This document shows positions 1 through 64,000 of a stretch of DNA of 64,000 nucleotides, one piece after another. The stretch lies in contig JAFQHP010000027.1 in NCBI GenBank assembly GCA_017397895.1, positions 1-64,000 on the forward strand. Reading direction: 5' to 3'. Within the stretch, counting starts at the first letter, position 1. Each line of letters starts with the position of its first letter. The DNA is from Clostridia bacterium. Lineage in GTDB: Bacteria > Bacillota > Clostridia > Christensenellales > Aristaeellaceae. The notes under the pieces are model-generated. The model searched no databases. It was not told where the DNA came from and saw only the letters and a list, made by a program, of their open reading frames with translations. The position numbers and the translations under genes were made by a program.

Positions 1-79
1 CGGCGAATGTTTTAAGAGGTTTCCCCCATCATTCGGCCCGGATGCACCGGCTGTCTTTGGCACAGGCTCTTTCAAGCCG
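1..79 (-). ncRNA. Ribosomal protein L10 leader (rplJL), partial
   Basis: Read on the minus strand, the transcript starting near 79 contains GTGCCAAAGACAGCCGGTGC (about 65-46) and, at the window edge, CTTAAAACATTCGCCG. This is the pattern of the L10(L12)4-binding leader before rplJ-rplL in Bacillota: a kink-turn-like AGAC...GGUG element followed by CUUAA and a GCCGAGG tail. The leader runs off the left edge, so rplJ itself is not visible. The match is from memory of the family, not from a covariance search. A clear promoter lies just upstream at 86-114, which fits a leader transcript. Confidence 0.62.
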
Positions 80-85
80 TAGATG

Positions 86-114
86 ATGATACCACATTTC
101 CCTCCCTTTGTCAA
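86..114 (-). promoter_or_regulatory. Sigma-A-type promoter reading off the left edge
   Basis: On the minus strand, -35 TTGACA (114-109), a 17-bp spacer and -10 TATCAT (91-86), preceded by TGTGG, giving an extended -10. It fires left into the probable L10 leader and is divergent from the promoter at 149-177. Confidence 0.75.
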
Positions 115-148
115 CACTTTTTTTGTCATCTTTTTTGTCCTCTTTCTT

Positions 149-177
149 TTGACTTTCCTTATGTTTCATGGTATCAT
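149..177 (+). promoter_or_regulatory. Promoter of the GH2 beta-mannosidase gene
   Basis: -35 TTGACT (149-154), 17-bp spacer, -10 TATCAT (172-177) with TGG before the -10. It lies 40 bp before the chosen start codon, leaving a short leader with no sign of a riboswitch. Confidence 0.7.
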
Positions 178-216
178 GAACCCATGAAAAATCACCTGAT
201 TGGAGAAGAAAAATAT

Positions 217-2676
217 ATGGAAAAATACATGCTGAACGGAGCATGGCAGTTCCGCTGCACCACCGATTCCATCTGGCACCCGGCCGCGGTGCCCGGCTCC
301 GTTTTGTCCGATATGCTGCAAAACGGCATGACGGAGGATCCCTTCTGGCGGGAAAACGAATACGCCGCCCGGGATCTTTTTAACCAGGACTGGGAATACA
401 CCCGCACCTTCAGCCTGGATGAAGCTTTTTTACAGCATCAGCGGCTCACCCTCGTCTGCGAAGGGCTGGATACCCTGGCCGCTGTTTCCATCAATGGTAA
501 AATCGTTCTGCAGGCCGATAATATGCACCGCACCTGGGAAGCGGATGTGAAGGAAGTGCTGCAAAAGGGCGAGAACGTGATCCATGTGCTCTTTTCCTCC
601 CCTAACCGCTTTATTCGGCAAATGCACGAAGGCTTCCCGGAAGGCTATGTGTGCACCGGCGTCATGGCCGGCAACGAATACATCCGCAAGGCCCACTATA
701 TGTTCGGGTGGGACTGGGGCCCCCAGCTGCCGGACTGCGGCATCTGGAAAAATATCTTCATCAAGGGCGCCGACGGCGGAGAATTGTGGGATGTGTACCC
801 CATCCAGCGCCATGAAGAGGGCCAAGTGACCCTGACGGTAAAATGCAGCGTTTCCCACCTGGAAAAGGAAAGCAACGCACAGCTTACAGCTTCCCTCACC
901 GCCCCGGACGGACAGGTGATCTCCGTTTCCGAAAAGGCCCGGGAAGAAACTTCTCTTACCCTTCTGGTGGGCGACCCAAAGCTCTGGTGGCCCAACGGCC
1001 TGGGGGATCAGCCCCTGTATCAGCTTTCCGTTGTCCTCACAGAAAACGGCACAGTGCGCAATACCATCGAAAAAATGATCGGCCTGCGCACGCTCACCGT
1101 ATCGGATAAGGAGGACAAAGTGGGCCGGGAATTCGCCCTCACCGTCAACGGCATTCCCTTCTTTGCCATGGGCGCCAATTTCATCCCGGAGGACAATATC
1201 CTCTCCCGCATCAACCGCAGCCGCACCGAAACCCTCATCCGCCACTGCGCCATGGCCAATTACAACACCATCCGGGTGTGGGGCGGCGGCTTCTACCCCA
1301 CCGATGATTTTTATGACCTGTGCGACCGGTATGGTCTGGTCGTGTGGCAGGACTGCATGTTCGCCTGCAACGCCTACCACTTTACCGAGCATTTTGAACA
1401 GAACATCACAAACGAACTGCGGGACAACGTGCGCCGCCTGCGCCACCACGCATCCCTGGGCCTTTGGTGCGGCAATAACGAGCTGGAAAGTGCCTGGGCC
1501 GGCTGGCCCGCCTTCCAGACCCAGCCGCCCAAGCTCCGCAACGATTATGTGCGCCAGTTTGAATATGTGATGCCCAAACTGCTTCGTGAGCTGGACCCGG
1601 AAACCTACTACTGGCCCTCCTCCCCCTCCTCCTTCGGGGATTTTGACCGCACCAGCTGCGATCAGTACGGCGATGTGCATGACTGGGGCGTGTGGCACGG
1701 TCGCCTGCCCTTCACCGATTACCGGAAGCACCTGTATCGCTTCTGCTCGGAATTCGGCTTTGAATCCTTCCCCAGCCTGAAAACGGTGGAAACCTTCACC
1801 ACCGAAGAGGACCGGAACATTTTCAGCCCCGTCATGGAAAGCCACCAGAAAAACGGCTCCGCCAACGGCATCATTCTTCACTATCTTTCCGATACTTACC
1901 GCTATCCCAAGGATTTTTCCTCCCTGCTGTATGTGTCCCAGCTTTTACAGGCCCAGGCCATCCAATACGGCGTGGAGCACTGGCGGCGGAACCGGCCCGT
2001 GTGCATGGGCGCCCTGTACTGGCAGGTGAACGATTGCTGGCCGGTGGCAAGCTGGGCCTCCATCGACTCCCTGGGCCGGTGGAAAGCACTGCACTATGCG
2101 GCGAAAAAGTTTTTTGCCCCCTTCACTGCTTCCATTCTGGACGAAGGCACTTCCATGGCCGTTCATGTGCTGAACGAGCAGCGCAAAGATCAGCCCTGGC
2201 AGGTGAAGGCCTTTGTGAAGGATATGGAAAACCGCATCCTCTGGCAAGGGGAAGCGAAAGGCGCCCTTCCCCCCATGTCCGCCTGCTGCGCCCTGAAGGA
2301 AGACTTTGCTTCCCTGGTTCAGGGAAAGGAAAGGGATGTGTATTTCGAGTACCGGCTGTATGAAAACGGAAGCCTGGTGCAAAACGACGTCGCCTTCTTT
2401 GTCAAGCCCAAGCAGCTGAACCTGCCCAAAGCCGCCCTTACCTGCACCGTGGAGGAAACGGGAACCGCCTTCCTTCTGCACCTTTGTGCAGATTGCTTTG
2501 CCCATCGGGTGGAGGTGGACTTTACCCAGGCGGACGGCGTATTCTCCGAAAACTACATTTCCCTCACCGGCGAAAGCCGCACCGTCACCCTGGAAAAGCA
2601 AAACCTTTCCGCTCCCCTCACCAGGGAAGAAGTGGAAAAACAGCTTACCCTCCGTTCCCTCCGGGATACCTATTGA
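217..2676 (+). CDS. Beta-mannosidase, glycoside hydrolase family 2
   Basis: Retaining exo-beta-mannosidase that removes terminal beta-1,4-mannose from manno-oligosaccharides or N-glycan cores. The GH2 layout is visible: N-terminal sugar-binding jelly roll (about 1-190), immunoglobulin-like sandwich, TIM barrel from about 290, and a C-terminal beta region. The acid/base Glu lies in GNNE (about residue 422, after LWC) and the nucleophile Glu in SEFGF (about 512), the usual beta-mannosidase forms. I chose ATG 217 because GGAGAAG lies 8 bp upstream; the in-frame ATG at 184 has no ribosome-binding site. There is no signal peptide, so it is probably cytoplasmic and acts on imported oligosaccharides. 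It is monocistronic, with its own promoter and a terminator at 2688-2720; no mannan transporter is adjacent. Mannose-6-phosphate isomerase at 5731 could handle the product downstream, but it is a separate unit. Confidence 0.9.
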   Translation: MEKYMLNGAWQFRCTTDSIWHPAAVPGSVLSDMLQNGMTEDPFWRENEYAARDLFNQDWEYTRTFSLDEAFLQHQRLTLVCEGLDTLAAVSINGKIVLQADNMHRTWEADVKEVLQKGENVIHVLFSSPNRFIRQMHEGFPEGYVCTGVMAGNEYIRKAHYMFGWDWGPQLPDCGIWKNIFIKGADGGELWDVYPIQRHEEGQVTLTVKCSVSHLEKESNAQLTASLTAPDGQVISVSEKAREETSLTLLVGDPKLWWPNGLGDQPLYQLSVVLTENGTVRNTIEKMIGLRTLTVSDKEDKVGREFALTVNGIPFFAMGANFIPEDNILSRINRSRTETLIRHCAMANYNTIRVWGGGFYPTDDFYDLCDRYGLVVWQDCMFACNAYHFTEHFEQNITNELRDNVRRLRHHASLGLWCGNNELESAWAGWPAFQTQPPKLRNDYVRQFEYVMPKLLRELDPETYYWPSSPSSFGDFDRTSCDQYGDVHDWGVWHGRLPFTDYRKHLYRFCSEFGFESFPSLKTVETFTTEEDRNIFSPVMESHQKNGSANGIILHYLSDTYRYPKDFSSLLYVSQLLQAQAIQYGVEHWRRNRPVCMGALYWQVNDCWPVASWASIDSLGRWKALHYAAKKFFAPFTASILDEGTSMAVHVLNEQRKDQPWQVKAFVKDMENRILWQGEAKGALPPMSACCALKEDFASLVQGKERDVYFEYRLYENGSLVQNDVAFFVKPKQLNLPKAALTCTVEETGTAFLLHLCADCFAHRVEVDFTQADGVFSENYISLTGESRTVTLEKQNLSAPLTREEVEKQLTLRSLRDTY

Positions 2677-2687
2677 CACAAACAAAG

Positions 2688-2720
2688 AGCCGGGAAGAAA
2701 CATTTCTTCCCGGCTTTTTT
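2688..2720. terminator. Bidirectional intrinsic terminator
   Basis: A 13-bp perfect stem, AGCCGGGAAGAAA (2688-2700) pairing with 2703-2715, followed by six T on the plus strand and a weaker T-rich run on the minus strand. It lies between the converging beta-mannosidase and HPr-like::nucleotidyltransferase genes. Confidence 0.9.
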
Positions 2721-2735
2721 CATTTCATTGTTTCA

Positions 2736-3764
2736 TTATTCCGCGCTCATTTCCTCCATGGCGTCGTAGCACAAATCCTCCGCCCGCTCCCGGTCAAAAA
2801 ACATTTCCCGGCTTTCATTGTAAGCGTTCAGCGCCGCCTGGATAACCCCCTGATAGCGGTGGTGCAGATTTTTGATGGCCCATTCGCCGCCGGTTTTCTT
2901 CGTCAGCACCAGCCCCTCCCGGAAATAAGCCAGGGCCCGGCACAGCGTCAGCACCACATAGACGGGGTTCTGGTCCAGGGATTCTGCGGCGTCCGCCATA
3001 TCGGCCCGGATGGCCTCCATGGCATCTTCCTTCTTAATTCCGCCAAACACCCGGTTCACACCGGGGCCCAGCACCACTTCCCCATAAGCATGGAGGGAGA
3101 GGATGTGGGTGGTCAGGTCCGGGTCGTTGCCATGCATGCGCTCGCAATAGCCCCGGGGGTCCTTTTCGTATTCCGCCGTCCATATGCTGCTGTAATGCAG
3201 CACATAAGGGATGGGAGGCACCGGCTCCTTGCAGTCTGCAGCCAGGAGCACACTCATTTCAAAACCCGCCGGCGGTGCATCCTTTCCCAGGGCGTACAAA
3301 CTTTCCACCAGGGCAATCTTCTTTTCCACCGTGGGGTCTTCGTTCACCACCACCAGGAAATCAATATCGCTCTTTTCCCAGTGGAAGCAATCCGCAGCCA
3401 GAGACCCGTGCAGGTAAATACCCACCAGGTTCTCTTTCAGTATCTCCAGATACTTTTCCTTGATATACTGCACAATCTTGTCCGCATCGCTCATGTCCTT
3501 GGGCGGGGCCACCCCTTCTTCCAGGGCCAGGCGCAGCGCTTCGGCGGCAGCCACTTCGTCCTCGCCTTCCACGGTGAGGATCACTTCATCCATCCCCGTC
3601 ACGCCCATGGAAAGCAGGCCCAGCATGGACTTGCCGTTGATCATCCGGTTTTTGTGCTCATACAAAACCCGGGACGAATAACGCCCGGCCAGACGCACCA
3701 GCCTTTCAATCTGCAGCCGGTTCAGGGGCGTTACCTTGGATAGGTCCAAAGAACAGCGGATCAT
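2736..3764 (-). CDS. Crh/HPr-like domain fused to AadA-like nucleotidyltransferase
   Basis: A 342-residue two-domain protein. Residues about 1-84 look like HPr of the phosphotransferase system: the KSMLGLLSMG stretch matches the region around regulatory Ser46. The usual phosphoryl-carrying GLHARPA segment is replaced by PLNRLQIERLV, so the active histidine is missing, as in Crh. Residues about 95-342 resemble AadA-type or DUF4111 aminoglycoside nucleotidyltransferases: GS followed by DIDFLVVV gives the metal-binding DxD pattern, and LCRALAYFREG with GGEWA matches the C-terminal helical part. The start overlaps whiA by 4 bp (ATGA), and AAGGTGAAG lies just upstream. In Bacillus, crh sits right after whiA, so position supports a Crh-type origin. 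Drug modification is not implied; the nucleotidyl acceptor is unknown. See the findings. Confidence 0.8.
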   Translation of the reverse strand: MIRCSLDLSKVTPLNRLQIERLVRLAGRYSSRVLYEHKNRMINGKSMLGLLSMGVTGMDEVILTVEGEDEVAAAEALRLALEEGVAPPKDMSDADKIVQYIKEKYLEILKENLVGIYLHGSLAADCFHWEKSDIDFLVVVNEDPTVEKKIALVESLYALGKDAPPAGFEMSVLLAADCKEPVPPIPYVLHYSSIWTAEYEKDPRGYCERMHGNDPDLTTHILSLHAYGEVVLGPGVNRVFGGIKKEDAMEAIRADMADAAESLDQNPVYVVLTLCRALAYFREGLVLTKKTGGEWAIKNLHHRYQGVIQAALNAYNESREMFFDRERAEDLCYDAMEEMSAE

Positions 3765-4717
3765 CTTTCTTCACCTTCGTTTTTCTCTTCATCCGCGGCA
3801 ATGAGGTTCATCAGTTTGCGCATTTTATGATTGGCGCCGGATTTGCCCACCGGCGTGGATAACATTTTTCCCAGTTCCTCCAGGGATACATCGGGGTTCA
3901 GCATGCGAAGCCTGCCAATTTCCTGCAAATCCCGGGGCAGCCCCCCCAGGCTGTGCTTCAGGGAATAGGCGGTGATCGCCGCCGCCTGCTTTGCCCCGGC
4001 GGAAAGCTGCTTATTGAGGTTTGCCTGGTCGCAATTGGTGGCCCGGTTGGCCTGGTTGCGGGAGTCCCGCCGGATGCGGATATTTTCCATCTCCATCAGG
4101 GATTGATGGGCACCCATCAGTGCCAGACAGTTCACCACATCATCGCCCTTTTTGATGTACACCACAGCATTTCCCCGCCGCTGGGTCACCCCGGCTGTCA
4201 GCTCGCTTTTTTCCAGGATGCCGGTAAGGATATCCGTACGGCCGGGAGAGGATACAAATTCCAGATGGTAGCTTTTATCCGGGTCGTTCATGGCGCCGGC
4301 GCTTAAAAACGCCGCCCGGAGAAAAGCCGCCCGGCAGCAGCGCCTTGTCTGGGCCGCCCGGGGAATGCCCCGGAATACGTCCCCTGCCTCTTCTTCCCGG
4401 AGCATCCGCAGGGATACCAGCAAATGCCGGCTGTCCTGCTCGCTGACGGTAAGCAAACAAGCCCTCCTTCCCCCCAGCCTTTCATAGCGGGTGAAGGATA
4501 AGGTGGCGGTGATTTCCAGCCGCTTTTTCAGCAGCAGGAAAATGCGCTTGGCCAGGGCCGCGCTTTCCGTTTCATAAACCACCTTCATCCGGCCGCCGCC
4601 GGCAAGGCGCAAAGACGCAATGCTCTGGGTGTAGGCGCTGATTTCGCTGAGCATACAGCAGCCCTTTTCCGGCTGCACCCGCAAAAGTTCCTCCTTCACC
4701 CCGGCAGAAAAGCTCAT
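3761..4717 (-). CDS. whiA: Sporulation/division regulator WhiA
   Basis: WhiA (DUF199) is a DNA-binding protein with an N-terminal fold derived from LAGLIDADG homing endonucleases and a C-terminal helix-turn-helix. It influences cell division and, in actinomycetes, sporulation. The 318-residue length is normal. Family hallmarks seen are the N-terminal FSAGVKEELLRV, the central RNQANRATNCDQANLNK stretch, and a C-terminal helix-turn-helix region around SLEELGKMLSTPVGKSGANH. It overlaps murB upstream by 4 bp and the HPr-like fusion downstream by 4 bp, so the three genes are probably translationally coupled. The usual partners rapZ and yvcK are absent between murB and whiA. Confidence 0.95.
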   Translation of the reverse strand: MSFSAGVKEELLRVQPEKGCCMLSEISAYTQSIASLRLAGGGRMKVVYETESAALAKRIFLLLKKRLEITATLSFTRYERLGGRRACLLTVSEQDSRHLLVSLRMLREEEAGDVFRGIPRAAQTRRCCRAAFLRAAFLSAGAMNDPDKSYHLEFVSSPGRTDILTGILEKSELTAGVTQRRGNAVVYIKKGDDVVNCLALMGAHQSLMEMENIRIRRDSRNQANRATNCDQANLNKQLSAGAKQAAAITAYSLKHSLGGLPRDLQEIGRLRMLNPDVSLEELGKMLSTPVGKSGANHKMRKLMNLIAADEEKNEGEER

Positions 4718-5622
4718 TCGTCCGTCCCCACAATGCGTACTTCATTTTCCAGATGCACACCGAAGTTCTTTTTCACTTCCGCCTGCACCAGTTTCATCAG
4801 TTCCAGAAAATCCCCGGCGGTGGCGCCGCCTTTGTTGATCAGAAAACCGGCGTGCTTTTCGCTCACCTGGGCGCCGCCCACGGTTTTCCCCTTCAGGCCG
4901 CTCTGTTCAATCAGGGCACCGGCAAAATACCCCTCCGGCCGCTTGAAAAAGCTGCCTGCGCTGGGATACTCCAGGGGCTGCTTATCCCGCCGCCGCTGGG
5001 CAAAATCCCGCATTTTGGCTTCAATTTCGCCTTTATTTCCTTTTTCCAGACGGAATGCCGCCCCAAGAATCAGGGCATTTTCGTCCATGGCGCGGCTGTG
5101 GCGATAGCCAAAGGCCATCTCTTCCCCCGGTACCTCCCTAATTTCACTTCCGTCAAACAGCCGCACATATTTCACCACCTGGCGCATTTCCCCGCTGTAA
5201 GCCCCGGCGTTCATATACACGCCGCCGCCCACGGTGCCGGGAATGCCCTGGGCGAATTCCAGCCCGGCAAAGCCTTGCTCCAGGGCGGTGCGGGAAAGCA
5301 CGCTCATCAGCGCCCCGGCCTGGGCATACAGCCCGTCTTCCGTTACATCAATGCAGCCAAATTCCTTCCCAAGCCGCACCACGGCGCCCCGGAAGCCGCC
5401 GTCCTTCACCAGCAGATTGCTGCCGTTGCCAAGGATGAGGCAGGGCACATTTTCTTCCCGCAATATGCGCAGCACGCCGCAGAAGGTTTCTTCCTTTTCT
5501 GCTGTCAGCAAATAATCTGCCCGGCCTCCCACCCGCAAGGTGGTCAGGCCTGCCAGAGGAATATCCTTCTGTACTGTCAGATCGAAAAACTGCTTTTGCA
5601 TCTGTTCCAGGATGTTTTTCAT
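4714..5622 (-). CDS. murB: UDP-N-acetylenolpyruvoylglucosamine reductase MurB
   Basis: FAD enzyme that reduces UDP-GlcNAc-enolpyruvate to UDP-MurNAc with NADPH, the second committed step of peptidoglycan precursor synthesis in the cytoplasm. The FAD-binding PCMH-type region shows GNGSNLLVKDGG and GIPGTVGGGVYMNAGAY; the C-terminal substrate domain has PSAGSFFKRP with the catalytic Ser, and NKGGATAGD, as in type II MurB. Length is 302 residues from the chosen ATG at 5622, which has AAGGAG six bases upstream; a longer in-frame start at 5688 would overlap the promoter. It heads the murB-whiA-HPr-like operon. Confidence 0.95.
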   Translation of the reverse strand: MKNILEQMQKQFFDLTVQKDIPLAGLTTLRVGGRADYLLTAEKEETFCGVLRILREENVPCLILGNGSNLLVKDGGFRGAVVRLGKEFGCIDVTEDGLYAQAGALMSVLSRTALEQGFAGLEFAQGIPGTVGGGVYMNAGAYSGEMRQVVKYVRLFDGSEIREVPGEEMAFGYRHSRAMDENALILGAAFRLEKGNKGEIEAKMRDFAQRRRDKQPLEYPSAGSFFKRPEGYFAGALIEQSGLKGKTVGGAQVSEKHAGFLINKGGATAGDFLELMKLVQAEVKKNFGVHLENEVRIVGTDE

Positions 5623-5644
5623 ACTGCGCTCCTTGTTGTTTTCC

Positions 5645-5673
5645 ATCATACCAAATTTTCTTTGCTTTTTCAA
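5645..5673 (-). promoter_or_regulatory. Promoter of murB-whiA operon
   Basis: Minus strand: -35 TTGAAA (5673-5668), 17-bp spacer, -10 TATGAT (5650-5645) with a TTTGG extended element. It lies 22 bp before the murB start. Confidence 0.75.
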
Positions 5674-5680
5674 GCAGGAA

Positions 5681-5712
5681 AACGCCACAATTTGTACATT
5701 ATGGCGTTATTT
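5681..5712 (-). terminator. Terminator after manA
   Basis: Inverted repeat AACGCCA (5681-5687) and TGGCGTT (5702-5708) with A/T-rich flanks on both sides. It lies 20 bp beyond the manA stop and just upstream of the murB promoter, so it separates the two minus-strand units. Confidence 0.7.
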
Positions 5713-5730
5713 TTTCTGTTTTTTACATTT

Positions 5731-6675
5731 TTATACCGTAGGATAGCTCATCAGCGCTTCATCGGTATCCAGCACCAGGTCATACCCGTCCGCCGGCAGC
5801 AGCACCGTTTCGCCGCCCTGCAGCTGCATTTCGCCGCCCTCCCAGAAAAGTCGGCTGGGCTTGAGCGCCGTCAGGATGGCAAAGCGCCGCTCGTCTTTTT
5901 GGATAACGCCCTGATAGTGTTTGAATTTTTCCAGGGAAAAATACCTTTCGTTCAACAGCTTTTCCCGGCCGGGCTCCATTTCCACTCCCGCAGCCTTTTC
6001 CAGCTGGGCGGAAAGGTCCGTCACGTCCACAGCCTTTTCAATGTGCAATTCCCGCTTCTTGCCTTCCTTGTCGGTACGGTCCCAGTCATAGAAGCGGTAG
6101 GTCACGTCGGAAGACTGCTGAATTTCATACAGCACAATGCCGCCGCCGATGGCATGCACCATGCCTGCCGGGATGAAATAGGTTTCCCCGGCCTGCACCT
6201 TCACCCGGCGCAGATCCGCTTCCACGGCTTTCCCAGCCAGAGAATGGGCGGTGAGCCTATCTTTCGTCAGCCCCGGATTCACGCCGTACACCAATTCCGC
6301 CCCGGGATCCGCATAGAGGATGTACCAGGCTTCCGTCTTGCCCAGTTTATTTTCCACCCGGGCAGCGTATGCATCATCCGGGTGGACCTGCACGCTGAGA
6401 GTGTCTTTGGCATCAAGCAATTTCAGCAGCAGCGGGAACACACCCTGCACTTTCGTGCCAGTGAGGGCTTCGCCGTATTTTTCAATCAGCTGGGGCAGGG
6501 TATTCCCCTGTTCGTCCCGGCTTTCCAGGCCGGGGATGGCGCTCACCTCCAGGCATTCGCCGGTGCGCTCGTCCGGAATATCCTTGCCGAAAATCAGCTG
6601 CAGTTTGTCGCCGCCCCAGGGCGTCATGGCGCCGTGGCGGTAGGCAGGGTACATACGAATGGGAGCCAGGCTCAT
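5731..6675 (-). CDS. manA: Mannose-6-phosphate isomerase, class I
   Basis: Interconverts mannose-6-phosphate and fructose-6-phosphate using zinc. It is 314 residues, the short form common in Bacillota. Visible family features are the N-terminal PWGG, SVQVHPDD with the first zinc-binding His, EAWYIL, the HAIGGGIVLYEIQQSSD cupin segment and TYRFYDWDR. The ATG overlaps the stop of the upstream glycosylase gene (ATGA), with AGGAGG 9-10 bases before it, so it is the last gene of the 11.85-5.73 kb operon. It could feed mannose released by the beta-mannosidase into glycolysis, or supply mannose-6-phosphate for envelope glycans; the neighbours do not decide which. Confidence 0.93.
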   Translation of the reverse strand: MSLAPIRMYPAYRHGAMTPWGGDKLQLIFGKDIPDERTGECLEVSAIPGLESRDEQGNTLPQLIEKYGEALTGTKVQGVFPLLLKLLDAKDTLSVQVHPDDAYAARVENKLGKTEAWYILYADPGAELVYGVNPGLTKDRLTAHSLAGKAVEADLRRVKVQAGETYFIPAGMVHAIGGGIVLYEIQQSSDVTYRFYDWDRTDKEGKKRELHIEKAVDVTDLSAQLEKAAGVEMEPGREKLLNERYFSLEKFKHYQGVIQKDERRFAILTALKPSRLFWEGGEMQLQGGETVLLPADGYDLVLDTDEALMSYPTV

Positions 6676-7199
6676 TGTTTGTTTCCTCCTTCATGGGCAA
6701 TAAAGCGCCAGGGGATGTTTTTCCATTTTTCCCCCGCATAATCAATCCCCACCCGGGGTGCTGTGATGATCTTGGGCCGCCACCCGTCGTCCTCCAGCCA
6801 TATTTCATCGCTGCAAGGTAAATACAGCCCGTTTTGCTGCCGGGTGACAGAGAAGGCCCGGGTCCATTTGCCGGGGCCGTTCAGGGGCTTTTCCAGTGCC
6901 CGGATCAGCACCGCCTGGGGTTCGTTTTCTTTTCCCGTTACGATGTTGAACAGTTCATGGATGCCGTAAATAAGATAAATGTAGGCATGGCCGCCCTTGC
7001 GGTACATCATTTCCGTTCTGTTTGTGCGGCCCTTGCTTGCATGGCAGGCCTTGTCCTCTTCACCCCGGTACGCTTCCGTTTCCGTAATGCGTGCGGAAAG
7101 CACCTGCCCGTCCGGTAATCTTCTGCACATCCGCATCCCCACCATCTGCGGGGCGGCATCCAGTACGTCCTGTTCAAAAAATGCTTTGTCCGGCCGCAT
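6672..7199 (-). CDS. DNA-3-methyladenine glycosylase (Mpg/AAG family)
   Basis: Monofunctional base-excision glycosylase that releases 3-methyladenine and other alkylated purines. Diagnostic stretches are ARITETEAYRGEEDKACHA, with the catalytic Glu in the TEAY motif, the NRTEMMY segment, GGHAYIYLIYGIHELFN and EAVLIRA-like QAVLIRALEP. I chose ATG 7199 (175 residues), which almost abuts the stop of pepV at 7201; the longer frame to 7253 lies inside the pepV 3' end. No strong ribosome-binding site is seen, so coupling to pepV is likely. It overlaps manA by 4 bp. A second alkylation repair gene, ogt, lies at 47032. Confidence 0.92.
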   Translation of the reverse strand: MRPDKAFFEQDVLDAAPQMVGMRMCRRLPDGQVLSARITETEAYRGEEDKACHASKGRTNRTEMMYRKGGHAYIYLIYGIHELFNIVTGKENEPQAVLIRALEKPLNGPGKWTRAFSVTRQQNGLYLPCSDEIWLEDDGWRPKIITAPRVGIDYAGEKWKNIPWRFIAHEGGNKQ

Positions 7200-7200
7200 C

Positions 7201-8559
7201 TTATTGACCGGCCAGATGCACAATGGCCCGGGCAAAAATGCGGGCGCTTTCAAACATGGACTTCAGCTCCATATATTCATCCGCCTGATGGGCCATTTCC
7301 ACTTCACCGGGGAACAGGGCGCCAAAGGCCACGCCTTCTTCCATGCTCTGGGCATAGGTGCCGCCGCCGATGGCAATGGTTTTCTTTTCCAGGCCAGTCA
7401 CTTCATGATACGCTTCCAGCAGGCCCTGTACCAGTTCCGCATCCGGGCTTACCACATGGGCAGGCCGTGCATGCAGGCACTTCACCTCGCACCGGGGCAG
7501 GCCGCTTTGCAAAAGGGATACCGCCGCATCCACACAGAACAATACCGGATAGCGGATATCCATGACAGCAGAAACGGTATCCCCTTCCGTGCGGATCATA
7601 TCCATGGAGCAGGTCAGCTTTCCGCTTACCTGATCCTCCATGGCAATGCCCAGGCTTTCGGCATAACAGGTCATGCCGATTTTATCGGCCAGCGTTTCCA
7701 CAATGCCCTTTGCGCCCAGCTTTTTCAAAACCAGCATCATCTGGCCGATGGCGTTCCTGCCATGTTCCGGCATGGCGGCGTGGCCGGTGACGCCGATGGT
7801 TTCAATGCGCACAGCACCGTTTTCCATTTTCGCTTCCACAGGCCAGGGCCACACGGTTTCCTGCACCTGCTTCAAAAGCCCTTCGCCGCCTTCCACCAGT
7901 GCCGAGGCGTACCCGGGCACCACATTCACCCTTTCGCCCACATTCATTTCCAGCACCTTCAGGCCTTCCTGCCGGCCCGAAATCATCAGCGTCATGCCGC
8001 CTTTTTCGATGTTGATCACCGGGTATTCGGCGTCGGGGCTGAAGCCCGAACGGGGCATGACGGCATGCTCTTTATAGTAGGCCATATCGCTGCTGCCGCA
8101 TTCCTCATCGCAGCCCAGAATCAGCCGCACCTTCCTTTTCAGGGGAACGCCCGCTTCCTTCACCGCACGCATGGCATACATGGCCGCCACCGCCGGGCCC
8201 TTATCATCGCTGGTGCCACGGCCGTAGATTTTGCCGTCCTTCACTTCGCCGCCAAAGGGGTCCACTGTCCAGCCATCCCCCACCGGCACCACGTCCAGGT
8301 GGGCCAGGATGCCCAGGGCTTCGTAATCGTTCCCTTCACCCAGGTCCGCATGGCCGGCATAGCCGTCAATGATGGCCGTCTGAAAGCCCATCCTTTCGCA
8401 GTCCGCCATGGCGCATTCCAGGGCCTGACGGTTTTCCCGGCCAAAGGGTGCACCGGGATCAGCCTCCCCCTTCACACTGGGGATGCGCACCCATTTTTGC
8501 AGTGTTTCCACCATTTCCTGCTGATAGGAAAGCAGCAGCTCGTCAATCTTTTTCATCAT
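7201..8559 (-). CDS. pepV: Dipeptidase PepV (M20 family)
   Basis: Dinuclear-zinc cytoplasmic dipeptidase that hydrolyses a broad range of dipeptides. At 452 residues it has the PepV length. Metal ligand motifs are AHLDVVP, GTSDDKGP and GCDEECGSSD with the catalytic acidic pair; the lid domain follows, and the C-terminal GGGTYAQSM and AHQADEY stretches supply the remaining ligand region. The start has GGAGG nine bases upstream. It lies between the PatB-like lyase and the glycosylase in a tightly packed operon; amino-acid salvage is the likely shared theme with the lyase. Confidence 0.93.
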   Translation of the reverse strand: MMKKIDELLLSYQQEMVETLQKWVRIPSVKGEADPGAPFGRENRQALECAMADCERMGFQTAIIDGYAGHADLGEGNDYEALGILAHLDVVPVGDGWTVDPFGGEVKDGKIYGRGTSDDKGPAVAAMYAMRAVKEAGVPLKRKVRLILGCDEECGSSDMAYYKEHAVMPRSGFSPDAEYPVINIEKGGMTLMISGRQEGLKVLEMNVGERVNVVPGYASALVEGGEGLLKQVQETVWPWPVEAKMENGAVRIETIGVTGHAAMPEHGRNAIGQMMLVLKKLGAKGIVETLADKIGMTCYAESLGIAMEDQVSGKLTCSMDMIRTEGDTVSAVMDIRYPVLFCVDAAVSLLQSGLPRCEVKCLHARPAHVVSPDAELVQGLLEAYHEVTGLEKKTIAIGGGTYAQSMEEGVAFGALFPGEVEMAHQADEYMELKSMFESARIFARAIVHLAGQ

Positions 8560-8563
8560 CGTT

Positions 8564-9724
8564 TCATTCCTCCAGCGCCTTGGCCATGCGCTTTACGCCC
8601 TCCAGCACCCAGGCCTTGGGGCAGCCAAAGTTCAGCCGCATAAACCCTTCTCCTTCGCAGCCAAAGAAGGTGCCGCCGGTCAGGGCCACGCCGGCCCGAT
8701 CAAACATTTCTTTCAGTTCATCGCAGGTTTTGCCGTAAGCCCGCAGGTCAATCCAGCCAAGATAGGTGGCGGAAATGGGAGCCAGCCTGGCCTTGGGCAG
8801 ATATTCCTTCACATATTCTGCAAGGGCCTTCCTGTTTTCGTCCAGGTATTCCATCAGCCCATCCAGCCATGCGTCGCCCTCATTGTAGGCTACCATGGTG
8901 CCCACCAGGGCCATGGTGTTGCCGGAGGTGACACCGTTGCGGTTCAGAACATCGGCAGCCTTTTTGTGCAGGTTCTCATCCCGGCTCACCAGTTGAGCCT
9001 GCTGAAGCCCTGCGATATTGAAGGTTTTGCTGGCGGCAAACAGCGCCACAACATTTTCCTTTTGTACGTGCAGCATGGAAGTAAACCGGTGGGGCTTGTA
9101 CACAAAATCCGCATGGATTTCGTCGCTCACCAGCGTTACCTGATACTTCTTCGCCAAAGCGCCGATGGCTTCCAGTTCATCCTTTGCCCAGCAGCGGGAG
9201 GCGGGGTTGTGGGGGTTACAAAGCAGGATCAGCTTTGCGCCCTCCTGCAGCGCCTGTTCCATGCCGGTCAGGTTCATGTCATAGCCGCCGTCTTCCCTTT
9301 CAATCAGCGGTACGCCTACAAGCTGCCGTTCATTGCTTTCCACAGACATGGCAAAGGGCCCGTAGCAGGGGGTGAAAATGGCCACCTTATCCCCTTTTTC
9401 CGTATAGGCCTGCACGCAGGTTTTCAGCCCGGTCACCACACAAGGCAGCCGCAGCATTTCCTTTTCACAAACGGCCAGCTGATGCCGGCGCTGCATATAA
9501 TTGCAAAAAGCGTCAGTGTACGCCTTCAAGTCGCTGTTGTAGCCAAAGCAGGGATGCTGGGCCCTTTCCGCCATGGCCTTCCAGATGCCTTCGGCGCAGG
9601 CAAAATCCATATCTGCCACCCAAAGAGGCAGCACATCGCCGTGGAGAAACTCCGCATCCCATTTTTCGCAGCCGGTATTCCGCCTGTCCAGTCCCTTGTC
9701 AAAAAACGCCCGGTCATATTGCAT
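8564..9724 (-). CDS. MalY/PatB family PLP-dependent C-S lyase
   Basis: Fold-type I aminotransferase-like enzyme of the PatB/MalY class, usually cystathionine beta-lyase: it cleaves cystathionine to homocysteine, pyruvate and ammonia. Visible features are the N-terminal RRNTGCEKWD and PLWVADMDF, the cofactor-binding LLCNPHNPASRCW and LVSDEIHADF, and the PLP lysine in AASKTFNIAGL. It is 386 residues. The ATG is preceded by GGGAGG and overlaps the 3' end of the methyltransferase gene by 11 bp. A role in methionine synthesis or sulfur amino-acid breakdown is family knowledge; some members are plain aminotransferases. Confidence 0.9.
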   Translation of the reverse strand: MQYDRAFFDKGLDRRNTGCEKWDAEFLHGDVLPLWVADMDFACAEGIWKAMAERAQHPCFGYNSDLKAYTDAFCNYMQRRHQLAVCEKEMLRLPCVVTGLKTCVQAYTEKGDKVAIFTPCYGPFAMSVESNERQLVGVPLIEREDGGYDMNLTGMEQALQEGAKLILLCNPHNPASRCWAKDELEAIGALAKKYQVTLVSDEIHADFVYKPHRFTSMLHVQKENVVALFAASKTFNIAGLQQAQLVSRDENLHKKAADVLNRNGVTSGNTMALVGTMVAYNEGDAWLDGLMEYLDENRKALAEYVKEYLPKARLAPISATYLGWIDLRAYGKTCDELKEMFDRAGVALTGGTFFGCEGEGFMRLNFGCPKAWVLEGVKRMAKALEE

Positions 9725-10322
9725 CTTTTTTACCTCCCATACAGCGGATCACCCAGAACCCGCCGCTTTTTTCCACCGTTTCCACCTGGTCAAAAATGGT
9801 TTTCAGATATTTGATGGCCGATTCCGCCCCCTGCTGCTTGCGGATGACGATGTACATTTCCCCGTCTTCCGAAAGCGCCACGGCGCTTTGCCTAAACAGC
9901 CCGTAAATCACCTGCTTCCCGGCCCGGATGGGGGGATTGGTGATGATGAAGCGGAAGGTGCCCTCCACATTCGAAAGCCCGTCGCTGAGCAAGCCCCGGG
10001 CCTTCACGCCGTTCTTTGCGGCATTTTCCTTGGCCAGCTCCAACGCCCGCTCGTTCACATCGCACATCACAATATCCGCTTCCGGCCATTTTTTGCCGAT
10101 GCTGACGCCCACACAGCCCCATCCGCAGCCAAGGTCCAATACCCTTCCTGTCACTTCATCCGGCAGCGCACTCAGCAGCACCTTGGTGCCAAAGTCCACT
10201 TCCCCCCGGGAAAACACCCCGGCGTCGGTGAGAAATTCCACCTTTTCGCCCCGGTATTCCCAGCTGCACCTGGCATAGCGGTGGGCGCTTTCCGGGCTTG
10301 TGGTATAGTAATGATCACTCAT
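9714..10322 (-). CDS. RsmC-like class I methyltransferase
   Basis: SAM-dependent methyltransferase of the MTS small-domain family, which includes RsmC (16S rRNA G1207 N2) and the uncharacterised YbxB group of Bacillota. The SAM-binding motif I is VLDLGCGWGCVGVSIG and the catalytic N-P-P motif is FIITNPPIR. At about 202 residues from ATG 10322 it is the short single-domain form, without the duplicated N-terminal domain of Escherichia RsmC. The start lies inside the last codons of the pseudouridine synthase gene (8-bp overlap) with AGGA upstream. Its neighbour also modifies 16S rRNA, which supports an rRNA target, but the exact base is inferred only. Confidence 0.85.
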   Translation of the reverse strand: MSDHYYTTSPESAHRYARCSWEYRGEKVEFLTDAGVFSRGEVDFGTKVLLSALPDEVTGRVLDLGCGWGCVGVSIGKKWPEADIVMCDVNERALELAKENAAKNGVKARGLLSDGLSNVEGTFRFIITNPPIRAGKQVIYGLFRQSAVALSEDGEMYIVIRKQQGAESAIKYLKTIFDQVETVEKSGGFWVIRCMGGKKDAI

Positions 10323-11028
10323 GTGCTTTTCCTGCCGCCTGGTACAAAGCGGCAATCTCCTTTTCCTTGAGTTCTCTGAAATCCCCGGGCCGCATTCCTT
10401 TATCCAACTGCATTTCGCCAAAGGAAGCCCGATGCAATTCCAGCACCCTTTTCCCCCGGGCGCTGAACATTCTTTTCACCTGATGGTATTTTCCTTCCTG
10501 CACCGTCACCCGGCCCAGGGTTTCTTCCAGCCTTTCCAATTTTGCCGGCATGGCGGTGAAATCCTGAAGCTTTATGCCCTCCCGGAAGGCCTGTTCGTCT
10601 TCTTCCGTCAAGGGTTCATCCACTCGGGCCAGGTACACCTTGTCAACATGGTGTCTGGGGGCAATGAGGCGGTGGGCCAAATCGCCGTCGGTGGTAAAAA
10701 GCAAAAGCCCGGTTGTGTCCTTGTCCAGCCTGCCCACCGGCATGCAGCCAAGGCTATGGTACACCTTGGGAAGCAAATCCATCACCGTCTGCTGACTTTT
10801 GTCCTCTGCCGCCGTCAGGTATCCGGAGGGCTTGTACATCATCAGGTACCGCTCCACCCGGGTGTCGATTTCCTTTCCGTCCAGGGTCACCTTTGCGCCG
10901 TCCGGCACGTGCATGGCCATGTCCCGGCACACTATTCCGTCCACCTGCACCCGGCCTTTTTTGATCATCTCCCGGCACAGGCTGCGGCTGGAAAAGCCCA
11001 GGTTTGATAGCAATTTGTCAAGCCGCAT
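10315..11028 (-). CDS. 16S rRNA pseudouridine synthase, RsuA family
   Basis: Isomerises a uridine in 16S rRNA (U516 in the RsuA model). An N-terminal S4 RNA-binding domain (MRLDKLLSNLGFSSRSLC) precedes the synthase domain, where the catalytic Asp lies in PVGRLDKDTTGLLL. KVYLARV and the C-terminal GKYHQVKRMF are also typical. At 237 residues it has the usual length. AAGGA precedes the start by 7 bases. It is followed by an overlapping methyltransferase, together forming an rRNA modification pair in this operon. Confidence 0.93.
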   Translation of the reverse strand: MRLDKLLSNLGFSSRSLCREMIKKGRVQVDGIVCRDMAMHVPDGAKVTLDGKEIDTRVERYLMMYKPSGYLTAAEDKSQQTVMDLLPKVYHSLGCMPVGRLDKDTTGLLLFTTDGDLAHRLIAPRHHVDKVYLARVDEPLTEEDEQAFREGIKLQDFTAMPAKLERLEETLGRVTVQEGKYHQVKRMFSARGKRVLELHRASFGEMQLDKGMRPGDFRELKEKEIAALYQAAGKAHE

Positions 11029-11031
11029 GGT

Positions 11032-11850
11032 TCATTCCTTTTCCAGCGCCCGCACAGCCTTTGCAATGCGCATTTTCCGAACCAGGTGCAATGGCAGATA
11101 CACCAGCACATACGCCGCCGCAAGCAGCAAAAGCTGCTCCCCGGGCAGGGGCTTTTTCAGCATATCCAACAAAAGCTGCAGCATCATCATGGTGTTTCCC
11201 TTGGCCAAGGAAAGCTGGCCCCATACATAAGGCACCAGCACTGCGGCAAAAATAGCCATGCCGGGCAGGGCGATCAGCACGTTCACGGCGGTGACCCCTG
11301 CCAGCTTCTTTGCACCCTTTTTGCGGATATCCGCCGTCTTCTTCATCAGTTCTCTGCCGGACAGAAGGGCTGTATCCCGCAAATATTCCATGGCCATCTG
11401 CCGCCGCCAGCCAAAGGCAGCAATCAGGGCAAGTACCGCCAGCACCACCCCAACGCCCATCACCCCGGTATCGGCAGAGGGCGGGGAAAACACAAGGAAA
11501 GAAAACTGCTTGATGATCTGGCCGGCCTTATTGAAGGGCAGCGTTGTCAGCGCATGCAGCATCCAGCCGGCAAAGCCAATCACCGGCAGGCACCACACAA
11601 TGCCGCAGCCAAACCGGGCCATCCCCTGCAGGACACGCCGGGGATATTGAGCCTTTGCCGCATCGCCCTGCAGCATTCTTCCCAGCCAATACCTGCCCGG
11701 CATCAACCCAAATATCAAAACAGCACCGGCCAGACAGCCAAACAGCACCGTCTGCCCGCCCGTAAATGCAAAATACAAAAGTAAAATCAACATAAATCGC
11801 ATCACGCCCTGCACTACAGATGGCAGAAAGAATGCTTTTTTCTGTTTCAT
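11032..11850 (-). CDS. Polytopic membrane protein of unknown function
   Basis: I do not recognise the family. The 272-residue product, from the ATG at 11850 with GGAGG five bases upstream, has about six hydrophobic segments: two near the N-terminus (about 14-45), one around 80-100, one around 120-145, one around 185-215 and one near 235-255. A basic, possibly cytoplasmic loop (MKKTADIRKKGAKK) lies around 165-180, and the tail is basic and ends in EKE. It is the first gene of the operon that continues into the pseudouridine synthase (3-bp gap). No catalytic motif is seen. Confidence 0.75.
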   Translation of the reverse strand: MKQKKAFFLPSVVQGVMRFMLILLLYFAFTGGQTVLFGCLAGAVLIFGLMPGRYWLGRMLQGDAAKAQYPRRVLQGMARFGCGIVWCLPVIGFAGWMLHALTTLPFNKAGQIIKQFSFLVFSPPSADTGVMGVGVVLAVLALIAAFGWRRQMAMEYLRDTALLSGRELMKKTADIRKKGAKKLAGVTAVNVLIALPGMAIFAAVLVPYVWGQLSLAKGNTMMMLQLLLDMLKKPLPGEQLLLLAAAYVLVYLPLHLVRKMRIAKAVRALEKE

Positions 11851-11885
11851 GTGCGCCTCCGTTTTTCTCATAATTCCTGCCTCAT

Positions 11886-11914
11886 ATTATACAGGAAAAA
11901 GCCTGTTTTGACAA
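11886..11914 (-). promoter_or_regulatory. Promoter of the 11.85-5.73 kb operon
   Basis: Minus strand: -35 TTGTCA (11914-11909), 17-bp spacer, -10 TATAAT (11891-11886). It lies back to back with the cyclophilin promoter, so the two units diverge from a roughly 90-bp region. Confidence 0.8.
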
Positions 11915-11942
11915 GCCGATGCGGCCGAAATATCCGCTCCGA

Positions 11943-11971
11943 TTGACAAACGCTGCAAAATGGCGTATGAT
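11943..11971 (+). promoter_or_regulatory. Promoter of cyclophilin-zapA-U32 operon
   Basis: -35 TTGACA (11943-11948), 17-bp spacer, -10 TATGAT (11966-11971). It is followed by a leader of about 60 bases before the cyclophilin start. Confidence 0.82.
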
Positions 11972-12036
11972 GCATTTTGGAAAGTTCTTTCCACTATATG
12001 ACCAGAACAAATTTCATCAGAAGGATGGATGGAAAA

Positions 12037-12564
12037 ATGAGCGAACAGAACATGAACCCCACTTTTGTTATCAAGCTGGAAAACGGCGGCGAAATGACCG
12101 GTGAACTCTACCCAGAATTCGCCCCTCAGTCCGTGGGCAATTTTGCCACCCTGGCCAACAGCGGCTTCTATGACGGGCTGATTTTCCACCGGGTGATCCC
12201 CGGCTTCATGATCCAGGGCGGCTGCCCCAAGGGGATCGGCATCGGCGGCCCCGGCTATTCCATCAAGGGTGAATTTGCCCAGAACGGCGTCAATAACCCC
12301 CTCCGGCACACCTACGGCGTATTGTCCATGGCCCGTTCCATGATGCCCAATTCCGCCGGCAGCCAGTTCTTCATCATGACCAGCAACTCCCCCCACCTGG
12401 ACGGCGCTTACGCTGCCTTTGGCAAGGTGCTCACCGGCATGGAATATGCCGATGAAATCGTATCCGTCAAGCGGGATTTCCGCGATAAGCCCCTGGAAGA
12501 CCAGCGCATTTCCTCCATCCGGGTGGATACCAAGGGCAAGTGCTACCCCTTCGATCAGTTATGA
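12037..12564 (+). CDS. Peptidyl-prolyl cis-trans isomerase, cyclophilin type
   Basis: Cyclophilin that isomerises Xaa-Pro bonds and assists folding. Core motifs are present: LIFHRVIPGFMIQGGCP with the catalytic Arg in FHRV, GVLSMARS and SQFFIMTS, then LDGAYAAFGKV. There is no signal peptide, so it should be cytosolic. The start at 12037 is chosen because the protein begins close to the family core and a GGATGG/GGAAA purine run lies upstream; in-frame ATGs at 11977 and 12025 lack good spacing. Its stop overlaps the ATG of zapA. Confidence 0.93.
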   Translation: MSEQNMNPTFVIKLENGGEMTGELYPEFAPQSVGNFATLANSGFYDGLIFHRVIPGFMIQGGCPKGIGIGGPGYSIKGEFAQNGVNNPLRHTYGVLSMARSMMPNSAGSQFFIMTSNSPHLDGAYAAFGKVLTGMEYADEIVSVKRDFRDKPLEDQRISSIRVDTKGKCYPFDQL

Positions 12565-12854
12565 GTCTGAAGGGCAAAGGCACCGCCTATTCCCTGCGCA
12601 TTGCAGGCAAGGACTATACCATCACCAGCACCGACCAGCCGGAGCATGTGCGCCGCGCCGCCATTTATGCCGACAGGCGCATCACCGAAACAGCCTCCGG
12701 CGGTTTTGTGAACCGGGAAAATGCCGCCGTCATCGCCGCTTTGTATATTGCGGATGAATTGCTCTCCGCCCAGGACGACAATACAAGGCTCCGGCGGGAA
12801 TTGATGCAGGCCCGGCAGGAATTACAGCAATTAAGGAATGAAAAAAACATTTGA
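12561..12854 (+). CDS. zapA: Cell division protein ZapA
   Basis: Small FtsZ-associated protein that crosslinks FtsZ filaments at the Z ring. The 97-residue product shows the beta-rich N-terminal head (AYSLRIAGKDYTITS), the EHVRRAAIYADRRI helix typical of ZapA, and a long C-terminal coiled coil (about 60-97). It starts by ATGA overlap with the cyclophilin gene and its 3' end overlaps the U32 gene by 17 bp. Next to a U32 protein, zapA recurs in Bacillota, which supports the call. FtsZ itself is at 50116. Confidence 0.85.
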   Translation: MSLKGKGTAYSLRIAGKDYTITSTDQPEHVRRAAIYADRRITETASGGFVNRENAAVIAALYIADELLSAQDDNTRLRRELMQARQELQQLRNEKNI

Positions 12855-15180
12855 GCTTCTTGCCCCGGCGGGCAGCATGGATGCGCTGAAAGCAGCGTAT
12901 GCAAACGGTGCGGACGCGGTCTATCTGGGCGCGGCCGCCTTTGGTGCGCGCGCAAGTGCGGGCTTTGACCGGGAGACCCTGGAAAAAGCCATGCACCTTG
13001 CCCACCTCCACGGCAAAAAGATCTTTGTTACCGTCAATATCCTGGTCACCGATGCGGAAATTAACGAAGTGCGCCACACCCTTTCCTTCCTTGCCGATAT
13101 CGGAGCGGACGGCGTCATTTTGCAGGACCTGGGGCTGATGAAAATCTGCCGGGAGGAATTTCCTTCCCTGCCCGTTCATGCCAGCACCCAGATGGCGCTG
13201 CATAACGCCGCCGGCGCGGAATTTGTAAAGCGCCTTGGGGTAAAACGCATTGTATTGGCCCGGGAATGCACCCTGGCCGATATGCAAAAAGCCGCCGGGA
13301 CCGGGCTGGAGGTGGAGGCCTTCTGCCACGGCGCCATGTGCGTTTCCGTCAGCGGCCAGTGCCTGTTTTCCTCCATGATCGGCGGCCGCAGCGGCAACCG
13401 GGGGCGCTGTGCCCAGCCCTGCCGGCTGAACTACACCTATCAGGGAAAAGAAGGCGCCTGGCTTTCCCCCCGGGATCTGTGCGCCCGGGATCGTATTCTC
13501 AAAATGTGCCGTGCCGGCGTTCATTCCTTCAAAATTGAAGGGCGGCTGAAGCGGCCGGAATATGTGGCGGAGGTCACTTCCATTTACCGCAAAGCCCTGG
13601 ACCAGGTGCTTTCCGGCAAATTTGAATCCGCAACGGAGGAAGAAAACCTGCGCCTGAAGCAAATCTTTTCCCGGGGCGGCTTTACCGGCGGCTATATGGC
13701 CGGTGCGGAGGATGCCGCTGTCATTTACGAAAAGCGGGTCACCCCGGAAGGCTTGCCCCTTGGCACGGTCAAAAGCGTATACAAAAAAGGCGGCGCCCTT
13801 TTGTGCGACGTTTCCCTGGAAAGGAAGCTGCACAACGGCGACGGCCTGGAAATTGCCGGCCAGCCCCTGCGCTATTCCGGCCCCGATGTGCCTGCCAGAA
13901 AAACAGCCACGCTGCGGCTTAGGGATGGGGTCAAAATCGGTGAAAGCGTACGCTGCACCGACGACGAAAGCCAGCTTGCCCGGGCACGTGCCTCTTATGA
14001 AGGCGCAGCCTTTGACAAAGCCCTGCCCATTCCCTTTGACGCTTATTTGTACGCCATGCCCGCAGAACACGCCTTTGCCACCTTTTCCGACGGCGAAAAC
14101 ACCGTTTCCGTTACGGCGGAAATGTGCCAGAGAAGCGATACCCATCCCCTGACGGAGGAAGCCGTGCGCCGCTCCTTTGAAAAATGCGGCGGCACGCCCT
14201 TTGTGCTGCGGGATCTTACTGTGGAAACCAAAGACGCTTTCTTCCCCGTGTCCCTGCTCAACGCCATCCGAAGGGACGGGCTGGAGCTGCTCTCAGCAGA
14301 GCGTATTGTGAACCACAAAACAGAAAAGAGTGCACCGGCTGCCTTTCCGGAAAAGGCCCATGCACCCGGCACTCCCCGGCTGATCGTATCCACCTCCGAT
14401 TTTTCCGAAATTGATACGCTTTTGAAAAACGGCGCCGACGAAGTGCTGTTTGCGCCTCTTGATTTCCGTGCAGAAGCCCTGCTGCCCCTTTTGCGGCATT
14501 TCCCGGGAAATACACGGCTTTCCCTGCCGGTGCAGTGCAATGACGATACCCTGTCTTATTTGCACACAGCGGCCATGGAATACCATATTCCCGTCTCCCT
14601 GTCCAGCCCCGGCCAGATGGGGCTGCAATGGGAAAATGCGGTATGCGGTGAAGGCGTCCCGGTGATGAACGGGGAAACGGTAAAAATGCTGTCCCATCTG
14701 GGGTATTTATCCCTTACCCTTTCCCGGGAAATAAAGGGGGCCGATATCGCCTCCCTGCCCCAAAGTGCCGGGGAAACGGTGCTTCCCGTCTATGGACGCA
14801 CCCGGCTGATGGTGCTGAACCACTGCCCCATGCGCACCCTGAAGGGCCTGCGGGACGGAAAGGAAAGCTGCCGCCTGTGCGAAACCGGAAAAGGCACAAA
14901 GGACACCTTCCTCACCGACCGGATGGGGGCTTCCTACCCGCTTATTCCCCTGCGCCTGCCGGAAAAATGCCTGGTGCAATTGTATGCCCCCCTGCCCCTG
15001 AACCTGTCCGAAAAGCTGGCAAGCCACAAAAATATTTCCTGGCTGCTTGCCTTTACCACCGAAAGCAAGGAAGAAAGGCTGCACATCCTGCGTCATTTTG
15101 CAGCCCTGCGCAAAGGAAATTCCCCTGCCCCGCTCCGGATCAAAGGCACCCCGGGCCGCTATACGGACGGCGTTTTGTGA
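12838..15180 (+). CDS. U32 peptidase-family protein with DUF3656 tail
   Basis: Member of the U32 family, historically collagenase-like but now linked to tRNA and rRNA hydroxylation (TrhP, RlhA). Residues 1-300 carry the family core: ELLAPAGSMDALKAA, DAVYLGA, and the signature EAFCHGAMCVSVSGQC followed by GNRGRCAQPCR, whose cysteines are thought to bind an iron-sulfur cluster. The remaining half (to residue 780) is the DUF3656/C-terminal barrel region, and a second Cys cluster lies in MVLNHCPMRT and SCRLCETG. The start overlaps zapA; it fits the family N-terminus exactly. The RNA-modification role is inferred from characterised members, not proven here. Confidence 0.9.
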   Translation: MKKTFELLAPAGSMDALKAAYANGADAVYLGAAAFGARASAGFDRETLEKAMHLAHLHGKKIFVTVNILVTDAEINEVRHTLSFLADIGADGVILQDLGLMKICREEFPSLPVHASTQMALHNAAGAEFVKRLGVKRIVLARECTLADMQKAAGTGLEVEAFCHGAMCVSVSGQCLFSSMIGGRSGNRGRCAQPCRLNYTYQGKEGAWLSPRDLCARDRILKMCRAGVHSFKIEGRLKRPEYVAEVTSIYRKALDQVLSGKFESATEEENLRLKQIFSRGGFTGGYMAGAEDAAVIYEKRVTPEGLPLGTVKSVYKKGGALLCDVSLERKLHNGDGLEIAGQPLRYSGPDVPARKTATLRLRDGVKIGESVRCTDDESQLARARASYEGAAFDKALPIPFDAYLYAMPAEHAFATFSDGENTVSVTAEMCQRSDTHPLTEEAVRRSFEKCGGTPFVLRDLTVETKDAFFPVSLLNAIRRDGLELLSAERIVNHKTEKSAPAAFPEKAHAPGTPRLIVSTSDFSEIDTLLKNGADEVLFAPLDFRAEALLPLLRHFPGNTRLSLPVQCNDDTLSYLHTAAMEYHIPVSLSSPGQMGLQWENAVCGEGVPVMNGETVKMLSHLGYLSLTLSREIKGADIASLPQSAGETVLPVYGRTRLMVLNHCPMRTLKGLRDGKESCRLCETGKGTKDTFLTDRMGASYPLIPLRLPEKCLVQLYAPLPLNLSEKLASHKNISWLLAFTTESKEERLHILRHFAALRKGNSPAPLRIKGTPGRYTDGVL

Positions 15181-15228
15181 ACATAATTTGAACCCTGTAA
15201 ACAGTTTTTGAATTCTGTTTTCCTTCAC

Positions 15229-15258
15229 TTGATTGAACAAAAGAAAAAACAGTATAAT
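15229..15258 (+). promoter_or_regulatory. Promoter of mutS2 operon
   Basis: -35 TTGATT (15229-15234), 18-bp spacer, -10 TATAAT (15253-15258), 24 bp before the mutS2 ATG. The A-rich spacer makes other -35 choices possible. Only a weak hairpin, CTGTAAACAG, follows the U32 stop, so read-through is possible. Confidence 0.68.
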
Positions 15259-15281
15259 CTCCCTGGAAGGAGCCAAAGAAA

Positions 15282-17639
15282 ATGAACGAACGTGCCCTTC
15301 GTGTATTGGAATTCACCAAAATCCGGGAAATGCTGGCGGCCTTTGCCCTGTCCGACGCAGGGAAGGAAGCCTGCCTTTCCCTTGTTCCCCTGCAGGAAAT
15401 TGCGGATGTGAACCGCGCCCTGGACGAAACGGAGGAAGCGGTGGTATGCCTCACGTATCTTGGCGGTAACCCGCTGACCTCCTTTGACGATGTGACGGAA
15501 TATATTTCCCTTTCCCAAAAGGGCGCCACCTTGTCCCCCAAGGCGCTGCTGAACGTAGCCCAGTCCCTACGCTCTGCCAGAATGGCCCGGGCCAGCCTGG
15601 TAACGGAAAAGGAGAATACCCCCCTGCTCACCGCCATGGCCTCCCGGCTGCAGCCCTTGCGTAACCTGGAAACAGACATCACCGAATCCATCCTCTCCGA
15701 AGAAGAAATATCCGACCATGCCAGCCCGGCCCTGGCCGATATCCGCCGGCATATCCGGGCCGCCAACAGCCGCATCCGGGAAAAGCTGAACGCCATGGCC
15801 CACGGCGCCGGCTATTCAAAATACCTGATGGAATCCATCGTCACCGTCCGCAACGGCCGCTTTGTGCTGCCCGTCAAGGCAGAACACCGCGCCAATGTGC
15901 CGGGCCTTGTGCACGACCAGTCCGCCACCGGCGCCACCCTCTTTATCGAGCCCATGGCCGTGGTGGAAATGGGCAATGACCTGAAAGAATGGCACGGCAA
16001 GGAGCGGGAAGAAATCGAACGCATCCTGGCTGCCCTGTCTGCTCAGGTGGGCGAAAACGGCGGCATGATCCTGGCCAACCAGGATATCCTCACCCACCTG
16101 GATTTCGCCTTTGCCAAAGGCACCCTCTCCCGGGATCTTTCCTGCGTCCGCCCCAAGATGAACGACCGGGGCAAGGTGAACCTGGTCCGGGTGCGTCATC
16201 CCCTCATTGACCGGGAAAAGGTGGTGCCCTGCAATTTGTGGCTTGGGGATCAGTTCACCACCCTCATCATCACCGGCCCCAACACCGGCGGCAAAACCGT
16301 CACCCTCAAAACCCTGGGGCTGATGACCCTCATGGCCCAGAGCGGCCTGCATGTGCCCGGTGCCCTGGGCACCGAACTTTCCACCTTCCACGAGGTGTAT
16401 GCCGATATCGGCGACGAACAGTCCATCGAGCAGAGCCTGTCCACCTTCTCCTCCCACATGACCAACATCGTTTCCATCATGGAAAACGTAACGGAGAGGG
16501 ACCTGGTGCTCTTTGACGAATTGGGCGCCGGCACTGACCCCACCGAAGGCGCCGCCCTGGCCCAGGTGATTTTGAACGCCCTGCTGAAAATCCGGGTACG
16601 CTCCATGGCCACCACCCATTACAGCGAGCTGAAGGCCTACGCCCTGTCCACCAAGGGCGTGGAAAACGCCAGCGTGGAATTTGACGTATCCACCCTCCGG
16701 CCCACCTACCGCCTGTCCATCGGCGTGCCCGGCAAGTCCAACGCCTTTGAAATCAGCCGCCGTCTGGGCCTGCCCGAATACCTGATCCAGGAAGCAAAGG
16801 CTCTCCTTTCCCACGACACCATCCGCTTTGAGGATGTGATCGCCAATGCGGAATACCATCGTCAGGTGGCGGAAAAGGAAAGAGAACTGGCAGAAGCTGC
16901 CCGGCAGGAAACGGTGCAGCTGCGCAACGAAGCGGAAAAGCTCTACCGGGATATGGAAGAGCGCAAGGAATCCTCCACCCGCAAGGCCAAGGAAGAAGCA
17001 AAGCGCATCCTGGAAAAAGCCAAGCGGGATGCCGATATGATCATCTACGATCTCAAGCGCCTCAAAAAGAGCGCCAACGTGCCCGACCACGAAGTGAACG
17101 CCCTGAAAAAAAAGATGGAAAAATCCATCGACGATATGTCAGAAGGGCTGAAGGTGAATACCGCCTCCCTGGCAGAGCCTCCCAAGGAACTGAAAAAGGG
17201 CGATACCGTGGAGATTGTGACCCTGGGCACCAAAGGCACCGTATTGGAATTGCCCGACAGCAAGGGCGAAGTAATGCTCCAGGCCGGCATTATGAAAACC
17301 AAAGTGCACATCAGCCAGCTGCGCCTGGTGCAGGAAAAGCAAAAGCAAAAGCCCGTCACCTCCGTCAAGGCACGCACCGGCGCCATGGACCGCACCGTGC
17401 TGATGCAGTGCGACGTGCGGGGCATGGCCCTGGACGAAGCCATGGTGGCGGTGGACAAATATTTTGACGAAGCGGTACTGGCCCGGCTCAATGAAGTGAC
17501 CGTGGTACACGGCAAAGGCACCGGCGTGCTGCGGGAGGGCCTGCAGCGGTATTTCAAAACCCACGGCCATGTAAAAAGCTTCCGCCGGGGGCTGTACGGC
17601 GAAGGGGAAGACGGCGTAACCATCGTCACCCTGAAATAA
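15282..17639 (+). CDS. mutS2: Endonuclease MutS2 with Smr domain
   Basis: MutS2 ATPase, linked to suppression of recombination and to ribosome collision rescue in Bacillus (as RqcU). Domains: an N-terminal core and clamp helices (1-300), an ABC ATPase with Walker A GPNTGGKTVTLKT (about 330), Q-loop/signature region STFSSHMTNI and Walker B LFDELGAGTDP, a long coiled coil (about 515-630), a KOW-like beta segment, and a C-terminal Smr nuclease domain (CDVRGMALDEA, HGKGTGVLREGL). The 785-residue length is typical. AAGGAG precedes the ATG. It leads an operon with a two-component system and ispE. Confidence 0.95.
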   Translation: MNERALRVLEFTKIREMLAAFALSDAGKEACLSLVPLQEIADVNRALDETEEAVVCLTYLGGNPLTSFDDVTEYISLSQKGATLSPKALLNVAQSLRSARMARASLVTEKENTPLLTAMASRLQPLRNLETDITESILSEEEISDHASPALADIRRHIRAANSRIREKLNAMAHGAGYSKYLMESIVTVRNGRFVLPVKAEHRANVPGLVHDQSATGATLFIEPMAVVEMGNDLKEWHGKEREEIERILAALSAQVGENGGMILANQDILTHLDFAFAKGTLSRDLSCVRPKMNDRGKVNLVRVRHPLIDREKVVPCNLWLGDQFTTLIITGPNTGGKTVTLKTLGLMTLMAQSGLHVPGALGTELSTFHEVYADIGDEQSIEQSLSTFSSHMTNIVSIMENVTERDLVLFDELGAGTDPTEGAALAQVILNALLKIRVRSMATTHYSELKAYALSTKGVENASVEFDVSTLRPTYRLSIGVPGKSNAFEISRRLGLPEYLIQEAKALLSHDTIRFEDVIANAEYHRQVAEKERELAEAARQETVQLRNEAEKLYRDMEERKESSTRKAKEEAKRILEKAKRDADMIIYDLKRLKKSANVPDHEVNALKKKMEKSIDDMSEGLKVNTASLAEPPKELKKGDTVEIVTLGTKGTVLELPDSKGEVMLQAGIMKTKVHISQLRLVQEKQKQKPVTSVKARTGAMDRTVLMQCDVRGMALDEAMVAVDKYFDEAVLARLNEVTVVHGKGTGVLREGLQRYFKTHGHVKSFRRGLYGEGEDGVTIVTLK

Positions 17640-17654
17640 AAGGAGGAACCAACA

Positions 17655-18344
17655 ATGTCCGAAAAGCATAAGATTCTGGTTGTGGACGACGACCCCAATA
17701 TTGCCCGGCTTGTCAGCCTGTACCTGGAAAAGGAAGGCTATCGGGTGCTGGTGGAAACAAGGGGCGATACCGCCGTATCCGCTTTTCGGAAGGATCCCCC
17801 TGCCCTGATGCTGTTGGACATCATGCTGCCCGGCATGGACGGCTGGCAGGTGTGCCGCACCGTCCGGCAGTTTTCCAATATCCCCATCATCATGCTCTCC
17901 GCCAAGGACGAAACCTTCGATAAGGTGCTGGGGCTGGAACTGGGGGCGGATGATTATATCACCAAGCCCTTTGAAGGCAAGGAGCTGGTGGCCCGGGTGA
18001 AGGCAGTGCTGCGCCGCGCCGGCCAGAACGATACCGAGGACGATACTGTCTCCTTCCCCGGCCTTTCCATCAGCCTGGAAAAGTACGAAGTGTATTTCCA
18101 GGGCAAGCTCATCGAAATGCCCCCCAAGGAGCTGGAAGTGCTCCATTTCCTGGCCTCCCACAAAAACCGGGTGTTCACCAGAGAACAGCTGCTTGAGCAG
18201 GTGTGGGGCTTTGAATTTTTCGGCGACAGCCGCACGGTGGACGTGCATATCAAACGCCTGCGTGAAAAGCTGCAGGATACCGAAGCCCTGGGCTGGCAGA
18301 TCCGCACGGTATGGGGCGTGGGCTATAAATTTGAGGTGAAGTAA
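17655..18344 (+). CDS. OmpR/PhoB-type response regulator
   Basis: DNA-binding transcription regulator of a two-component system. The receiver domain (1-120) has the acidic pocket DDDPN, the phosphoacceptor Asp in LLDIMLPGMDGW (about residue 55), and the conserved Lys in DDYITKPFE. The winged helix (130-229) carries KELEVLHFLASHKNRVFTREQLLEQVWGF and the SRTVDVHIKRLREKL recognition helix. AAAGGAGG lies ahead of the ATG. It abuts the histidine kinase gene with no gap, so they form a cognate pair; the regulated genes cannot be read from the sequence. It resembles WalR/ResD-type regulators in general form. Confidence 0.93.
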   Translation: MSEKHKILVVDDDPNIARLVSLYLEKEGYRVLVETRGDTAVSAFRKDPPALMLLDIMLPGMDGWQVCRTVRQFSNIPIIMLSAKDETFDKVLGLELGADDYITKPFEGKELVARVKAVLRRAGQNDTEDDTVSFPGLSISLEKYEVYFQGKLIEMPPKELEVLHFLASHKNRVFTREQLLEQVWGFEFFGDSRTVDVHIKRLREKLQDTEALGWQIRTVWGVGYKFEVK

Positions 18345-19850
18345 ATGCGCAGGGGAAGTATGTTTTCCCGGCTGCTGATCGGCTTTCTGGCGGTTATTTT
18401 TCTGTGCGTGGGGGTATTGTTTTCCCTGTCTTACTACCACCTGCGCTCCGCCCGCATCGAAAGCCGCATGCAGGCCCTGAAAACCCAGGCCCGGGAAATG
18501 GCGTATCTTGCCGCCCAGCTGCCTTCCGATACCATCCCCCGTGCTTTCGGCCAGGCCTCACCCACCGAAAAGCTGATGAAATGGAAGGCGGACAGGGTGT
18601 ACCAGCAATACAACGCCTACATCATCGTTTATGACCGCAACGGCAACCAGCGTACCTACTATAACGAAAAAACACTGCAGGACCAGAGTATGCAATACCT
18701 GCCCAGCCAGGAGCAGTTTTCCAGTTACCTGTCCCAGGTGATCCAGGGGCAGGAGATTGTGGTGCAGACGGACAGCAATGCCGGTCCCCTGTTCACCGTC
18801 ATCGTGCCCCAAACGCAAACCAGCATCATCAATAACCGCCAGACCGTCACCGGCCTGGTGCTCATCCAGACGGCCGCCCAGACCGTCCATGCCTCCTACC
18901 GGGACCTGGTGTGGCAGGTAGCGGTAGCCGCCATTGCCATTTCCATTGCCGCCGTGCTGGTGGCATTCCTGTATTCCCGGCGCATGACCCGGCCTCTGAT
19001 TGCCATGGAAAAGGCCGCCAATCAGATGGCATCCGGAGATTTCACCGCCCGGGCCCCGGAGGAAGGCACCCGGGAAATGCTGGCCCTGTCCGCATCCTTT
19101 AATCAGATGGCGGAAAAATTGTCCCGCCAGGAGCAAAGCCGCCGGGATTTTGTGGCCAATGTATCCCACGAACTGCGCTCCCCTATCACCTCCATCCAGG
19201 GCTTTGCCCAGGGGCTTTTGGACGGCACCATCCCCAAAGAAGATCAGGACCAGTACCTGTCCATCATCACCGACGAAACCCACCGGCTTTCCAAGCTGAT
19301 TGCATCCCTTTTGAACCTCTCCCGCATGGAAAGCGACGAAACCAGCCTGAGCTTCACCGATTTTGACGTGAACGAGCGGCTGCGCCGGGTGATTATCGCC
19401 CGGATGAACCAGCTGGAGGAAAAGCAGCCGGAAATTGAAACAGATTTTGAAAACGATCCCTGTATGGTGCAGGCCGATGCCGATCAGGTGCACCAGGTGC
19501 TGGTGAACCTGCTGGACAACGCCATCAAGTTCACCCCCGAAAAGGGCTGCATTTCCCTGTCCACCCGGGAAGAAAACGATCTTGTGTACCTCACCGTGAA
19601 GGACAACGGCCAGGGCATCCTGCCGGAGGATGCGCCCCACATTTTCGATCGCTTCTATAAGGCCGACAAGGCCCACACCACCGGCAAGGGCACCGGCCTT
19701 GGCCTTTCCATCTGCCAGCGCATCATGGAAAAGCACGGCCAGCACATCCGCCTGCTGCCAACGGACGTGGGCGCGGCATTTGAAATCACTTTGCGAAAGA
19801 GCAGCAAAACAGGAGGCAAGCATGCAGATACAGGCGCGGGCCAAGATTAA
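18345..19850 (+). CDS. Membrane sensor histidine kinase
   Basis: Partner of the adjacent response regulator. Residues about 7-30 are the first membrane helix; an extracytoplasmic sensing domain (about 35-185) precedes the second helix (about 190-210). Then come HAMP (RRMTRPLIAMEKAANQMASGDF), HisKA with the phosphoacceptor His in ANVSHELRSPITS, and HATPase with N box NLLDNAIKF, DNGQGI and GKGTGLGLSI. It is 501 residues. Translation starts immediately after the regulator stop. The 3' end overlaps the ispE start by 29 bp; its short basic tail after the ATPase domain is therefore shared coding sequence. The signal is unknown. Confidence 0.93.
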   Translation: MRRGSMFSRLLIGFLAVIFLCVGVLFSLSYYHLRSARIESRMQALKTQAREMAYLAAQLPSDTIPRAFGQASPTEKLMKWKADRVYQQYNAYIIVYDRNGNQRTYYNEKTLQDQSMQYLPSQEQFSSYLSQVIQGQEIVVQTDSNAGPLFTVIVPQTQTSIINNRQTVTGLVLIQTAAQTVHASYRDLVWQVAVAAIAISIAAVLVAFLYSRRMTRPLIAMEKAANQMASGDFTARAPEEGTREMLALSASFNQMAEKLSRQEQSRRDFVANVSHELRSPITSIQGFAQGLLDGTIPKEDQDQYLSIITDETHRLSKLIASLLNLSRMESDETSLSFTDFDVNERLRRVIIARMNQLEEKQPEIETDFENDPCMVQADADQVHQVLVNLLDNAIKFTPEKGCISLSTREENDLVYLTVKDNGQGILPEDAPHIFDRFYKADKAHTTGKGTGLGLSICQRIMEKHGQHIRLLPTDVGAAFEITLRKSSKTGGKHADTGAGQD

Positions 19851-20661
19851 CTGGGCCCTGGAAATCACAGGGCAGCGCCAGGACGGCTATCACCTATTGG
19901 ACGGCGTGATGCAGCCTTTGGCCCTTTGCGATGAACTGGAGATTCTGCCCTCCGATGCATTATCCCTGTCCATCGGCGGCGCAGCGCTGTCAGAAGGCGA
20001 AGACAACCTGGTTCTGAAGGCTGCCCGGGCCCTGCAGCGCCATACCGGCACCAATCAGGGCGCCGCCATCCGTCTTACCAAACGCATCCCCATGGGGGCG
20101 GGCCTTGGAGGCGGCAGCGCCGATGCGGCTGCTGCGCTGAAGGGGCTGAACCAATTGTGGCAAACGAACCTTTCTGTGGAAACGCTGCTTTCAATCGGTG
20201 TAACGCTTGGGGCCGACGTGCCCTTTTGCCTGATGGACACCCCCATGCGGGCCAGGGGTATCGGTGAAATTCTCACCCCTGTCCACTGCCTGCGCACCTG
20301 GCCGCTTTTGCTCATCCAGCCCTGCGAAGGCCTGTCCACCAAGGAAATTTTCACCGCCTACCACGAAAAAAATCCAACCGGCGGCAGCGTGGAAAACGTG
20401 ATGAAGGCCTTGGAAACGGGCGATCTTTCCCTGATGGAAAAAAGCGCCGTGAATATGCTGGAAGCGGTGTCCATCCCCAAAAGAGCCGCCATCGGCAGGG
20501 CAAAACAGGTGCTTTACGAACAGGGCGCTGCCTTTGCCCGCATGACCGGATCCGGCTCCGTGGTGTTCGGTGCGTTTGACACCATGGCCCGGGCAGAAGC
20601 GGCCCATCGGCTGCTTTCCACGGAATACAAAACCTGCATCCTGACAGAAACCGTCAAATGA
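19822..20661 (+). CDS. ispE: 4-diphosphocytidyl-2-C-methyl-D-erythritol kinase IspE
   Basis: GHMP kinase of the MEP isoprenoid pathway, phosphorylating CDP-methylerythritol; isoprenoids feed undecaprenyl carriers needed by MraY. The N-terminal ARAKINWALEI and DGYH, and the ATP loop PMGAGLGGGSADAAA, are diagnostic; the C-terminal MTGSGSVVFGAF closes the fold. It has 279 residues from ATG 19822, with AGGAGG upstream inside the kinase gene, so the 29-bp overlap is well supported. The terminator at 20665-20697 ends the operon. Confidence 0.95.
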   Translation: MQIQARAKINWALEITGQRQDGYHLLDGVMQPLALCDELEILPSDALSLSIGGAALSEGEDNLVLKAARALQRHTGTNQGAAIRLTKRIPMGAGLGGGSADAAAALKGLNQLWQTNLSVETLLSIGVTLGADVPFCLMDTPMRARGIGEILTPVHCLRTWPLLLIQPCEGLSTKEIFTAYHEKNPTGGSVENVMKALETGDLSLMEKSAVNMLEAVSIPKRAAIGRAKQVLYEQGAAFARMTGSGSVVFGAFDTMARAEAAHRLLSTEYKTCILTETVK

Positions 20662-20664
20662 ATA

Positions 20665-20697
20665 CAAAAAAACGGGTAGCTTTCGCCGCCCGTTTTT
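20665..20697. terminator. Bidirectional terminator between ispE and amidase gene
   Basis: A-rich run, then CGGG...CCCG stem with AAAAACGGG (to 20676) pairing with CCCGTTTTT (20689-20697), giving T-runs on both strands. It separates two converging genes. Confidence 0.85.
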
Positions 20698-20711
20698 ATT
20701 ATTTATCCAAT

Positions 20712-22028
20712 TTACTCCTGGGGTTCAATCAATCCCCTAAACACCGCAATTTCATACACGCCCTGGGCCATGCCCTCCGCCAGCCACTGCTGGTACACCG
20801 GCTGGGACAGAAGGTGCTCATCCTGCACATTGCTCATAAAGCCCATTTCGATCAGGAAGCAGATCATCTTGGCCCAGTTATTGCCCACAAAGCCGTCGCC
20901 CATGTGCACATAGCCGGTGGTGGTATCCAGCCGGTAGCCCACCTTCACCTTCATGGCGTCCAGCATCAGCTGGCCCATGTATTTGTAATCTTCCTTGCTG
21001 GCCACGGCCTTGGCATAATCGCTGTTGAGGGGGGTGTAAACGGAAAGGCCCCGCTTACCGGTATCCGCCCGGGTATCCGCATGGAGGCGCAGCATAATGA
21101 ACGCGCCGCCGTCCTCGGCAATCTGGCAGCGCTCCAGGTTGGTGTGGAACACATCCTGCACTTCCCGGGTCATTACCACCGTGGCGCCCTGGCGAATCAG
21201 TTCATCCCGCAGCTTTTCGCCGATTTCCATCACCACAATGCTTTCCTTGCGCATGGTCACCTTGCCCTGGGCCATGCCGCTGGTGCCGGAGGTATATCCC
21301 TCCAGCCCGGGGCCGAGGGGCTCCCTGACCATCTGGCCGTTTTCCTGATGGCCGGGGTCCACACACACAACCAGACCGGACAGGCGGCCTTCCGTCTTTT
21401 CCGGCGCCGGGCCGATCTGATAGGCCTTGCGGACGGTTGATTCCTTCTTCACCACTTCCTTGCCCGTGCAGATTTTAACGGTAGTCAGTGTGCGGGCATA
21501 GGTGATGGGCAGGGAAACTTCCCCTGCATATACCCCGTTTTCATCCGGGAAAACAAACATTTCGCCGCTTTCCTGCTTATTGCGGAACTGCAGCAGCATA
21601 TAATCGGTGCCGGGGGCTTCAAAGGAATAGGCAAAGCCCTCCACCGTTTCCGTCAGCACCAGGTTTTCCACCTTGGCATTGCTTTTTCCTTCCGGCACGG
21701 CATAATCAGGGCTCTTTTCCAGCTTCACGGATGCTGTACCCAAAGTGCTCTGCTTCAGGTTTTTCACCGTGACCTTCACGTTTCCGCCCTTGCCGGACCA
21801 GGGAAGCAGAATCTCGCCGGAAAATTCGCCGCCTTCGCCGTATACCACCGTCTTGCCGTTGGCATCCGGGGCGGTATATTCAATAATGGCAAACTGGGCA
21901 TCCTTCAATGTGAAGGAGTAATCCACCTTCCCTTCCCCTGCGGTTACCTCCACCTTGGTAGCGGCATAAGCGCCGGCGGTGATCATCATCAGTGCCATTA
22001 CCAGCACCGCAAAAAGCTTCTTGCTCAT
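20712..22028 (-). CDS. Exported N-acetylmuramoyl-L-alanine amidase (Amidase_3)
   Basis: Zinc-dependent peptidoglycan amidase that cuts between MurNAc and L-Ala. A signal peptide (MSKKLFAVLVMALMMITAGA) leads to two tandem beta-rich repeats of about 80 residues each (about 25-110 and 115-200), then a C-terminal Amidase_3 domain from about residue 225: zinc His in VCVDPGHQ, Glu in MRKESIVV, second His in LRLHADT and catalytic Glu in FLIEMGFMSN. It is 438 residues from ATG 22028; the long upstream extension is rejected because the promoter lies there. The repeats may be wall-binding. The amidase gene is divergent from the metallophosphoesterase. Confidence 0.9.
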   Translation of the reverse strand: MSKKLFAVLVMALMMITAGAYAATKVEVTAGEGKVDYSFTLKDAQFAIIEYTAPDANGKTVVYGEGGEFSGEILLPWSGKGGNVKVTVKNLKQSTLGTASVKLEKSPDYAVPEGKSNAKVENLVLTETVEGFAYSFEAPGTDYMLLQFRNKQESGEMFVFPDENGVYAGEVSLPITYARTLTTVKICTGKEVVKKESTVRKAYQIGPAPEKTEGRLSGLVVCVDPGHQENGQMVREPLGPGLEGYTSGTSGMAQGKVTMRKESIVVMEIGEKLRDELIRQGATVVMTREVQDVFHTNLERCQIAEDGGAFIMLRLHADTRADTGKRGLSVYTPLNSDYAKAVASKEDYKYMGQLMLDAMKVKVGYRLDTTTGYVHMGDGFVGNNWAKMICFLIEMGFMSNVQDEHLLSQPVYQQWLAEGMAQGVYEIAVFRGLIEPQE

Positions 22029-22060
22029 TCCTGTCACACCTTTAACGTAGAATTGCATAA

Positions 22061-22089
22061 AGTATACCACAATACACCCCTTTTCGCAA
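22061..22089 (-). promoter_or_regulatory. Promoter of the amidase gene
   Basis: Minus strand: -35 TTGCGA (22089-22084), 17-bp spacer, -10 TATACT (22066-22061) with TGTGG before the -10. Confidence 0.68.
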
Positions 22090-22118
22090 TTGCAAGACCG
22101 GCCCAAATATGCTACAAT
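22090..22118 (+). promoter_or_regulatory. Promoter of the metallophosphoesterase gene
   Basis: -35 TTGCAA (22090-22095), 17-bp spacer, -10 TACAAT (22113-22118). It abuts the divergent amidase promoter, so the two -35 boxes are neighbours. Confidence 0.68.
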
Positions 22119-22151
22119 TTGCTTACATCCCTTTTGTGAAAGGACGCTTTC

Positions 22152-23012
22152 ATGAACGAGCATAAAACCAAAAAGGCAAAAAAGCCCGGCCGTCTGGGCA
22201 AATGGCTGGCCCTGCTTCCGGCAGGCTGTGCGCTTTTGTATCCGCTGTATCTGGCACGGCAATTGGATGTGGTGGAAAAAACCTACATAAACGCCGCCCT
22301 GCCCCGGGCCTTTCAGGGGCTGAAAATTGCCTACATCTCCGATATCCACTGGGGCACCTTCTTTTCCGATGAGCGGCTGGAAACCCTCATTGAGAAGGTA
22401 AATGCCCTGGAAGCGGATGTGATCGTGCTAGGGGGCGATTATGCCGAGGATGCAGACGGCGCCCTGCGCTTCTGGCAAAAAAAGCCCGGCTTCAAGGCGA
22501 ACATTGCCACCCTGGCCGTCTTTGGCAATCATGACCGCACCCTGCCCGAAAGCCACCTGCCCCGTATTCAGCGGGCCATGAAGCAATCCGGCGTCATTCC
22601 CCTGGTAAACGACGTGTGGACCCTGGAAAAGAAGGGCAGCACCCTGGCCTTCTCCGGCATTGACGATTATTACAACGGCCATCCGGATTTGCGCAAAGTG
22701 GCCCGGCTGTCCGCAAAGACTGATTTTTCCATCTTCCTCCCCCACACGCCGGACGTGCTGCCGGATGCCTTTGCATTATCCGACCCGCCCTTTTTCCGCC
22801 TGGCCCTTTGCGGCCACACCCACGGCGGCCAGGTGGCGCTGTTTGGCTGGGCGCCCATTTCTTCCAGCGATCTTGGCAGCCGCTATCTTTCCGGCTGGTA
22901 TCATGAACATAACACAGATATCCTGGTATCCAACGGCGTGGGCGCATCCGATATGCCGGTCAGGCTCGGTGCCCGGCCCCAGATCCACCTGATCACCCTG
23001 CAATGCGAATAA
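22152..23012 (+). CDS. Membrane-anchored metallophosphoesterase (YkuE-like)
   Basis: Calcineurin-like phosphoesterase with a dinuclear metal centre. Motifs in order: DIHWG, GGDYAED, FGNHD, LPHTPD and CGHTHGG, covering all five blocks of the family. A hydrophobic segment (about residues 16-37, WLALLPAGCALLYPLYLA) forms an N-terminal anchor, as in YkuE, placing the enzyme outside the membrane. AAAGGA precedes the ATG. The DUF362 gene follows after 28 bp, so they are probably co-transcribed. Substrate is unknown; lipid phosphates are a common guess. Confidence 0.9.
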   Translation: MNEHKTKKAKKPGRLGKWLALLPAGCALLYPLYLARQLDVVEKTYINAALPRAFQGLKIAYISDIHWGTFFSDERLETLIEKVNALEADVIVLGGDYAEDADGALRFWQKKPGFKANIATLAVFGNHDRTLPESHLPRIQRAMKQSGVIPLVNDVWTLEKKGSTLAFSGIDDYYNGHPDLRKVARLSAKTDFSIFLPHTPDVLPDAFALSDPPFFRLALCGHTHGGQVALFGWAPISSSDLGSRYLSGWYHEHNTDILVSNGVGASDMPVRLGARPQIHLITLQCE

Positions 23013-23040
23013 AAACACACATCAGAAAGGAGCAATTCCC

Positions 23041-24129
23041 ATGCCCGGACAGGTACTTTTTTCCACCATGGCCTTTGCCCGCTATGAACAGGGCCAGACC
23101 CTCCCTGCCAAATTTGAACGGATGCTGAAAAAATCCGGCCTTGCCGAAAAGGTAAAAGGCAAGAAGGTAGCCATCAAAATGCACATCGGCGACGGTGTCA
23201 CCTATTCCACCATCCCGCCGGTGTTCGTCCGAAGCCTTGTGAAGTTTGTGCAAGACAGCGGCGCCGAATGTTTCATTACCGACCATTATGTCTACAGCCG
23301 CCATCCCGAACGCCGAGGCTACACCGCCGATAACCTGGGCTGCCCCGTGCTGGACGACTGCGGCTATTTCGGCAAGTATTATTACACCAAGGAAGTGGAT
23401 TTCAAGTCCTTCCGCCATGTGGACGTGGCTGGGCTGATCCATGACGCCGATTTCCTGATCGACTTTTCCCACGTCAAGGGCCACGGTGCCTGCGGCTACG
23501 GCGGCGCCTGCAAAAACATCTCCATGGGCTGCGTCACCGACCGTACCCGCCACGAAATTCACGGGCTGGAAGGCGGCCTGCTCTGGGACGAAAGCAAGTG
23601 CATCCACTGCAACAAGTGCATTGAAGCCTGCAACCACCACGCCAATCGCTTCGACAAAGACGGCAAATACAAAGTGAATTACCACGACTGCACCATGTGC
23701 CAGCACTGCGCCAAGGTGTGCCCCACCAAGGCCGTCACCCTGGACAGCCATGATTACGCCGATTTCCAGCAGGGCATGGCCCTTTGCACCAAAACGGTGC
23801 TGGATCTGTTCGGCCCGGAAAACGTTTTCTTCATCAATATGCTCATTTCCATCACTGCCCTGTGCGACTGCTGGGGCCTCACCACCCCTTCCCTGGTGCC
23901 GGATATCGGCGTGATGGCCAGCGATGATATTGTGGCCATCGAACGGGCCAGCCTGGATATGATCCGGTTTGAGGACCTGATTCCCCAGGGCGTGCCTATG
24001 GGCCTGAAGCTGGGGGACGAAGGCCACCTGTTCCAGCGCCTCCACGGCAAGGACCCCTACCTGCAGATCAAAATGCTGGAGGATATGGGCCTGGGTACCC
24101 AAAACTACCATCTGACAGAGATTAAATAA
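23041..24129 (+). CDS. DUF362 protein with two [4Fe-4S] motifs
   Basis: DUF362 domain protein fused to a ferredoxin-like segment. Residues about 1-180 show the DUF362 core, including the KMHIGDG and FLIDFSHVKGHG stretches. Residues about 185-240 carry two CxxCxxCxxxC clusters (CIHCNKCIEAC and CTMCQHCAKVC), typical of 2x[4Fe-4S] ferredoxins. The final third (about 245-362) continues DUF362. AAAGGAG precedes the ATG. An electron-transfer function is inferred; no partner is adjacent except the phosphoesterase. The gene ends in a strong terminator. Confidence 0.88.
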   Translation: MPGQVLFSTMAFARYEQGQTLPAKFERMLKKSGLAEKVKGKKVAIKMHIGDGVTYSTIPPVFVRSLVKFVQDSGAECFITDHYVYSRHPERRGYTADNLGCPVLDDCGYFGKYYYTKEVDFKSFRHVDVAGLIHDADFLIDFSHVKGHGACGYGGACKNISMGCVTDRTRHEIHGLEGGLLWDESKCIHCNKCIEACNHHANRFDKDGKYKVNYHDCTMCQHCAKVCPTKAVTLDSHDYADFQQGMALCTKTVLDLFGPENVFFINMLISITALCDCWGLTTPSLVPDIGVMASDDIVAIERASLDMIRFEDLIPQGVPMGLKLGDEGHLFQRLHGKDPYLQIKMLEDMGLGTQNYHLTEIK

Positions 24130-24137
24130 CCATCCCC

Positions 24138-24164
24138 CCCCCGCACGAAGCGGGGGTTTCTTTT
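24138..24164 (+). terminator. Terminator after the DUF362 gene
   Basis: GC-rich stem CCCCCGC (24138-24144), loop ACGAA, GCGGGGG (24150-24156), followed by TTTCTTTT. Confidence 0.88.
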
Positions 24165-24247
24165 GCGGTAAATTGACATTTTCTCCACAACTTTGGCCAC
24201 TTTGTGCCATTTGGAGAATATGCGTATTTTTTTCGCCTGTTTTGCCC

Positions 24248-24275
24248 TTGACGCTGTTTGTGACCCTGCTATAAT
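24248..24275 (+). promoter_or_regulatory. Promoter of the ABC exporter operon
   Basis: -35 TTGACG (24248-24253), 16-bp spacer, -10 TATAAT (24270-24275), 33 bp before the GTG start. Confidence 0.78.
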
Positions 24276-24308
24276 GTAGGAGATTTTATTTTGCGGAGGT
24301 ATACAAAG

Positions 24309-26054
24309 GTGGATACCGTCAAACGCATCTGGGGGCTGGTAAAGCCCTACAAAAAGCACCTGGTGGCAGGGCTGGTGCTGCAGTCCCTTGTAATCCTGTC
24401 GTACCTGATCAAGCCCTATATCACCACCTACATTGTGGACGACGTAATCTCCCTCGGGAATTACGACCGTCTTCTTCCCCTTTGCGCCGGGCTGATTGGC
24501 CTGACGCTGGTCATTGGGATCTGCAATTTCACCCGCAGCATGCTGTATGAACGCATGAGCCAGTCCGCCATGTGGGATTTGCGCACCGGGCTGTATGCCC
24601 ATCTGCAGGAAATGCCCTACGAGTTTTACGACAAGCACCGGGTGGGCGAAATTATGAGCCGCATGACCGGTGATATTGACGGTGTGCGCCATTTGCTGGC
24701 TGCCGGTATTGTGACGGTGTTTGAAAACGCAGTGCGGTTCGTGGGCGCTTTCATTTTCATGATGACCATGAGCTGGCAGATCACCCTGCTGGTGCTCACC
24801 GTAACCCCCTTCATTGCCATCATGGCCTGGACCTTCAACAAAAAAGTGCGTCCCCTGTTCCGCCAGGTGCGGGAACAGAACGCCACCCTCAACACCCTCA
24901 CCCAGGAAAACCTGGCGGGCATGCACGTGGTGAAGGCCTTTGCCCAGGAGCCCCATGAAGAAGAAAAGTTCAACGAAGAAAATCAGAAGCTGGCGGATAT
25001 GCACCTGAAGGTTTCCTGGCTGTGGAGTTCCTTTGTGCCCTTCATGGATTTGCTGGGCGCCCTGTGCACCCCCATTGCCCTGCTTGGCGGCATGCTGCTC
25101 ACCATGAACGGCACGCTGTCCATCGGCACCATGGTGGGTGTTACCGGCTATATCTGGATGCTGGTGGGCCCCATGCGCCAGCTTCCCAACATCATCAACA
25201 TGGTCACCAACGCCATTACCTCCGCCGAAAAGCTGTTCTATTATGTGGATTTCGGTGCCTCCATCAAGGAGCCGGAGAACGCCCAGACCCCTGCCGAATT
25301 CAAGGGCCATGTGGTGTTTGACCATGTGAATTTCTCCTACGGCCACAAGCTGGTGCTCAAGGACATCTGCCTGGAGGCAAAGCCCGGCGAAACGGTGGCC
25401 ATCATGGGCGCAACCGGCAGCGGCAAGTCCACCCTGGTCACGCTGCTGGGCCGGTTTTACGATATCCAGTCCGGCTCCATCACCATTGACGGTATTGACG
25501 TGCGCCGCCACTCCATCAAGCCCCTGCGCCGGCAGATTGGCTATGTGATGCAGGAAACCTTCCTTTTCTCCGATACCCTGGCGGACAATATCCGCTTCGG
25601 CCGTCCCGACGGCACCATGGAGCAGGTGGAGCGCAGCGCCAAGGTGGCCCAGGCCACCGAATTCATCGACCATATGCCCCAGGGCTATGAAACAGTGGTG
25701 GGTGAAAGAGGCCTTGGCCTTTCCGGCGGGCAGAAGCAGCGCACCGCCATTGCCCGGGCCGTGATGATTGACCCTGCCATCCTGATCCTGGACGACTCCA
25801 CCTCCGCCGTGGACATGGAAACGGAATACCAGATCCAGCAGGAGCTGAAGGAGGTGCTCAAAGGCCGCACCACCTTTGTCATCGCCCACCGCATTTCTTC
25901 CGTCAAGAACGCTGACCAGATCATCGTGCTGGACAACGGCGAAATTGCAGAGCGGGGCAACCACAAGACCCTCATGGAAAAGGGCGGCATTTACTACCAG
26001 ATGGTGATGGACCAGATGTCCTCCGCCGTGAAAGTGGAAAAGGAGGTGCAGTAA
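24309..26054 (+). CDS. ABC exporter half-transporter, degenerate-site subunit
   Basis: Type IV ABC exporter: six membrane helices (about 15-310) and a nucleotide-binding domain. Walker A is GATGSGKSTL, the signature LSGGQKQR and Walker B LILDDSTSAVD. The usual catalytic Glu after Walker B is Asp here, a mark of the degenerate site in heterodimeric exporters (TM287, BmrC). GTG 24309 is chosen because GGAGG lies nine bases before it; the frame upstream (TTG 24291) overlaps that site. It is 581 residues. The partner gene follows immediately. Substrate is unknown; drugs, peptides or lipids are all possible. Confidence 0.93.
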   Translation: MDTVKRIWGLVKPYKKHLVAGLVLQSLVILSYLIKPYITTYIVDDVISLGNYDRLLPLCAGLIGLTLVIGICNFTRSMLYERMSQSAMWDLRTGLYAHLQEMPYEFYDKHRVGEIMSRMTGDIDGVRHLLAAGIVTVFENAVRFVGAFIFMMTMSWQITLLVLTVTPFIAIMAWTFNKKVRPLFRQVREQNATLNTLTQENLAGMHVVKAFAQEPHEEEKFNEENQKLADMHLKVSWLWSSFVPFMDLLGALCTPIALLGGMLLTMNGTLSIGTMVGVTGYIWMLVGPMRQLPNIINMVTNAITSAEKLFYYVDFGASIKEPENAQTPAEFKGHVVFDHVNFSYGHKLVLKDICLEAKPGETVAIMGATGSGKSTLVTLLGRFYDIQSGSITIDGIDVRRHSIKPLRRQIGYVMQETFLFSDTLADNIRFGRPDGTMEQVERSAKVAQATEFIDHMPQGYETVVGERGLGLSGGQKQRTAIARAVMIDPAILILDDSTSAVDMETEYQIQQELKEVLKGRTTFVIAHRISSVKNADQIIVLDNGEIAERGNHKTLMEKGGIYYQMVMDQMSSAVKVEKEVQ

Positions 26055-26055
26055 A

Positions 26056-27846
26056 ATGGCAAGGGTTATCCGCCAGCTGGACGACGAAGCATTGGAAAAG
26101 CCGTTTAATAAACAGCAGTTCGTTCGTCTTTTGCGCTACATGAAGCCCTACAAAAAGCAGGTAGGCTTTTCCCTGGTACTGATGGTGATCGCCATGGCCT
26201 GCAACCTGGCCAACCCCTTCCTTATGAGCCGTGCCATCGGCGAATTGCAGGCCCAGAGCATGGACGTGCTGCCCTGGCTGCTGGGCGGCATGGTGGTGCT
26301 GGGCATCATCGGCGCCATCTGCACCCGGTTCCGCATCCGGTGGATGGACTCCGCCGGCCGTCGGGCGCTGGCCACGCTGCGGGAGGATCTGTTCCACCAC
26401 ATCCAGAGCATGTCCTTTTCCTTCTTTGATACCCGTTCCGCCGGGAAGCTATTGGTGCGGGTCATCAACGACGTAAACTCCCTGAACGATTTGTTTACCA
26501 ACGGCATCGTAAACGTCCTCATCGACTGCATGACCATCATATTGCTGGTGGTGATCATGATGGTGGTGAACTGGAAGCTGACGCTGATTGGCATGTGCAT
26601 TCTGCCCCTGCTGATCTTCATCCTGTTCAAGGTGAAGCGCATCATGCGCAAAAGATGGCAGCGGGTGCGGGTGAAAAACTCCACCATGAACGGCTACCTT
26701 CACGAATCCCTCACCGGCATGCGGGTAACGGAGGCCTTCGTCCGGGAAGACGAAAATGCCGATACCTTCTGCGCCGTCAACAGCGATATCCGCTCCTCCT
26801 GGATGAAGGCCGTCACTATCAACAACCTGTTCTGGCCCATGCTGGATCTGACCGGCAATATCGGCACGGTGCTGGTGTACATTTTCGGCGTGGAGTTTAT
26901 GAAGGCCGATGCCCTGTCTCTGGCGAATCTCCTGCTGATTCTTTGGTATCTGGGCCGCTTCTGGCAGCCCCTCAATACCCTCTCCAATTTCTACAACAGC
27001 CTCCTTTCCGCCACCGCCTCCATGGAGCGCATTTTTGAAATCATGGATACGGAGCCGGATATCCAGGACAAGGAAAACGCCGAAAAAATGCCCCCCATTG
27101 AAGGCCGGGTCACCTTCGAAAACGTTTCCTTCTCCTATGACCGGGAAAAGACGGTGCTGAAAAACGTGTCCTTTGATATCACCCCCGGCAGCACCATCGC
27201 ATTGGTTGGCCCCACCGGCGCCGGCAAAACCACCATCGTGAACCTGCTCAGCCGCTTCTATGATCCCACGGCAGGCCGGGTGATGATCGACGGTCACGAC
27301 ATCCGGGATATGCAGCTGACCAGCATGCGCAAGCAAATGTCCGTCATGATGCAGGATACCTTCATTTTCTCCGGCACCATCATGGACAACATCCGCTACG
27401 GCCGGCTGGACGCCACCGACGAAGAAGTGATCGAAGCTGCCAAAACCGTCAGCGCCCATGACTTCATCATGAATATGCCCAAGGGCTATCAGACGGAGGT
27501 GAACGAGCGGGGCACCTCCCTCTCCCAGGGCCAGCGCCAATTGATCTCCTTCGCCCGGGCCCTCCTGAACGACCCCAAAATTCTCATCCTGGACGAAGCC
27601 ACCTCCTCCATCGATACCCGCACCGAAATGCTCATCCAGAAGGCCCTGGATGCGCTTTTGAAAAACCGCACCTCCTTCGTCATCGCCCACCGCCTGTCCA
27701 CCATCCGCAACGCCGATTGCATCTTTGTGGTGCAGGACGGCAAAATTGCCGAACAGGGCAACCACGAAGCGCTCATCAAGCTGCCCGGCGGCCATTACCG
27801 CGGCCTTTGCGAAGCCCAGTGGCGTTTCATGTCGGCCGACGAATAA
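26056..27846 (+). CDS. ABC exporter half-transporter, consensus-site subunit
   Basis: Second half-transporter, 596 residues: six membrane helices (about 35-330) and a nucleotide-binding domain with Walker A GPTGAGKTTI, signature LSQGQRQ and Walker B LILDEATSSID with the normal Glu. The LSQGQ signature with a canonical Glu is the expected partner of the degenerate subunit upstream. Start ATG 26056 has AAAGGAGG upstream and lies 1 bp after the previous stop, so the two are co-translated. A terminator follows at 27855-27889. No regulator of the GntR or TetR type is adjacent. Confidence 0.94.
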   Translation: MARVIRQLDDEALEKPFNKQQFVRLLRYMKPYKKQVGFSLVLMVIAMACNLANPFLMSRAIGELQAQSMDVLPWLLGGMVVLGIIGAICTRFRIRWMDSAGRRALATLREDLFHHIQSMSFSFFDTRSAGKLLVRVINDVNSLNDLFTNGIVNVLIDCMTIILLVVIMMVVNWKLTLIGMCILPLLIFILFKVKRIMRKRWQRVRVKNSTMNGYLHESLTGMRVTEAFVREDENADTFCAVNSDIRSSWMKAVTINNLFWPMLDLTGNIGTVLVYIFGVEFMKADALSLANLLLILWYLGRFWQPLNTLSNFYNSLLSATASMERIFEIMDTEPDIQDKENAEKMPPIEGRVTFENVSFSYDREKTVLKNVSFDITPGSTIALVGPTGAGKTTIVNLLSRFYDPTAGRVMIDGHDIRDMQLTSMRKQMSVMMQDTFIFSGTIMDNIRYGRLDATDEEVIEAAKTVSAHDFIMNMPKGYQTEVNERGTSLSQGQRQLISFARALLNDPKILILDEATSSIDTRTEMLIQKALDALLKNRTSFVIAHRLSTIRNADCIFVVQDGKIAEQGNHEALIKLPGGHYRGLCEAQWRFMSADE

Positions 27847-27854
27847 CCCTTTCC

Positions 27855-27889
27855 CAGGATGCACGCCCCCCGCTGCATCCTGTTTTTTT
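27855..27889 (+). terminator. Terminator of the ABC exporter operon
   Basis: Nine-base perfect stem CAGGATGCA (27855-27863) with TGCATCCTG (27874-27882), then seven T. Confidence 0.92.
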
Positions 27890-27913
27890 ACACCCGCAGC
27901 CCCGGAATAATTC

Positions 27914-27942
27914 TTGCCAAAGAAGGCCGTTTCGTGTATGAT
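27914..27942 (+). promoter_or_regulatory. Promoter of the exported-protein operon
   Basis: -35 TTGCCA (27914-27919), 17-bp spacer, -10 TATGAT (27937-27942), about 40 bp before the ATG at 27983. Confidence 0.75.
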
Positions 27943-27982
27943 ATAGGCATGGCGCTATTTGCCAGGAAAGGATGCCGCACAC

Positions 27983-28927
27983 ATGAAGCTGAATAAAACC
28001 GTATTTTTCATTTTTATTGTCCTGATGCTGTTTGGCACCGCCGTCTGCGCTCTGGCAGAGGCCCTGCCCATGGATAACTATACCTTCGGCGCTGCCCCCA
28101 AACAGGAAAACTACCTGTCCGCCGATGAATATCAGGACAGCTCCATTTCCGTGAAAATGTATACGGACACCTTTGCCGATACCACCTACAACTATGCCCA
28201 TGTGAAAATCAGCCATCCTTCCCAGCTGCGCACCGCCCCTGCCGGCCTGATTGAAACCCCCAAGGCCACCTTCCGCTCCTCCACCACCTCCCGGGGCCGT
28301 CTGGTGGCCCGGGCCGTGAACGCCGTGGTTGCCATCAACGGCGACTACCACACCAAATCCGATAAATGCCAGGTGGTGCTCAGGATGAGCCAGCAGGTGC
28401 GCAACAACGCCGACGGCAGCATGGACCTGCTCGTCATCGATAAGGAAGGCAACCTGTCCGCCCTGCCCCTTTGCACCAAGGACGAATACGCCGCCTATTA
28501 CGAAGCCAATCAGGAAAACCTGTATCAGGTGTTCTGCTTTGGCCCGCTGCTGTGTAAGGACGGCGTCAGCGTGATCGCCCCGGATTATGAAAACCGCTCC
28601 CTGGGCGCCCAGAACAGCACCCAGCGCTCCGCCATCTGCCAGATCGGCCCCCTGGAATACCTGCTGGTCACCTGCGAAGGCCCCCAGAGCAAGGGCTCCA
28701 AGGGCATGACGCTGCCGGAATTTGCCGCCCTGTGTGAAATGCTGGGCAAAAAGCACAATGAAGAAAACGGCTGCTCCATCGCCTTCAACCTGGACGGCGG
28801 CAACAGCTCCACCCTGGTGTTCAAGGGCCTCAACGACAAAAAACAGTTCACCTATGTGAAGTACAACTGCCCCGATATCGAACGCTTCCTCAGCGACATT
28901 ATTTACTTTGCCACCCTGGAAGAATAA
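27983..28927 (+). CDS. Exported phosphodiester glycosidase-family (NAGPA-like) protein
   Basis: Member of the NAGPA / DUF2233 family, which removes a sugar from a phosphodiester or is found near spore and wall glycan genes. A signal peptide or anchor (MKLNKTVFFIFIVLMLFGTAVCA) precedes the domain: AINGDYHTKSD, CFGPLLCKDG, and NLDGGNSSTLVF with the conserved DGG. It is 314 residues from the chosen ATG, with AGGAAAGGA upstream. It is the first gene of a three-gene set with a membrane protein and an RCC1 protein; all are membrane-bound or exported. The substrate is not known, and a role in cell-envelope glycan processing is inference. Confidence 0.85.
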   Translation: MKLNKTVFFIFIVLMLFGTAVCALAEALPMDNYTFGAAPKQENYLSADEYQDSSISVKMYTDTFADTTYNYAHVKISHPSQLRTAPAGLIETPKATFRSSTTSRGRLVARAVNAVVAINGDYHTKSDKCQVVLRMSQQVRNNADGSMDLLVIDKEGNLSALPLCTKDEYAAYYEANQENLYQVFCFGPLLCKDGVSVIAPDYENRSLGAQNSTQRSAICQIGPLEYLLVTCEGPQSKGSKGMTLPEFAALCEMLGKKHNEENGCSIAFNLDGGNSSTLVFKGLNDKKQFTYVKYNCPDIERFLSDIIYFATLEE

Positions 28928-28942
28928 CAAAGGAGTGCCCCC

Positions 28943-29902
28943 ATGGAAGAAACCTATTCCTTCTTCGAAAACACCTATGCCCTCCTCGCCCTTTTGTTTA
29001 CGCTGGTCAGCATTGTGCTGGCCATCGTTTTTTCCAAGGGTAAGGTGAAAAAATCCGCCGCTGCAGTGTACGGCGTTCTGGCCGGAGTGCTGGGCCTTTT
29101 TGTGGGCCGACTGGTATACTGCGCAGTACAGTTTGAATTCATGTTCTATGACGAGATTGGCAATTTCGCCGGCCTCACCCCCTTCTTCCAGATGGGCAAC
29201 GGCCGTGTGAACATGGGCGGCATATTGCTTGGCGTACTGCTTGCCGCGCCCATTGCCGCCCGCATCACAAAGGAAAGCACCGCTTCCCTGCTGGACGCCG
29301 CTTCCCTGCCAGGGCTTTTGCTGTACGCCGTCCTGCGGTTTATTGAGCCCCTCTCCGGCCAGGGCTACGGCGAATGGATGGAAAACGAAAGCCTGTGGTT
29401 CCAGCCTCTTTGCATCACCAACGCCTGGGGCGACTGGATGCTCAGCGTGTGCTTCATTGAAGGGCTGCTCACCGCCGTTTTGCTCATTGTGCTTTTCTGC
29501 CTGCGCAAAAAGGCCGCACAGCCCGGCACCCTTTTCAGGTATGCACTGTTTTTGTTCTGCACGGTGCAGGTACTGCCCCAGTGCCTCAGGTGCGACGACG
29601 TGCTGTTTGTGTTCATTTTCGCCAGGGTCAATCATATCGCGCTGGCCCTTGTGATGTTCTTCGCCCACCTGATTACCCTTCTCAAGGCAAAAAAGCGGAG
29701 CCTGCCCGGCAAAACCGTGGCCTTGGAAGCGATTCTGATGGCGCTGGGAGAAATCCTGTGCATCGGCACTATTTTTGCCCTGGATAAAACCAACCTGCCC
29801 GATTTGCTGGTATACTTTGTGATGGCAGCCGCCCTTGCCGGCATGGGCTTCCTTGCCTGCCGCCGCATCCATAAGGAGGATCAGCCGTGTATCGCCGATT
29901 GA
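28943..29902 (+). CDS. Polytopic membrane protein (possibly Lgt-like)
   Basis: A 319-residue integral membrane protein with about eight hydrophobic stretches, notably around 12-30, 38-55, 90-110, 120-140, 170-195, 205-225, 235-255 and 275-300. The GRVNMGGILLGVLLAAPIAARIT stretch (written here in part) and a later RFIEPLSGQG loosely recall prolipoprotein diacylglyceryl transferase, but the conserved Lgt signature is not clear. I would not name it. The start has AAAGGAG upstream, and its 3' end overlaps the RCC1 gene by 16 bp, so translation is coupled. It may supply or process the exported neighbours. Confidence 0.6.
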   Translation: MEETYSFFENTYALLALLFTLVSIVLAIVFSKGKVKKSAAAVYGVLAGVLGLFVGRLVYCAVQFEFMFYDEIGNFAGLTPFFQMGNGRVNMGGILLGVLLAAPIAARITKESTASLLDAASLPGLLLYAVLRFIEPLSGQGYGEWMENESLWFQPLCITNAWGDWMLSVCFIEGLLTAVLLIVLFCLRKKAAQPGTLFRYALFLFCTVQVLPQCLRCDDVLFVFIFARVNHIALALVMFFAHLITLLKAKKRSLPGKTVALEAILMALGEILCIGTIFALDKTNLPDLLVYFVMAAALAGMGFLACRRIHKEDQPCIAD

Positions 29903-31062
29903 TTGCCGTTTCCCTGCTGCTTTGCTTGTTTTGCTCCGCCGCCATGGCCGAAGTGCACACCCTGCCCGACGGGCGGAATGTGATATTGGCCGTGGGCGGC
30001 AGCTTTGCCTACACCCGGGATACCACCGGCTTCATCCGCTGCTGGGGGGATAACCAGTTCGGCCAGCTGGGCAAAGGTAACCTGAAGCAAACCTACAAAG
30101 TGTCCGATTTCAAAACAAAAAATGAAGAGATTGACCTTTCCCTGCTGCAGGAAGTGGTCACCGCTTCCGATTACAGCTACCTCTGGCTTTCCGACGGCAC
30201 GCTGTGGGGCGTGGGCAATAACAGCTACCTGCCCCTTGCCCTGAAGGAGGGCACCTATACCACCCACAAAAAAGTGAATGTTCCGGAAGTGCCCGCCGCC
30301 ATGGCCACCGGCTTTGGCCATGTGCTGATGCTGACGGAAGAGGGCAAGGTGTACGCCTGGGGACGCAATAATAACGGCCAGGTGGGCAACGGCAAGCGCA
30401 GGAATGTGCAGGAGCCTTACCTTCTGCCCCTGGAAAACATTGTGCAGATTGCCGGCGGCGGCAAGTTCTCCCTGGCGCTGGCAGCCGACGGCACCCTGTA
30501 CGGCTGGGGCAATAACGAAAACCACGAAATTTCCCCGGAAAACACCGCTTATTTTGCCGAACCCATCGTCATTGACTACGGCGATATCAGCATTGCTTCC
30601 ATCGACGCCTGCGGCCATAGCGTGGTGCTGCTGGACAAGGAAGGTACCCTGTGGACCTGGGGCCGGAACGATTTTCATCAGCTGGGCTATGATACCGGCC
30701 TGAAAACCACCGCTTCCCCTCAGGCTATACCCCTGCCTCTGCCGGTGAAATATGTGGCCGCCTACTCCTCCCAGACCTATGCCATCCTGGAGGACGGCTC
30801 CCTCTGGAGCTGGGGCAATAACAGCTACGGCCAGCTGGGCCAGGGCTTCCGTTCCTCCGCTTCGGAAGGTGTGCTGCCCGCTCAGGTGTGGGATAAGGAC
30901 GTGGTGCTGGTGCAGGGCGGCAGCCTCTTCTGCCTGGCCATGCTTTCCGACGGCACCGTGCTTTCCGCCGGCATCAGCAAGTTCGGCCAGCAGGGCGAAG
31001 GCACCGCCGACAGCAAATATGCCCTCTCCCCCAACGGTATGGATCTGATTTTAGACGAATGA
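29887..31062 (+). CDS. Exported RCC1-repeat seven-bladed propeller protein
   Basis: Signal peptide MYRRLIAVSLLLCLFCSAAMA then seven RCC1 repeats. Repeat ends are visible as DGxLxxWGxNxxGQLG variants: CWGDNQFGQLG, LWGVGNNS, YAWGRNNNGQVG, YGWGNNENHE, WTWGRNDFHQLG, WSWGNNSYGQLG and LSAGISKFGQQG. Seven repeats match a closed seven-bladed propeller. The GTG start has AAGGAGG upstream; it is 391 residues. Bacterial RCC1 proteins are of unknown role; ligand binding outside the cell is a guess. It ends the operon; the following 425 bp are the hairpin-rich block. Confidence 0.88.
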   Translation: MYRRLIAVSLLLCLFCSAAMAEVHTLPDGRNVILAVGGSFAYTRDTTGFIRCWGDNQFGQLGKGNLKQTYKVSDFKTKNEEIDLSLLQEVVTASDYSYLWLSDGTLWGVGNNSYLPLALKEGTYTTHKKVNVPEVPAAMATGFGHVLMLTEEGKVYAWGRNNNGQVGNGKRRNVQEPYLLPLENIVQIAGGGKFSLALAADGTLYGWGNNENHEISPENTAYFAEPIVIDYGDISIASIDACGHSVVLLDKEGTLWTWGRNDFHQLGYDTGLKTTASPQAIPLPLPVKYVAAYSSQTYAILEDGSLWSWGNNSYGQLGQGFRSSASEGVLPAQVWDKDVVLVQGGSLFCLAMLSDGTVLSAGISKFGQQGEGTADSKYALSPNGMDLILDE

Positions 31063-31487
31063 TGAGGGGCGTTGCCCCCTCAACCCCCACAAGGGATTTC
31101 ATCCCTTGACCCTTTTGGCGGAAGCGGTTAATGCACAGCACGAATATTGTTCCGCTGTAGCTTAGGAAATACCGGCAACACGTAGAAAATCGTTTGCAAA
31201 AGACGATTGTCATATTGCAAATTGAAAGTGGCACTGCCACCCCACGGGCTGGGCGGCAGAATGCCGCCGGCCGGATGCCGAGGCATCCGGGGAAAACGAA
31301 AAATAAGCGGAGGGAAATTTATTTTCCCATCCGCTATTTTTTTCGTTTTCGTAGCGCCCGTGGGCACACATCTCCTCGCTGCTCCAACCTTCATGCGGAC
31401 ACAAGTTTGCCTGATCTGCTTGTGTGTCGCAGGATGGGTGCAGGGGCAATGCCCCTGCCGCGGGGTGAAGGGGGCGAGGAGCCCCCT
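31063..31487. repeat. Gene-free block of stacked hairpins
   Basis: A 425-bp region with no credible gene, between converging genes. It holds a series of inverted repeats: GAGGGGC/GCCCCCTC (31064-31081), CAAGGGAT/ATCCCTTG (31090-31108), AATCGT/ACGATT (31188-31208), GGCGGCA/TGCCGCC (31252-31268), CCGGATGCC/GGCATCCGG (31271-31290), a 59-nt hairpin with 20-bp arms (31292-31350), CAGGGGC/GCCCCTG (31441-31457), and GAAGGGGGC/GCCCCCTTC (31467-31489, running into the sfsA 3' end). No T-run follows any stem closely enough for one clear terminator. It may be a repetitive element of the genome, for example a palindromic or MITE-like unit. Confidence 0.7.
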
Positions 31488-32165
31488 TCAAAGCTTCACC
31501 GGCACAGGCTGATCAAGTTCCATGCCCGTCTCCGTCACCAGGCAATCATACGCCCAGATTTCCACGCCCTTTGCGGCGGCTTGCCGCAGTGCTTCGCCGA
31601 ACTGAGGATGCATCTGATCGTTTGGCGAAAAGGTGTGCACGCCCTTCATCTGGATGACAAAGAGGGCAGCTGCTTTGTGCTCTTCCTCCACGCAGCGGAT
31701 TAGGGAATGCAGGTGCTTGATGCCCCTTTCCGTAGGCGCATCGGGGAAAAGGGCATGGCCGTCTTTTTCCAGCGTTACCCCTTTCACCTCCACAAACCAT
31801 GTATTCCTTTCCGTTTCCACGCAAAAATCCAGCCGGCTGTCCCCGTGGAGCACTTCCCCTTTCACGCTTTTCACATCCGGCAGTATACGCCAAAGCGCTT
31901 CCCCGGCCGCATGATTGGGCGCCTGGCTGTCCATGTTGATGCAGGTATTGCCTTTCCATACGGCCACCAGGTCATACCTGGTTTTCCGCTGCGGATTTTG
32001 AGACACGCTGAGGGTTACCGGAGCGCCGGGCACCAATAATTCCCGGCACCGGCCGGTATTTTTCACATGGCAAATTTCTTCCTTTCCGTCCACCATCACA
32101 TGGGCAATGAACCGGTTAGGCCGGGAAAGAAAAATACCTTTCTTCACTTCGTCATACAATTTCAC
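31488..32165 (-). CDS. sfsA: Sugar fermentation stimulation protein SfsA
   Basis: SfsA-family protein with a PD-(D/E)XK nuclease-like fold; suggested roles are DNA binding and sugar metabolism control in Escherichia, but the true function is not settled. Recognisable parts: FLSRPNRFIAHVMVDG, HVKNTGRCRELL, SRLDFCVE and EVKGVTLEKDGHALFPDAPTERG, the last with the family's acidic/lysine active-site-like residues. It is 225 residues. The GTG start has GGAGGTG upstream and a promoter at 32185-32213, divergent from the FAD oxidoreductase operon. Confidence 0.92.
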   Translation of the reverse strand: MKLYDEVKKGIFLSRPNRFIAHVMVDGKEEICHVKNTGRCRELLVPGAPVTLSVSQNPQRKTRYDLVAVWKGNTCINMDSQAPNHAAGEALWRILPDVKSVKGEVLHGDSRLDFCVETERNTWFVEVKGVTLEKDGHALFPDAPTERGIKHLHSLIRCVEEEHKAAALFVIQMKGVHTFSPNDQMHPQFGEALRQAAAKGVEIWAYDCLVTETGMELDQPVPVKL

Positions 32166-32184
32166 AGGGCTTCACCTCCCCTTC

Positions 32185-32213
32185 ATCATACCATCATTTT
32201 TTTCGCCGCACAA
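32185..32213 (-). promoter_or_regulatory. Promoter of sfsA
   Basis: Minus strand: -35 TTGTGC (32213-32208), 17-bp spacer, -10 TATGAT (32190-32185), preceded by GATGG. Confidence 0.65.
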
Positions 32214-32221
32214 GGGAAAGC

Positions 32222-32250
32222 TTGTAAAGGGGCCCTATTTGTGGTATGAT
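32222..32250 (+). promoter_or_regulatory. Promoter of the FAD/Fe-S oxidoreductase operon
   Basis: -35 TTGTAA (32222-32227), 17-bp spacer, -10 TATGAT (32245-32250) with TGTGG before the -10. It diverges from the sfsA promoter. Confidence 0.72.
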
Positions 32251-32302
32251 AAAAGTGGTTGTATACAAGATGTTTGAAACCACCGAAAGGAATGAAACGA
32301 TC

Positions 32303-33739
32303 ATGTATGATATTGCCATTATCGGCTGCGGTGTGATCGGCGCCGCCGCCGCCTTCGAATTATCCAAATACAAATTGAACATTGCCGTTCTGGAAAAGGA
32401 AAATGACGTGGCCCTTGGCGCTTCCCGTGCCAACAGCGCCATCATTCACGCCGGGTACGATCCCGAGCCCGGCACTCTGATGGCCAGGCTGAACGTGCAG
32501 GGCTGCGCCATGGCGGAACAGCTGTGCAAAGACCTTTCCGTGCCCTATGAAAAGATCGGCTCCATTGTGCTGGCCTTTTCGGAAAGCGAAATGGAAACTG
32601 TGAAGGAGCTCTACCGCCGCGGCACGGAAAACGGCGTGCCGGACATGCAAATCCTTACCAAGGCAGAAGTGCTGGCCATGGAGCCGGAAGTGAGCGACAA
32701 GGTTTTCGGCGCCCTGTACGCCCCCTCTGCCGGCATTGTGGGCCCCTGGGAATACACCATCGCCTTTGCAGAGGTGGCGGTGCAAAACGGCGTGGAAATG
32801 AAGCTGCGCACCCGGGTGGAGGGCATTGAATGGGTGGATGACCATTATGTGATCCGCACCAATCAAGGCGACGTAGCAGCGAAATATGTGGTCAATGCCG
32901 CCGGTGTAAACAGCGGAAAAATCGACGAAATGGTGGCGGAAAAAACCTTCACCATCAAGCCCAACCGGGGCGAATATTACGTAATGGACAAATGCGAAGT
33001 GACCCGCGCCCGCCACACCCTCTTCCAGTGCCCCAACGAAAACGGCAAGGGCGTGCTGGTATCCCCCACCGTGGGCGGCAACCTGATCGTAGGCCCCAAT
33101 GCAGAGGGCGTAGGCGGCGAAGGGGACACCCACAACACCTTTTCCGGCATGGCCTTTGTGCAGAAAATGGCGGCAAAGAGCGTGCCCACCATCAACTACC
33201 GCAATTCCATCCGCAATTTTGCCGGCGTCCGGGCCAACCTGGATAAGGACGAATTCCAGATCGGTGTGGCGGCAAAGCAGTTTATTGACCTGGCGGGCAT
33301 CAAATCCCCCGGCCTGTCCTCTGCCCCGGCCATTGCGCTGGAATGTGTGCAGCTGCTGCAAGGCGAAGGGCTGATGATGGAAAAGAAAGTAAACCCCGTC
33401 ACCACCCGCAAGCATATCCACTTCCGCAAGCTTTCCGCGGAAGAAAAGCAGAAGGTGATCGCCGAAAACCCGCTGTACGGCCGGGTGATCTGCCGGTGCG
33501 AAACCATCACCGAAGGGGAAATTGTGGACGCCATTCACTCCCCCATTCCGCCCTGCTCTGTGGACGGCATCAAGCGCCGTGCCGGCAGCGGCCTGGGAAG
33601 ATGCCAGGGCGGCTTCTGCAGCCCCCGTGTGCTGGACATCCTGGCCCGGGAGCTGAAGGTATCCCCCCTGGATATCCTGCAGGATAAGGACGGCAGCTTT
33701 ATTCTGATGAACGAAACGAAAAAGGAGGTGCAGGCCTGA
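32303..33739 (+). CDS. FAD oxidoreductase with BFD-like [2Fe-2S] domain (GlpA-like)
   Basis: Glycerol-3-phosphate dehydrogenase/DAO-type FAD enzyme. The Rossmann fingerprint AIIGCGVIGAAAAFELS and SRANSAIIHAGYD lie at the N-terminus; the C-terminus carries a bacterioferritin-associated ferredoxin-like domain with VICRCETIT and GLGRCQGGFCSP, whose four cysteines can hold a [2Fe-2S] cluster. The chosen ATG 32303 (478 residues) begins right at the fingerprint, with AAAGGA upstream. The two following genes complete a three-part set often annotated near glycerol use. The glycerophosphodiesterase at 36171 would supply glycerol-3-phosphate, which fits. Confidence 0.88.
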   Translation: MYDIAIIGCGVIGAAAAFELSKYKLNIAVLEKENDVALGASRANSAIIHAGYDPEPGTLMARLNVQGCAMAEQLCKDLSVPYEKIGSIVLAFSESEMETVKELYRRGTENGVPDMQILTKAEVLAMEPEVSDKVFGALYAPSAGIVGPWEYTIAFAEVAVQNGVEMKLRTRVEGIEWVDDHYVIRTNQGDVAAKYVVNAAGVNSGKIDEMVAEKTFTIKPNRGEYYVMDKCEVTRARHTLFQCPNENGKGVLVSPTVGGNLIVGPNAEGVGGEGDTHNTFSGMAFVQKMAAKSVPTINYRNSIRNFAGVRANLDKDEFQIGVAAKQFIDLAGIKSPGLSSAPAIALECVQLLQGEGLMMEKKVNPVTTRKHIHFRKLSAEEKQKVIAENPLYGRVICRCETITEGEIVDAIHSPIPPCSVDGIKRRAGSGLGRCQGGFCSPRVLDILARELKVSPLDILQDKDGSFILMNETKKEVQA

Positions 33740-34995
33740 TGTGCTATGATCTGATCGTGGTGGGCGGCGGCCCGGCGGGGCTGGCTGCGGCAAACAGCGC
33801 CTATGAAAAGGGCCTGCGCAATATCCTGATTGTGGAGCGCGACAAGGAACTGGGCGGCATTCTGAACCAGTGCATCCATAACGGTTTTGGCCTGCACCGC
33901 TTCAAGGAAGAACTGACCGGCCCGGAATATGCCCACCGGTTCATTGAAATGCTGAAGGATACCTCCGTGCAGGTGATGTGCGATACCATGGTGCTCGCCG
34001 TCACCGAAAACAAGGAAGTGCACGTTATCAACACCGAAAAGGGCTATCAGGTGCTTCAGGCAAAGGCCGTCATCCTGTCCATGGGCTGCCGGGAACGCAC
34101 CCGGGGCGCCATTGCCATTCCCGGTGCCCGTCCCGCCGGTGTGTTCACCGCCGGCAGTGCCCAGCGGTACCTGAACATGGAAGGATACATGGTGGGCAAG
34201 CGGGTGGTCATTTTGGGCAGCGGCGATATCGGCCTTATCATGGCCCGGCGCATGACGCTGGAGGGGGCCAAGGTGCTGGCCTGCGTGGAAGTAATGCCCT
34301 ATTCCGGCGGCCTGATGCGCAATATCGTCCAGTGCCTGCAGGATTACGATATTCCCCTCTATCTTTCCCATACCGTCACCGATATTCAGCAAAAGGATGG
34401 ACGCTTGTCCCATGTGACGGTGTCCAAAGTGGACGAAAGCCGCAATCCCATCCCCGGCACCGAAATGGAATTTGACTGCGACACGCTGCTGCTTTCCGTG
34501 GGCCTGATCCCGGAAAACGAGTTGACCCGGGGTGCCGGCATCCGGATGGACAGCCGCACCAACGGCGCCGTTGTCTTTGAAAACATGGAAACCTCCATCC
34601 CCGGCGTGTTCGCCTGCGGCAATGTGGTGCATGTGCATGACCTGGTGGACTATGTGTCCCAGGAAAGCGAAAAGGCCGGCGCCGCCGCTGCGGATTTTGT
34701 GCTCAACCCCAAAGAAAACGAAAGCGCCCTGCAGCTGCAAAACGGCTTTGGCGTTTCCTACACCGTCCCCCAGCAGGTGCGCATCTCCCGCATCGAAAAA
34801 AATCTGGAAGTATTCTTCCGGGTTCGCCAGGTGTTTGGGCAAAGCGTTATTGAAGCAAAGGACGGCGAAAACCTCATCTGCTCCTTCAAACGGGAATACA
34901 TGACCCCCGGCGAAATGCAGCAGATCAGGTTGCCCAGGGTAATGCTGGACAAAGTTCATGGCAATGCCGTCACCATCAGCGTAAAGGAGGCGTAA
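33739..34995 (+). CDS. NAD(P)/FAD-dependent oxidoreductase, second subunit
   Basis: Pyridine-nucleotide disulfide-reductase-like flavoprotein: FAD motif LIVVGGGPAGLAAANS, NAD motif VVILGSGDIGLIMARRM, and GVFACGNVVHVHDL near the C-terminal FAD site. It is 418 residues. The ATG shares a base with the previous stop, and AAAGGAGG lies upstream, so it is translated together with the GlpA-like subunit and the DUF1667 protein. By analogy with three-part anaerobic systems, electrons would pass from the GlpA-like subunit to a carrier; the exact acceptor is unknown. Confidence 0.88.
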   Translation: MCYDLIVVGGGPAGLAAANSAYEKGLRNILIVERDKELGGILNQCIHNGFGLHRFKEELTGPEYAHRFIEMLKDTSVQVMCDTMVLAVTENKEVHVINTEKGYQVLQAKAVILSMGCRERTRGAIAIPGARPAGVFTAGSAQRYLNMEGYMVGKRVVILGSGDIGLIMARRMTLEGAKVLACVEVMPYSGGLMRNIVQCLQDYDIPLYLSHTVTDIQQKDGRLSHVTVSKVDESRNPIPGTEMEFDCDTLLLSVGLIPENELTRGAGIRMDSRTNGAVVFENMETSIPGVFACGNVVHVHDLVDYVSQESEKAGAAAADFVLNPKENESALQLQNGFGVSYTVPQQVRISRIEKNLEVFFRVRQVFGQSVIEAKDGENLICSFKREYMTPGEMQQIRLPRVMLDKVHGNAVTISVKEA

Positions 34996-34999
34996 GGGC

Positions 35000-35344
35000 A
35001 TGAAAGAACTGGTATGCATCGTATGCCCCAAGGGCTGCCGGCTTCGCGTGGACGAAGAAAACGGCTATCAGGTTTCCGGCAACAGCTGCCTCCGGGGCGC
35101 CGAATACGGAAAGAACGAAATCTTAAACCCCACCCGGGTACTCACCTCCACCGTGAAACTGGAAGGCGGCCTTTACCGCCGCTGCCCCGTGAAAACCAGC
35201 GCCGCCGTACCCAAGGGCAAGCTGTTTGACATTATACAGGCCCTGAATACAGTCACCCTCACCGCCCCTGTTTCGGTGGGCCAGGTGGTTCTGAAAAACG
35301 TATGCGGCACCGGGGCGGACGTGATCGCAACCAAAGACCTGTAA
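35000..35344 (+). CDS. DUF1667 cysteine-rich protein
   Basis: A 114-residue DUF1667 protein. The N-terminus has CIVCPKGC and NSCLRG, a CxxCxxxC plus Cys set consistent with an iron-sulfur or zinc site, then a beta-rich remainder (RRCPVKTSAAVPKG). DUF1667 genes regularly follow the two FAD subunits seen here, so it is probably the third component of the complex. It starts 4 bp after the previous stop with AAAGGAGG upstream. Confidence 0.88.
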   Translation: MKELVCIVCPKGCRLRVDEENGYQVSGNSCLRGAEYGKNEILNPTRVLTSTVKLEGGLYRRCPVKTSAAVPKGKLFDIIQALNTVTLTAPVSVGQVVLKNVCGTGADVIATKDL

Positions 35345-35354
35345 GGAGATCTTC

Positions 35355-36158
35355 ATGGATATGAAAGCCGCCTTCCGGCAAAAAAAGCTGTTCCTGCTGG
35401 ACATGGACGGAACGCTGTACCTGGATGAAAACGTGTTTCCCCATTGCCTGGATTTTTTGAACGCCATCCGGGCACAGGGCGCACGTTATCTGTTCCTCAC
35501 CAACAATTCCTCCAAGTCCGTTTCCAGATATGTGGAAAAGATGCAGCGGCTGCATTTGCCTGCCGAAAAGGAAGATTTTTTCACCTCCACCGACGCCGCC
35601 TGTGCGTACCTCAAACGGAACTGGCACGGTAAAAAAATCTATGCCCTGGGTACTCAATCCTTCAAAGAACAGCTGATCCATGCCGGCTTCCCCATCACCG
35701 ATCAATTGGAGGAGGATATTGACTGCCTGCTCATGGGCTACGATACCGAGCTTACCTACCGCAAGCTGGAGGACGCCTGCATTTTGCTGGGCCGGGGTGT
35801 TACTTATCTGGCCACCAATCCGGATTGGGTGTGCCCCACTGCTTACGGCTCCGCGCCGGACTGCGGCTCCTTCGCCCAGATGATTGAGCACGCTACCGGC
35901 CGGCTTCCCTACTTCATCGGCAAGCCCCGGCCTGCCATTGCGGAACTGGCCATGGAAAAAATGGGCTGCACCAAGGATGAAACGGTGCTCATCGGCGACA
36001 GGCTCTATACCGATATTGCCTGCGGCGTCAATGCCGGCATCACCACCTGCCTGGTGCTCAGCGGCGAAGCCACATTGAAGGACCTTTCGGAAAGCGACGT
36101 AAAGCCCACCTTCGTCTGTCAGGATATTGCGGAGATTTACAGCTATATCAAGGAATGA
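35355..36158 (+). CDS. HAD-IIA phosphatase, NagD/AraL type
   Basis: Haloacid-dehalogenase hydrolase. Motif I LLDMDGTLYLDE with the nucleophile Asp, motif II LFLTNNSSKS, motif III Lys in GKPRPA and motif IV IGDRLYTDIACG; the C2-type cap between motifs II and III identifies subclass IIA. It is 267 residues. Family members remove phosphate from small sugar or glycerol phosphates such as 2-phosphoglycolate or glycerol-3-phosphate. The position, between the FAD set and the glycerophosphodiesterase, favours a glycerol phosphate or a damaged metabolite as substrate, but that is inference. Confidence 0.92.
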   Translation: MDMKAAFRQKKLFLLDMDGTLYLDENVFPHCLDFLNAIRAQGARYLFLTNNSSKSVSRYVEKMQRLHLPAEKEDFFTSTDAACAYLKRNWHGKKIYALGTQSFKEQLIHAGFPITDQLEEDIDCLLMGYDTELTYRKLEDACILLGRGVTYLATNPDWVCPTAYGSAPDCGSFAQMIEHATGRLPYFIGKPRPAIAELAMEKMGCTKDETVLIGDRLYTDIACGVNAGITTCLVLSGEATLKDLSESDVKPTFVCQDIAEIYSYIKE

Positions 36159-36170
36159 GGTGTTTTTTCC

Positions 36171-36896
36171 GTGAACAAACCCATTCTCATTTCCCATCCC
36201 AACAAAGCCAAAATGATCGCACACCGGGGGCTTTCCGGCATTGAAACGGAAAACACCGCCGCGGCCTTTGTGGCCGCCGGCCAGCATCCGTACTTTGGCA
36301 TAGAAACCGACGTGCACCGCACAAAGGACGGCCGGTTCATCATCATCCACGATGACGATACCTGCCGCGTTTGCGGGGAAAGCCGCATCGTGGAGGAAAC
36401 GGATTTTGACACCCTGCGCACCCTGCATCTGAAGGATAAGGCAACCGGCCTCATCCGCCACGACCTGGTACTGCCCACCCTTGCCGAATACATCCGCATC
36501 CTGCGGCATTACGAAAAGCACGCCGTACTGGAAATCAAAAACCCCATGGAGAAGGCGGATATTGAATCCATCATCCGGATCATCCGGGAAGAAGAATATC
36601 TGCCCTGCACCACCTTTATCTCCTTTGACTTTCAGAACATGCTGCACATCCGTTCCCTCCTGCCTCATCAATCCGCTCAATTTCTCATGGAACAGTGGGA
36701 GGACAGCCTGCCCGAAAAACTGGCAGAGCACCGCCTGGACCTGGATATTTACTTCAAATGCCTCACAAAAGAGCGGGTGGAAAAGCTGCACAAAAAGGGC
36801 GTTTTGGTGAACGTATGGACAGTAGACAAAGAAGAAGACGCCCTTGCCCTTTGCGATATGGGCGTGGACCAGATTACCAGCAATATTCTCCTGTAA
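36171..36896 (+). CDS. Glycerophosphodiester phosphodiesterase
   Basis: GDPD-family TIM barrel that hydrolyses glycerophosphodiesters to glycerol-3-phosphate and an alcohol. Family motifs are IAHRGLSGIETENT with HR, FGIETDVHRTKDG with the metal-binding ExD, FIIIHDDD, LEIKNP and the C-terminal VNVWTVDKEEDA. It is 241 residues and has no signal peptide, so it acts in the cytoplasm. The GTG start has GAGGTG upstream and lies 12 bp after the HAD gene. It ends the FAD-to-GDPD operon; the thrS promoter follows at 36913. Confidence 0.93.
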   Translation: MNKPILISHPNKAKMIAHRGLSGIETENTAAAFVAAGQHPYFGIETDVHRTKDGRFIIIHDDDTCRVCGESRIVEETDFDTLRTLHLKDKATGLIRHDLVLPTLAEYIRILRHYEKHAVLEIKNPMEKADIESIIRIIREEEYLPCTTFISFDFQNMLHIRSLLPHQSAQFLMEQWEDSLPEKLAEHRLDLDIYFKCLTKERVEKLHKKGVLVNVWTVDKEEDALALCDMGVDQITSNILL

Positions 36897-36912
36897 TTTC
36901 CGCAAATTGTGC

Positions 36913-36942
36913 TTGACAGGGCGCTCCCTTCGGCGGTATAAT
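36913..36942 (+). promoter_or_regulatory. Promoter of the thrS T-box transcript
   Basis: -35 TTGACA (36913-36918), 18-bp spacer, -10 TATAAT (36937-36942). Both boxes are consensus, as expected for an attenuation-controlled gene. Confidence 0.88.
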
Positions 36943-36948
36943 ACCCCC

Positions 36949-37175
36949 ATCCATCGGAATGACGGAAGACATGTTTTCCGGCCCGTCTTTTGCAGAGAGT
37001 GTGCGGTTGGTGCAAGCACATAAAAGGCCCCGGAAAAAACCACTTCCCGACCGGAGATCGCAGGGCATACGACACATGCCGAAAGCGGCCTGATCATCAG
37101 GCAACAAGGGTGGAACCGCGGGCGAAAGAAATTCACGCTCGTCCCTTCATGAAAATGAATGGGGCGGGCGTTTTT
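36949..37175 (+). promoter_or_regulatory. T-box riboswitch (threonyl) before thrS
   Basis: tRNA-sensing leader. The T-box sequence AAGGGTGGAACCGCG lies at 37106-37120, the AGAGAG-type stem I distal part at about 36995-37020, and a terminator at 37135-37175. Uncharged tRNA-Thr would pair with the T-box bulge and favour an antiterminator over the terminator, raising thrS expression. The specifier codon is probably the ACC at 37039-37041 (followed by a purine), but stem I was not folded, so this choice is tentative. Confidence 0.9.
37135..37175 (+). terminator. T-box terminator stem
   Basis: Long stem ACGCTCGTCCC (37135-37145) with GGGGCGGGCGT (37161-37171), extended inward by TTCAT/ATGAA around a GAAA loop, then five T. 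It is the regulated terminator of the threonyl T-box. Confidence 0.92.
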
Positions 37176-37209
37176 GTATGCCACCCCAAAGATGAACGGA
37201 GGAAACCCC

Positions 37210-39114
37210 ATGATCATTACCCTCAAAAACGGCTCCCGGGAATTCGAAAACGGCATGAACGCCCTGGATATCGCAGGCCAGCTGAGCCAGGATCTCAAAA
37301 AGCAGGCCATCTGCGCCCGCGTCAACGGCGAAATCCAGGAGCTGGTGAAGCCTATCAATGAAGACTGCACCCTGGAAATCCTCACCTTCGAGGATGACGA
37401 AGCCAAGAAGGTGCTGCGCCACACCGCTTCCCACGTGCTGGCCCAGGCTGTGAAAAAGCTGCGCCCCGAAGCCAAGCTGGCCATCGGCCCCGCCATCGAC
37501 AACGGCTTCTACTACGACTTTGACGTGGATGAGCCCTTCACCCCCGATTTCCTTGCCGCTGTGGAAAAGGAAATGAAAAACATCATCAAAAAGAACGACC
37601 GGCTGGAGCGCTTTGAGCTGCCCCGGCAGGAAGCCATTGCCTTCATGGAAGAAAAGGGCGAACCCTATAAGGTGGAGCTCATTCAGGACCTGCCTGAAGA
37701 CGCCGTTATTTCCTTCTACCGCCAGGGTGATTTCACCGACCTGTGTGCCGGCCCCCATCTGCCCTCCACCGGCAAGGTGAAGGCCTATAAGCTCACCTCC
37801 ATCGCCGGCGCTTACTGGCGCGGCAGCGAAAAGAACAAGATGCTCCAGCGCATTTACGGCACCGCCTTCACCAGCAAGGATGAATTGGACGCTTACCTTG
37901 CCCGCATTGAAGAAGCCAAGAAGCGGGATCACCGCCGTCTGGGCCGTGAGCTGGATTTGTTCGATATCCGGGATGAAGGCCCCGGCTTCCCCTTCTTCTA
38001 TCCCAAGGGCATGATCCTGCGCAACCTTCTGGAAGATTACTGGCGGCAGATTCACCGGGTGGCCGGATATGAAGAAATCAAAACCCCCATTATGCTGAAC
38101 CGCTCCCTGTGGGAACGCTCCGGCCACTGGGATCATTATCAGGAAAACATGTATACCACCAAGATCGACGAGCAGGATTTCGCCATCAAGCCCATGAACT
38201 GCCCCGGCGGTATTCTGGTATACCAGCGCCGCCCCTGGAGCTATCGTGACCTGCCCATCCGTTCGGGCGAGCTGGGCCTGGTGCACCGGCATGAATTGTC
38301 CGGCGCGCTGCACGGCCTGATGCGCGTGCGCTGCTTCACCCAGGACGATGCCCATATCTTCATGACCCCCGAACAGATCAAGGACGAAATCAAGGGCGTG
38401 TACAGCCTGATTGACGGCGTGTACAAAACCTTCGGCTTCCCCTACTCTGTGGAATTGTCCACCCGCCCCGAAAATTCCATCGGCACCGATGAAATGTGGG
38501 AATTGGCCACCAACGGCCTGCAGGGCGCACTGGATGAACTGGGCGTGAAATACACCGTCAACGAAGGCGACGGCGCTTTCTACGGCCCCAAGATCGACTT
38601 CCACCTGGAAGACAGCCTGGGCCGTACCTGGCAGTGCGGCACCATCCAGCTGGATATGAACCTGCCCGAACGCTTTGACCTGACCTATACCGGCGCCGAC
38701 GGCGAAAAGCATCGTCCCGTGATGATCCACCGGGTGCTGCTGGGCTCCATCGAACGCTTCATCGGCATCCTGACGGAGCACTTCGCCGGCGCCTATCCCC
38801 TGTGGCTGGCCCCTGTGCAGGTGAAGGTTCTCACCATCACCGACCGTGCGGACGAAGCTGCCAAGGCCGTCCGGGAAAAGCTGGAAAAGCTGGGCATCCG
38901 CACCGAAGTGGACCTGCGCAACGAAAAGATCGGCTTCAAAGTGCGTGAAGCCGTGATGATGAAGATTCCCTATATGCTGGTGCTGGGCGATAAGGAAGTG
39001 GAAGAAGGCACCGTGAACGTGCGTACCCGCAAGGGCGAAGTGATCGGCACCATGAAGCTGGAAGAAGCCATCGCCATGTTCCTCAAGGAAATCGAAACCA
39101 AAGAAATCAAGTAA
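37210..39114 (+). CDS. thrS: Threonyl-tRNA synthetase
   Basis: Class II aminoacyl-tRNA synthetase that charges tRNA-Thr. Domains: TGS (about 1-60), the editing domain with HTASHVLAQA and the GDFTDLCAGPHLP segment, the catalytic core with motif 2 RCFTQDDAHIF and motif 3 MIHRVLLGSIERF, and the C-terminal anticodon-binding domain (LAPVQVKVLTI). It is 634 residues, normal length. ATG 37210 is chosen because GGAGG lies upstream and the frame before it is the T-box leader. It is regulated by the leader at 36949-37175. Confidence 0.97.
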   Translation: MIITLKNGSREFENGMNALDIAGQLSQDLKKQAICARVNGEIQELVKPINEDCTLEILTFEDDEAKKVLRHTASHVLAQAVKKLRPEAKLAIGPAIDNGFYYDFDVDEPFTPDFLAAVEKEMKNIIKKNDRLERFELPRQEAIAFMEEKGEPYKVELIQDLPEDAVISFYRQGDFTDLCAGPHLPSTGKVKAYKLTSIAGAYWRGSEKNKMLQRIYGTAFTSKDELDAYLARIEEAKKRDHRRLGRELDLFDIRDEGPGFPFFYPKGMILRNLLEDYWRQIHRVAGYEEIKTPIMLNRSLWERSGHWDHYQENMYTTKIDEQDFAIKPMNCPGGILVYQRRPWSYRDLPIRSGELGLVHRHELSGALHGLMRVRCFTQDDAHIFMTPEQIKDEIKGVYSLIDGVYKTFGFPYSVELSTRPENSIGTDEMWELATNGLQGALDELGVKYTVNEGDGAFYGPKIDFHLEDSLGRTWQCGTIQLDMNLPERFDLTYTGADGEKHRPVMIHRVLLGSIERFIGILTEHFAGAYPLWLAPVQVKVLTITDRADEAAKAVREKLEKLGIRTEVDLRNEKIGFKVREAVMMKIPYMLVLGDKEVEEGTVNVRTRKGEVIGTMKLEEAIAMFLKEIETKEIK

Positions 39115-39126
39115 TGGATGTTTTGC

Positions 39127-39161
39127 GGGGGAGGTACTTTTGAGTCAAAAGTGCCTCCCCC
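39127..39161 (+). other. Long hairpin after thrS without a T-run
   Basis: Arms of 17 bases: GGGGGAGGTACTTTTGA (39127-39143) and 39145-39161, with one mismatch-type pair. The following bases are CGTGCCCC, not T-rich, so it is not a typical intrinsic terminator. It could protect the 3' end or belong to the same kind of genomic palindromes as 31063-31487. Confidence 0.6.
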
Positions 39162-39302
39162 GTGCCCCCTCCGAAAACCTTCTTTTTGGGGGAATAGCAC
39201 AAAAAAGTGAAACGTCTCCACTAATCAACCGCTCATCTTTTCTATATGGGATTTAAAGCCGCAGGAGGCCGAAAAGCCCACATTCAATTGTCTGGAGAAA
39301 AT

Positions 39303-40214
39303 ATGAAGAAAGTTTTTTGTTTGCTGCTGTCGCTGTGCCTGATTTTTCCCTGCCCTGCTGCTTTGGCAGAAGAGGTGCATGTGGTAGCTTCCTTCTACCC
39401 CATCTATATTTTTGCGCAAAATATCCTGCTGGATATTCCCGGCGTATCCCTTTCCTGCATGACCACCCCCTCCACCGGCTGCCTGCACGATTATCAGCTG
39501 CTCACCGGAGATATGCGGCTGCTTTCCGATGCGGATGCGCTGATTATCGGCGGCGCAGGCATGGAAACCTTCCTGCCCGCCATCCGGGGCCAGCTGCCGG
39601 GCCTTCCTATCGTGGATTGCTCGGAAGGCATTGAGCTGATCTGCGCCGACGAAGAACACCATCACGACCACGGCCATGGCCATGAGCACGAAGCGGAAGA
39701 AGAATACAACGCCCACATCTGGCTGTCCCCGAAAAACGCCGTTCAGATGGTAAAAAATATGGAACAGCAATTGTCCGCCCTGCTGCCGCAACATGCACAG
39801 CAGCTGTCCAAAAATGCTTCGGAATACATCACCCGGTTGGAGGCGCTGAACGGCTACATTGCCGATTCCCTTATGGCCACCTCTTCCCGCCAATTGGTCA
39901 CCTTCCACGATTCCTTCCCCTATTTCGCCAAGGCCTACGGACTGGAGATTGTGGCGGTGGTTTCCCTGGAGCCGGAGGAGCCCCTGTCCCCCCGGATGCT
40001 CACTGAAGTCATCCACACCGTGGAGGAAGCGGGCAACCCGCCCCTTTTCGCCGAGCCCCAGTACAAAAACGCAGCCCTGGAGGCCATCAGCCGGGAGACC
40101 GGCGCCCCGGTGTATATGCTGGACCCCCTGGTTACCGGCGACGGCAGCATCACCGCCTATGAAGACGTAATGCTGAAAAACCTGGATACCCTGCTGGAAG
40201 CCCTGGAACAATAA
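39303..40214 (+). CDS. Zinc/manganese-type solute-binding lipoprotein-like protein (ZnuA family)
   Basis: Cluster A-I metal-binding protein of the ZnuA/AdcA/TroA family. A signal peptide (MKKVFCLLLSLCLIFPCPAALA) is cleaved after ALA; no lipobox Cys is obvious at the cleavage site. The protein shows ASFYPIYIFAQNIL, an acidic His-rich loop (HHHDHGHGHEHEAEEE, about residues 119-134) typical of zinc binders, NAHIWLSPKNA with a metal-ligand His, VTFHDSFPYF with another, and a C-terminal FAEPQYKN plus LDPL. It is 303 residues from ATG 39303 (TGGAG upstream). No ABC permease or ATPase is adjacent, so it is an orphan binding protein here. Confidence 0.88.
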   Translation: MKKVFCLLLSLCLIFPCPAALAEEVHVVASFYPIYIFAQNILLDIPGVSLSCMTTPSTGCLHDYQLLTGDMRLLSDADALIIGGAGMETFLPAIRGQLPGLPIVDCSEGIELICADEEHHHDHGHGHEHEAEEEYNAHIWLSPKNAVQMVKNMEQQLSALLPQHAQQLSKNASEYITRLEALNGYIADSLMATSSRQLVTFHDSFPYFAKAYGLEIVAVVSLEPEEPLSPRMLTEVIHTVEEAGNPPLFAEPQYKNAALEAISRETGAPVYMLDPLVTGDGSITAYEDVMLKNLDTLLEALEQ

Positions 40215-40229
40215 AAAACGAGCATTTTT

Positions 40230-40267
40230 GCCATCTTTGTAAAAAGACACAAAGATGGCTATTTTTT
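40230..40267 (+). terminator. Terminator after the zinc-binding protein gene
   Basis: Perfect 11-bp stem GCCATCTTTGT (40230-40240) with ACAAAGATGGC (40249-40259), followed by TATTTTTT. Confidence 0.9.
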
Positions 40268-40348
40268 ATTTGTTTTTCTTGCAGGAGAAACGGATTTGGC
40301 AGCGTATTTTATAAAGACGCACCTTTTTGCGCGTCAAGGAGGTTTTTC

Positions 40349-43300
40349 ATGCTCAATGAAGAAATGCTGCTGCGTCTGGCCGGGGCAGATGCCCTGCAGC
40401 AGGGCCGGTATCTGTTCAGCCGCATGCTGGTGCGGGAACAGAAAAAGGGAAAAGAAGAATCCGCTTACATCGTTTCCGACGGTGGTAAGCTGCTTAACGT
40501 ACGCATTTCAGCCTCCACTGCCCGCTGCGAATGCGGCACACCCTTCTGTTCCCATTGCGTGGCCGCTGCCCTCATGGCCCAGGAAAGCGGTGCCATGACG
40601 GAAATGGACCGCATCCGCCGGGAACAGGCCATCCCTGCCCTGTTTGACGCCGTGGCCCAGATGCTGCCCGAAAGCGGCAACATCCGCATGCTGCCGGTAT
40701 TGTTTTTATCCCGGGAAGGGCTGCGCATCGGGCTGAAAATCGGCGAAGAAAGGCTGTATGTGGTGCGCCACATCCCCCGCTTCCTCCAGTGCCGGGAAAA
40801 GGGTGAGGCACTGACGCTGGGCAAGGGCTTTGAATACCGTCCGGAATGGATGACCTTTGACGAGCGCCAGCTGCGCCTGATTGATATCCTGACAGAGGTG
40901 TGCGAATCCACCGCCGGCAAATCCCTTTCCGGCACGGATGCCCGGGTGCTGCTGCTTTCTGCCCGCAGCGGCAAAAGGGTGATGGAAGCTTTGCGCCACA
41001 TGCCCTTTATGCTGCATATCGGCAATGAGCAGTACGCCATTCACCGCATTGAAAACAAAAATGTGCCCCTGAATTTCCACGTTCTGGGCACTCCTGCCCG
41101 GCTGCAGATCATGGCCGAGATGCCGGAAGTGTTCCATTTCCTCACCAAGGACGCCTCCTTCGCCTTTGCCAACGGCGAAGTGATTGCCGTGCCCCGGGAA
41201 CAGCAGCAGTTGCTGGTTACCCTGCAGCGCTTTTCCTGCGGCAGCGAAGCCTCCTTTGCCTTCGGCCAGCAGGATACCGGCCGGGTGATGCGGGAACTGA
41301 TGCCCTTTCTGCTTCGCAGCGGCACCGTGTCCATCGACCCCGGGCTGGAAAGCCGTTTTCTGCACCTGGAACCCAAAACGAAAATCTACCTGGATAAATC
41401 CGTCAGCGATGTGACGGCCCAGGTGTCCTTCTGCTACGGCCCTTATGAAATTGACCCCTTCGTCCCCGAAACTGCCGAAACCGACGCCCTGCTGCTTCGG
41501 GATGCCGTGAAGGAAAAGCAGGTGCTGGACACCCTGGCCCAGTTTGGCTTTCGGGTGCGCCGGGGCCAGGTGTACCTTTCCGGCGCCGAAGCTATTTTCG
41601 ATTTTGTCACCCAGGGTGCGGGCCAGCTGACCGAAATGGCGGAAGTGTTTTTCAGCAAGGATTTCCGCCGCATGACCCCCAAAAAGCCCATGCTGCGGGG
41701 CGCCGTGCGGGCCAGGGGTAACCGGCTGGTGCTGGAAATGATGGATGGGGACACCCCCATTGACGAGCTTTTGCCCCTGATGGAAGCGCTGCGGAAAAAG
41801 CGCCGCTATTTCCGTTTCAAGGAAGGCACCTTTCTGGACCTTTCCGATACCGAAAGCTGGCAGCCCCTGGCTGAAATTGTGGCCGAGGCCAGCCAGGATA
41901 CCGACACCGAGGGCATGCAGAACTATTGGGCCTCCTGCCTGGGGGCGCTCATCCGGGAAAACAATCTGGATATCTCCCTGGACGAACAGACCAAGAAAAC
42001 CGCTGCCCTTTCCTACAAAGCGCCCCCCTGCCCCATCGATTGCCTGCGGCCCTATCAGCTGCGGGGCTATGAATGGCTGCTTTCTTTGCATGCCCTGGGC
42101 ATGGGCGGCATTCTGGCCGACGATATGGGCCTTGGCAAAACGGTGCAGATGCTCTCCGCCCTGCTTTCCTGTGTACAGCAGGAGGAAGAGCATCTTCCTT
42201 CCCTCATTGTGGCCCCCACCTCCCTCACCTACAACTGGCTCAACGAATGTGCCCGCTTTGCCCCGCAGATGAAGGTGCTGCTGCTTTCCGGCAGCCAGGC
42301 AACCCGGGCAGAGCAGATTGAAACCCTGAAGGGAAATCAGGTGCCGGACCTGGTAATCACCTCCTATCCCCTCATCCGCAGGGACATCCATTTGATGAAG
42401 GATATTCCCTTCCGCTTTGCGGTACTGGACGAAGCTCAGCAGATCAAAAACGTGCAAAGCGTGGGGGCCCATGCGGTCAAGCAGCTCACCGCCCGCACCC
42501 GCATCGCCCTCACCGGCACGCCCATGGAAAACCATGCCGGGGAATTGTGGTCCATTTTCGATTTTGTGCTGCCCGGTTATCTGCCCAAATACACCGATTT
42601 CCTGCGCCGCTACAGCGAAGGCGATCATGCGGACGATCTGCGCCGGCGCATCCGTCCCTTCCTCATGCGGCGCGTGAAGGCGGACGTTTTACAGGACTTG
42701 CCGGAAAAGATGGAAACGGTATTGATGGCCCAGATGAGCCTGGATCAGCAGCGGGTATACCAGGCGTCCCTCCTTCAAAAGCGGGAGCGGGTACACGATA
42801 TTCTGCAAAACCGGGGCATCACCAGGGGCCGGGCCGAGGTGCTTTCCGCCATTACGGAGCTGCGGCAAATCTGCTGCCATCCCGCCCTTTGCCTGCCCGA
42901 TTACCAGGGCGTTTCCGGCAAGATGGAATTGCTGATGGACATCCTGCCCCCTGCCCTTTTGTCCGGCAAGCGGGCGCTGATTTTTTCCCAGTTTACCTCC
43001 ATGCTGCGGCTGATTGAAAAACGGCTGCAGGCGGAAAACATTCCCGCCCTCTACCTGGACGGCGAAACCCCGGCCCAGGAGCGGGTGAAGCTGACCCAGC
43101 AATTCAATGAAGGCGGCTGCAATGTGTTCCTCATTTCCCTGAAAGCCGGCGGCACCGGCCTCAACCTTACCGGGGCGGACCTGGTGATCCACTACGATCC
43201 CTGGTGGAACCCCACCACCGAAGAGCAGGCCACCTCCCGTGCCCACCGCATCGGGCAAACCCGCAAGGTGGAAGTAATCCGCCTGGTGATGCACCATTCT

Positions 43301-43429
43301 ATCGAAGAGCAGGTGCTTTCCATGAGCGACCGCAAGCGCCGCCTGTTTGACAAGCTCATCACCCCCGGCGAAGAAATGCCCACCCGTCTTTCGGACAAGG
43401 ATATCCTTTCTCTGTTTGACGGTGACTGA
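40349..43429 (+). CDS. SWIM zinc finger SNF2-family ATPase
   Basis: Rapid-type bacterial SNF2 protein, 1026 residues. An N-terminal SWIM finger (CECGTPFCSHC, about 53-64) is followed by a long uncharacterised central part (about 80-555), then the SNF2 ATPase: YQLRGYEWLLSL, Walker A DDMGLGKTVQML, Walker B LDEAQQIKN, ALTGTPMEN, and helicase C with IFSQFTSMLRL, GGTGLNLTGADLVIHYDPWWNP and RAHRIGQTRKV. Such proteins remodel nucleoprotein or RNA polymerase complexes; defence islands also carry SNF2 enzymes, but no nuclease or methylase neighbour is present. AAGGAGG precedes the ATG. Confidence 0.93.
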   Translation: MLNEEMLLRLAGADALQQGRYLFSRMLVREQKKGKEESAYIVSDGGKLLNVRISASTARCECGTPFCSHCVAAALMAQESGAMTEMDRIRREQAIPALFDAVAQMLPESGNIRMLPVLFLSREGLRIGLKIGEERLYVVRHIPRFLQCREKGEALTLGKGFEYRPEWMTFDERQLRLIDILTEVCESTAGKSLSGTDARVLLLSARSGKRVMEALRHMPFMLHIGNEQYAIHRIENKNVPLNFHVLGTPARLQIMAEMPEVFHFLTKDASFAFANGEVIAVPREQQQLLVTLQRFSCGSEASFAFGQQDTGRVMRELMPFLLRSGTVSIDPGLESRFLHLEPKTKIYLDKSVSDVTAQVSFCYGPYEIDPFVPETAETDALLLRDAVKEKQVLDTLAQFGFRVRRGQVYLSGAEAIFDFVTQGAGQLTEMAEVFFSKDFRRMTPKKPMLRGAVRARGNRLVLEMMDGDTPIDELLPLMEALRKKRRYFRFKEGTFLDLSDTESWQPLAEIVAEASQDTDTEGMQNYWASCLGALIRENNLDISLDEQTKKTAALSYKAPPCPIDCLRPYQLRGYEWLLSLHALGMGGILADDMGLGKTVQMLSALLSCVQQEEEHLPSLIVAPTSLTYNWLNECARFAPQMKVLLLSGSQATRAEQIETLKGNQVPDLVITSYPLIRRDIHLMKDIPFRFAVLDEAQQIKNVQSVGAHAVKQLTARTRIALTGTPMENHAGELWSIFDFVLPGYLPKYTDFLRRYSEGDHADDLRRRIRPFLMRRVKADVLQDLPEKMETVLMAQMSLDQQRVYQASLLQKRERVHDILQNRGITRGRAEVLSAITELRQICCHPALCLPDYQGVSGKMELLMDILPPALLSGKRALIFSQFTSMLRLIEKRLQAENIPALYLDGETPAQERVKLTQQFNEGGCNVFLISLKAGGTGLNLTGADLVIHYDPWWNPTTEEQATSRAHRIGQTRKVEVIRLVMHHSIEEQVLSMSDRKRRLFDKLITPGEEMPTRLSDKDILSLFDGD

Positions 43430-43444
43430 TTTTCATAGTATAAT
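43416..43444 (+). promoter_or_regulatory. Promoter of the DUF5711-hemW operon
   Basis: -35 TTGACG (43416-43421), 17-bp spacer, -10 TATAAT (43439-43444). The -35 lies inside the last codons of the SNF2 gene. Confidence 0.8.
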
Positions 43445-43484
43445 GAAATGAATACGCTGAACGATACAGAAAGCGGTGACCTGA

Positions 43485-44606
43485 TTGCAATATTTGAAGC
43501 AAAATAATAAAAAGAACGAGCAGACCACCCGCCGCATCATCCTGGCCGCCATTGTGCTGGTAGTGGTATTGACAGTGGCGCTGCTGATTGGCGCCATCGG
43601 CCAGAACCGCAGCGTTTCCGCCGCCCGCCTTCGCTGCACCTCCGCCCAGAGCGTTACCCCCTTTGGCGACCGGGTGCTCTATTACGACGGTACCACCCTG
43701 TTCTGCCTGGATACCTCCGGCAACGAAAAATGGAGCTACACCCTGGGCAGTAAGGCTTCTTTCACCTGCAACGAAAATACCGTAGTGGCCTGGATTGGCA
43801 GCCAGCTGCACATCCTGGACAAAAACGGCCAGCCCACCTATAACGAAAACCTGGCCAACACCATCCAGTTCGCCAAGGCCGGCAGCCGCTATGTGGCCAT
43901 TGTGCTGGGTACGGATGTGGGGCCGGAGCTGGAAATCAAGGACCTGCTGGGCACCCATATCGACAGCGAAATTGCCTCCTACACCGATATGATCATCCTG
44001 GACCTGGGCTTTTTCGACAACGGCGAATACCTGTGGACCACCTCTTTGGATGTATACGGCACTGTGGCAAACACCGTGATGCACACCTATAAAGTGAACA
44101 TGACCAATTCCGGCGAAATCTCCCTGGGGGAAAACCTGGCTTATGACGTGGTATTTGCCGGGGGCAAGCTGAACGTGGTCACCACCCGCCAGCTGCGCAA
44201 ATTTGATTACCGGGGCACGGAGGATACCTCCGCCGCCACGCTGGTATACGGCTGGCAATTGGAGGATTACCTGGTGTCCGGAAACGACGCCATGCTGCTG
44301 TTCTCCCTGTCCGGCTCCAGCAGCACCGTGGGCCTCAACCAGCTGCGCCTGCTCTACGGCAAAACGGACAAGCGTTTCACCATGCCCTCTTCCTGTGTGG
44401 GCGCCGCGCTTTTCAACAAAAAAGTGTACGCATTCTCCGCCGATACCATTTACCGGGCCAATATCAACGCCCAGCGGTTTGAGGCCGTTGCACTGCCCGG
44501 TGCACTGGATGGCCAGCAAGTGACCGGGTATCTGGGCATGACCGATAACGGCGCCGCCCTTTTGACCACCGCCGATAACAGCGTTTTCGCTGTCACCCTG
44601 CCCTGA
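43485..44606 (+). CDS. Membrane-anchored beta-propeller protein (DUF5711-like)
   Basis: A 373-residue protein with a short basic N-terminus, one membrane helix (about 17-42, IILAAIVLVVVLTVALLIG in part), then an outside-facing beta-rich domain built of repeats such as LYYDGTTLFCLDTSGNEKWSY, DKNGQPTYNEN and the AFSADTIYRA segment, like PQQ-type propeller blades. This matches DUF5711 in general form. The TTG start is supported by GGTGA five bases upstream. The last base of the stop codon is the first base of the hemW ATG. Function unknown. Confidence 0.75.
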   Translation: MQYLKQNNKKNEQTTRRIILAAIVLVVVLTVALLIGAIGQNRSVSAARLRCTSAQSVTPFGDRVLYYDGTTLFCLDTSGNEKWSYTLGSKASFTCNENTVVAWIGSQLHILDKNGQPTYNENLANTIQFAKAGSRYVAIVLGTDVGPELEIKDLLGTHIDSEIASYTDMIILDLGFFDNGEYLWTTSLDVYGTVANTVMHTYKVNMTNSGEISLGENLAYDVVFAGGKLNVVTTRQLRKFDYRGTEDTSAATLVYGWQLEDYLVSGNDAMLLFSLSGSSSTVGLNQLRLLYGKTDKRFTMPSSCVGAALFNKKVYAFSADTIYRANINAQRFEAVALPGALDGQQVTGYLGMTDNGAALLTTADNSVFAVTLP

Positions 44607-45718
44607 TGGAAGCGGGGCTGTATATTCACATTCCCTTCTGCAAAAGCAAATGCGCCTATTGCGATTTTGCTTCCTTTGCAGGGGCGGAAGACAAAATGGT
44701 ACCCTACGCCCGGGCACTGCAGCAGGAGATTCGGCAAAAAGCCGCCCAATACCCGGACGCCCTCATCAGCACCCTGTTTATCGGCGGCGGCACCCCCTCC
44801 CTTTTCCCTGCCGCGCTTATGGACCAGGTTCTGCAAAGCGTGCATGAGCATTTCACATTCGTGCCCGGTGCCGAATGCACCTGTGAGTGCAACCCCGGCA
44901 CGGTGACAGAAGAATTTCTGGCAGTGCTGAAAAAGCACGGAATCAACCGGCTTTCCTTTGGCGCCCAGGCCAGCCAGGAACCTCTTCTGCAGCTATTGGG
45001 CCGCATTCACCGCTGGCAGGATGTGGAGCAATCCGTCAACCTGGCAAAGCAGCTGGGCTTTCATAACATCAACCTGGATCTGATGCTGGGGCTGCCCGGT
45101 CAAACCGAAGCCCACGTAAAGGAAACCCTGGAAAAGGCGCTGTCCCTTTCCCCCACCCACCTTTCCTGCTACGGGCTGATTGTGGAAGAGGGTACCAGAA
45201 TGCACAGCCAGGTGGAAAAGGGCCTGTGGCAATTGCCCGATGAGGATACGGAGCGCAGGCAGTATGATCTCTGCCGGCACACCCTGCAGCGCCACGGCTT
45301 CATGCAATACGAAATCAGCAATTTTGCCCTGCCTCATTTCCATTGCCGGCATAATATGGACTGCTGGCAGCGGAAGGAATACATCGGTGTCGGCTGCGCC
45401 GCCTGCGGCTTTATGGGCCGGAAGCGCTGGCAAAATCCCCCTTCCCTTCCTGCTTACCTGGCCGGCGAAGCGCCGCAGGAGGAATTCATCTCCCCCCGGG
45501 ATGCCATGTTCGAAACCATGATGCTGGGGCTGCGCACGATGGACGGCGTATCGGAAGAAGCATTCTTTAGCATGCACGGCCATTCGCTGGAAAGCGTGTA
45601 CGGCGAAAAGCTGCAAAAGCCCATCCGGGAAGGGCTGGTAAAGCGGGAAAATGGCCGCGTATTTCTCACAGAAGCCGGGCTCAGCCTGCAAAACAGAATT
45701 TTAGTGGAATTATTGTAA
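44606..45718 (+). CDS. hemW: Radical SAM heme chaperone HemW
   Basis: HemN-like radical SAM protein that inserts or carries heme. The cluster motif is CKSKCAYCDF; the Phe after CxD... position replaces the extra Cys of true HemN (CxxxCxxCxC), which points to HemW rather than coproporphyrinogen dehydrogenase. GGGTPSLF, ECNPGT, RLSFGAQ and DLMLGLPGQT follow. It is 370 residues. It overlaps the upstream gene by 1 bp, so translation is coupled. Confidence 0.92.
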   Translation: MEAGLYIHIPFCKSKCAYCDFASFAGAEDKMVPYARALQQEIRQKAAQYPDALISTLFIGGGTPSLFPAALMDQVLQSVHEHFTFVPGAECTCECNPGTVTEEFLAVLKKHGINRLSFGAQASQEPLLQLLGRIHRWQDVEQSVNLAKQLGFHNINLDLMLGLPGQTEAHVKETLEKALSLSPTHLSCYGLIVEEGTRMHSQVEKGLWQLPDEDTERRQYDLCRHTLQRHGFMQYEISNFALPHFHCRHNMDCWQRKEYIGVGCAACGFMGRKRWQNPPSLPAYLAGEAPQEEFISPRDAMFETMMLGLRTMDGVSEEAFFSMHGHSLESVYGEKLQKPIREGLVKRENGRVFLTEAGLSLQNRILVELL

Positions 45719-45742
45719 TTTTGCGGAAGAAAACCGTCTTCT

Positions 45743-45763
45743 CTTTCGTCATATAGACGAAAG
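45743..45763 (+). other. Small hairpin in the leader of the SH3 protein gene
   Basis: CTTTCGTC (45743-45750) and GACGAAAG (45756-45763) form an 8-bp perfect stem with loop ATATA, 27 bp before the ATG. No T-run follows. It may be an operator or a weak hemW transcript end. Confidence 0.4.
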
Positions 45764-45790
45764 CACTTGGAAAACATGGAGGGAACCACC

Positions 45791-46972
45791 ATGAAAAACT
45801 TGTTCAAAACCAGCATCCTGATGCTTCTTTGCATGGCATTGCTTCTTTCCGCCATGCCCGCCCATGCCGCTTCCTACGGCGAATTTGCCGTGGTCAGCGG
45901 TTCTGCCACGCTGAACCTGCGCCAGGGGCCCAGCACGGAATATGACCGTATCTACACCGCCAAGCGGGGCGACTGGGTGATGATCCTGGGCGAAAGCGGC
46001 AACTGGTACCAGGTGATGGTGATGGATAACGGCCGGGTGGGCTATATGAGCAAAAATTATCTCACCGCCCAGAACACTTCCGCCGGCACTTCTGCCATGA
46101 CGGGCGTGGTCACCAATCCCAAGGCCACCCAGTACCTGAACCTGCGCCAGTACCCCAGCCTCAGCGCCCCTGTGCTGGGCATCTATTACAACGGCGCCGC
46201 GTTTAACGTGCTCTCCAGTGTGGATAACTGGTACCAGGTGAGCATCTACGGCCAGACCGGCTATTTCATGAAGAACTACGTCACCGTATCCGGCGGCAAT
46301 ACCGCCAAAACGGCGGTGATCAGCGCTCCCAATTCCGGCAAAAGCAACCTGCGCTCCGCCCCCAGCATGACCGATTCCACCATCCTCTCCCAGCATGCCA
46401 ACGGCACCCATGTGCAGGTATTATTGGAGGGCAATAGGTTCTGGCGGGTCAGCATCAACGGCACAGTGGGCTATATGGATAAGAGCCTTCTCAAGTACAC
46501 CGCCTCTTCTTCCACCGGCAATACCTCCTCCGGTACTGCCGCCGCTCCCACCCAGAAGCCGGACACCCAGGGCTATGCCTATGTGAACAATCCCCTGGCT
46601 ACGCAGGTACTGAACCTGCGGGAGAAGGCCTCTGCCACCTCCAAGGTGATTGCCCAGTATAAGAACGGCGTGCGCTTCCATGTCATCACCCCCGGCGAAG
46701 TGTGGACCAAGGTGTACGGCAGCGCCACCGGCAACGTGGGCTATATGATGACCAAATACCTGAACATGACCGGCACCGATTCCACCGTGAAAACCATCCA
46801 GAACGGCAACACCTATGTGAATTTCCGTTCTGCCCCCAATACCCAGGGCAGCACCGTCTATACCCGGCTCTACTCCGGCACCCAGGTTACCGTCCTCACC
46901 CCCGGCGACCAGTGGACCCAGGTCCGCTATAACGGCCAGACCGGCTATGTGATGACCCAGTTCCTGAAATAA
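45791..46972 (+). CDS. Exported protein with five SH3 (SH3b) repeats
   Basis: Signal peptide MKNLFKTSILMLLCMALLLSA then five bacterial SH3 repeats of about 60-70 residues. Each has an LNLRxxPS-like start (LNLRQGPS, LNLRQYPS, SNLRSAPS, LNLREKAS, VNFRSAPN) and ends in GYM/GYF plus a Lys/Thr and Tyr/Phe-Leu. A Ser/Thr-rich linker (SSSTGNTSSGT) separates repeats 3 and 4. It has 393 residues. Such repeats bind peptidoglycan peptides; no catalytic domain is attached, so it is a wall-binding or adhesion protein by inference. GGAGGG precedes the ATG. Confidence 0.9.
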   Translation: MKNLFKTSILMLLCMALLLSAMPAHAASYGEFAVVSGSATLNLRQGPSTEYDRIYTAKRGDWVMILGESGNWYQVMVMDNGRVGYMSKNYLTAQNTSAGTSAMTGVVTNPKATQYLNLRQYPSLSAPVLGIYYNGAAFNVLSSVDNWYQVSIYGQTGYFMKNYVTVSGGNTAKTAVISAPNSGKSNLRSAPSMTDSTILSQHANGTHVQVLLEGNRFWRVSINGTVGYMDKSLLKYTASSSTGNTSSGTAAAPTQKPDTQGYAYVNNPLATQVLNLREKASATSKVIAQYKNGVRFHVITPGEVWTKVYGSATGNVGYMMTKYLNMTGTDSTVKTIQNGNTYVNFRSAPNTQGSTVYTRLYSGTQVTVLTPGDQWTQVRYNGQTGYVMTQFLK

Positions 46973-46988
46973 CACCACAGAAAAACGG

Positions 46989-47025
46989 CCCTTCTGCAGG
47001 CAATGTGCAGAAGGGTTTTTCTTTT
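46989..47025. terminator. Bidirectional terminator between SH3 gene and ogt
   Basis: CCCTTCTGCA (46989-46998) pairs with TGCAGAAGGG (47006-47015), then TTTTTCTTTTT on the plus strand; an A-rich run before the stem gives T on the minus strand. Confidence 0.92.
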
Positions 47026-47031
47026 TGTATT

Positions 47032-47493
47032 TCATTCATTCCGACGGGCATATTTTCTTTCCAGGGCCAGCAGGTATTCCTTTTTCTCCACCCCGGGACC
47101 ATAGCCGCCCGGGCCGTTTGCCGCCACCACCCGATGACAGGGCACAATGATGCAGATGGGGTTGATGTGATTGGCACCGCCAACGGCACGGGCGGCGTTT
47201 TTGTTGCCCAGCCGTTCCGCTTCTTCCCCATAGGTGATGGTTTGCCCATAGGGAATTCCCTGCAGCACCCGCCACGCCGCCAGCTGAAAAGCCGTGCCCT
47301 TCATGCGGATGGGCAAATCGAATTCCTGCCTATCCCCCGCAAAATATTCCTGCAGCTGTTTTTCGGCCCGCTGGAGCAGTTCATCCTTTGCCGGGATCAA
47401 TTCCTCCTCCGTGAACAGAACCGCCTCAACAGCCCCATTTTCCGCCTCTATGCGCACATGTCCCAAAGGCGTTTGGATTACCGCACAAACCAT
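47032..47493 (-). CDS. ogt: Methylated-DNA-protein-cysteine methyltransferase
   Basis: Suicide enzyme that moves the methyl group from O6-methylguanine to its own Cys. The active site is CIIVPCHRVV; FQLAAWRVLQGIPYGQT and RAVGGANHINP are family motifs. It is the short single-domain Ogt form with 153 residues from the second ATG (47493), which has GGTGA at good spacing; the first ATG, 47499, abuts that site. It is monocistronic with its own promoter at 47539-47567. Confidence 0.92.
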   Translation of the reverse strand: MVCAVIQTPLGHVRIEAENGAVEAVLFTEEELIPAKDELLQRAEKQLQEYFAGDRQEFDLPIRMKGTAFQLAAWRVLQGIPYGQTITYGEEAERLGNKNAARAVGGANHINPICIIVPCHRVVAANGPGGYGPGVEKKEYLLALERKYARRNE

Positions 47494-47538
47494 TCGCATT
47501 CACCGCCGTTTTATTTTGTTCATGGCAGTCCTGATGCC

Positions 47539-47567
47539 ATTATACGCCTGCTCTTCGTGCCTGACAA
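47539..47567 (-). promoter_or_regulatory. Promoter of ogt
   Basis: Minus strand: -35 TTGTCA (47567-47562), 17-bp spacer, -10 TATAAT (47544-47539). Confidence 0.8.
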
Positions 47568-47605
47568 GCAATTGTTACAAAATTGTGTAGTATTTTGTCG
47601 AATGC

Positions 47606-47616
47606 TGTGGTATACT
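47606..47616 (+). promoter_or_regulatory. Extended -10 promoter of the small-protein cluster
   Basis: TGTGG followed by -10 TATACT (47611-47616). No good -35 lies 17 bp upstream, so the call rests on the extended -10 and on its position 29 bp before the ATG at 47645. Confidence 0.5.
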
Positions 47617-47644
47617 GTTGGTAATAAAGCAGGAGGTGGATGCC

Positions 47645-47824
47645 ATGCAGAGCCAGCCCTATTATCAGCCCATGCCCAGCCATCCCCGGGTAAAGCCCAG
47701 GCGCCGCTGCAGGCGCATGAGCCTGTGGAATCGGTTTGTGCTCATGGTTGGCTATATTGCGCTTTTGTATCTATTGGCCCGGGGCATCATATACATCCTG
47801 GTGCTGCTGGGAGGGAACGCATGA
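47645..47824 (+). CDS. Small single-pass membrane protein
   Basis: A 59-residue protein: a Pro/Tyr-rich N-terminus (MQSQPYYQPMPSHP), a basic stretch (KPRRRCRR), then one membrane helix from about 30 to 56 (FVLMVGYIALLYLLARGI in part). AGGAGGTG precedes the ATG at 47645, and the stop overlaps the next ATG (ATGA), so it is translated with the DUF4230-like gene. The arginine run before the helix suggests an N-inside orientation. I do not recognise the family. Confidence 0.75.
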   Translation: MQSQPYYQPMPSHPRVKPRRRCRRMSLWNRFVLMVGYIALLYLLARGIIYILVLLGGNA

Positions 47825-48489
47825 TGAGCACCGTGCCGCAGCCCCATACCCCGCCGCCCAAGCGGCGCAAAAGCAGGCTGGTGAAATATCTTCTGCGCAT
47901 TCTGTGCACCACCATTGCGCTGCTGCTGGCCCTTTCTCTTCTGCCTGCGGTGAAGCCCTTTTTGCAGGGCCTGGTGCAAAATAAATATGTGCTCACCTCC
48001 ACCCGCCTCACCCATGCCATGCAGGAAGCGGGTGAGCTCAACGCCGTCACCTATACTGATACCGGCGTTGCCGTATCCCGCACCAATGCACTGCTGGTGG
48101 GCACGGTGCTGAAGGTAAGCATCCCCTACGAATACAAAATCGGCTTTGGCTTTGCGCTGAAGGACGTGGTGCTTCAGGCAGAAAACGACAGCATCACCGT
48201 GTATTTGCCGGAAATCAAAATGCTCCACGACAGCTTCACCGTTACCGGCGAACCCATGGTGGAAAGCTTTCTGTACGAGCTGACCGAAAAGCACTACCAG
48301 CAAATTCTGGATAAAGAAACCCTGCGCTGCCGGAATGAATACCTGGAAAGCGGCGAATACCAACAGTCCGCCTGGGACGCCGCCTGTAAAACCCTCACCG
48401 GCCTTTTTGCCCAGTGGTCCGGCGAGGATAACCTGCCCCTCACCTTTGTGCCCAAGGCAGAAATGCCCGCCGACTCCATCGCCCCATAA
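47821..48489 (+). CDS. DUF4230-like membrane-anchored protein
   Basis: A 222-residue protein with a Pro-rich basic N-terminus (PQPHTPPPKRRKSR), a membrane helix (about 24-47) and an outside-facing domain of about 170 residues. The order, VLTSTRLTHAMQEAGELNAVTYTDTG in part, then a beta-rich middle and a C-terminal helix with ESGEYQQSAWDAA, is like DUF4230 proteins. GGGAGGG precedes the ATG. The last 13 codons are duplicated at 49678-49729, beyond the kinase gene (see the findings). Function unknown. Confidence 0.75.
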   Translation: MMSTVPQPHTPPPKRRKSRLVKYLLRILCTTIALLLALSLLPAVKPFLQGLVQNKYVLTSTRLTHAMQEAGELNAVTYTDTGVAVSRTNALLVGTVLKVSIPYEYKIGFGFALKDVVLQAENDSITVYLPEIKMLHDSFTVTGEPMVESFLYELTEKHYQQILDKETLRCRNEYLESGEYQQSAWDAACKTLTGLFAQWSGEDNLPLTFVPKAEMPADSIAP

Positions 48490-48497
48490 ACCTGCAC
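48447..48497 (+). repeat. Direct repeat, copy 1
   Basis: A 51-bp stretch covering the 3' end of the DUF4230-like gene, including GGCAGAAATGCCCGCCGACT and AACCTGCAC. It is nearly identical to 49678-49729; the differences are two bases near the start and a short C-run change. Confidence 0.85.
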
Positions 48498-48560
48498 TAA
48501 AAGCTGCCACAAGCGAGCAGCAGCGAGATTTTTACAACACAACAAAACGGAGGAGCCCTC

Positions 48561-49544
48561 GTGGATCTCAGCTTGATCGAGCGCCATTATAACCTGCAGG
48601 TATCTTCCCTGCAATTGATGGACAAACATTTTGAAACCGAAATCTACACAGCCGAAACCACCGGCGGAAAATATCTGGTGAAGGTCATGCCCCTGTTTTA
48701 CCAGAACGTAGAAAGCGAAGGCGTGATTGCCGGGCATCTTGCACAGCACGGGCTGAGGGTGGCCCGTTTCCTTCCCAACAAAGAGGGCAGCTGGGTCACC
48801 AGATGCGCGGAAAATCAGTTCACCGTCCAGGAATTTGTGGAAGGAAAGACCCTGGCACTGAACAGTGCTCCGGAATGGTTCCTGGAAAAAGCAGCGGATT
48901 ATCTTGGCAAAACCACGGTGGCCCTCAAAGATTACGGCCCGCTTCCGATGCCGTTTGACAAGAACTTTTTTGCCCCCGGCAACGCCCTGCGAAAGAAGCA
49001 GCAATACCTGGAGGAGCAGAAATCCGCCCAACCAAATCTCGTTCCCATTTATGAGGAGCAAATCCACCACCTGGAGCGCATTGCCCAATTTCACATTGAC
49101 ACAGATCGGCTGACCTACACAAATTCCCACGGGGATTTTCACATCGGCCAGGCCATCGTAAAGGACCGGGACATCACTGTGGTTGACTGGGCCTGTGCCT
49201 GCCGTCTGCCCATCTGCCTGGACATCGCCACCTGCTACGCCTTTGCCAGCCCCCGCTGCTGCGAAGGGGCGGTGGATGCGGAGGGCCTGTGCCGCTTCAT
49301 TCGCATCTACACAAAGCACGCACCCTTTACGCCGTATGACATCCAGGCCCTGCCCTACGTCATGTACTTCTGGTACTGTATCTGCAATTATTCGCCCGCG
49401 GAGCTTTCCTCCATTGCCGCCAGCGACCATCTGGCAGAAAACTATCAGCCCATCGCTGTGCTGATCCAAAGGCTGCTTCGGTGGCTTTTTGTGCACGTGG
49501 ATGAATTATCGAAAGAACTGATGGAAACCTTTCAGGAATCATGA
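48561..49544 (+). CDS. CotS-like phosphotransferase-family kinase
   Basis: Member of the APH/choline-kinase fold in its CotS (spore coat) branch. Features: KYLVKVMPL with the ATP-site Lys, a helical substrate region, SHGDFHIGQ for the catalytic loop, and VVDWACA for the metal-binding Asp. The usual Asn of HGDxxxxN is Gln here, and the Asp motif is DWA rather than DFD, so activity may be altered. It is 327 residues; GTG 48561 has ACGGAGGAG upstream. It lies between the two copies of the 51-bp repeat, as though inserted into the DUF4230-small protein array. The substrate is unknown; some CotS proteins bind the inner spore coat. Confidence 0.8.
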   Translation: MDLSLIERHYNLQVSSLQLMDKHFETEIYTAETTGGKYLVKVMPLFYQNVESEGVIAGHLAQHGLRVARFLPNKEGSWVTRCAENQFTVQEFVEGKTLALNSAPEWFLEKAADYLGKTTVALKDYGPLPMPFDKNFFAPGNALRKKQQYLEEQKSAQPNLVPIYEEQIHHLERIAQFHIDTDRLTYTNSHGDFHIGQAIVKDRDITVVDWACACRLPICLDIATCYAFASPRCCEGAVDAEGLCRFIRIYTKHAPFTPYDIQALPYVMYFWYCICNYSPAELSSIAASDHLAENYQPIAVLIQRLLRWLFVHVDELSKELMETFQES

Positions 49545-49677
49545 TCTTACAATCCGGTGTGCATCAATCGCAAGCGTTATTTTTCAAGTACATCCGAATT
49601 TGTTCGGTTTGATTCTTTTGAAAAACCGAGACAGCAATGCCTGAACGTGTTGGCTGCCTGTACCTGTGTGCATGCGA

Positions 49678-49729
49678 TGTGCCCCGGGCAGAAATGCCCG
49701 CCGACTCCATCCCCCCCACAAACCTGCAC
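49678..49729 (+). repeat. Direct repeat, copy 2
   Basis: A 52-bp copy of the DUF4230-like 3' end, still encoding VPRAEMPADSI in one frame but without the rest of the gene. Just before it, 49653-49668 repeats a 16-base segment found in the small membrane protein gene at 49940-49955. The strong ribosome-binding site GGAGGTG of the following small gene starts at its right end. Confidence 0.85.
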
Positions 49730-49740
49730 GGAGGTGACTT

Positions 49741-49839
49741 ATGTACCATCGGCATCAGTTCTATTTTGACCGCGCTACCGGTCGCAACTGCGTGCGCTGC
49801 CGGCATTGTGATGGGCTGTGGCGGCTCAAGGATAAATAG
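49741..49839 (+). CDS. Tiny cysteine-rich protein, 32 residues
   Basis: A short frame, MYHRHQFYFDRATGRNC then VRCRHCDGLWRLKDK, with three Cys in CVRCRHC and two His near the start: a possible zinc knuckle. GGAGGTGACTT before the ATG is one of the best ribosome-binding sites in the window, which is the main support. It starts right after repeat copy 2 and is followed, 9 bp on, by another small gene. No family is recognised. Confidence 0.5.
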   Translation: MYHRHQFYFDRATGRNCVRCRHCDGLWRLKDK

Positions 49840-49848
49840 GAATTTCTT

Positions 49849-50058
49849 ATGTTAGCGGTAAGGGCCGTTTTGCTCTTTCTGCTCATTTTCATTTCTCTTT
49901 TGCTGGGCTTTCGGGGCGATGTGGCTTTCATCATCTGTAGCTGCCTGTACCTGTGCGTCTGCGCTCTTTTCCGCCCCCTCATTTGCCGGTATATGAACAG
50001 GAGCGGAAAGTACGAGGCTTTCCTGTTTGATGCTCAGCCCGCCGATTATTTTGATTAA
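49849..50058 (+). CDS. Small two-helix membrane protein
   Basis: A 69-residue protein with two hydrophobic helices (about 3-22 and 26-46), four Cys in the second (CSCLYLCVC), and a polar C-terminus ending in AQPADYFD. AGGAA lies eight bases before the ATG. The coding segment for SCLYLC is partly repeated at 49653-49668. It is the last gene before a terminator. Family not recognised. Confidence 0.6.
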   Translation: MLAVRAVLLFLLIFISLLLGFRGDVAFIICSCLYLCVCALFRPLICRYMNRSGKYEAFLFDAQPADYFD

Positions 50059-50072
50059 CAAACCCGCATGAA

Positions 50073-50109
50073 AAAACCCGCCGTCGCGCAGACAGCGGGT
50101 TTTGTTTTT
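50073..50109. terminator. Bidirectional terminator beside ftsZ
   Basis: AAAACCCGC (50073-50081) pairs with GCGGGTTTT (50095-50103), giving T-runs on both strands. It ends ftsZ transcription on the minus strand and the small-protein cluster on the plus strand. Confidence 0.92.
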
Positions 50110-50115
50110 GTTCAA

Positions 50116-51498
<1,383 letters not shown>

Positions 51499-51552
51499 GT
51501 CCAAATCCCCCTAAATTCTAAAAATTCTGTGTGATGTTTATTTGATCGACGG

Positions 51553-52731
51553 TCAGCCGCCGAAAAGGTTACGGAAGAATGCGCTCATGCCGCTGCCGGC
51601 AGGGGCATTGGCAGAAGTATCGATAATCAGATCCAGCAGGCCCAGCGCGCTGGAATAGGCGGGGCTGGACAGCTTCACTGCACGCCGGGGCAAATCCCGC
51701 ACGGGCTTGTTCAATTTGCCTGCCAAGAAATCCTTGCCGCCGCGGTTGATGGACAGGGCGCCGCCGGTGAGATACACGGGGCTCCAGTTGCCAAGGCGCA
51801 CGCCGGAAAGCTTCAGCGCTTCCTGCACTTCTTCGCAAATCTCGTCCACCCGGGGCTCCAGCACCTTCTCCACTTCTTCCTTGGTGAAGGTTTTGGCGTT
51901 TCCCTCCCGGTCCACCGCGTCAAAATTTTCCTGACCGGCAGCCAGGCCGAAAATGTAGGCCCGCTTGATCTTTTCCGCTTCCGTCAGGTTCACTTCCAGG
52001 CCGTAGGCCAGGTCCGCCGCCATCAGGCCGCCGCCCATGGGCAGGGTTTTGAGGAAAGTAATGGCATCCCCTTCCACCACCATCACTTCGGTGGTGAGGT
52101 AACCCATATCCACCAGCACCGCACTGCGATCCCTTTCTTCATCGGGGATGAACAGCATGGCCTGGCCGGTGGGGGTGGAGAAGCAGCCGTTTACCGTGAT
52201 GCCCAGGCTGCGGAAGCGTTCGGCAATATCATCCAGAAAAAACTGGTCCGCCACCACGAAGGAAATCATCCCCCGCAGTTCATAGCCGCGCACGCCCACA
52301 GGCTCCAGGGTCTTTTTGCCGTCGTCCACAATAAACCAGGCAGGGCTGCGATGGATGATGCTGCCCCGGATATCGCCCAGGTTTTCGGTGGCGCGCTGGA
52401 AAAGCTCGTTAATGTCCTTTTCCGTCACCCGGGGGTCCGCCCCTTGCAGTTCCACCTTGGCCTCCACGGTGTACACGGTGGAGAACGCACCGGGCACGCC
52501 CACATTGATTTCCCGGATGCGGGTATGGCTCTGTTCTTCCGCCTTCTGCACGGCATCGGAAATAGCCTGGTTCAGCTGGTCCGGCGCATTCCACTGGCCT
52601 TCCAGGAAACCGTCATAGGTAGCAATCCCTGCGCCGATAATATCGCAGCGCTGCCGTCCGCTGGTTTCAGCCACCAGCGCAACGATCTTGCTGGTGCCAA
52701 AATCCATTGCAGCAACCGTTGTTTTCATCAT
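51553..52731 (-). CDS. ftsA: Cell division protein FtsA
   Basis: Actin-like protein that tethers FtsZ to the membrane. The ATPase fold is shown by AAMDFGTSKIVALVAE, VLVDMGYLTTEVMVV, and LTGGALSINRG near the C-terminus; the 1C/SHS2 subdomain lies at about 80-165. The C-terminal segment MSAFFRNLFGG is an amphipathic membrane-targeting helix. It is 392 residues. GGGG lies seven bases before the ATG. A separate promoter at 52819-52847 drives ftsA-ftsZ. Confidence 0.94.
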   Translation of the reverse strand: MMKTTVAAMDFGTSKIVALVAETSGRQRCDIIGAGIATYDGFLEGQWNAPDQLNQAISDAVQKAEEQSHTRIREINVGVPGAFSTVYTVEAKVELQGADPRVTEKDINELFQRATENLGDIRGSIIHRSPAWFIVDDGKKTLEPVGVRGYELRGMISFVVADQFFLDDIAERFRSLGITVNGCFSTPTGQAMLFIPDEERDRSAVLVDMGYLTTEVMVVEGDAITFLKTLPMGGGLMAADLAYGLEVNLTEAEKIKRAYIFGLAAGQENFDAVDREGNAKTFTKEEVEKVLEPRVDEICEEVQEALKLSGVRLGNWSPVYLTGGALSINRGGKDFLAGKLNKPVRDLPRRAVKLSSPAYSSALGLLDLIIDTSANAPAGSGMSAFFRNLFGG

Positions 52732-52818
52732 CTATCATCCCCTGTTCATCAGGCTTTGAGCATATTTGCACATACAGCCAGAAAGCCGAAAGCATAGAAA
52801 TATCTATTCGGTCACTTT

Positions 52819-52847
52819 ATTGTAACTGTTTTGTGATAATTTGGCAA
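52819..52847 (-). promoter_or_regulatory. Promoter of ftsA-ftsZ
   Basis: Minus strand: -35 TTGCCA (52847-52842), 17-bp spacer, -10 TACAAT (52824-52819). The roughly 185-bp gap between ftsQ and ftsA is AT-rich and holds an inverted repeat GAAAATCC/GGATTTTC (52850-52877) just upstream of the -35; no clear terminator was seen. Confidence 0.75.
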
Positions 52848-52916
52848 GTGAAAATCCGAAAAAACCTTGGATTTTCTCAAATATTTTTTATTTTTTCTGC
52901 TATTTTGGTGAAATTT

Positions 52917-53726
52917 TTACAGTTCGCTGGGGGTATAGGTGGCCACGGCAGGCACAGAGGCTTCGATCACACCGTTTTTATGGCCCATCTGCTGCAGTTT
53001 CACTTCCACCGCCCGCACCGTGCCAATCTTGGCCCGCATATATTCCGTATTGCCAAGATGCACGGTATAGCCCTTTCTTGTCAACAGATATAGGCTATCC
53101 GGGTCCGATACTTTTAATTCGGAGATGTCGGAAAGGTAGCCCTGGCTGATCAATTCCTGCACCACCAGGCAGTAGGCGTCCAGCTGCTCCTGGCTGCCGG
53201 CCACGATGCTCTTACCCACCGTTACCTCCCTTACCTGCAGCCCGGTTGCAACCGGCAGGCTTTCATCCAGCCCGGAGGGCAGCCGCTCCAGCACCATGCC
53301 CTCTTCATCCATCAGATACGTTACCCCAAGCACGTGCACATTGGCCCGTGCCACTCTTTGCTGCACATACAAGGTCACCGTGCCGGGCAGGAATTTTTCC
53401 ACCTTCAGGCACACCAGGTACCGGTTCTCTTCCATGCTGCGGCGCACCTTTTCTTCGCTGACCGAAAAATAGCTCATGCCCCTTTCCAGCCCGGCCCATT
53501 CCACAATTTCCGCTTCTTTTGCGTCGGACAGGATGGCATCTGTCACCACCGTGATGGTGCGGATGCGGAACAGCCCGCCAAAGAGCAGCACCGCCGCCAG
53601 GAACAAAACGCCAAGGCAAATAAACGCCGCCTTCACACCGGGCTTGAGTGTTCTTTTTTTCACCGGCGGGGGCGTTACCTCCTCCGGGTTCCAGGGCATA
53701 AATCCCTGGGGCAGCTGCTGGGACAT
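52917..53726 (-). CDS. ftsQ: Cell division protein FtsQ/DivIB
   Basis: Bitopic divisome protein. A Pro-rich cytoplasmic start (VTPPPVKKRTLKPG) is followed by one membrane helix (about 33-52) and the extracytoplasmic POTRA domain (FRIRTITVV, then SYFSVSEEKVRRSMEE), then the FtsQ/DivIB C-terminal domain. It is 269 residues, as usual. GGAGG precedes the ATG. It sits between murA and ftsA. Confidence 0.92.
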   Translation of the reverse strand: MSQQLPQGFMPWNPEEVTPPPVKKRTLKPGVKAAFICLGVLFLAAVLLFGGLFRIRTITVVTDAILSDAKEAEIVEWAGLERGMSYFSVSEEKVRRSMEENRYLVCLKVEKFLPGTVTLYVQQRVARANVHVLGVTYLMDEEGMVLERLPSGLDESLPVATGLQVREVTVGKSIVAGSQEQLDAYCLVVQELISQGYLSDISELKVSDPDSLYLLTRKGYTVHLGNTEYMRAKIGTVRAVEVKLQQMGHKNGVIEASVPAVATYTPSEL

Positions 53727-53740
53727 ACAGGTTCCTCCGT

Positions 53741-55003
53741 TTATTTCAGGGCTGCCCTTTCAATCCGGGCGCCCAGTTTTTTCAGTGTATTCTCCAGGGC
53801 GGCATAGCCCCGGTCAATCAGGTGCACGTTTTCCACAATGGTCTCCCCTTCAGCGGCCAGGCCGGCCAATACCAGCGCTGCACCGCCCCTGAGATCCCGG
53901 GCGCACACCCTTTTCCCTACCAGCCTTTCCACGCCCTGCACCACCGCCATCCTGCCGTTTACACGGATGCGGGCCCCCATGCGGTTCAGATCACTCACAT
54001 GGCCGAACCGGCTTTCAAATACATTTTCCACAATCACGCTGGTGCCCCTGGCCAGGCAGCTGACGGCCATCATCTGGGCCTGCATATCGGTGGGAAAGCC
54101 GGGATGGGGCTGGGTTTGCATTTCGGAGAAGGTGGAAAGACGCCGGGGCGCAATCAGGTGCATGGTATCTTCTTCATCATACAGCCTGCAGCCCATTTCC
54201 GCAAGCTTTGCCGAAATGGGGATCATATCCCATGTACGCACGTTCTGCAGGGTAATTTCGCCGCCGGTGATGGCTGCGGCGCAAAGCAGGGTACCGGCAG
54301 CAATCCTGTCCGGCATGGGGGTAAAGGCAGCGCCGTGCAGCTTTTTCACCCCCTGAATTTCAATCAGCTGGGTACCGGCGCCCCGCACACGGCCGCCCAT
54401 CAGGTTCATGAACTGCTGCAAATCCTCAATCTCCGGCTCCCTGGCCGCATTATGAATATAGGTCACCCCATCCAGCAGCACCGCCGCCATCATCACATTT
54501 TCCGTGGCACCCACGCTGGGATAATCCAGATACACATCCCCCGGATGCATGTTCCTCCCATCGCAGTAGAGGATTCCTTCATCATCTGTAATCCTCACTC
54601 CCAGCGCCCGCAGGCCCTTCAGGTGCAGATCAATAGGCCGGATGCCGATCTCACATCCCCCGGGATAGGATACCGTAGCCCGGCGCAGCCGTCCCAATAT
54701 GGGCCCCAGCAGGAAAATGGAGGATCGGATTTCTTTACTGATATCATCGGGCATTTCCCAGTTATGTAAAGCACTGCTTTCGATGGAAAGGCTGCCATCC
54801 TGCTGCCAGGCGCACTCACAGCCCAGCATTTTCAGCATCCCGGCCATGGCATCCACATCCCTGAGCCTGGGGCAATCCCGGATCAACACCTTTTCTTCCG
54901 TCAGGATGGCTGCCGCCAGAATGGGCAATACCGCATTCTTGGCACTGTCCACCCGAACCGTGCCCTGTATACATTCGCCGCCATGCACCATAAATCCTTC
55001 CAT
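53741..55003 (-). CDS. murA: UDP-N-acetylglucosamine 1-carboxyvinyltransferase MurA
   Basis: First committed step of peptidoglycan synthesis: adds enolpyruvate from PEP to UDP-GlcNAc. Family motifs are SAKNAVLPILAAAIL, GGCEIGIRPIDLHLKGL with the catalytic Cys, and FPTDMQAQMMA. Cys in that loop, rather than Asp, is the form sensitive to fosfomycin. It is 420 residues from ATG 55003 with AAGGTG nine bases upstream; a GTG four codons earlier is less likely. Its presence between ftsW and ftsQ, with no murG, is notable. Confidence 0.96.
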   Translation of the reverse strand: MEGFMVHGGECIQGTVRVDSAKNAVLPILAAAILTEEKVLIRDCPRLRDVDAMAGMLKMLGCECAWQQDGSLSIESSALHNWEMPDDISKEIRSSIFLLGPILGRLRRATVSYPGGCEIGIRPIDLHLKGLRALGVRITDDEGILYCDGRNMHPGDVYLDYPSVGATENVMMAAVLLDGVTYIHNAAREPEIEDLQQFMNLMGGRVRGAGTQLIEIQGVKKLHGAAFTPMPDRIAAGTLLCAAAITGGEITLQNVRTWDMIPISAKLAEMGCRLYDEEDTMHLIAPRRLSTFSEMQTQPHPGFPTDMQAQMMAVSCLARGTSVIVENVFESRFGHVSDLNRMGARIRVNGRMAVVQGVERLVGKRVCARDLRGGAALVLAGLAAEGETIVENVHLIDRGYAALENTLKKLGARIERAALK

Positions 55004-55059
55004 GCTGCAATTCACCTTCCTTCTTCTCCCAAACTATGTGGCAGGGAGAAAAAGGTGCG

Positions 55060-56184
55060 TCACAGGGCGTGGCTGGTATCCGATCGGCTTACATTCAACA
55101 CAATCCCCACTGCCGCCATGGTAATGGAAAGCGACGTGCCCCCGGCGCTGAAAAAAGGCAGCGGAAGCCCCGTGGTTGGCAATATGCCCACCACCACCCC
55201 CATATTGATGAACGCCTGCACGCTGATGAGGCTGATGATCCCCGCTGCCAATAAACAGCCGAACCTATCCTCGCACCGCAGGGCCACCCGCATCCCGGCA
55301 AACATAAACGCAGCAAAAAGGAAAATCACCGCCGCACATCCCATCAGGCCGAAATCCTCCCCAACGATGGCGAAAATGAAATCGCTTTCCGGATACGGAA
55401 GGTAAGCAAATTTCTGCCTGCCCTGCCCAAGGCCCATGCCAAAAAGGCCGCCGGAGCCAAAGGCGATCAGGGACTGGGACAGCTGATACCCTTCATCGCT
55501 CATTTTGGCAAAAGGGTCCAGAAAGGAAAGCAGCCGCTCCCTTCTGTATTCAGCGCTCCAGGCGTAATAAAAGCCCACCACGGCCCCCATTACACCCAGC
55601 AGCCCCATATGCTTCCATCTGGCCCCGGCCAACATCACCATCACAATGCACACGATGATGATGGTACCGGCGGTGGAAAGGTTTGGCTGCTCCAGGATCA
55701 ATAGAAACATGATAGCTGGCACCGTCAATACCGGCAATATGCCCCGGCAGAAGGACTGTATTATCTTTTCTCTTCCGTCCAGCATAGTGGCCATCAAAAG
55801 CACCGCCGCATATTTGGCAATCTCCCCCGGCTGAAAGGTGAGCCCGCCCACCCCCAGCCACCTGCGGGATCCGTTTACGCTGCGGCCGATGCCGGGGATG
55901 GCTACCAGTACCAGCAGTACCATGCTGCCAATCACCGCGGAAAGCACCACTTCCTTGCGCCGCCAGAAGGTGTAGGGCACACGGCAGGTGAACGCCATGG
56001 CCCCGCCCCCCACCACAGCGCCCAGCAATTGCTTTTTCACTTCCGACAGCGGGTCCCCTGTTTCCAGGCCCTGATAATAGGTTGCGCTGAAGAGGGTAAG
56101 CAGCCCCAGCATCAATAATGTGAACATCAGGGTGAGCAATGTTTTGTCCACCGGTTTTCTTTTTCGCACAAGGGTTTCAAGCAC
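55060..56184 (-). CDS. ftsW: Lipid II polymerase FtsW (SEDS family)
   Basis: SEDS glycosyltransferase that polymerises lipid II together with a cognate class B penicillin-binding protein. It is 374 residues with about ten membrane helices; VNGSRRWLGVGGLTFQPGEIAKYA is the family's conserved loop, and the central part ends in GQGRQKFAYLPYPESDFIFAIVGEDFG (quoted in part). The GTG start has AAGGAAG upstream. A terminator-like hairpin precedes it at 56231-56265. It is also similar to SpoVE, the sporulation paralogue. Confidence 0.93.
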   Translation of the reverse strand: MLETLVRKRKPVDKTLLTLMFTLLMLGLLTLFSATYYQGLETGDPLSEVKKQLLGAVVGGGAMAFTCRVPYTFWRRKEVVLSAVIGSMVLLVLVAIPGIGRSVNGSRRWLGVGGLTFQPGEIAKYAAVLLMATMLDGREKIIQSFCRGILPVLTVPAIMFLLILEQPNLSTAGTIIIVCIVMVMLAGARWKHMGLLGVMGAVVGFYYAWSAEYRRERLLSFLDPFAKMSDEGYQLSQSLIAFGSGGLFGMGLGQGRQKFAYLPYPESDFIFAIVGEDFGLMGCAAVIFLFAAFMFAGMRVALRCEDRFGCLLAAGIISLISVQAFINMGVVVGILPTTGLPLPFFSAGGTSLSITMAAVGIVLNVSRSDTSHAL

Positions 56185-56230
56185 GGCGCTCTCTTCCTTT
56201 CCGGATGATTCTTTTCCCCTTGGTGCCGTG

Positions 56231-56265
56231 AAAAAACAGGCCGCCTTTCTCCGGCAGCCTGTTTG
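56231..56265 (-). terminator. Hairpin terminator between murD and ftsW
   Basis: Minus strand: AACAGGC (56263-56257) and GCCTGTT (56241-56235), with a further TGCC/GGCG inner stem, followed by TTTTTTC. It would stop or attenuate transcription 16 bp after the murD stop and inside the dcw cluster. Confidence 0.82.
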
Positions 56266-56280
56266 CTTTTGTTCATCTGT

Positions 56281-57702
56281 TTACAGCTGATTCACCAGCT
56301 GCTTGAAAATGCGTCCCCGCTGTTCAAAATCCTCAAACATATCGAAGGAGGCGCAGGATGGCGAAAACAGCACATTGCTGCCGGGCTTTGCCATATCGTG
56401 GCACAACTGCACCGCTTCCTTCAGGGTCTTTGCATGGGTGATGGCGGTATAGCCCGCATCCTGCAGCGCTTTTTCAATCTGCCCTGCCGTTTCGCCGATC
56501 AATACGCAATGGCTGATCAGCGGAGTTTTTTCAATCTCCTGCGCCAGGGGGGCAAAGGACACATGCTTGTCATACCCGCCCAGGATGATCACCGTGGGGG
56601 CCAGCATGGATTGCACCGCCTTGATGGTGGAATCGGTGTTGGTGCCCTTGGAGTCATTGATGTAGCGCACACCGTCCAGTTCCCGGGTGAACTCAATGCG
56701 ATGCTCCACCCCCGCAAAGGTGCGCAATGCATGGCGGATCACAGCGCCGGGCACACCCCGGGAAGCCGCAATGGCGGTGGCCGCCAGGGCGTTTTCCAGG
56801 TTGTGCGGGCCGGGGATTTTCACTTCGTCCGCACGGCAGATGGGCTTTTCTTCCCCGTCCAGACGGAAAATGATCTGCCCATCCCGCACAAAGGCCCCTT
56901 CCGGCACCTCGTGCAGCCGGCTGAAGTACAGCACATGGCTGTGCAGCTCATTCGCCATTTCCCGGCAGGCGTCGTCTTCATAATTGAGCACGGCATAATC
57001 GTTTTGCGCCTGTGCATCAAAGATATGCTTTTTCAGACCGGTATAGACTTCCATGGTGCCGTGGCGGTTGAGATGATCCTCCGTCACGTTCAGCACCGCC
57101 GCCGAAAGCGGATGGAAGCTTCTTGTGGTTTCCAGCTGGAAGGAAGAAACCTCCGCCACCACCACATCTTCCTTTTTGGCCAGCATGGCTGCGGAAGACA
57201 GGGGATAGCCGATATTCCCGGCCACATAGCACAGCTTTCCGGCTTCCCGAAAAATGGCGCCAAGCAGCGACACGGTGGTGGTTTTTCCGTTGGTTCCGGT
57301 GACAGCCACCATATCGCAGGGCAAAAACCCTGCTGCCATTTCCATTTCGCCAAGGATCGGGATACGCAGCATTTCCGCTTTTTTCACAATGGGCGCATCG
57401 ATGGGCACGCCGGGGCTGATCACCAGCACATCCTGGTTTTCCAAAGCATCCAGGCCGTTTTCCCCCAGCCTGAATTGCAGCCCCATTTCCCGGAGCACAT
57501 CCAGCTTATCGCCGAAGGTATCTTCCGCCTTGCCGTCATTGACAGTCACAACGGCACCGGCCTTATGAAGCAGCTGCGCCGCCGCAATGCCGCTTCTGGC
57601 CATGCCCACAATCAGCACACGCTTGCCCTGCCAGGCATTCTCCCTGGCCCCTTCTGCGGCAAAATGACGGTGCTTCATACCAAAGTAAACAGGCTCACGC
57701 AT
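56281..57702 (-). CDS. murD: UDP-N-acetylmuramoylalanine-D-glutamate ligase MurD
   Basis: Adds D-Glu to UDP-MurNAc-L-Ala. The N-terminal Rossmann part shows VLIVGMARSGIAAA; the ATP site is VAVTGTNGKTTT; VAEVSSFQLE and NDSKGTNTDST are family motifs, and LSPSCASFDMF marks the C-terminal domain. It has 473 residues from the second ATG (57702); the first, 57714, abuts the AGGAG site. It lies between mraY and ftsW. Confidence 0.95.
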   Translation of the reverse strand: MREPVYFGMKHRHFAAEGARENAWQGKRVLIVGMARSGIAAAQLLHKAGAVVTVNDGKAEDTFGDKLDVLREMGLQFRLGENGLDALENQDVLVISPGVPIDAPIVKKAEMLRIPILGEMEMAAGFLPCDMVAVTGTNGKTTTVSLLGAIFREAGKLCYVAGNIGYPLSSAAMLAKKEDVVVAEVSSFQLETTRSFHPLSAAVLNVTEDHLNRHGTMEVYTGLKKHIFDAQAQNDYAVLNYEDDACREMANELHSHVLYFSRLHEVPEGAFVRDGQIIFRLDGEEKPICRADEVKIPGPHNLENALAATAIAASRGVPGAVIRHALRTFAGVEHRIEFTRELDGVRYINDSKGTNTDSTIKAVQSMLAPTVIILGGYDKHVSFAPLAQEIEKTPLISHCVLIGETAGQIEKALQDAGYTAITHAKTLKEAVQLCHDMAKPGSNVLFSPSCASFDMFEDFEQRGRIFKQLVNQL

Positions 57703-57740
57703 ACTGAAAATCATCTCCTGTCTGAAAATTTGGGATTATG

Positions 57741-58802
57741 TCAATAGAAAAGATGCAGGCTCCATACCCCAAGCAGGGAAAGCACCAGCGTCACTGCGGC
57801 GTACATCAGCACAATCTGGTTCTCGTTCATGCCGCACAGCTCAAAATGATGATGGATGGGGGCCATTTTGAAAATGCGCTTCCCCTGGCCGTACTTTTTC
57901 TTGGTAATTTTGAAATAACCGGTCTGCAGCATTACGGATACACTGCTCATCATACAGGTGAAGCAGATGGGAATAAGCAAGAATTCCAGCTTCATCAGCA
58001 TGCTGACGCCCACCATCATGCCGCCGATGAACATACTGCCGGTATCCCCCATGAATATTTTGGCCGGATGCCGGTTAAACCGCAAAAATCCCAGGCAGGC
58101 GCCCACCAGCGCAAAGCAGCCGATGGCCATAATGCCATAGCCAAAGCCCTTGGCGGGGGCCATGTCCATCCGGGCAGCACCCTGTGCCTGCAGAAGGAAC
58201 ACAGCAATCAGCCCGAAGGCCGCCATGCCCACCACCGTCACGCTGGACAAAAGGCCGTCCACGCCGTCCTGCAGATTGGCGCTGTTGGTCATGAACATCA
58301 CCAGCACCGTCATGATGGGAATGTAGAAAATGCCCAGGTCCCAGGTGATGCCGGTGAAGGGGATAATCACATCACTGCCCACAAAGAAATAGCAGTACAG
58401 GCTGAACAAAAGCCCCACCACCACCTGGCCCATCAGCTTCTGCTTGGGTTTGAGGCCTTCGTGGTTCTTTTTCACGTCCTTGATATAGTCGTCGGCAAAA
58501 CCAACGGCCATGGACCCAACAGCCGCCACAAGCAGCGCCCACAAAGGGTTGTCCAGCCCAAAGGAATTGCCGCCCTTTGCGGTGTACACAACGGACAATA
58601 CAATAAGTGCAATCAGCGTAGCCCCAGCAATCACAATGCCGCCCATGTTGGGGGTGCCCTGCTTGGCCAGGTGCGCCTGGGGGCCCAGTTCATAGATGGT
58701 CTGGCCGAACTTCAATTTCTTCAGATAGGGCAGAAATTTGGGCATTACCAGCAGCATCAGCATCAGCGCTGCCGCGCAGGCGATCAGACAGTAAAGCAGC
58801 AT
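57741..58802 (-). CDS. mraY: Phospho-MurNAc-pentapeptide transferase MraY
   Basis: Integral membrane enzyme that moves phospho-MurNAc-pentapeptide to undecaprenyl phosphate, making lipid I. It is 353 residues with ten predicted helices. The catalytic aspartates are in GFADDYIKD and NLQDGVDGL, and the MAPIHHHFEL stretch near the C-terminus is a typical MraY end. AAGGAG precedes the ATG. The pathway needs MurG for lipid II; no murG is present here. Confidence 0.97.
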   Translation of the reverse strand: MLLYCLIACAAALMLMLLVMPKFLPYLKKLKFGQTIYELGPQAHLAKQGTPNMGGIVIAGATLIALIVLSVVYTAKGGNSFGLDNPLWALLVAAVGSMAVGFADDYIKDVKKNHEGLKPKQKLMGQVVVGLLFSLYCYFFVGSDVIIPFTGITWDLGIFYIPIMTVLVMFMTNSANLQDGVDGLLSSVTVVGMAAFGLIAVFLLQAQGAARMDMAPAKGFGYGIMAIGCFALVGACLGFLRFNRHPAKIFMGDTGSMFIGGMMVGVSMLMKLEFLLIPICFTCMMSSVSVMLQTGYFKITKKKYGQGKRIFKMAPIHHHFELCGMNENQIVLMYAAVTLVLSLLGVWSLHLFY

Positions 58803-58827
58803 ATCTTCTTCTCCTTCGGTACAAGCG

Positions 58828-60285
58828 TTAATTGGCGTTCATTTCGTCCAGCAGTTCCTGCACCACAATCTTTTCATCAAAGGGACGCTTGACCCCCATG
58901 ATTTCCTGATAGGTTTCATGGCCTTTGCCGGCCAGCACAATCACGTCGCCTTCCCGGCCCATTTCCAGGGCCTTGCGGATGGCTTCCCGGCGGTTTTCGA
59001 TCATTTCATAGGCGCCGCCGGTCTGCCTGATGCCCTCTTCCACCTGGCTGAGGATGGCATAGGGGTCTTCGGTGCGGGGGTTATCGGAGGTGAGGATGGA
59101 ATAATCCGCCAGCCTGCCGCTGATTTCGCCCATGATGGGGCGCTTCATGGGGTCCCGGTCGCCGCCGCAGCCAAAGAGAGAGATGAGCCGGCCCCTTGTA
59201 AAGGTGCGCACGGTGGAAAGAATGTTTTCCAGCGCATCCGGGGAATGGGAATAGTCCAGAATCACCTTGTAGGGCGTATGGGTATCCAGCATTTCCACAC
59301 GGCCGGGCACGTTCTTTACGCTTTCAAGGCCCTGGGCAATCACGTCCGGGTTGAGGCCCAGCACCAGGCCCATGGCAGCAGCCGCCAGGGCATTATACAC
59401 ATTGAACATGCCGGTCAGCTTCAGATGCACTTCCTTTTCCCACATCTTATGGAAGCCCAGCTTGAAATTCACGCCGTTTTCGGTGATTTCAATATCCCGG
59501 GCAAACAGATCTGCCGGGCTGGAAATACCGAAGGTGATGAAGGGCACGTTGATGTCCCTGAGGATCTGTTCACTGGTTTCTTCATCGGCGTTGATCACCG
59601 CATTTTTCACCCACTTGGGAGTAAAGAAGGTTTTTTTGCATTCAAAATACCGCTGCATATTGCCAAACAGGTCCAGGTGGTCCTGGCTGAGGTTGGTATA
59701 GCAGCCGCCTTCAAAATGCACGCCTTCCAGCCGGCCCATTTCCAGCGCATGGGCGGAAACCTCCATGCTCACCGCCGTCACACCGGCAGTGCGCATCATG
59801 CGCAGGTTCTTGAAAAAGTCAATGGGTTCGGGGGTGGTGAATTCGCTTTTGATGTATTCACTGCCGATCATGTTGCCGGTGGTGCCGATCAGGCCCGTCT
59901 TGTGGCCGGCATGCTCCAAAATAGCCTTGAGCAGATAGCTGGTGGTGGTTTTGCCCTTGGTGCCGGTGATGCCAAGGAGGGTCATTTCCTTATCGGGATA
60001 GCCAAAGAAGCAGGCGGCCATCAGGCTCATGGCGGCACGCACGTTCTTCACCTGCACCTGGGGCACATCCATCTCCACAAAATGGGTTACCACCAGTGCG
60101 GCAGCGCCGTTTTTTACCGCCTGGGGGGCAAAGCTGTGCCCGTCAAAACGGGCGCCGGGGATGCAGAAAAACAGCCCCTTGTCCATCTGGGCGCGGCTGT
60201 CCATACTCAGAGACATAATTTCACAATCGCCCTTTACTTCCACCACTTCGTTCTTTGCAGCCAATACCAATTCATTCAGCAGCAT
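58828..60285 (-). CDS. murE: UDP-MurNAc-tripeptide synthetase MurE (m-DAP type)
   Basis: Adds the third residue to UDP-MurNAc-L-Ala-D-Glu. The ATP loop is GITGTKGKTTTSYLL; VSAHALEMGRL and DYSHSPDALEN are family motifs. SDNPRTEDP carries DNPR, the signature of meso-diaminopimelate ligases, so the wall is probably A1-gamma (m-DAP). It is 485 residues. Its start overlaps the end of the transpeptidase gene by 14 bp. MurF, which usually follows, is missing. Confidence 0.96.
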   Translation of the reverse strand: MLLNELVLAAKNEVVEVKGDCEIMSLSMDSRAQMDKGLFFCIPGARFDGHSFAPQAVKNGAAALVVTHFVEMDVPQVQVKNVRAAMSLMAACFFGYPDKEMTLLGITGTKGKTTTSYLLKAILEHAGHKTGLIGTTGNMIGSEYIKSEFTTPEPIDFFKNLRMMRTAGVTAVSMEVSAHALEMGRLEGVHFEGGCYTNLSQDHLDLFGNMQRYFECKKTFFTPKWVKNAVINADEETSEQILRDINVPFITFGISSPADLFARDIEITENGVNFKLGFHKMWEKEVHLKLTGMFNVYNALAAAAMGLVLGLNPDVIAQGLESVKNVPGRVEMLDTHTPYKVILDYSHSPDALENILSTVRTFTRGRLISLFGCGGDRDPMKRPIMGEISGRLADYSILTSDNPRTEDPYAILSQVEEGIRQTGGAYEMIENRREAIRKALEMGREGDVIVLAGKGHETYQEIMGVKRPFDEKIVVQELLDEMNAN

Positions 60286-62422
60286 CTTTTTCCTCTCCTA
60301 TCACAGGGAATTCAAACTGTACCTGTACCTGTGTGCCAAGGGGGGCATAGCTTCCCGCCCCCGGGGTTTGCTTCACTGCCAGGCCGCTGCCCGACAGCAC
60401 CATATCCAGCCCTCTGGCCCGAAGCATCCGGGATGCTTCCACCATGGAAAGGCCCTTCACGTCCGGCACGGCCACCATATCCTCCGCCTCCGGCACGTTC
60501 ATATCGTATGTGTAAATCATCACCTGGTCCCCTGCCCGGCAGTCGCTTCCTGCATAAGGCAATTGATAGGTGACCGTATTGCCGCTCCCCACCACCTGGG
60601 GCACCAATAGCTGGGCTTGCAAAAGCTTTTTCGCCTCCTGCACGTCCATGCCCTTCACGTCCTTCACCACAACCCCCGGTGCCTGGGTGGCCCCTGGCAT
60701 TTGCTTTTTGACGCCAAGGTAGGGCAGCACTTCCTCCATGATCTGCCGGGCAAAGGGCGCAGCGGTAATGCTGCCGTAGTCCACCGGCACCCGGGCCTCA
60801 TTTACCGTTACCAATACGGCAATCTGCGGTTCATCCATGGGGGCAAAGCCGATGAAGGAGCCGATGTGCACATCGCTCACCACTCGGCCATCCTTGTACA
60901 CCTGGGCGGTGCCGGTTTTGCCGCCGATGAGATAGCCGGGGATGGCCGCGTTCTTACCGCCGCCGTTATCCACCACGTTGAGCAGCAGCGCCCGCATGGT
61001 TTCGCTGGTTTCTTCGCTGATGGGGGTGGATACCACCTGGGGATGGGTCTTGTCAATCACGTTTCCTTCCCCATCCAGCACTGCGTCCACAATGTAGGGC
61101 TTCATCACCCTGCCGCCGTTTACCACGCTGGAAGCCGCCGTAATCAATTGCAGCGGCGTTACTGCCACGCTCTGGCCAAAGCCGATACGGGCCAGATCCA
61201 CATTTTTCACCAGCCGGCTGTTGATCAGGATGCCGGCGCTCTCCCCCGGCAGGTCAATGCCGGTGCGACTGCCCAGGCCAAAGGAGCGCATATATTTGTA
61301 CATGGTATCGGTACCCATGCGCAAAGCAATGTTCACAAAGGCGGGGTTGCAGCTGTTGGCCAGGGCATCCCGCAGCGTCTGGGCGCCGTGGCTGTCCTTC
61401 CAGCAGCGGATCTTGTCCCCGTCCACCAGAATACTGCCGGTGCAATGAAACCCGTCGTTGACCGTCACCGCCCCGCTGTCCAGTGCTGCGGCACAGGTGA
61501 GGATTTTAAAAGTGGAGCCGGGCTCATACACATCGGTGATGACGGTGATGCGCATCAGTTCGTTCAATAATTGCGTGTCATTCCGGGGCGGGTCGGCCGG
61601 GTCATAGTCCGGCTTCATGCACAGGGCCAGGATGGCACCGGTGTTCACGTCCATCACAATGCACTGCACGCCTTTGGCGTTATTATCCGCCATGCAGTCC
61701 CGCATGGCTTTTTCCACCACGCTCTGGATCACACTGTCGATGGTCAGCTGCAGCGTGCTCCCTTCCTCCGGCGGCACATACACAGTTTCGCCGTCCGGAA
61801 GCAGCCGGGCCTTGGCGTCCACCTCTGTTTTCAGCAGGCCTTCCGTACCCTTGAGCAGCGTTTCATACCGGCTTTCCAGGCCGGATTGCCCCTGGCTGTC
61901 CACATTGGTCAGCCCCAGCACCTGGGCAAGGAACGTGCCCTTGGGGTAAAACCTGCGGGTGTCCTCGTCAAAAGAAATGCCCTTCAGAAGTTTCTGCATT
62001 TCTTCTGTTTCCATACGCACGGAACGGATCAGGTCCACCTTTTCCCTGGGCACCTGCCTTTTGAGCATCACCAGGGCCTGGCCTTTTTTACCCATCTTCT
62101 GGGCCAGCGTTTCTTCATCCATGTTCAGGATGGGGGCCAGCACCCGGGCCGCGCCCTGCGCATCCTCAATCAATTGAGGGTTGGCGGAAACGATGTAGGC
62201 GGTGGTGGACTGGGCCAGCACGTCGCCGTTTCGGTCCACAATAGCGCCCCGGCGGGCGGTAACCACTCCTTCCCTGGTCCACTGGCTGACGCCCCGGGCT
62301 GTCAGTTGTTTCCCCTGAAACAGGGTTAAGCTGCCAATGCGCACGCCGACCAGAATAAAAAGCAGCGTGAGTATTGACAGCGTCAAAGCAATGCGTTTTC
62401 GTAATTTGATGTCTGCGCGCAC
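60272..62422 (-). CDS. Class B penicillin-binding protein, SpoVD/PBP2-like, with PASTA repeats
   Basis: Divisome transpeptidase that crosslinks peptidoglycan. One membrane helix (about 10-30), a dimerisation or pedestal domain, then the transpeptidase domain with SxxK in GSTFK (about Ser302), SCN in LANSCNPAF and KTG in GGKTGTAQ (about residue 500). Two C-terminal PASTA repeats (about 590-645 and 650-710) follow. GTG 62422 is chosen because GGGGGG lies eight bases before it and the frame upstream reads over the ftsL-like gene end. It has 716 residues. It may be the division PBP or SpoVD. Confidence 0.93.
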   Translation of the reverse strand: MRADIKLRKRIALTLSILTLLFILVGVRIGSLTLFQGKQLTARGVSQWTREGVVTARRGAIVDRNGDVLAQSTTAYIVSANPQLIEDAQGAARVLAPILNMDEETLAQKMGKKGQALVMLKRQVPREKVDLIRSVRMETEEMQKLLKGISFDEDTRRFYPKGTFLAQVLGLTNVDSQGQSGLESRYETLLKGTEGLLKTEVDAKARLLPDGETVYVPPEEGSTLQLTIDSVIQSVVEKAMRDCMADNNAKGVQCIVMDVNTGAILALCMKPDYDPADPPRNDTQLLNELMRITVITDVYEPGSTFKILTCAAALDSGAVTVNDGFHCTGSILVDGDKIRCWKDSHGAQTLRDALANSCNPAFVNIALRMGTDTMYKYMRSFGLGSRTGIDLPGESAGILINSRLVKNVDLARIGFGQSVAVTPLQLITAASSVVNGGRVMKPYIVDAVLDGEGNVIDKTHPQVVSTPISEETSETMRALLLNVVDNGGGKNAAIPGYLIGGKTGTAQVYKDGRVVSDVHIGSFIGFAPMDEPQIAVLVTVNEARVPVDYGSITAAPFARQIMEEVLPYLGVKKQMPGATQAPGVVVKDVKGMDVQEAKKLLQAQLLVPQVVGSGNTVTYQLPYAGSDCRAGDQVMIYTYDMNVPEAEDMVAVPDVKGLSMVEASRMLRARGLDMVLSGSGLAVKQTPGAGSYAPLGTQVQVQFEFPVIGEEKDAAE

Positions 62423-62453
62423 GATGATCCCCCCGGCGGCAGACGGCCATGCT

Positions 62454-62981
62454 TTACCGGCTGCCGGTGATGATGCCATGCCCGCCTGCAAGGGGGGAAC
62501 TTGCGGCCTGGCCTAAGGTGTTGCTGTTTGCGGGGCGTGTATCGGGAGCCGTAACGGGAATGGATTCCACGCTGACGGCGGATACCATCTGGTATTCATT
62601 GCTGGCCAGGTAGCGGATGCGGTTGATGTCCCGGGCCTGGGCCAGTTCTTCCTTTTGTTCCAGAATGCTCTGCTCCACACTGTCGATGGAGGTGCGGGTC
62701 TGGGCATAAGTATTGGCCAAAGCATTTCGCTGCACGCACTTGAAAAGCACCACAGCCCCCAGCACCACAATCAGTGCCACAATGAACATCCTGGCCACAT
62801 TCCTGGGAAGCGTCCATTCCTTTTTCCGCTCCACCGTGCTTTCGGCGCGATAGTAGCTTCTGGCCTGGTCACAGCCGGCTTCTGCATCGGGAATGAACAC
62901 ATGGCTGCGCACGTTCATTTCAATTCCGGGCACCATCTGCACGCCTGCAGTGGCATAGGCCATATTCTTTACCCGCTGCAT
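62454..62981 (-). CDS. FtsL-like septum protein
   Basis: A 175-residue bitopic protein with a cytoplasmic part (about 1-65), one membrane helix (about 66-86: ARMFIVALIVVLGAVVLF) and an extracytoplasmic coiled coil (about 90-135) ending in RIRYLASNEYQMV. This layout and the position directly before the transpeptidase gene identify the FtsL/DivIC class; sequence identity is low, as is normal for FtsL. AAGGA precedes the ATG. No rsmH (mraW) lies between it and mraZ. Confidence 0.82.
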   Translation of the reverse strand: MQRVKNMAYATAGVQMVPGIEMNVRSHVFIPDAEAGCDQARSYYRAESTVERKKEWTLPRNVARMFIVALIVVLGAVVLFKCVQRNALANTYAQTRTSIDSVEQSILEQKEELAQARDINRIRYLASNEYQMVSAVSVESIPVTAPDTRPANSNTLGQAASSPLAGGHGIITGSR

Positions 62982-63001
62982 ATGATACGCTTCCTTTCTT
63001 G

Positions 63002-63562
63002 TTAATTAGAACCTCTTTGCACCTGGGCGATGAACGCCAGGGGATCGGCAAACATTTCATCAAACTTCTTATCCTGTTCATCGCTGACAGCGGCGGGCAG
63101 GATGCGCACATGGTTGGTGGCGCCGTTGATATCCACTTCCCGGATATCCTTCAGCCGCCATGCCCTGATCTTCTGGGGCAAAAGCAGACGGCCCTGGGCA
63201 TCTGTTTCACATTCGATGAAGCTGTATTTGCTGAACTGATCCAGGAACACCTGCATCCGGGCGTCCAATTGCACCAGCGCTTCCAACTCCTCCCGGCGCT
63301 TCACCCATCCTTCGATGGTATACACCGCCACGGCCTTGAAATCCGGCGTTGGGCACACGGCAAATTTTTCGCCCAGCGCTTCCCGGAAGGAGGAAGGGAT
63401 AATCATGCGGCCCTTGCCGTCCACGCCGTGCGTATAAGAACCTACAAAGCCCAGGAAGGGCGTTTTTTCTTTGGCAGTCTGCGAATTTTCGGTGTTTTCA
63501 GGCAGCTGCAAAGCATCGCCGGGCTGTACGTCCGTCGACTGCTCCTTCTTCTCCTCTGCCAT
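63002..63562 (-). CDS. mraZ: Transcriptional regulator MraZ
   Basis: AbrB-like DNA-binding protein, repressor or activator of its own dcw operon. The two MraZ repeats are seen in HGVDGKGRMIIPSSFREALG and later ETDAQGRLLLPQKIRAW. The start at 63562 is supported by GGAAGTG upstream. The core is preceded by a Glu/Gln/Lys-rich extension of about 35 residues not found in typical 140-residue MraZ, giving 186 residues in total. It heads the dcw operon; the next gene begins 20 bp after its stop. Confidence 0.93.
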   Translation of the reverse strand: MAEEKKEQSTDVQPGDALQLPENTENSQTAKEKTPFLGFVGSYTHGVDGKGRMIIPSSFREALGEKFAVCPTPDFKAVAVYTIEGWVKRREELEALVQLDARMQVFLDQFSKYSFIECETDAQGRLLLPQKIRAWRLKDIREVDINGATNHVRILPAAVSDEQDKKFDEMFADPLAFIAQVQRGSN

Positions 63563-63590
63563 CAAATCACTTCCATCCGAGCATAATCTG

Positions 63591-63646
63591 CCACAAATTC
63601 ACCACTTTTGAACACCGTGACACCATTTTAAACCACCGACCACCAA
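63591..63646 (-). promoter_or_regulatory. Probable MraZ operator (repeated GGTG boxes)
   Basis: Minus strand, about 56 bp: five GGTG boxes with spacings 7, 13, 8 and 13 bp. The second and third boxes and the third and fourth form two 21-bp units starting CGGTG and sharing CGGTG-T--AAA--GGTG. The first boxes lie in the -35/-10 spacer, the rest downstream of the -10. This fits an MraZ autoregulatory site, which binds short tandem TGG-type boxes before dcw operons. Confidence 0.65.
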
Positions 63647-63653
63647 TTGTCAA
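63625..63653 (-). promoter_or_regulatory. Main promoter of the dcw cluster
   Basis: Minus strand: consensus -35 TTGACA (63653-63648), 17-bp spacer, -10 TAAAAT (63630-63625). It lies about 63 bp before the mraZ ATG. Confidence 0.88.
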
Positions 63654-64000
63654 TCATTCCGGCGGAAGCCCGTTCCGTCTTTGGGAAATATTTTCGTCAC
63701 AGAACTTCACATTTTGTTCAATAATAAAAACACCTGTTCGCATTACAAACAAAAAAGAACAGGGAACACTTTTTCGCATTCCCTGTTCTTTTGTTAATGT
63801 TGATCAATTTTATTTTAATTATTATGTGAATGTTGCAACAATATTTGAAATATTTTTGCCGTTCACCTTTTGGGAAAATATGAACAAAATTTTATATTTT
63901 TGTTCACAAAGGGCTTTTTTTTCCTTCTTCCCCACTTGATGGGCCTCCATTGCCACCCCACCCCCATATACAGGGGTCAAAGTGCCGCATGGGCCCCATT
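63654..64000. other. AT-rich intergenic end with two inverted repeats
   Basis: No credible gene is seen from the mraZ promoter to the window edge. The region is clearly AT-richer than its neighbours between about 63700 and 63910 and repeats GTTCA/GTTCG and their complements. Besides the terminator-like stem at 63748-63795, TGAACAAAA (63881-63889) pairs with TTTTGTTCA (63898-63906). The last 60 bases are GC-rich and featureless. Confidence 0.6.
63748..63795. terminator. Bidirectional terminator upstream of mraZ
   Basis: AACAAAAAAGAACAGGGAA (63748-63766) pairs with TTCCCTGTTCTTTTGTT (63779-63795); A-runs on one side and T-runs on the other make it work in both directions. It probably ends a gene beyond the right edge and insulates the dcw promoter. 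Confidence 0.82.

Follow-up and report, generated by a model that had tools for sequence, protein, structure and literature searches.

Positions 2736..3764 on the reverse strand of the window (the whole stretch of 64,000 nucleotides analysed) hold a single open reading frame with an ATG start, encoding a 342-residue protein in which an HPr/Crh-like domain is followed by an AadA-type nucleotidyltransferase. This domain order, proposed in an earlier note on the same DNA, is confirmed, and the architecture is conserved in public genomes far beyond chance expectation, with 30 full-length homologues. Judging by its sequence features, this stable fusion of a Crh-like domain and an AadA/ANT(9)-fold enzyme is best explained as a transferase that would be tuned in cis through phosphorylation of Ser46 by HPr kinase, a reading that we hold with about even confidence. 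Both halves belong to kinds already known, and it is their joined architecture that appears new. The author of the earlier note knew of no description of a Ser-phosphorylated carbon sensor gating a nucleotidyl transfer; our literature search found no paper describing a fusion of an HPr domain with a nucleotidyltransferase, including one linked to whiA.

Domain composition and the Crh-like half

The HPr/Crh-like domain comprises residues 1-86 (3507..3764, reverse strand) and the AadA/ANT(9)-type nucleotidyltransferase residues 91-342 (2739..3494, reverse strand). All Pfam matches exceeded their curated cut-offs: PTS-HPr at residues 20-82 (E 7.5e-12, 45.6 bits against a cut-off of 23), NTP_transf_2 at residues 103-152 (E 1.4e-5), Polbeta at residues 107-157 (E 2.5e-6) and AadA_C at residues 239-326 (E 2.2e-23). 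In the AlphaFold2 model of the protein (pLDDT 90.8, pTM 0.77), the predicted fold of residues 1-86 matched, by VIA-align, HPr structures (Z 14.9 to 3lnw over 85 residues, 1.7 A) and Crh in 1zvv (Z 13.8), and that of residues 90-342 matched ANT-3,9 (7uy4, Z 28.2), AadA (5g4a, Z 27.8) and ANT(9) (Z 27.0). Thus, both the HPr fold that the earlier note expected for residues 1-84 and the AadA-type enzyme with a GS...DID motif were recovered. For close pairs of fusions, dN/dS was ~0.02-0.14 in both domains, a sign of strong purifying selection; synonymous sites approach saturation in more distant pairs, whose ratios are less dependable.

In standard HPr numbering (used here for positions 15, 17 and 46), the codon at the His15 position (3720..3722, reverse strand) encodes Asn within the motif PLNRLQ, and the alignment, whose 38 fused rows represent 31 distinct transferase sequences, has N, S, T or D at this position and never His. 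The Ser46 codon (3627..3629, reverse strand), the expected target of HPr kinase, lies within NGKSMLG, and Ser46 with KSxLG is invariant in the same 38 rows. The Crh-like character that had been suggested, with the His15 site altered and Ser46 kept, therefore stands. Since the phosphorylatable His is gone, the HPr half cannot join PTS sugar transport. A PTS phosphocarrier HPr has both a phosphorylatable His15 and Arg17; the fusions have neither, Arg17 not being kept in the alignment. Arg17 of HPr has a role in CcpA binding and is retained in Crh. The likeness to Bacillus Crh thus covers the HPr fold, the missing phosphorylatable His15, the retained Ser46 and the position of the gene directly after whiA, whereas the fusion differs in its added 250-residue enzyme, in lacking Arg17, and in being carried by genomes without MgsA and, in many cases, without Enzyme I. 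PTS multidomain proteins of the FruB type (EIIA-HPr) also contain an HPr domain within a fusion protein, but these keep His15 and carry phosphate, whereas the present fusion lacks the His and joins its HPr domain to a non-PTS partner.

The 41 stand-alone rows of the order, whiA-linked relatives among them, likewise all have Ser46, and a single one has His15, in a locus (L146) where no whiA was seen. Because these rows keep Ser46 and nearly all lack His15, the whiA-linked HPr of the order was of the Crh type before the fusion took place. Another HPr-like protein, ~75-96 residues long, which lacks the entire His15 loop and keeps DAKSILGIFSLDL with Ser46, occurs in each of the eight fusion genomes examined (in the genome of the window on contig C6, L002 1456-1686, reverse strand; also in L168-L171 and L173-L175). 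Besides the fusion, it is the only Ser46-type protein found in the three fusion genomes that have a PTS and, from its sequence, probably a further substrate of HPr kinase.

ATP site and substrate pocket of the transferase half

The ATP and magnesium residues of AadA are Ser36, Ser46, Asp47, Asp49, Glu87, Asp130, Arg192, Lys205 and Tyr231 (PMC6065190, PMC4631478), and the equivalents of all of them are invariant in 31/31 fused sequences. By alignment, the catalytic base Glu87 (PMC6065190) corresponds to Glu169 (3258..3260, reverse strand) and the ATP-binding Lys205 (PMC4631478) to Lys289 (2898..2900, reverse strand). The GS-x11-DID motif spans residues 120-135 (Gly120, Ser121, Asp133 and Asp135; 3360..3407, reverse strand), and its GS and DxD positions, whose conservation the earlier note had left to be checked, do not vary in 31/31 fused sequences and 36/36 stand-alone relatives. 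Because the ATP and magnesium residues and the catalytic base are all kept, the enzyme probably transfers AMP (or another NMP).

The antibiotic pocket is different. Asp182 and His/Asn185 are conserved in all ANT(9) and ANT(3'')(9) enzymes (PMC6065190), and Asp182 is needed for spectinomycin. In the fusions, within an ungapped stretch of the alignment, the Asp182 equivalent is Asp in 2/31 sequences and mostly Asn, and the His185 equivalent is Tyr in 31/31. The Trp112 equivalent falls in a gapped region; the nearest aromatic residue is Trp195, a position occupied by W, H or Y in relatives. With the Asp182 and His185 equivalents replaced, the protein is not an ANT(9) or ANT(3'')(9) enzyme by published criteria (PMC6065190). 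Its NCBIfam ANT scores are also far too low for the curated cut-offs (for ANT_9, 76.6 bits where 340 are required). Despite the replaced pocket, the transferase chemistry should be intact, as predicted from the conserved residues. AadA, ANT(3'')(9) and ANT(9) therefore resemble the enzyme half in the two-domain fold (Z 26-28), the GS...DxD motif and the Glu87, Arg192, Lys205 and Tyr231 equivalents, and differ from the fusion at positions 182 and 185, in the absence of an N-terminal HPr domain and of a chromosomal murB-whiA setting.

Stand-alone AadA_C-type transferases of Christensenellales and other Clostridia share ~35-50% identity with the enzyme half and have the same ATP-site residues, with Tyr at position 185 in 35/36; the presumed change of acceptor thus predates the fusion. 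Unlike the fusion, they have no HPr domain, do not lie beside whiA in the loci examined and have no conserved neighbours in their short flanks: within 1.5 kb no informative recurrent neighbour was found, and none pointing to an acceptor.

Gene neighbourhood, distribution and origin

The genes murB (4714..5688), whiA (3761..4717; TIGR00647, E 3e-67) and the fusion gene lie head to tail on the reverse strand, murB first, and each junction is a 4-bp overlap. The 4-bp overlap with whiA given in the earlier note holds, the fusion start falling in the whiA stop, as ATGA. For murB, we consider the ATG at 5622 the likelier start. Consensus matching places a promoter-like site (TTGAAA-17-TATGAT, with TG before the -10 element) 5' of murB at 5645..5673, reverse strand, and a strong inverted repeat, terminator-like on both strands, at 2684..2719 beyond the fusion gene. 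The latter is common to the fusion and a convergent gene at 184-2676, which lies outside the murB-whiA-fusion unit and encodes an 830-residue GH2 beta-mannosidase-like protein (family assigned by eye from the sequence). In Bacillus, crh is likewise found directly 3' of whiA (PMC10714963), and the fusion occupies this same site here, as had been proposed, and in relatives.

Among 150 genomes of the family, a full-length fusion match was found in eight, belonging to three genera, and in the remaining ones HPr-like and transferase matches occur at separate places. A scan of public genomes identified 30 further full-length loci, many of them in ruminant-gut MAGs and some labelled Christensenellaceae. 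The survey of whiA neighbours suggested earlier gave a consistent picture: whiA lies directly upstream of the fusion in 29/30 public loci, the remaining one being cut at its end, and the fusion adjoins whiA in 27/28 whiA-bearing genomes of the genus. Because of these full-length copies in 30 further loci and in 27/28 genomes of the genus, the fusion is no assembly accident. In one genome of the genus (G030, locus L184), an IMP-dehydrogenase-like gene comes next after murB-whiA and there is no HPr domain; this is an apparent natural loss, and the fusion is therefore dispensable in that genome. In other members of the order, whiA is followed by a stand-alone Crh-like gene, and the nucleotidyltransferase is encoded at another place. 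A second stand-alone copy was seen in 0/8 fusion genomes versus 38/142 others, and with eight fusion genomes these counts are too small to establish that such genomes avoid it.

A maximum-likelihood tree built from 31 fused transferases and 40 stand-alone ones unites all fused sequences in a single clade (support 100/99), and the fusion therefore arose once. Independent fusions elsewhere were also sought, and samples of 396 genomes of the order and 391 of the class gave no full-length match outside the fusion clade. The host lineage is one clade of uncultured, gut-dwelling Christensenellales-type Clostridia. Pairwise distances track WhiA distances (rho 0.87 for the transferase and 0.57 for the HPr domain), which fits mainly vertical descent, and the fusion is unsplit among proteins down to 48% whole-protein identity. 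Mobile carriage was rejected: no plasmid covered 80% of the fusion query (among the matches listed, the transferase half only was covered) and no viral contig carried the fusion.

HPr kinase, the PTS and proposed regulation in cis

A gene for HPr kinase, whose presence had been anticipated, was found in 17/18 genomes tested. The genome of the window is one of them, and its kinase has an intact Walker A motif GESGVGKS and an EIRGIG signature. Immediately after hprK, this genome has a glucokinase-like gene of the ROK family (contig C21, L051 7672-9565), an adjacency in line with non-PTS glucose use. Of the 18 genomes tested, this one and 12 others lack PTS Enzyme I, and 5/8 fusion genomes, again including this one, lack EIIC. 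Three fusion genomes (G094, G134 and G004) have a PTS; their four HPrs with His15 carry Lys, Lys, Asn and Gly at position 46 (aligned by eye), so in these PTS-bearing genomes the His and Ser functions reside on different proteins. Having His15 without Ser46, these HPrs (L158 1495-1752, L159 1495-1752, L165 1486-1743 and L160) are a mirror image of the Crh-like proteins. Many Gram-positives lacking a sugar PTS retain HPr kinase together with whiA-adjacent Crh-like proteins.

The course of events that we infer would begin with HPr kinase/phosphorylase, which would phosphorylate Ser46 of the HPr half at high levels of glycolytic intermediates and ATP. As the HPr half is an expected substrate of this enzyme, its phosphorylation would report the glycolytic state. 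The phosphorylated domain would then most likely act in cis on the transferase joined to it, by changing its activity or the access of the acceptor. The transferase itself would probably attach AMP, or a different NMP, to a hydroxyl of an acceptor other than spectinomycin or streptomycin.

Two outputs are described for Crh: MgsA (methylglyoxal synthase) is absent in 9/9 genomes tested, and CcpA is doubtful, since no protein in the fusion genomes exceeds the strict curated cut-off and the LacI-family relatives present fall below it. In one alternative, the Crh-like half serves for docking and recruits the transferase to a partner protein of Crh or HPr, such as HPr kinase or a LacI-type regulator, which would then be nucleotidylated, with Ser46 phosphorylation controlling binding rather than catalysis. 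HPr and Crh do act through binding partners, CcpA and MgsA (PMC4591507, PMC10714963), the HPr-like domain is conserved as a whole, and the pocket residues are off the antibiotic consensus; however, characterised AadA_C enzymes act on small molecules, and with MgsA missing and the regulators limited to LacI-type relatives below the CcpA cut-off we regard docking as unlikely. It is less plausible still that the Crh-like half is simply the Crh of the organism, a corepressor when phosphorylated at Ser46, with the transferase an independent enzyme sharing its expression. In favour of this, relatives have stand-alone Crh-like genes at the same site, with Ser46 and without His15, but the fusion has stayed unsplit over the divergence noted above, with both parts under purifying selection, and it lacks the Arg17 of Crh in genomes without a CcpA above the cut-off. 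An intrinsic aminoglycoside-resistance enzyme fused by chance to a Crh remnant would account for the fold, the family match and the intact ATP site, and is nevertheless highly improbable in view of the residues at positions 182 and 185, which depart from the ANT(9)/ANT(3'')(9) consensus (PMC6065190), the low ANT_9 score, the murB-whiA setting, the correlation of transferase and WhiA distances and the lack of any plasmid copy found. Finally, every known member derives from MAGs, but an identical junction recurs in ~30 assemblies of independent origin, covering many animals and projects, and this leaves a chimeric assembly or annotation artefact with a negligible probability.

Regulation of the transferase in cis by Ser46 phosphorylation hence remains our preferred reading, and the changed substrate pocket suggests that nucleotide transfer responds to carbon supply and does not serve drug resistance. 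An AadA-type match in a gut genome does not by itself denote a resistance gene, which calls for caution in annotation. The fusion names outright a partner activity for a Crh-like protein, and the question of why such proteins and HPr kinase are retained without a PTS becomes testable in terms of the effect of Ser46 phosphorylation on nucleotidyl transfer and of the identity of the acceptor. We tentatively propose, as a possibility somewhat short of an even chance, that the HPr kinase-switched transferase converts the glycolytic state into covalent nucleotidylation of a metabolite or protein. If true, this would give the HprK/Crh pathway a new output, one that requires no PTS, CcpA or MgsA.
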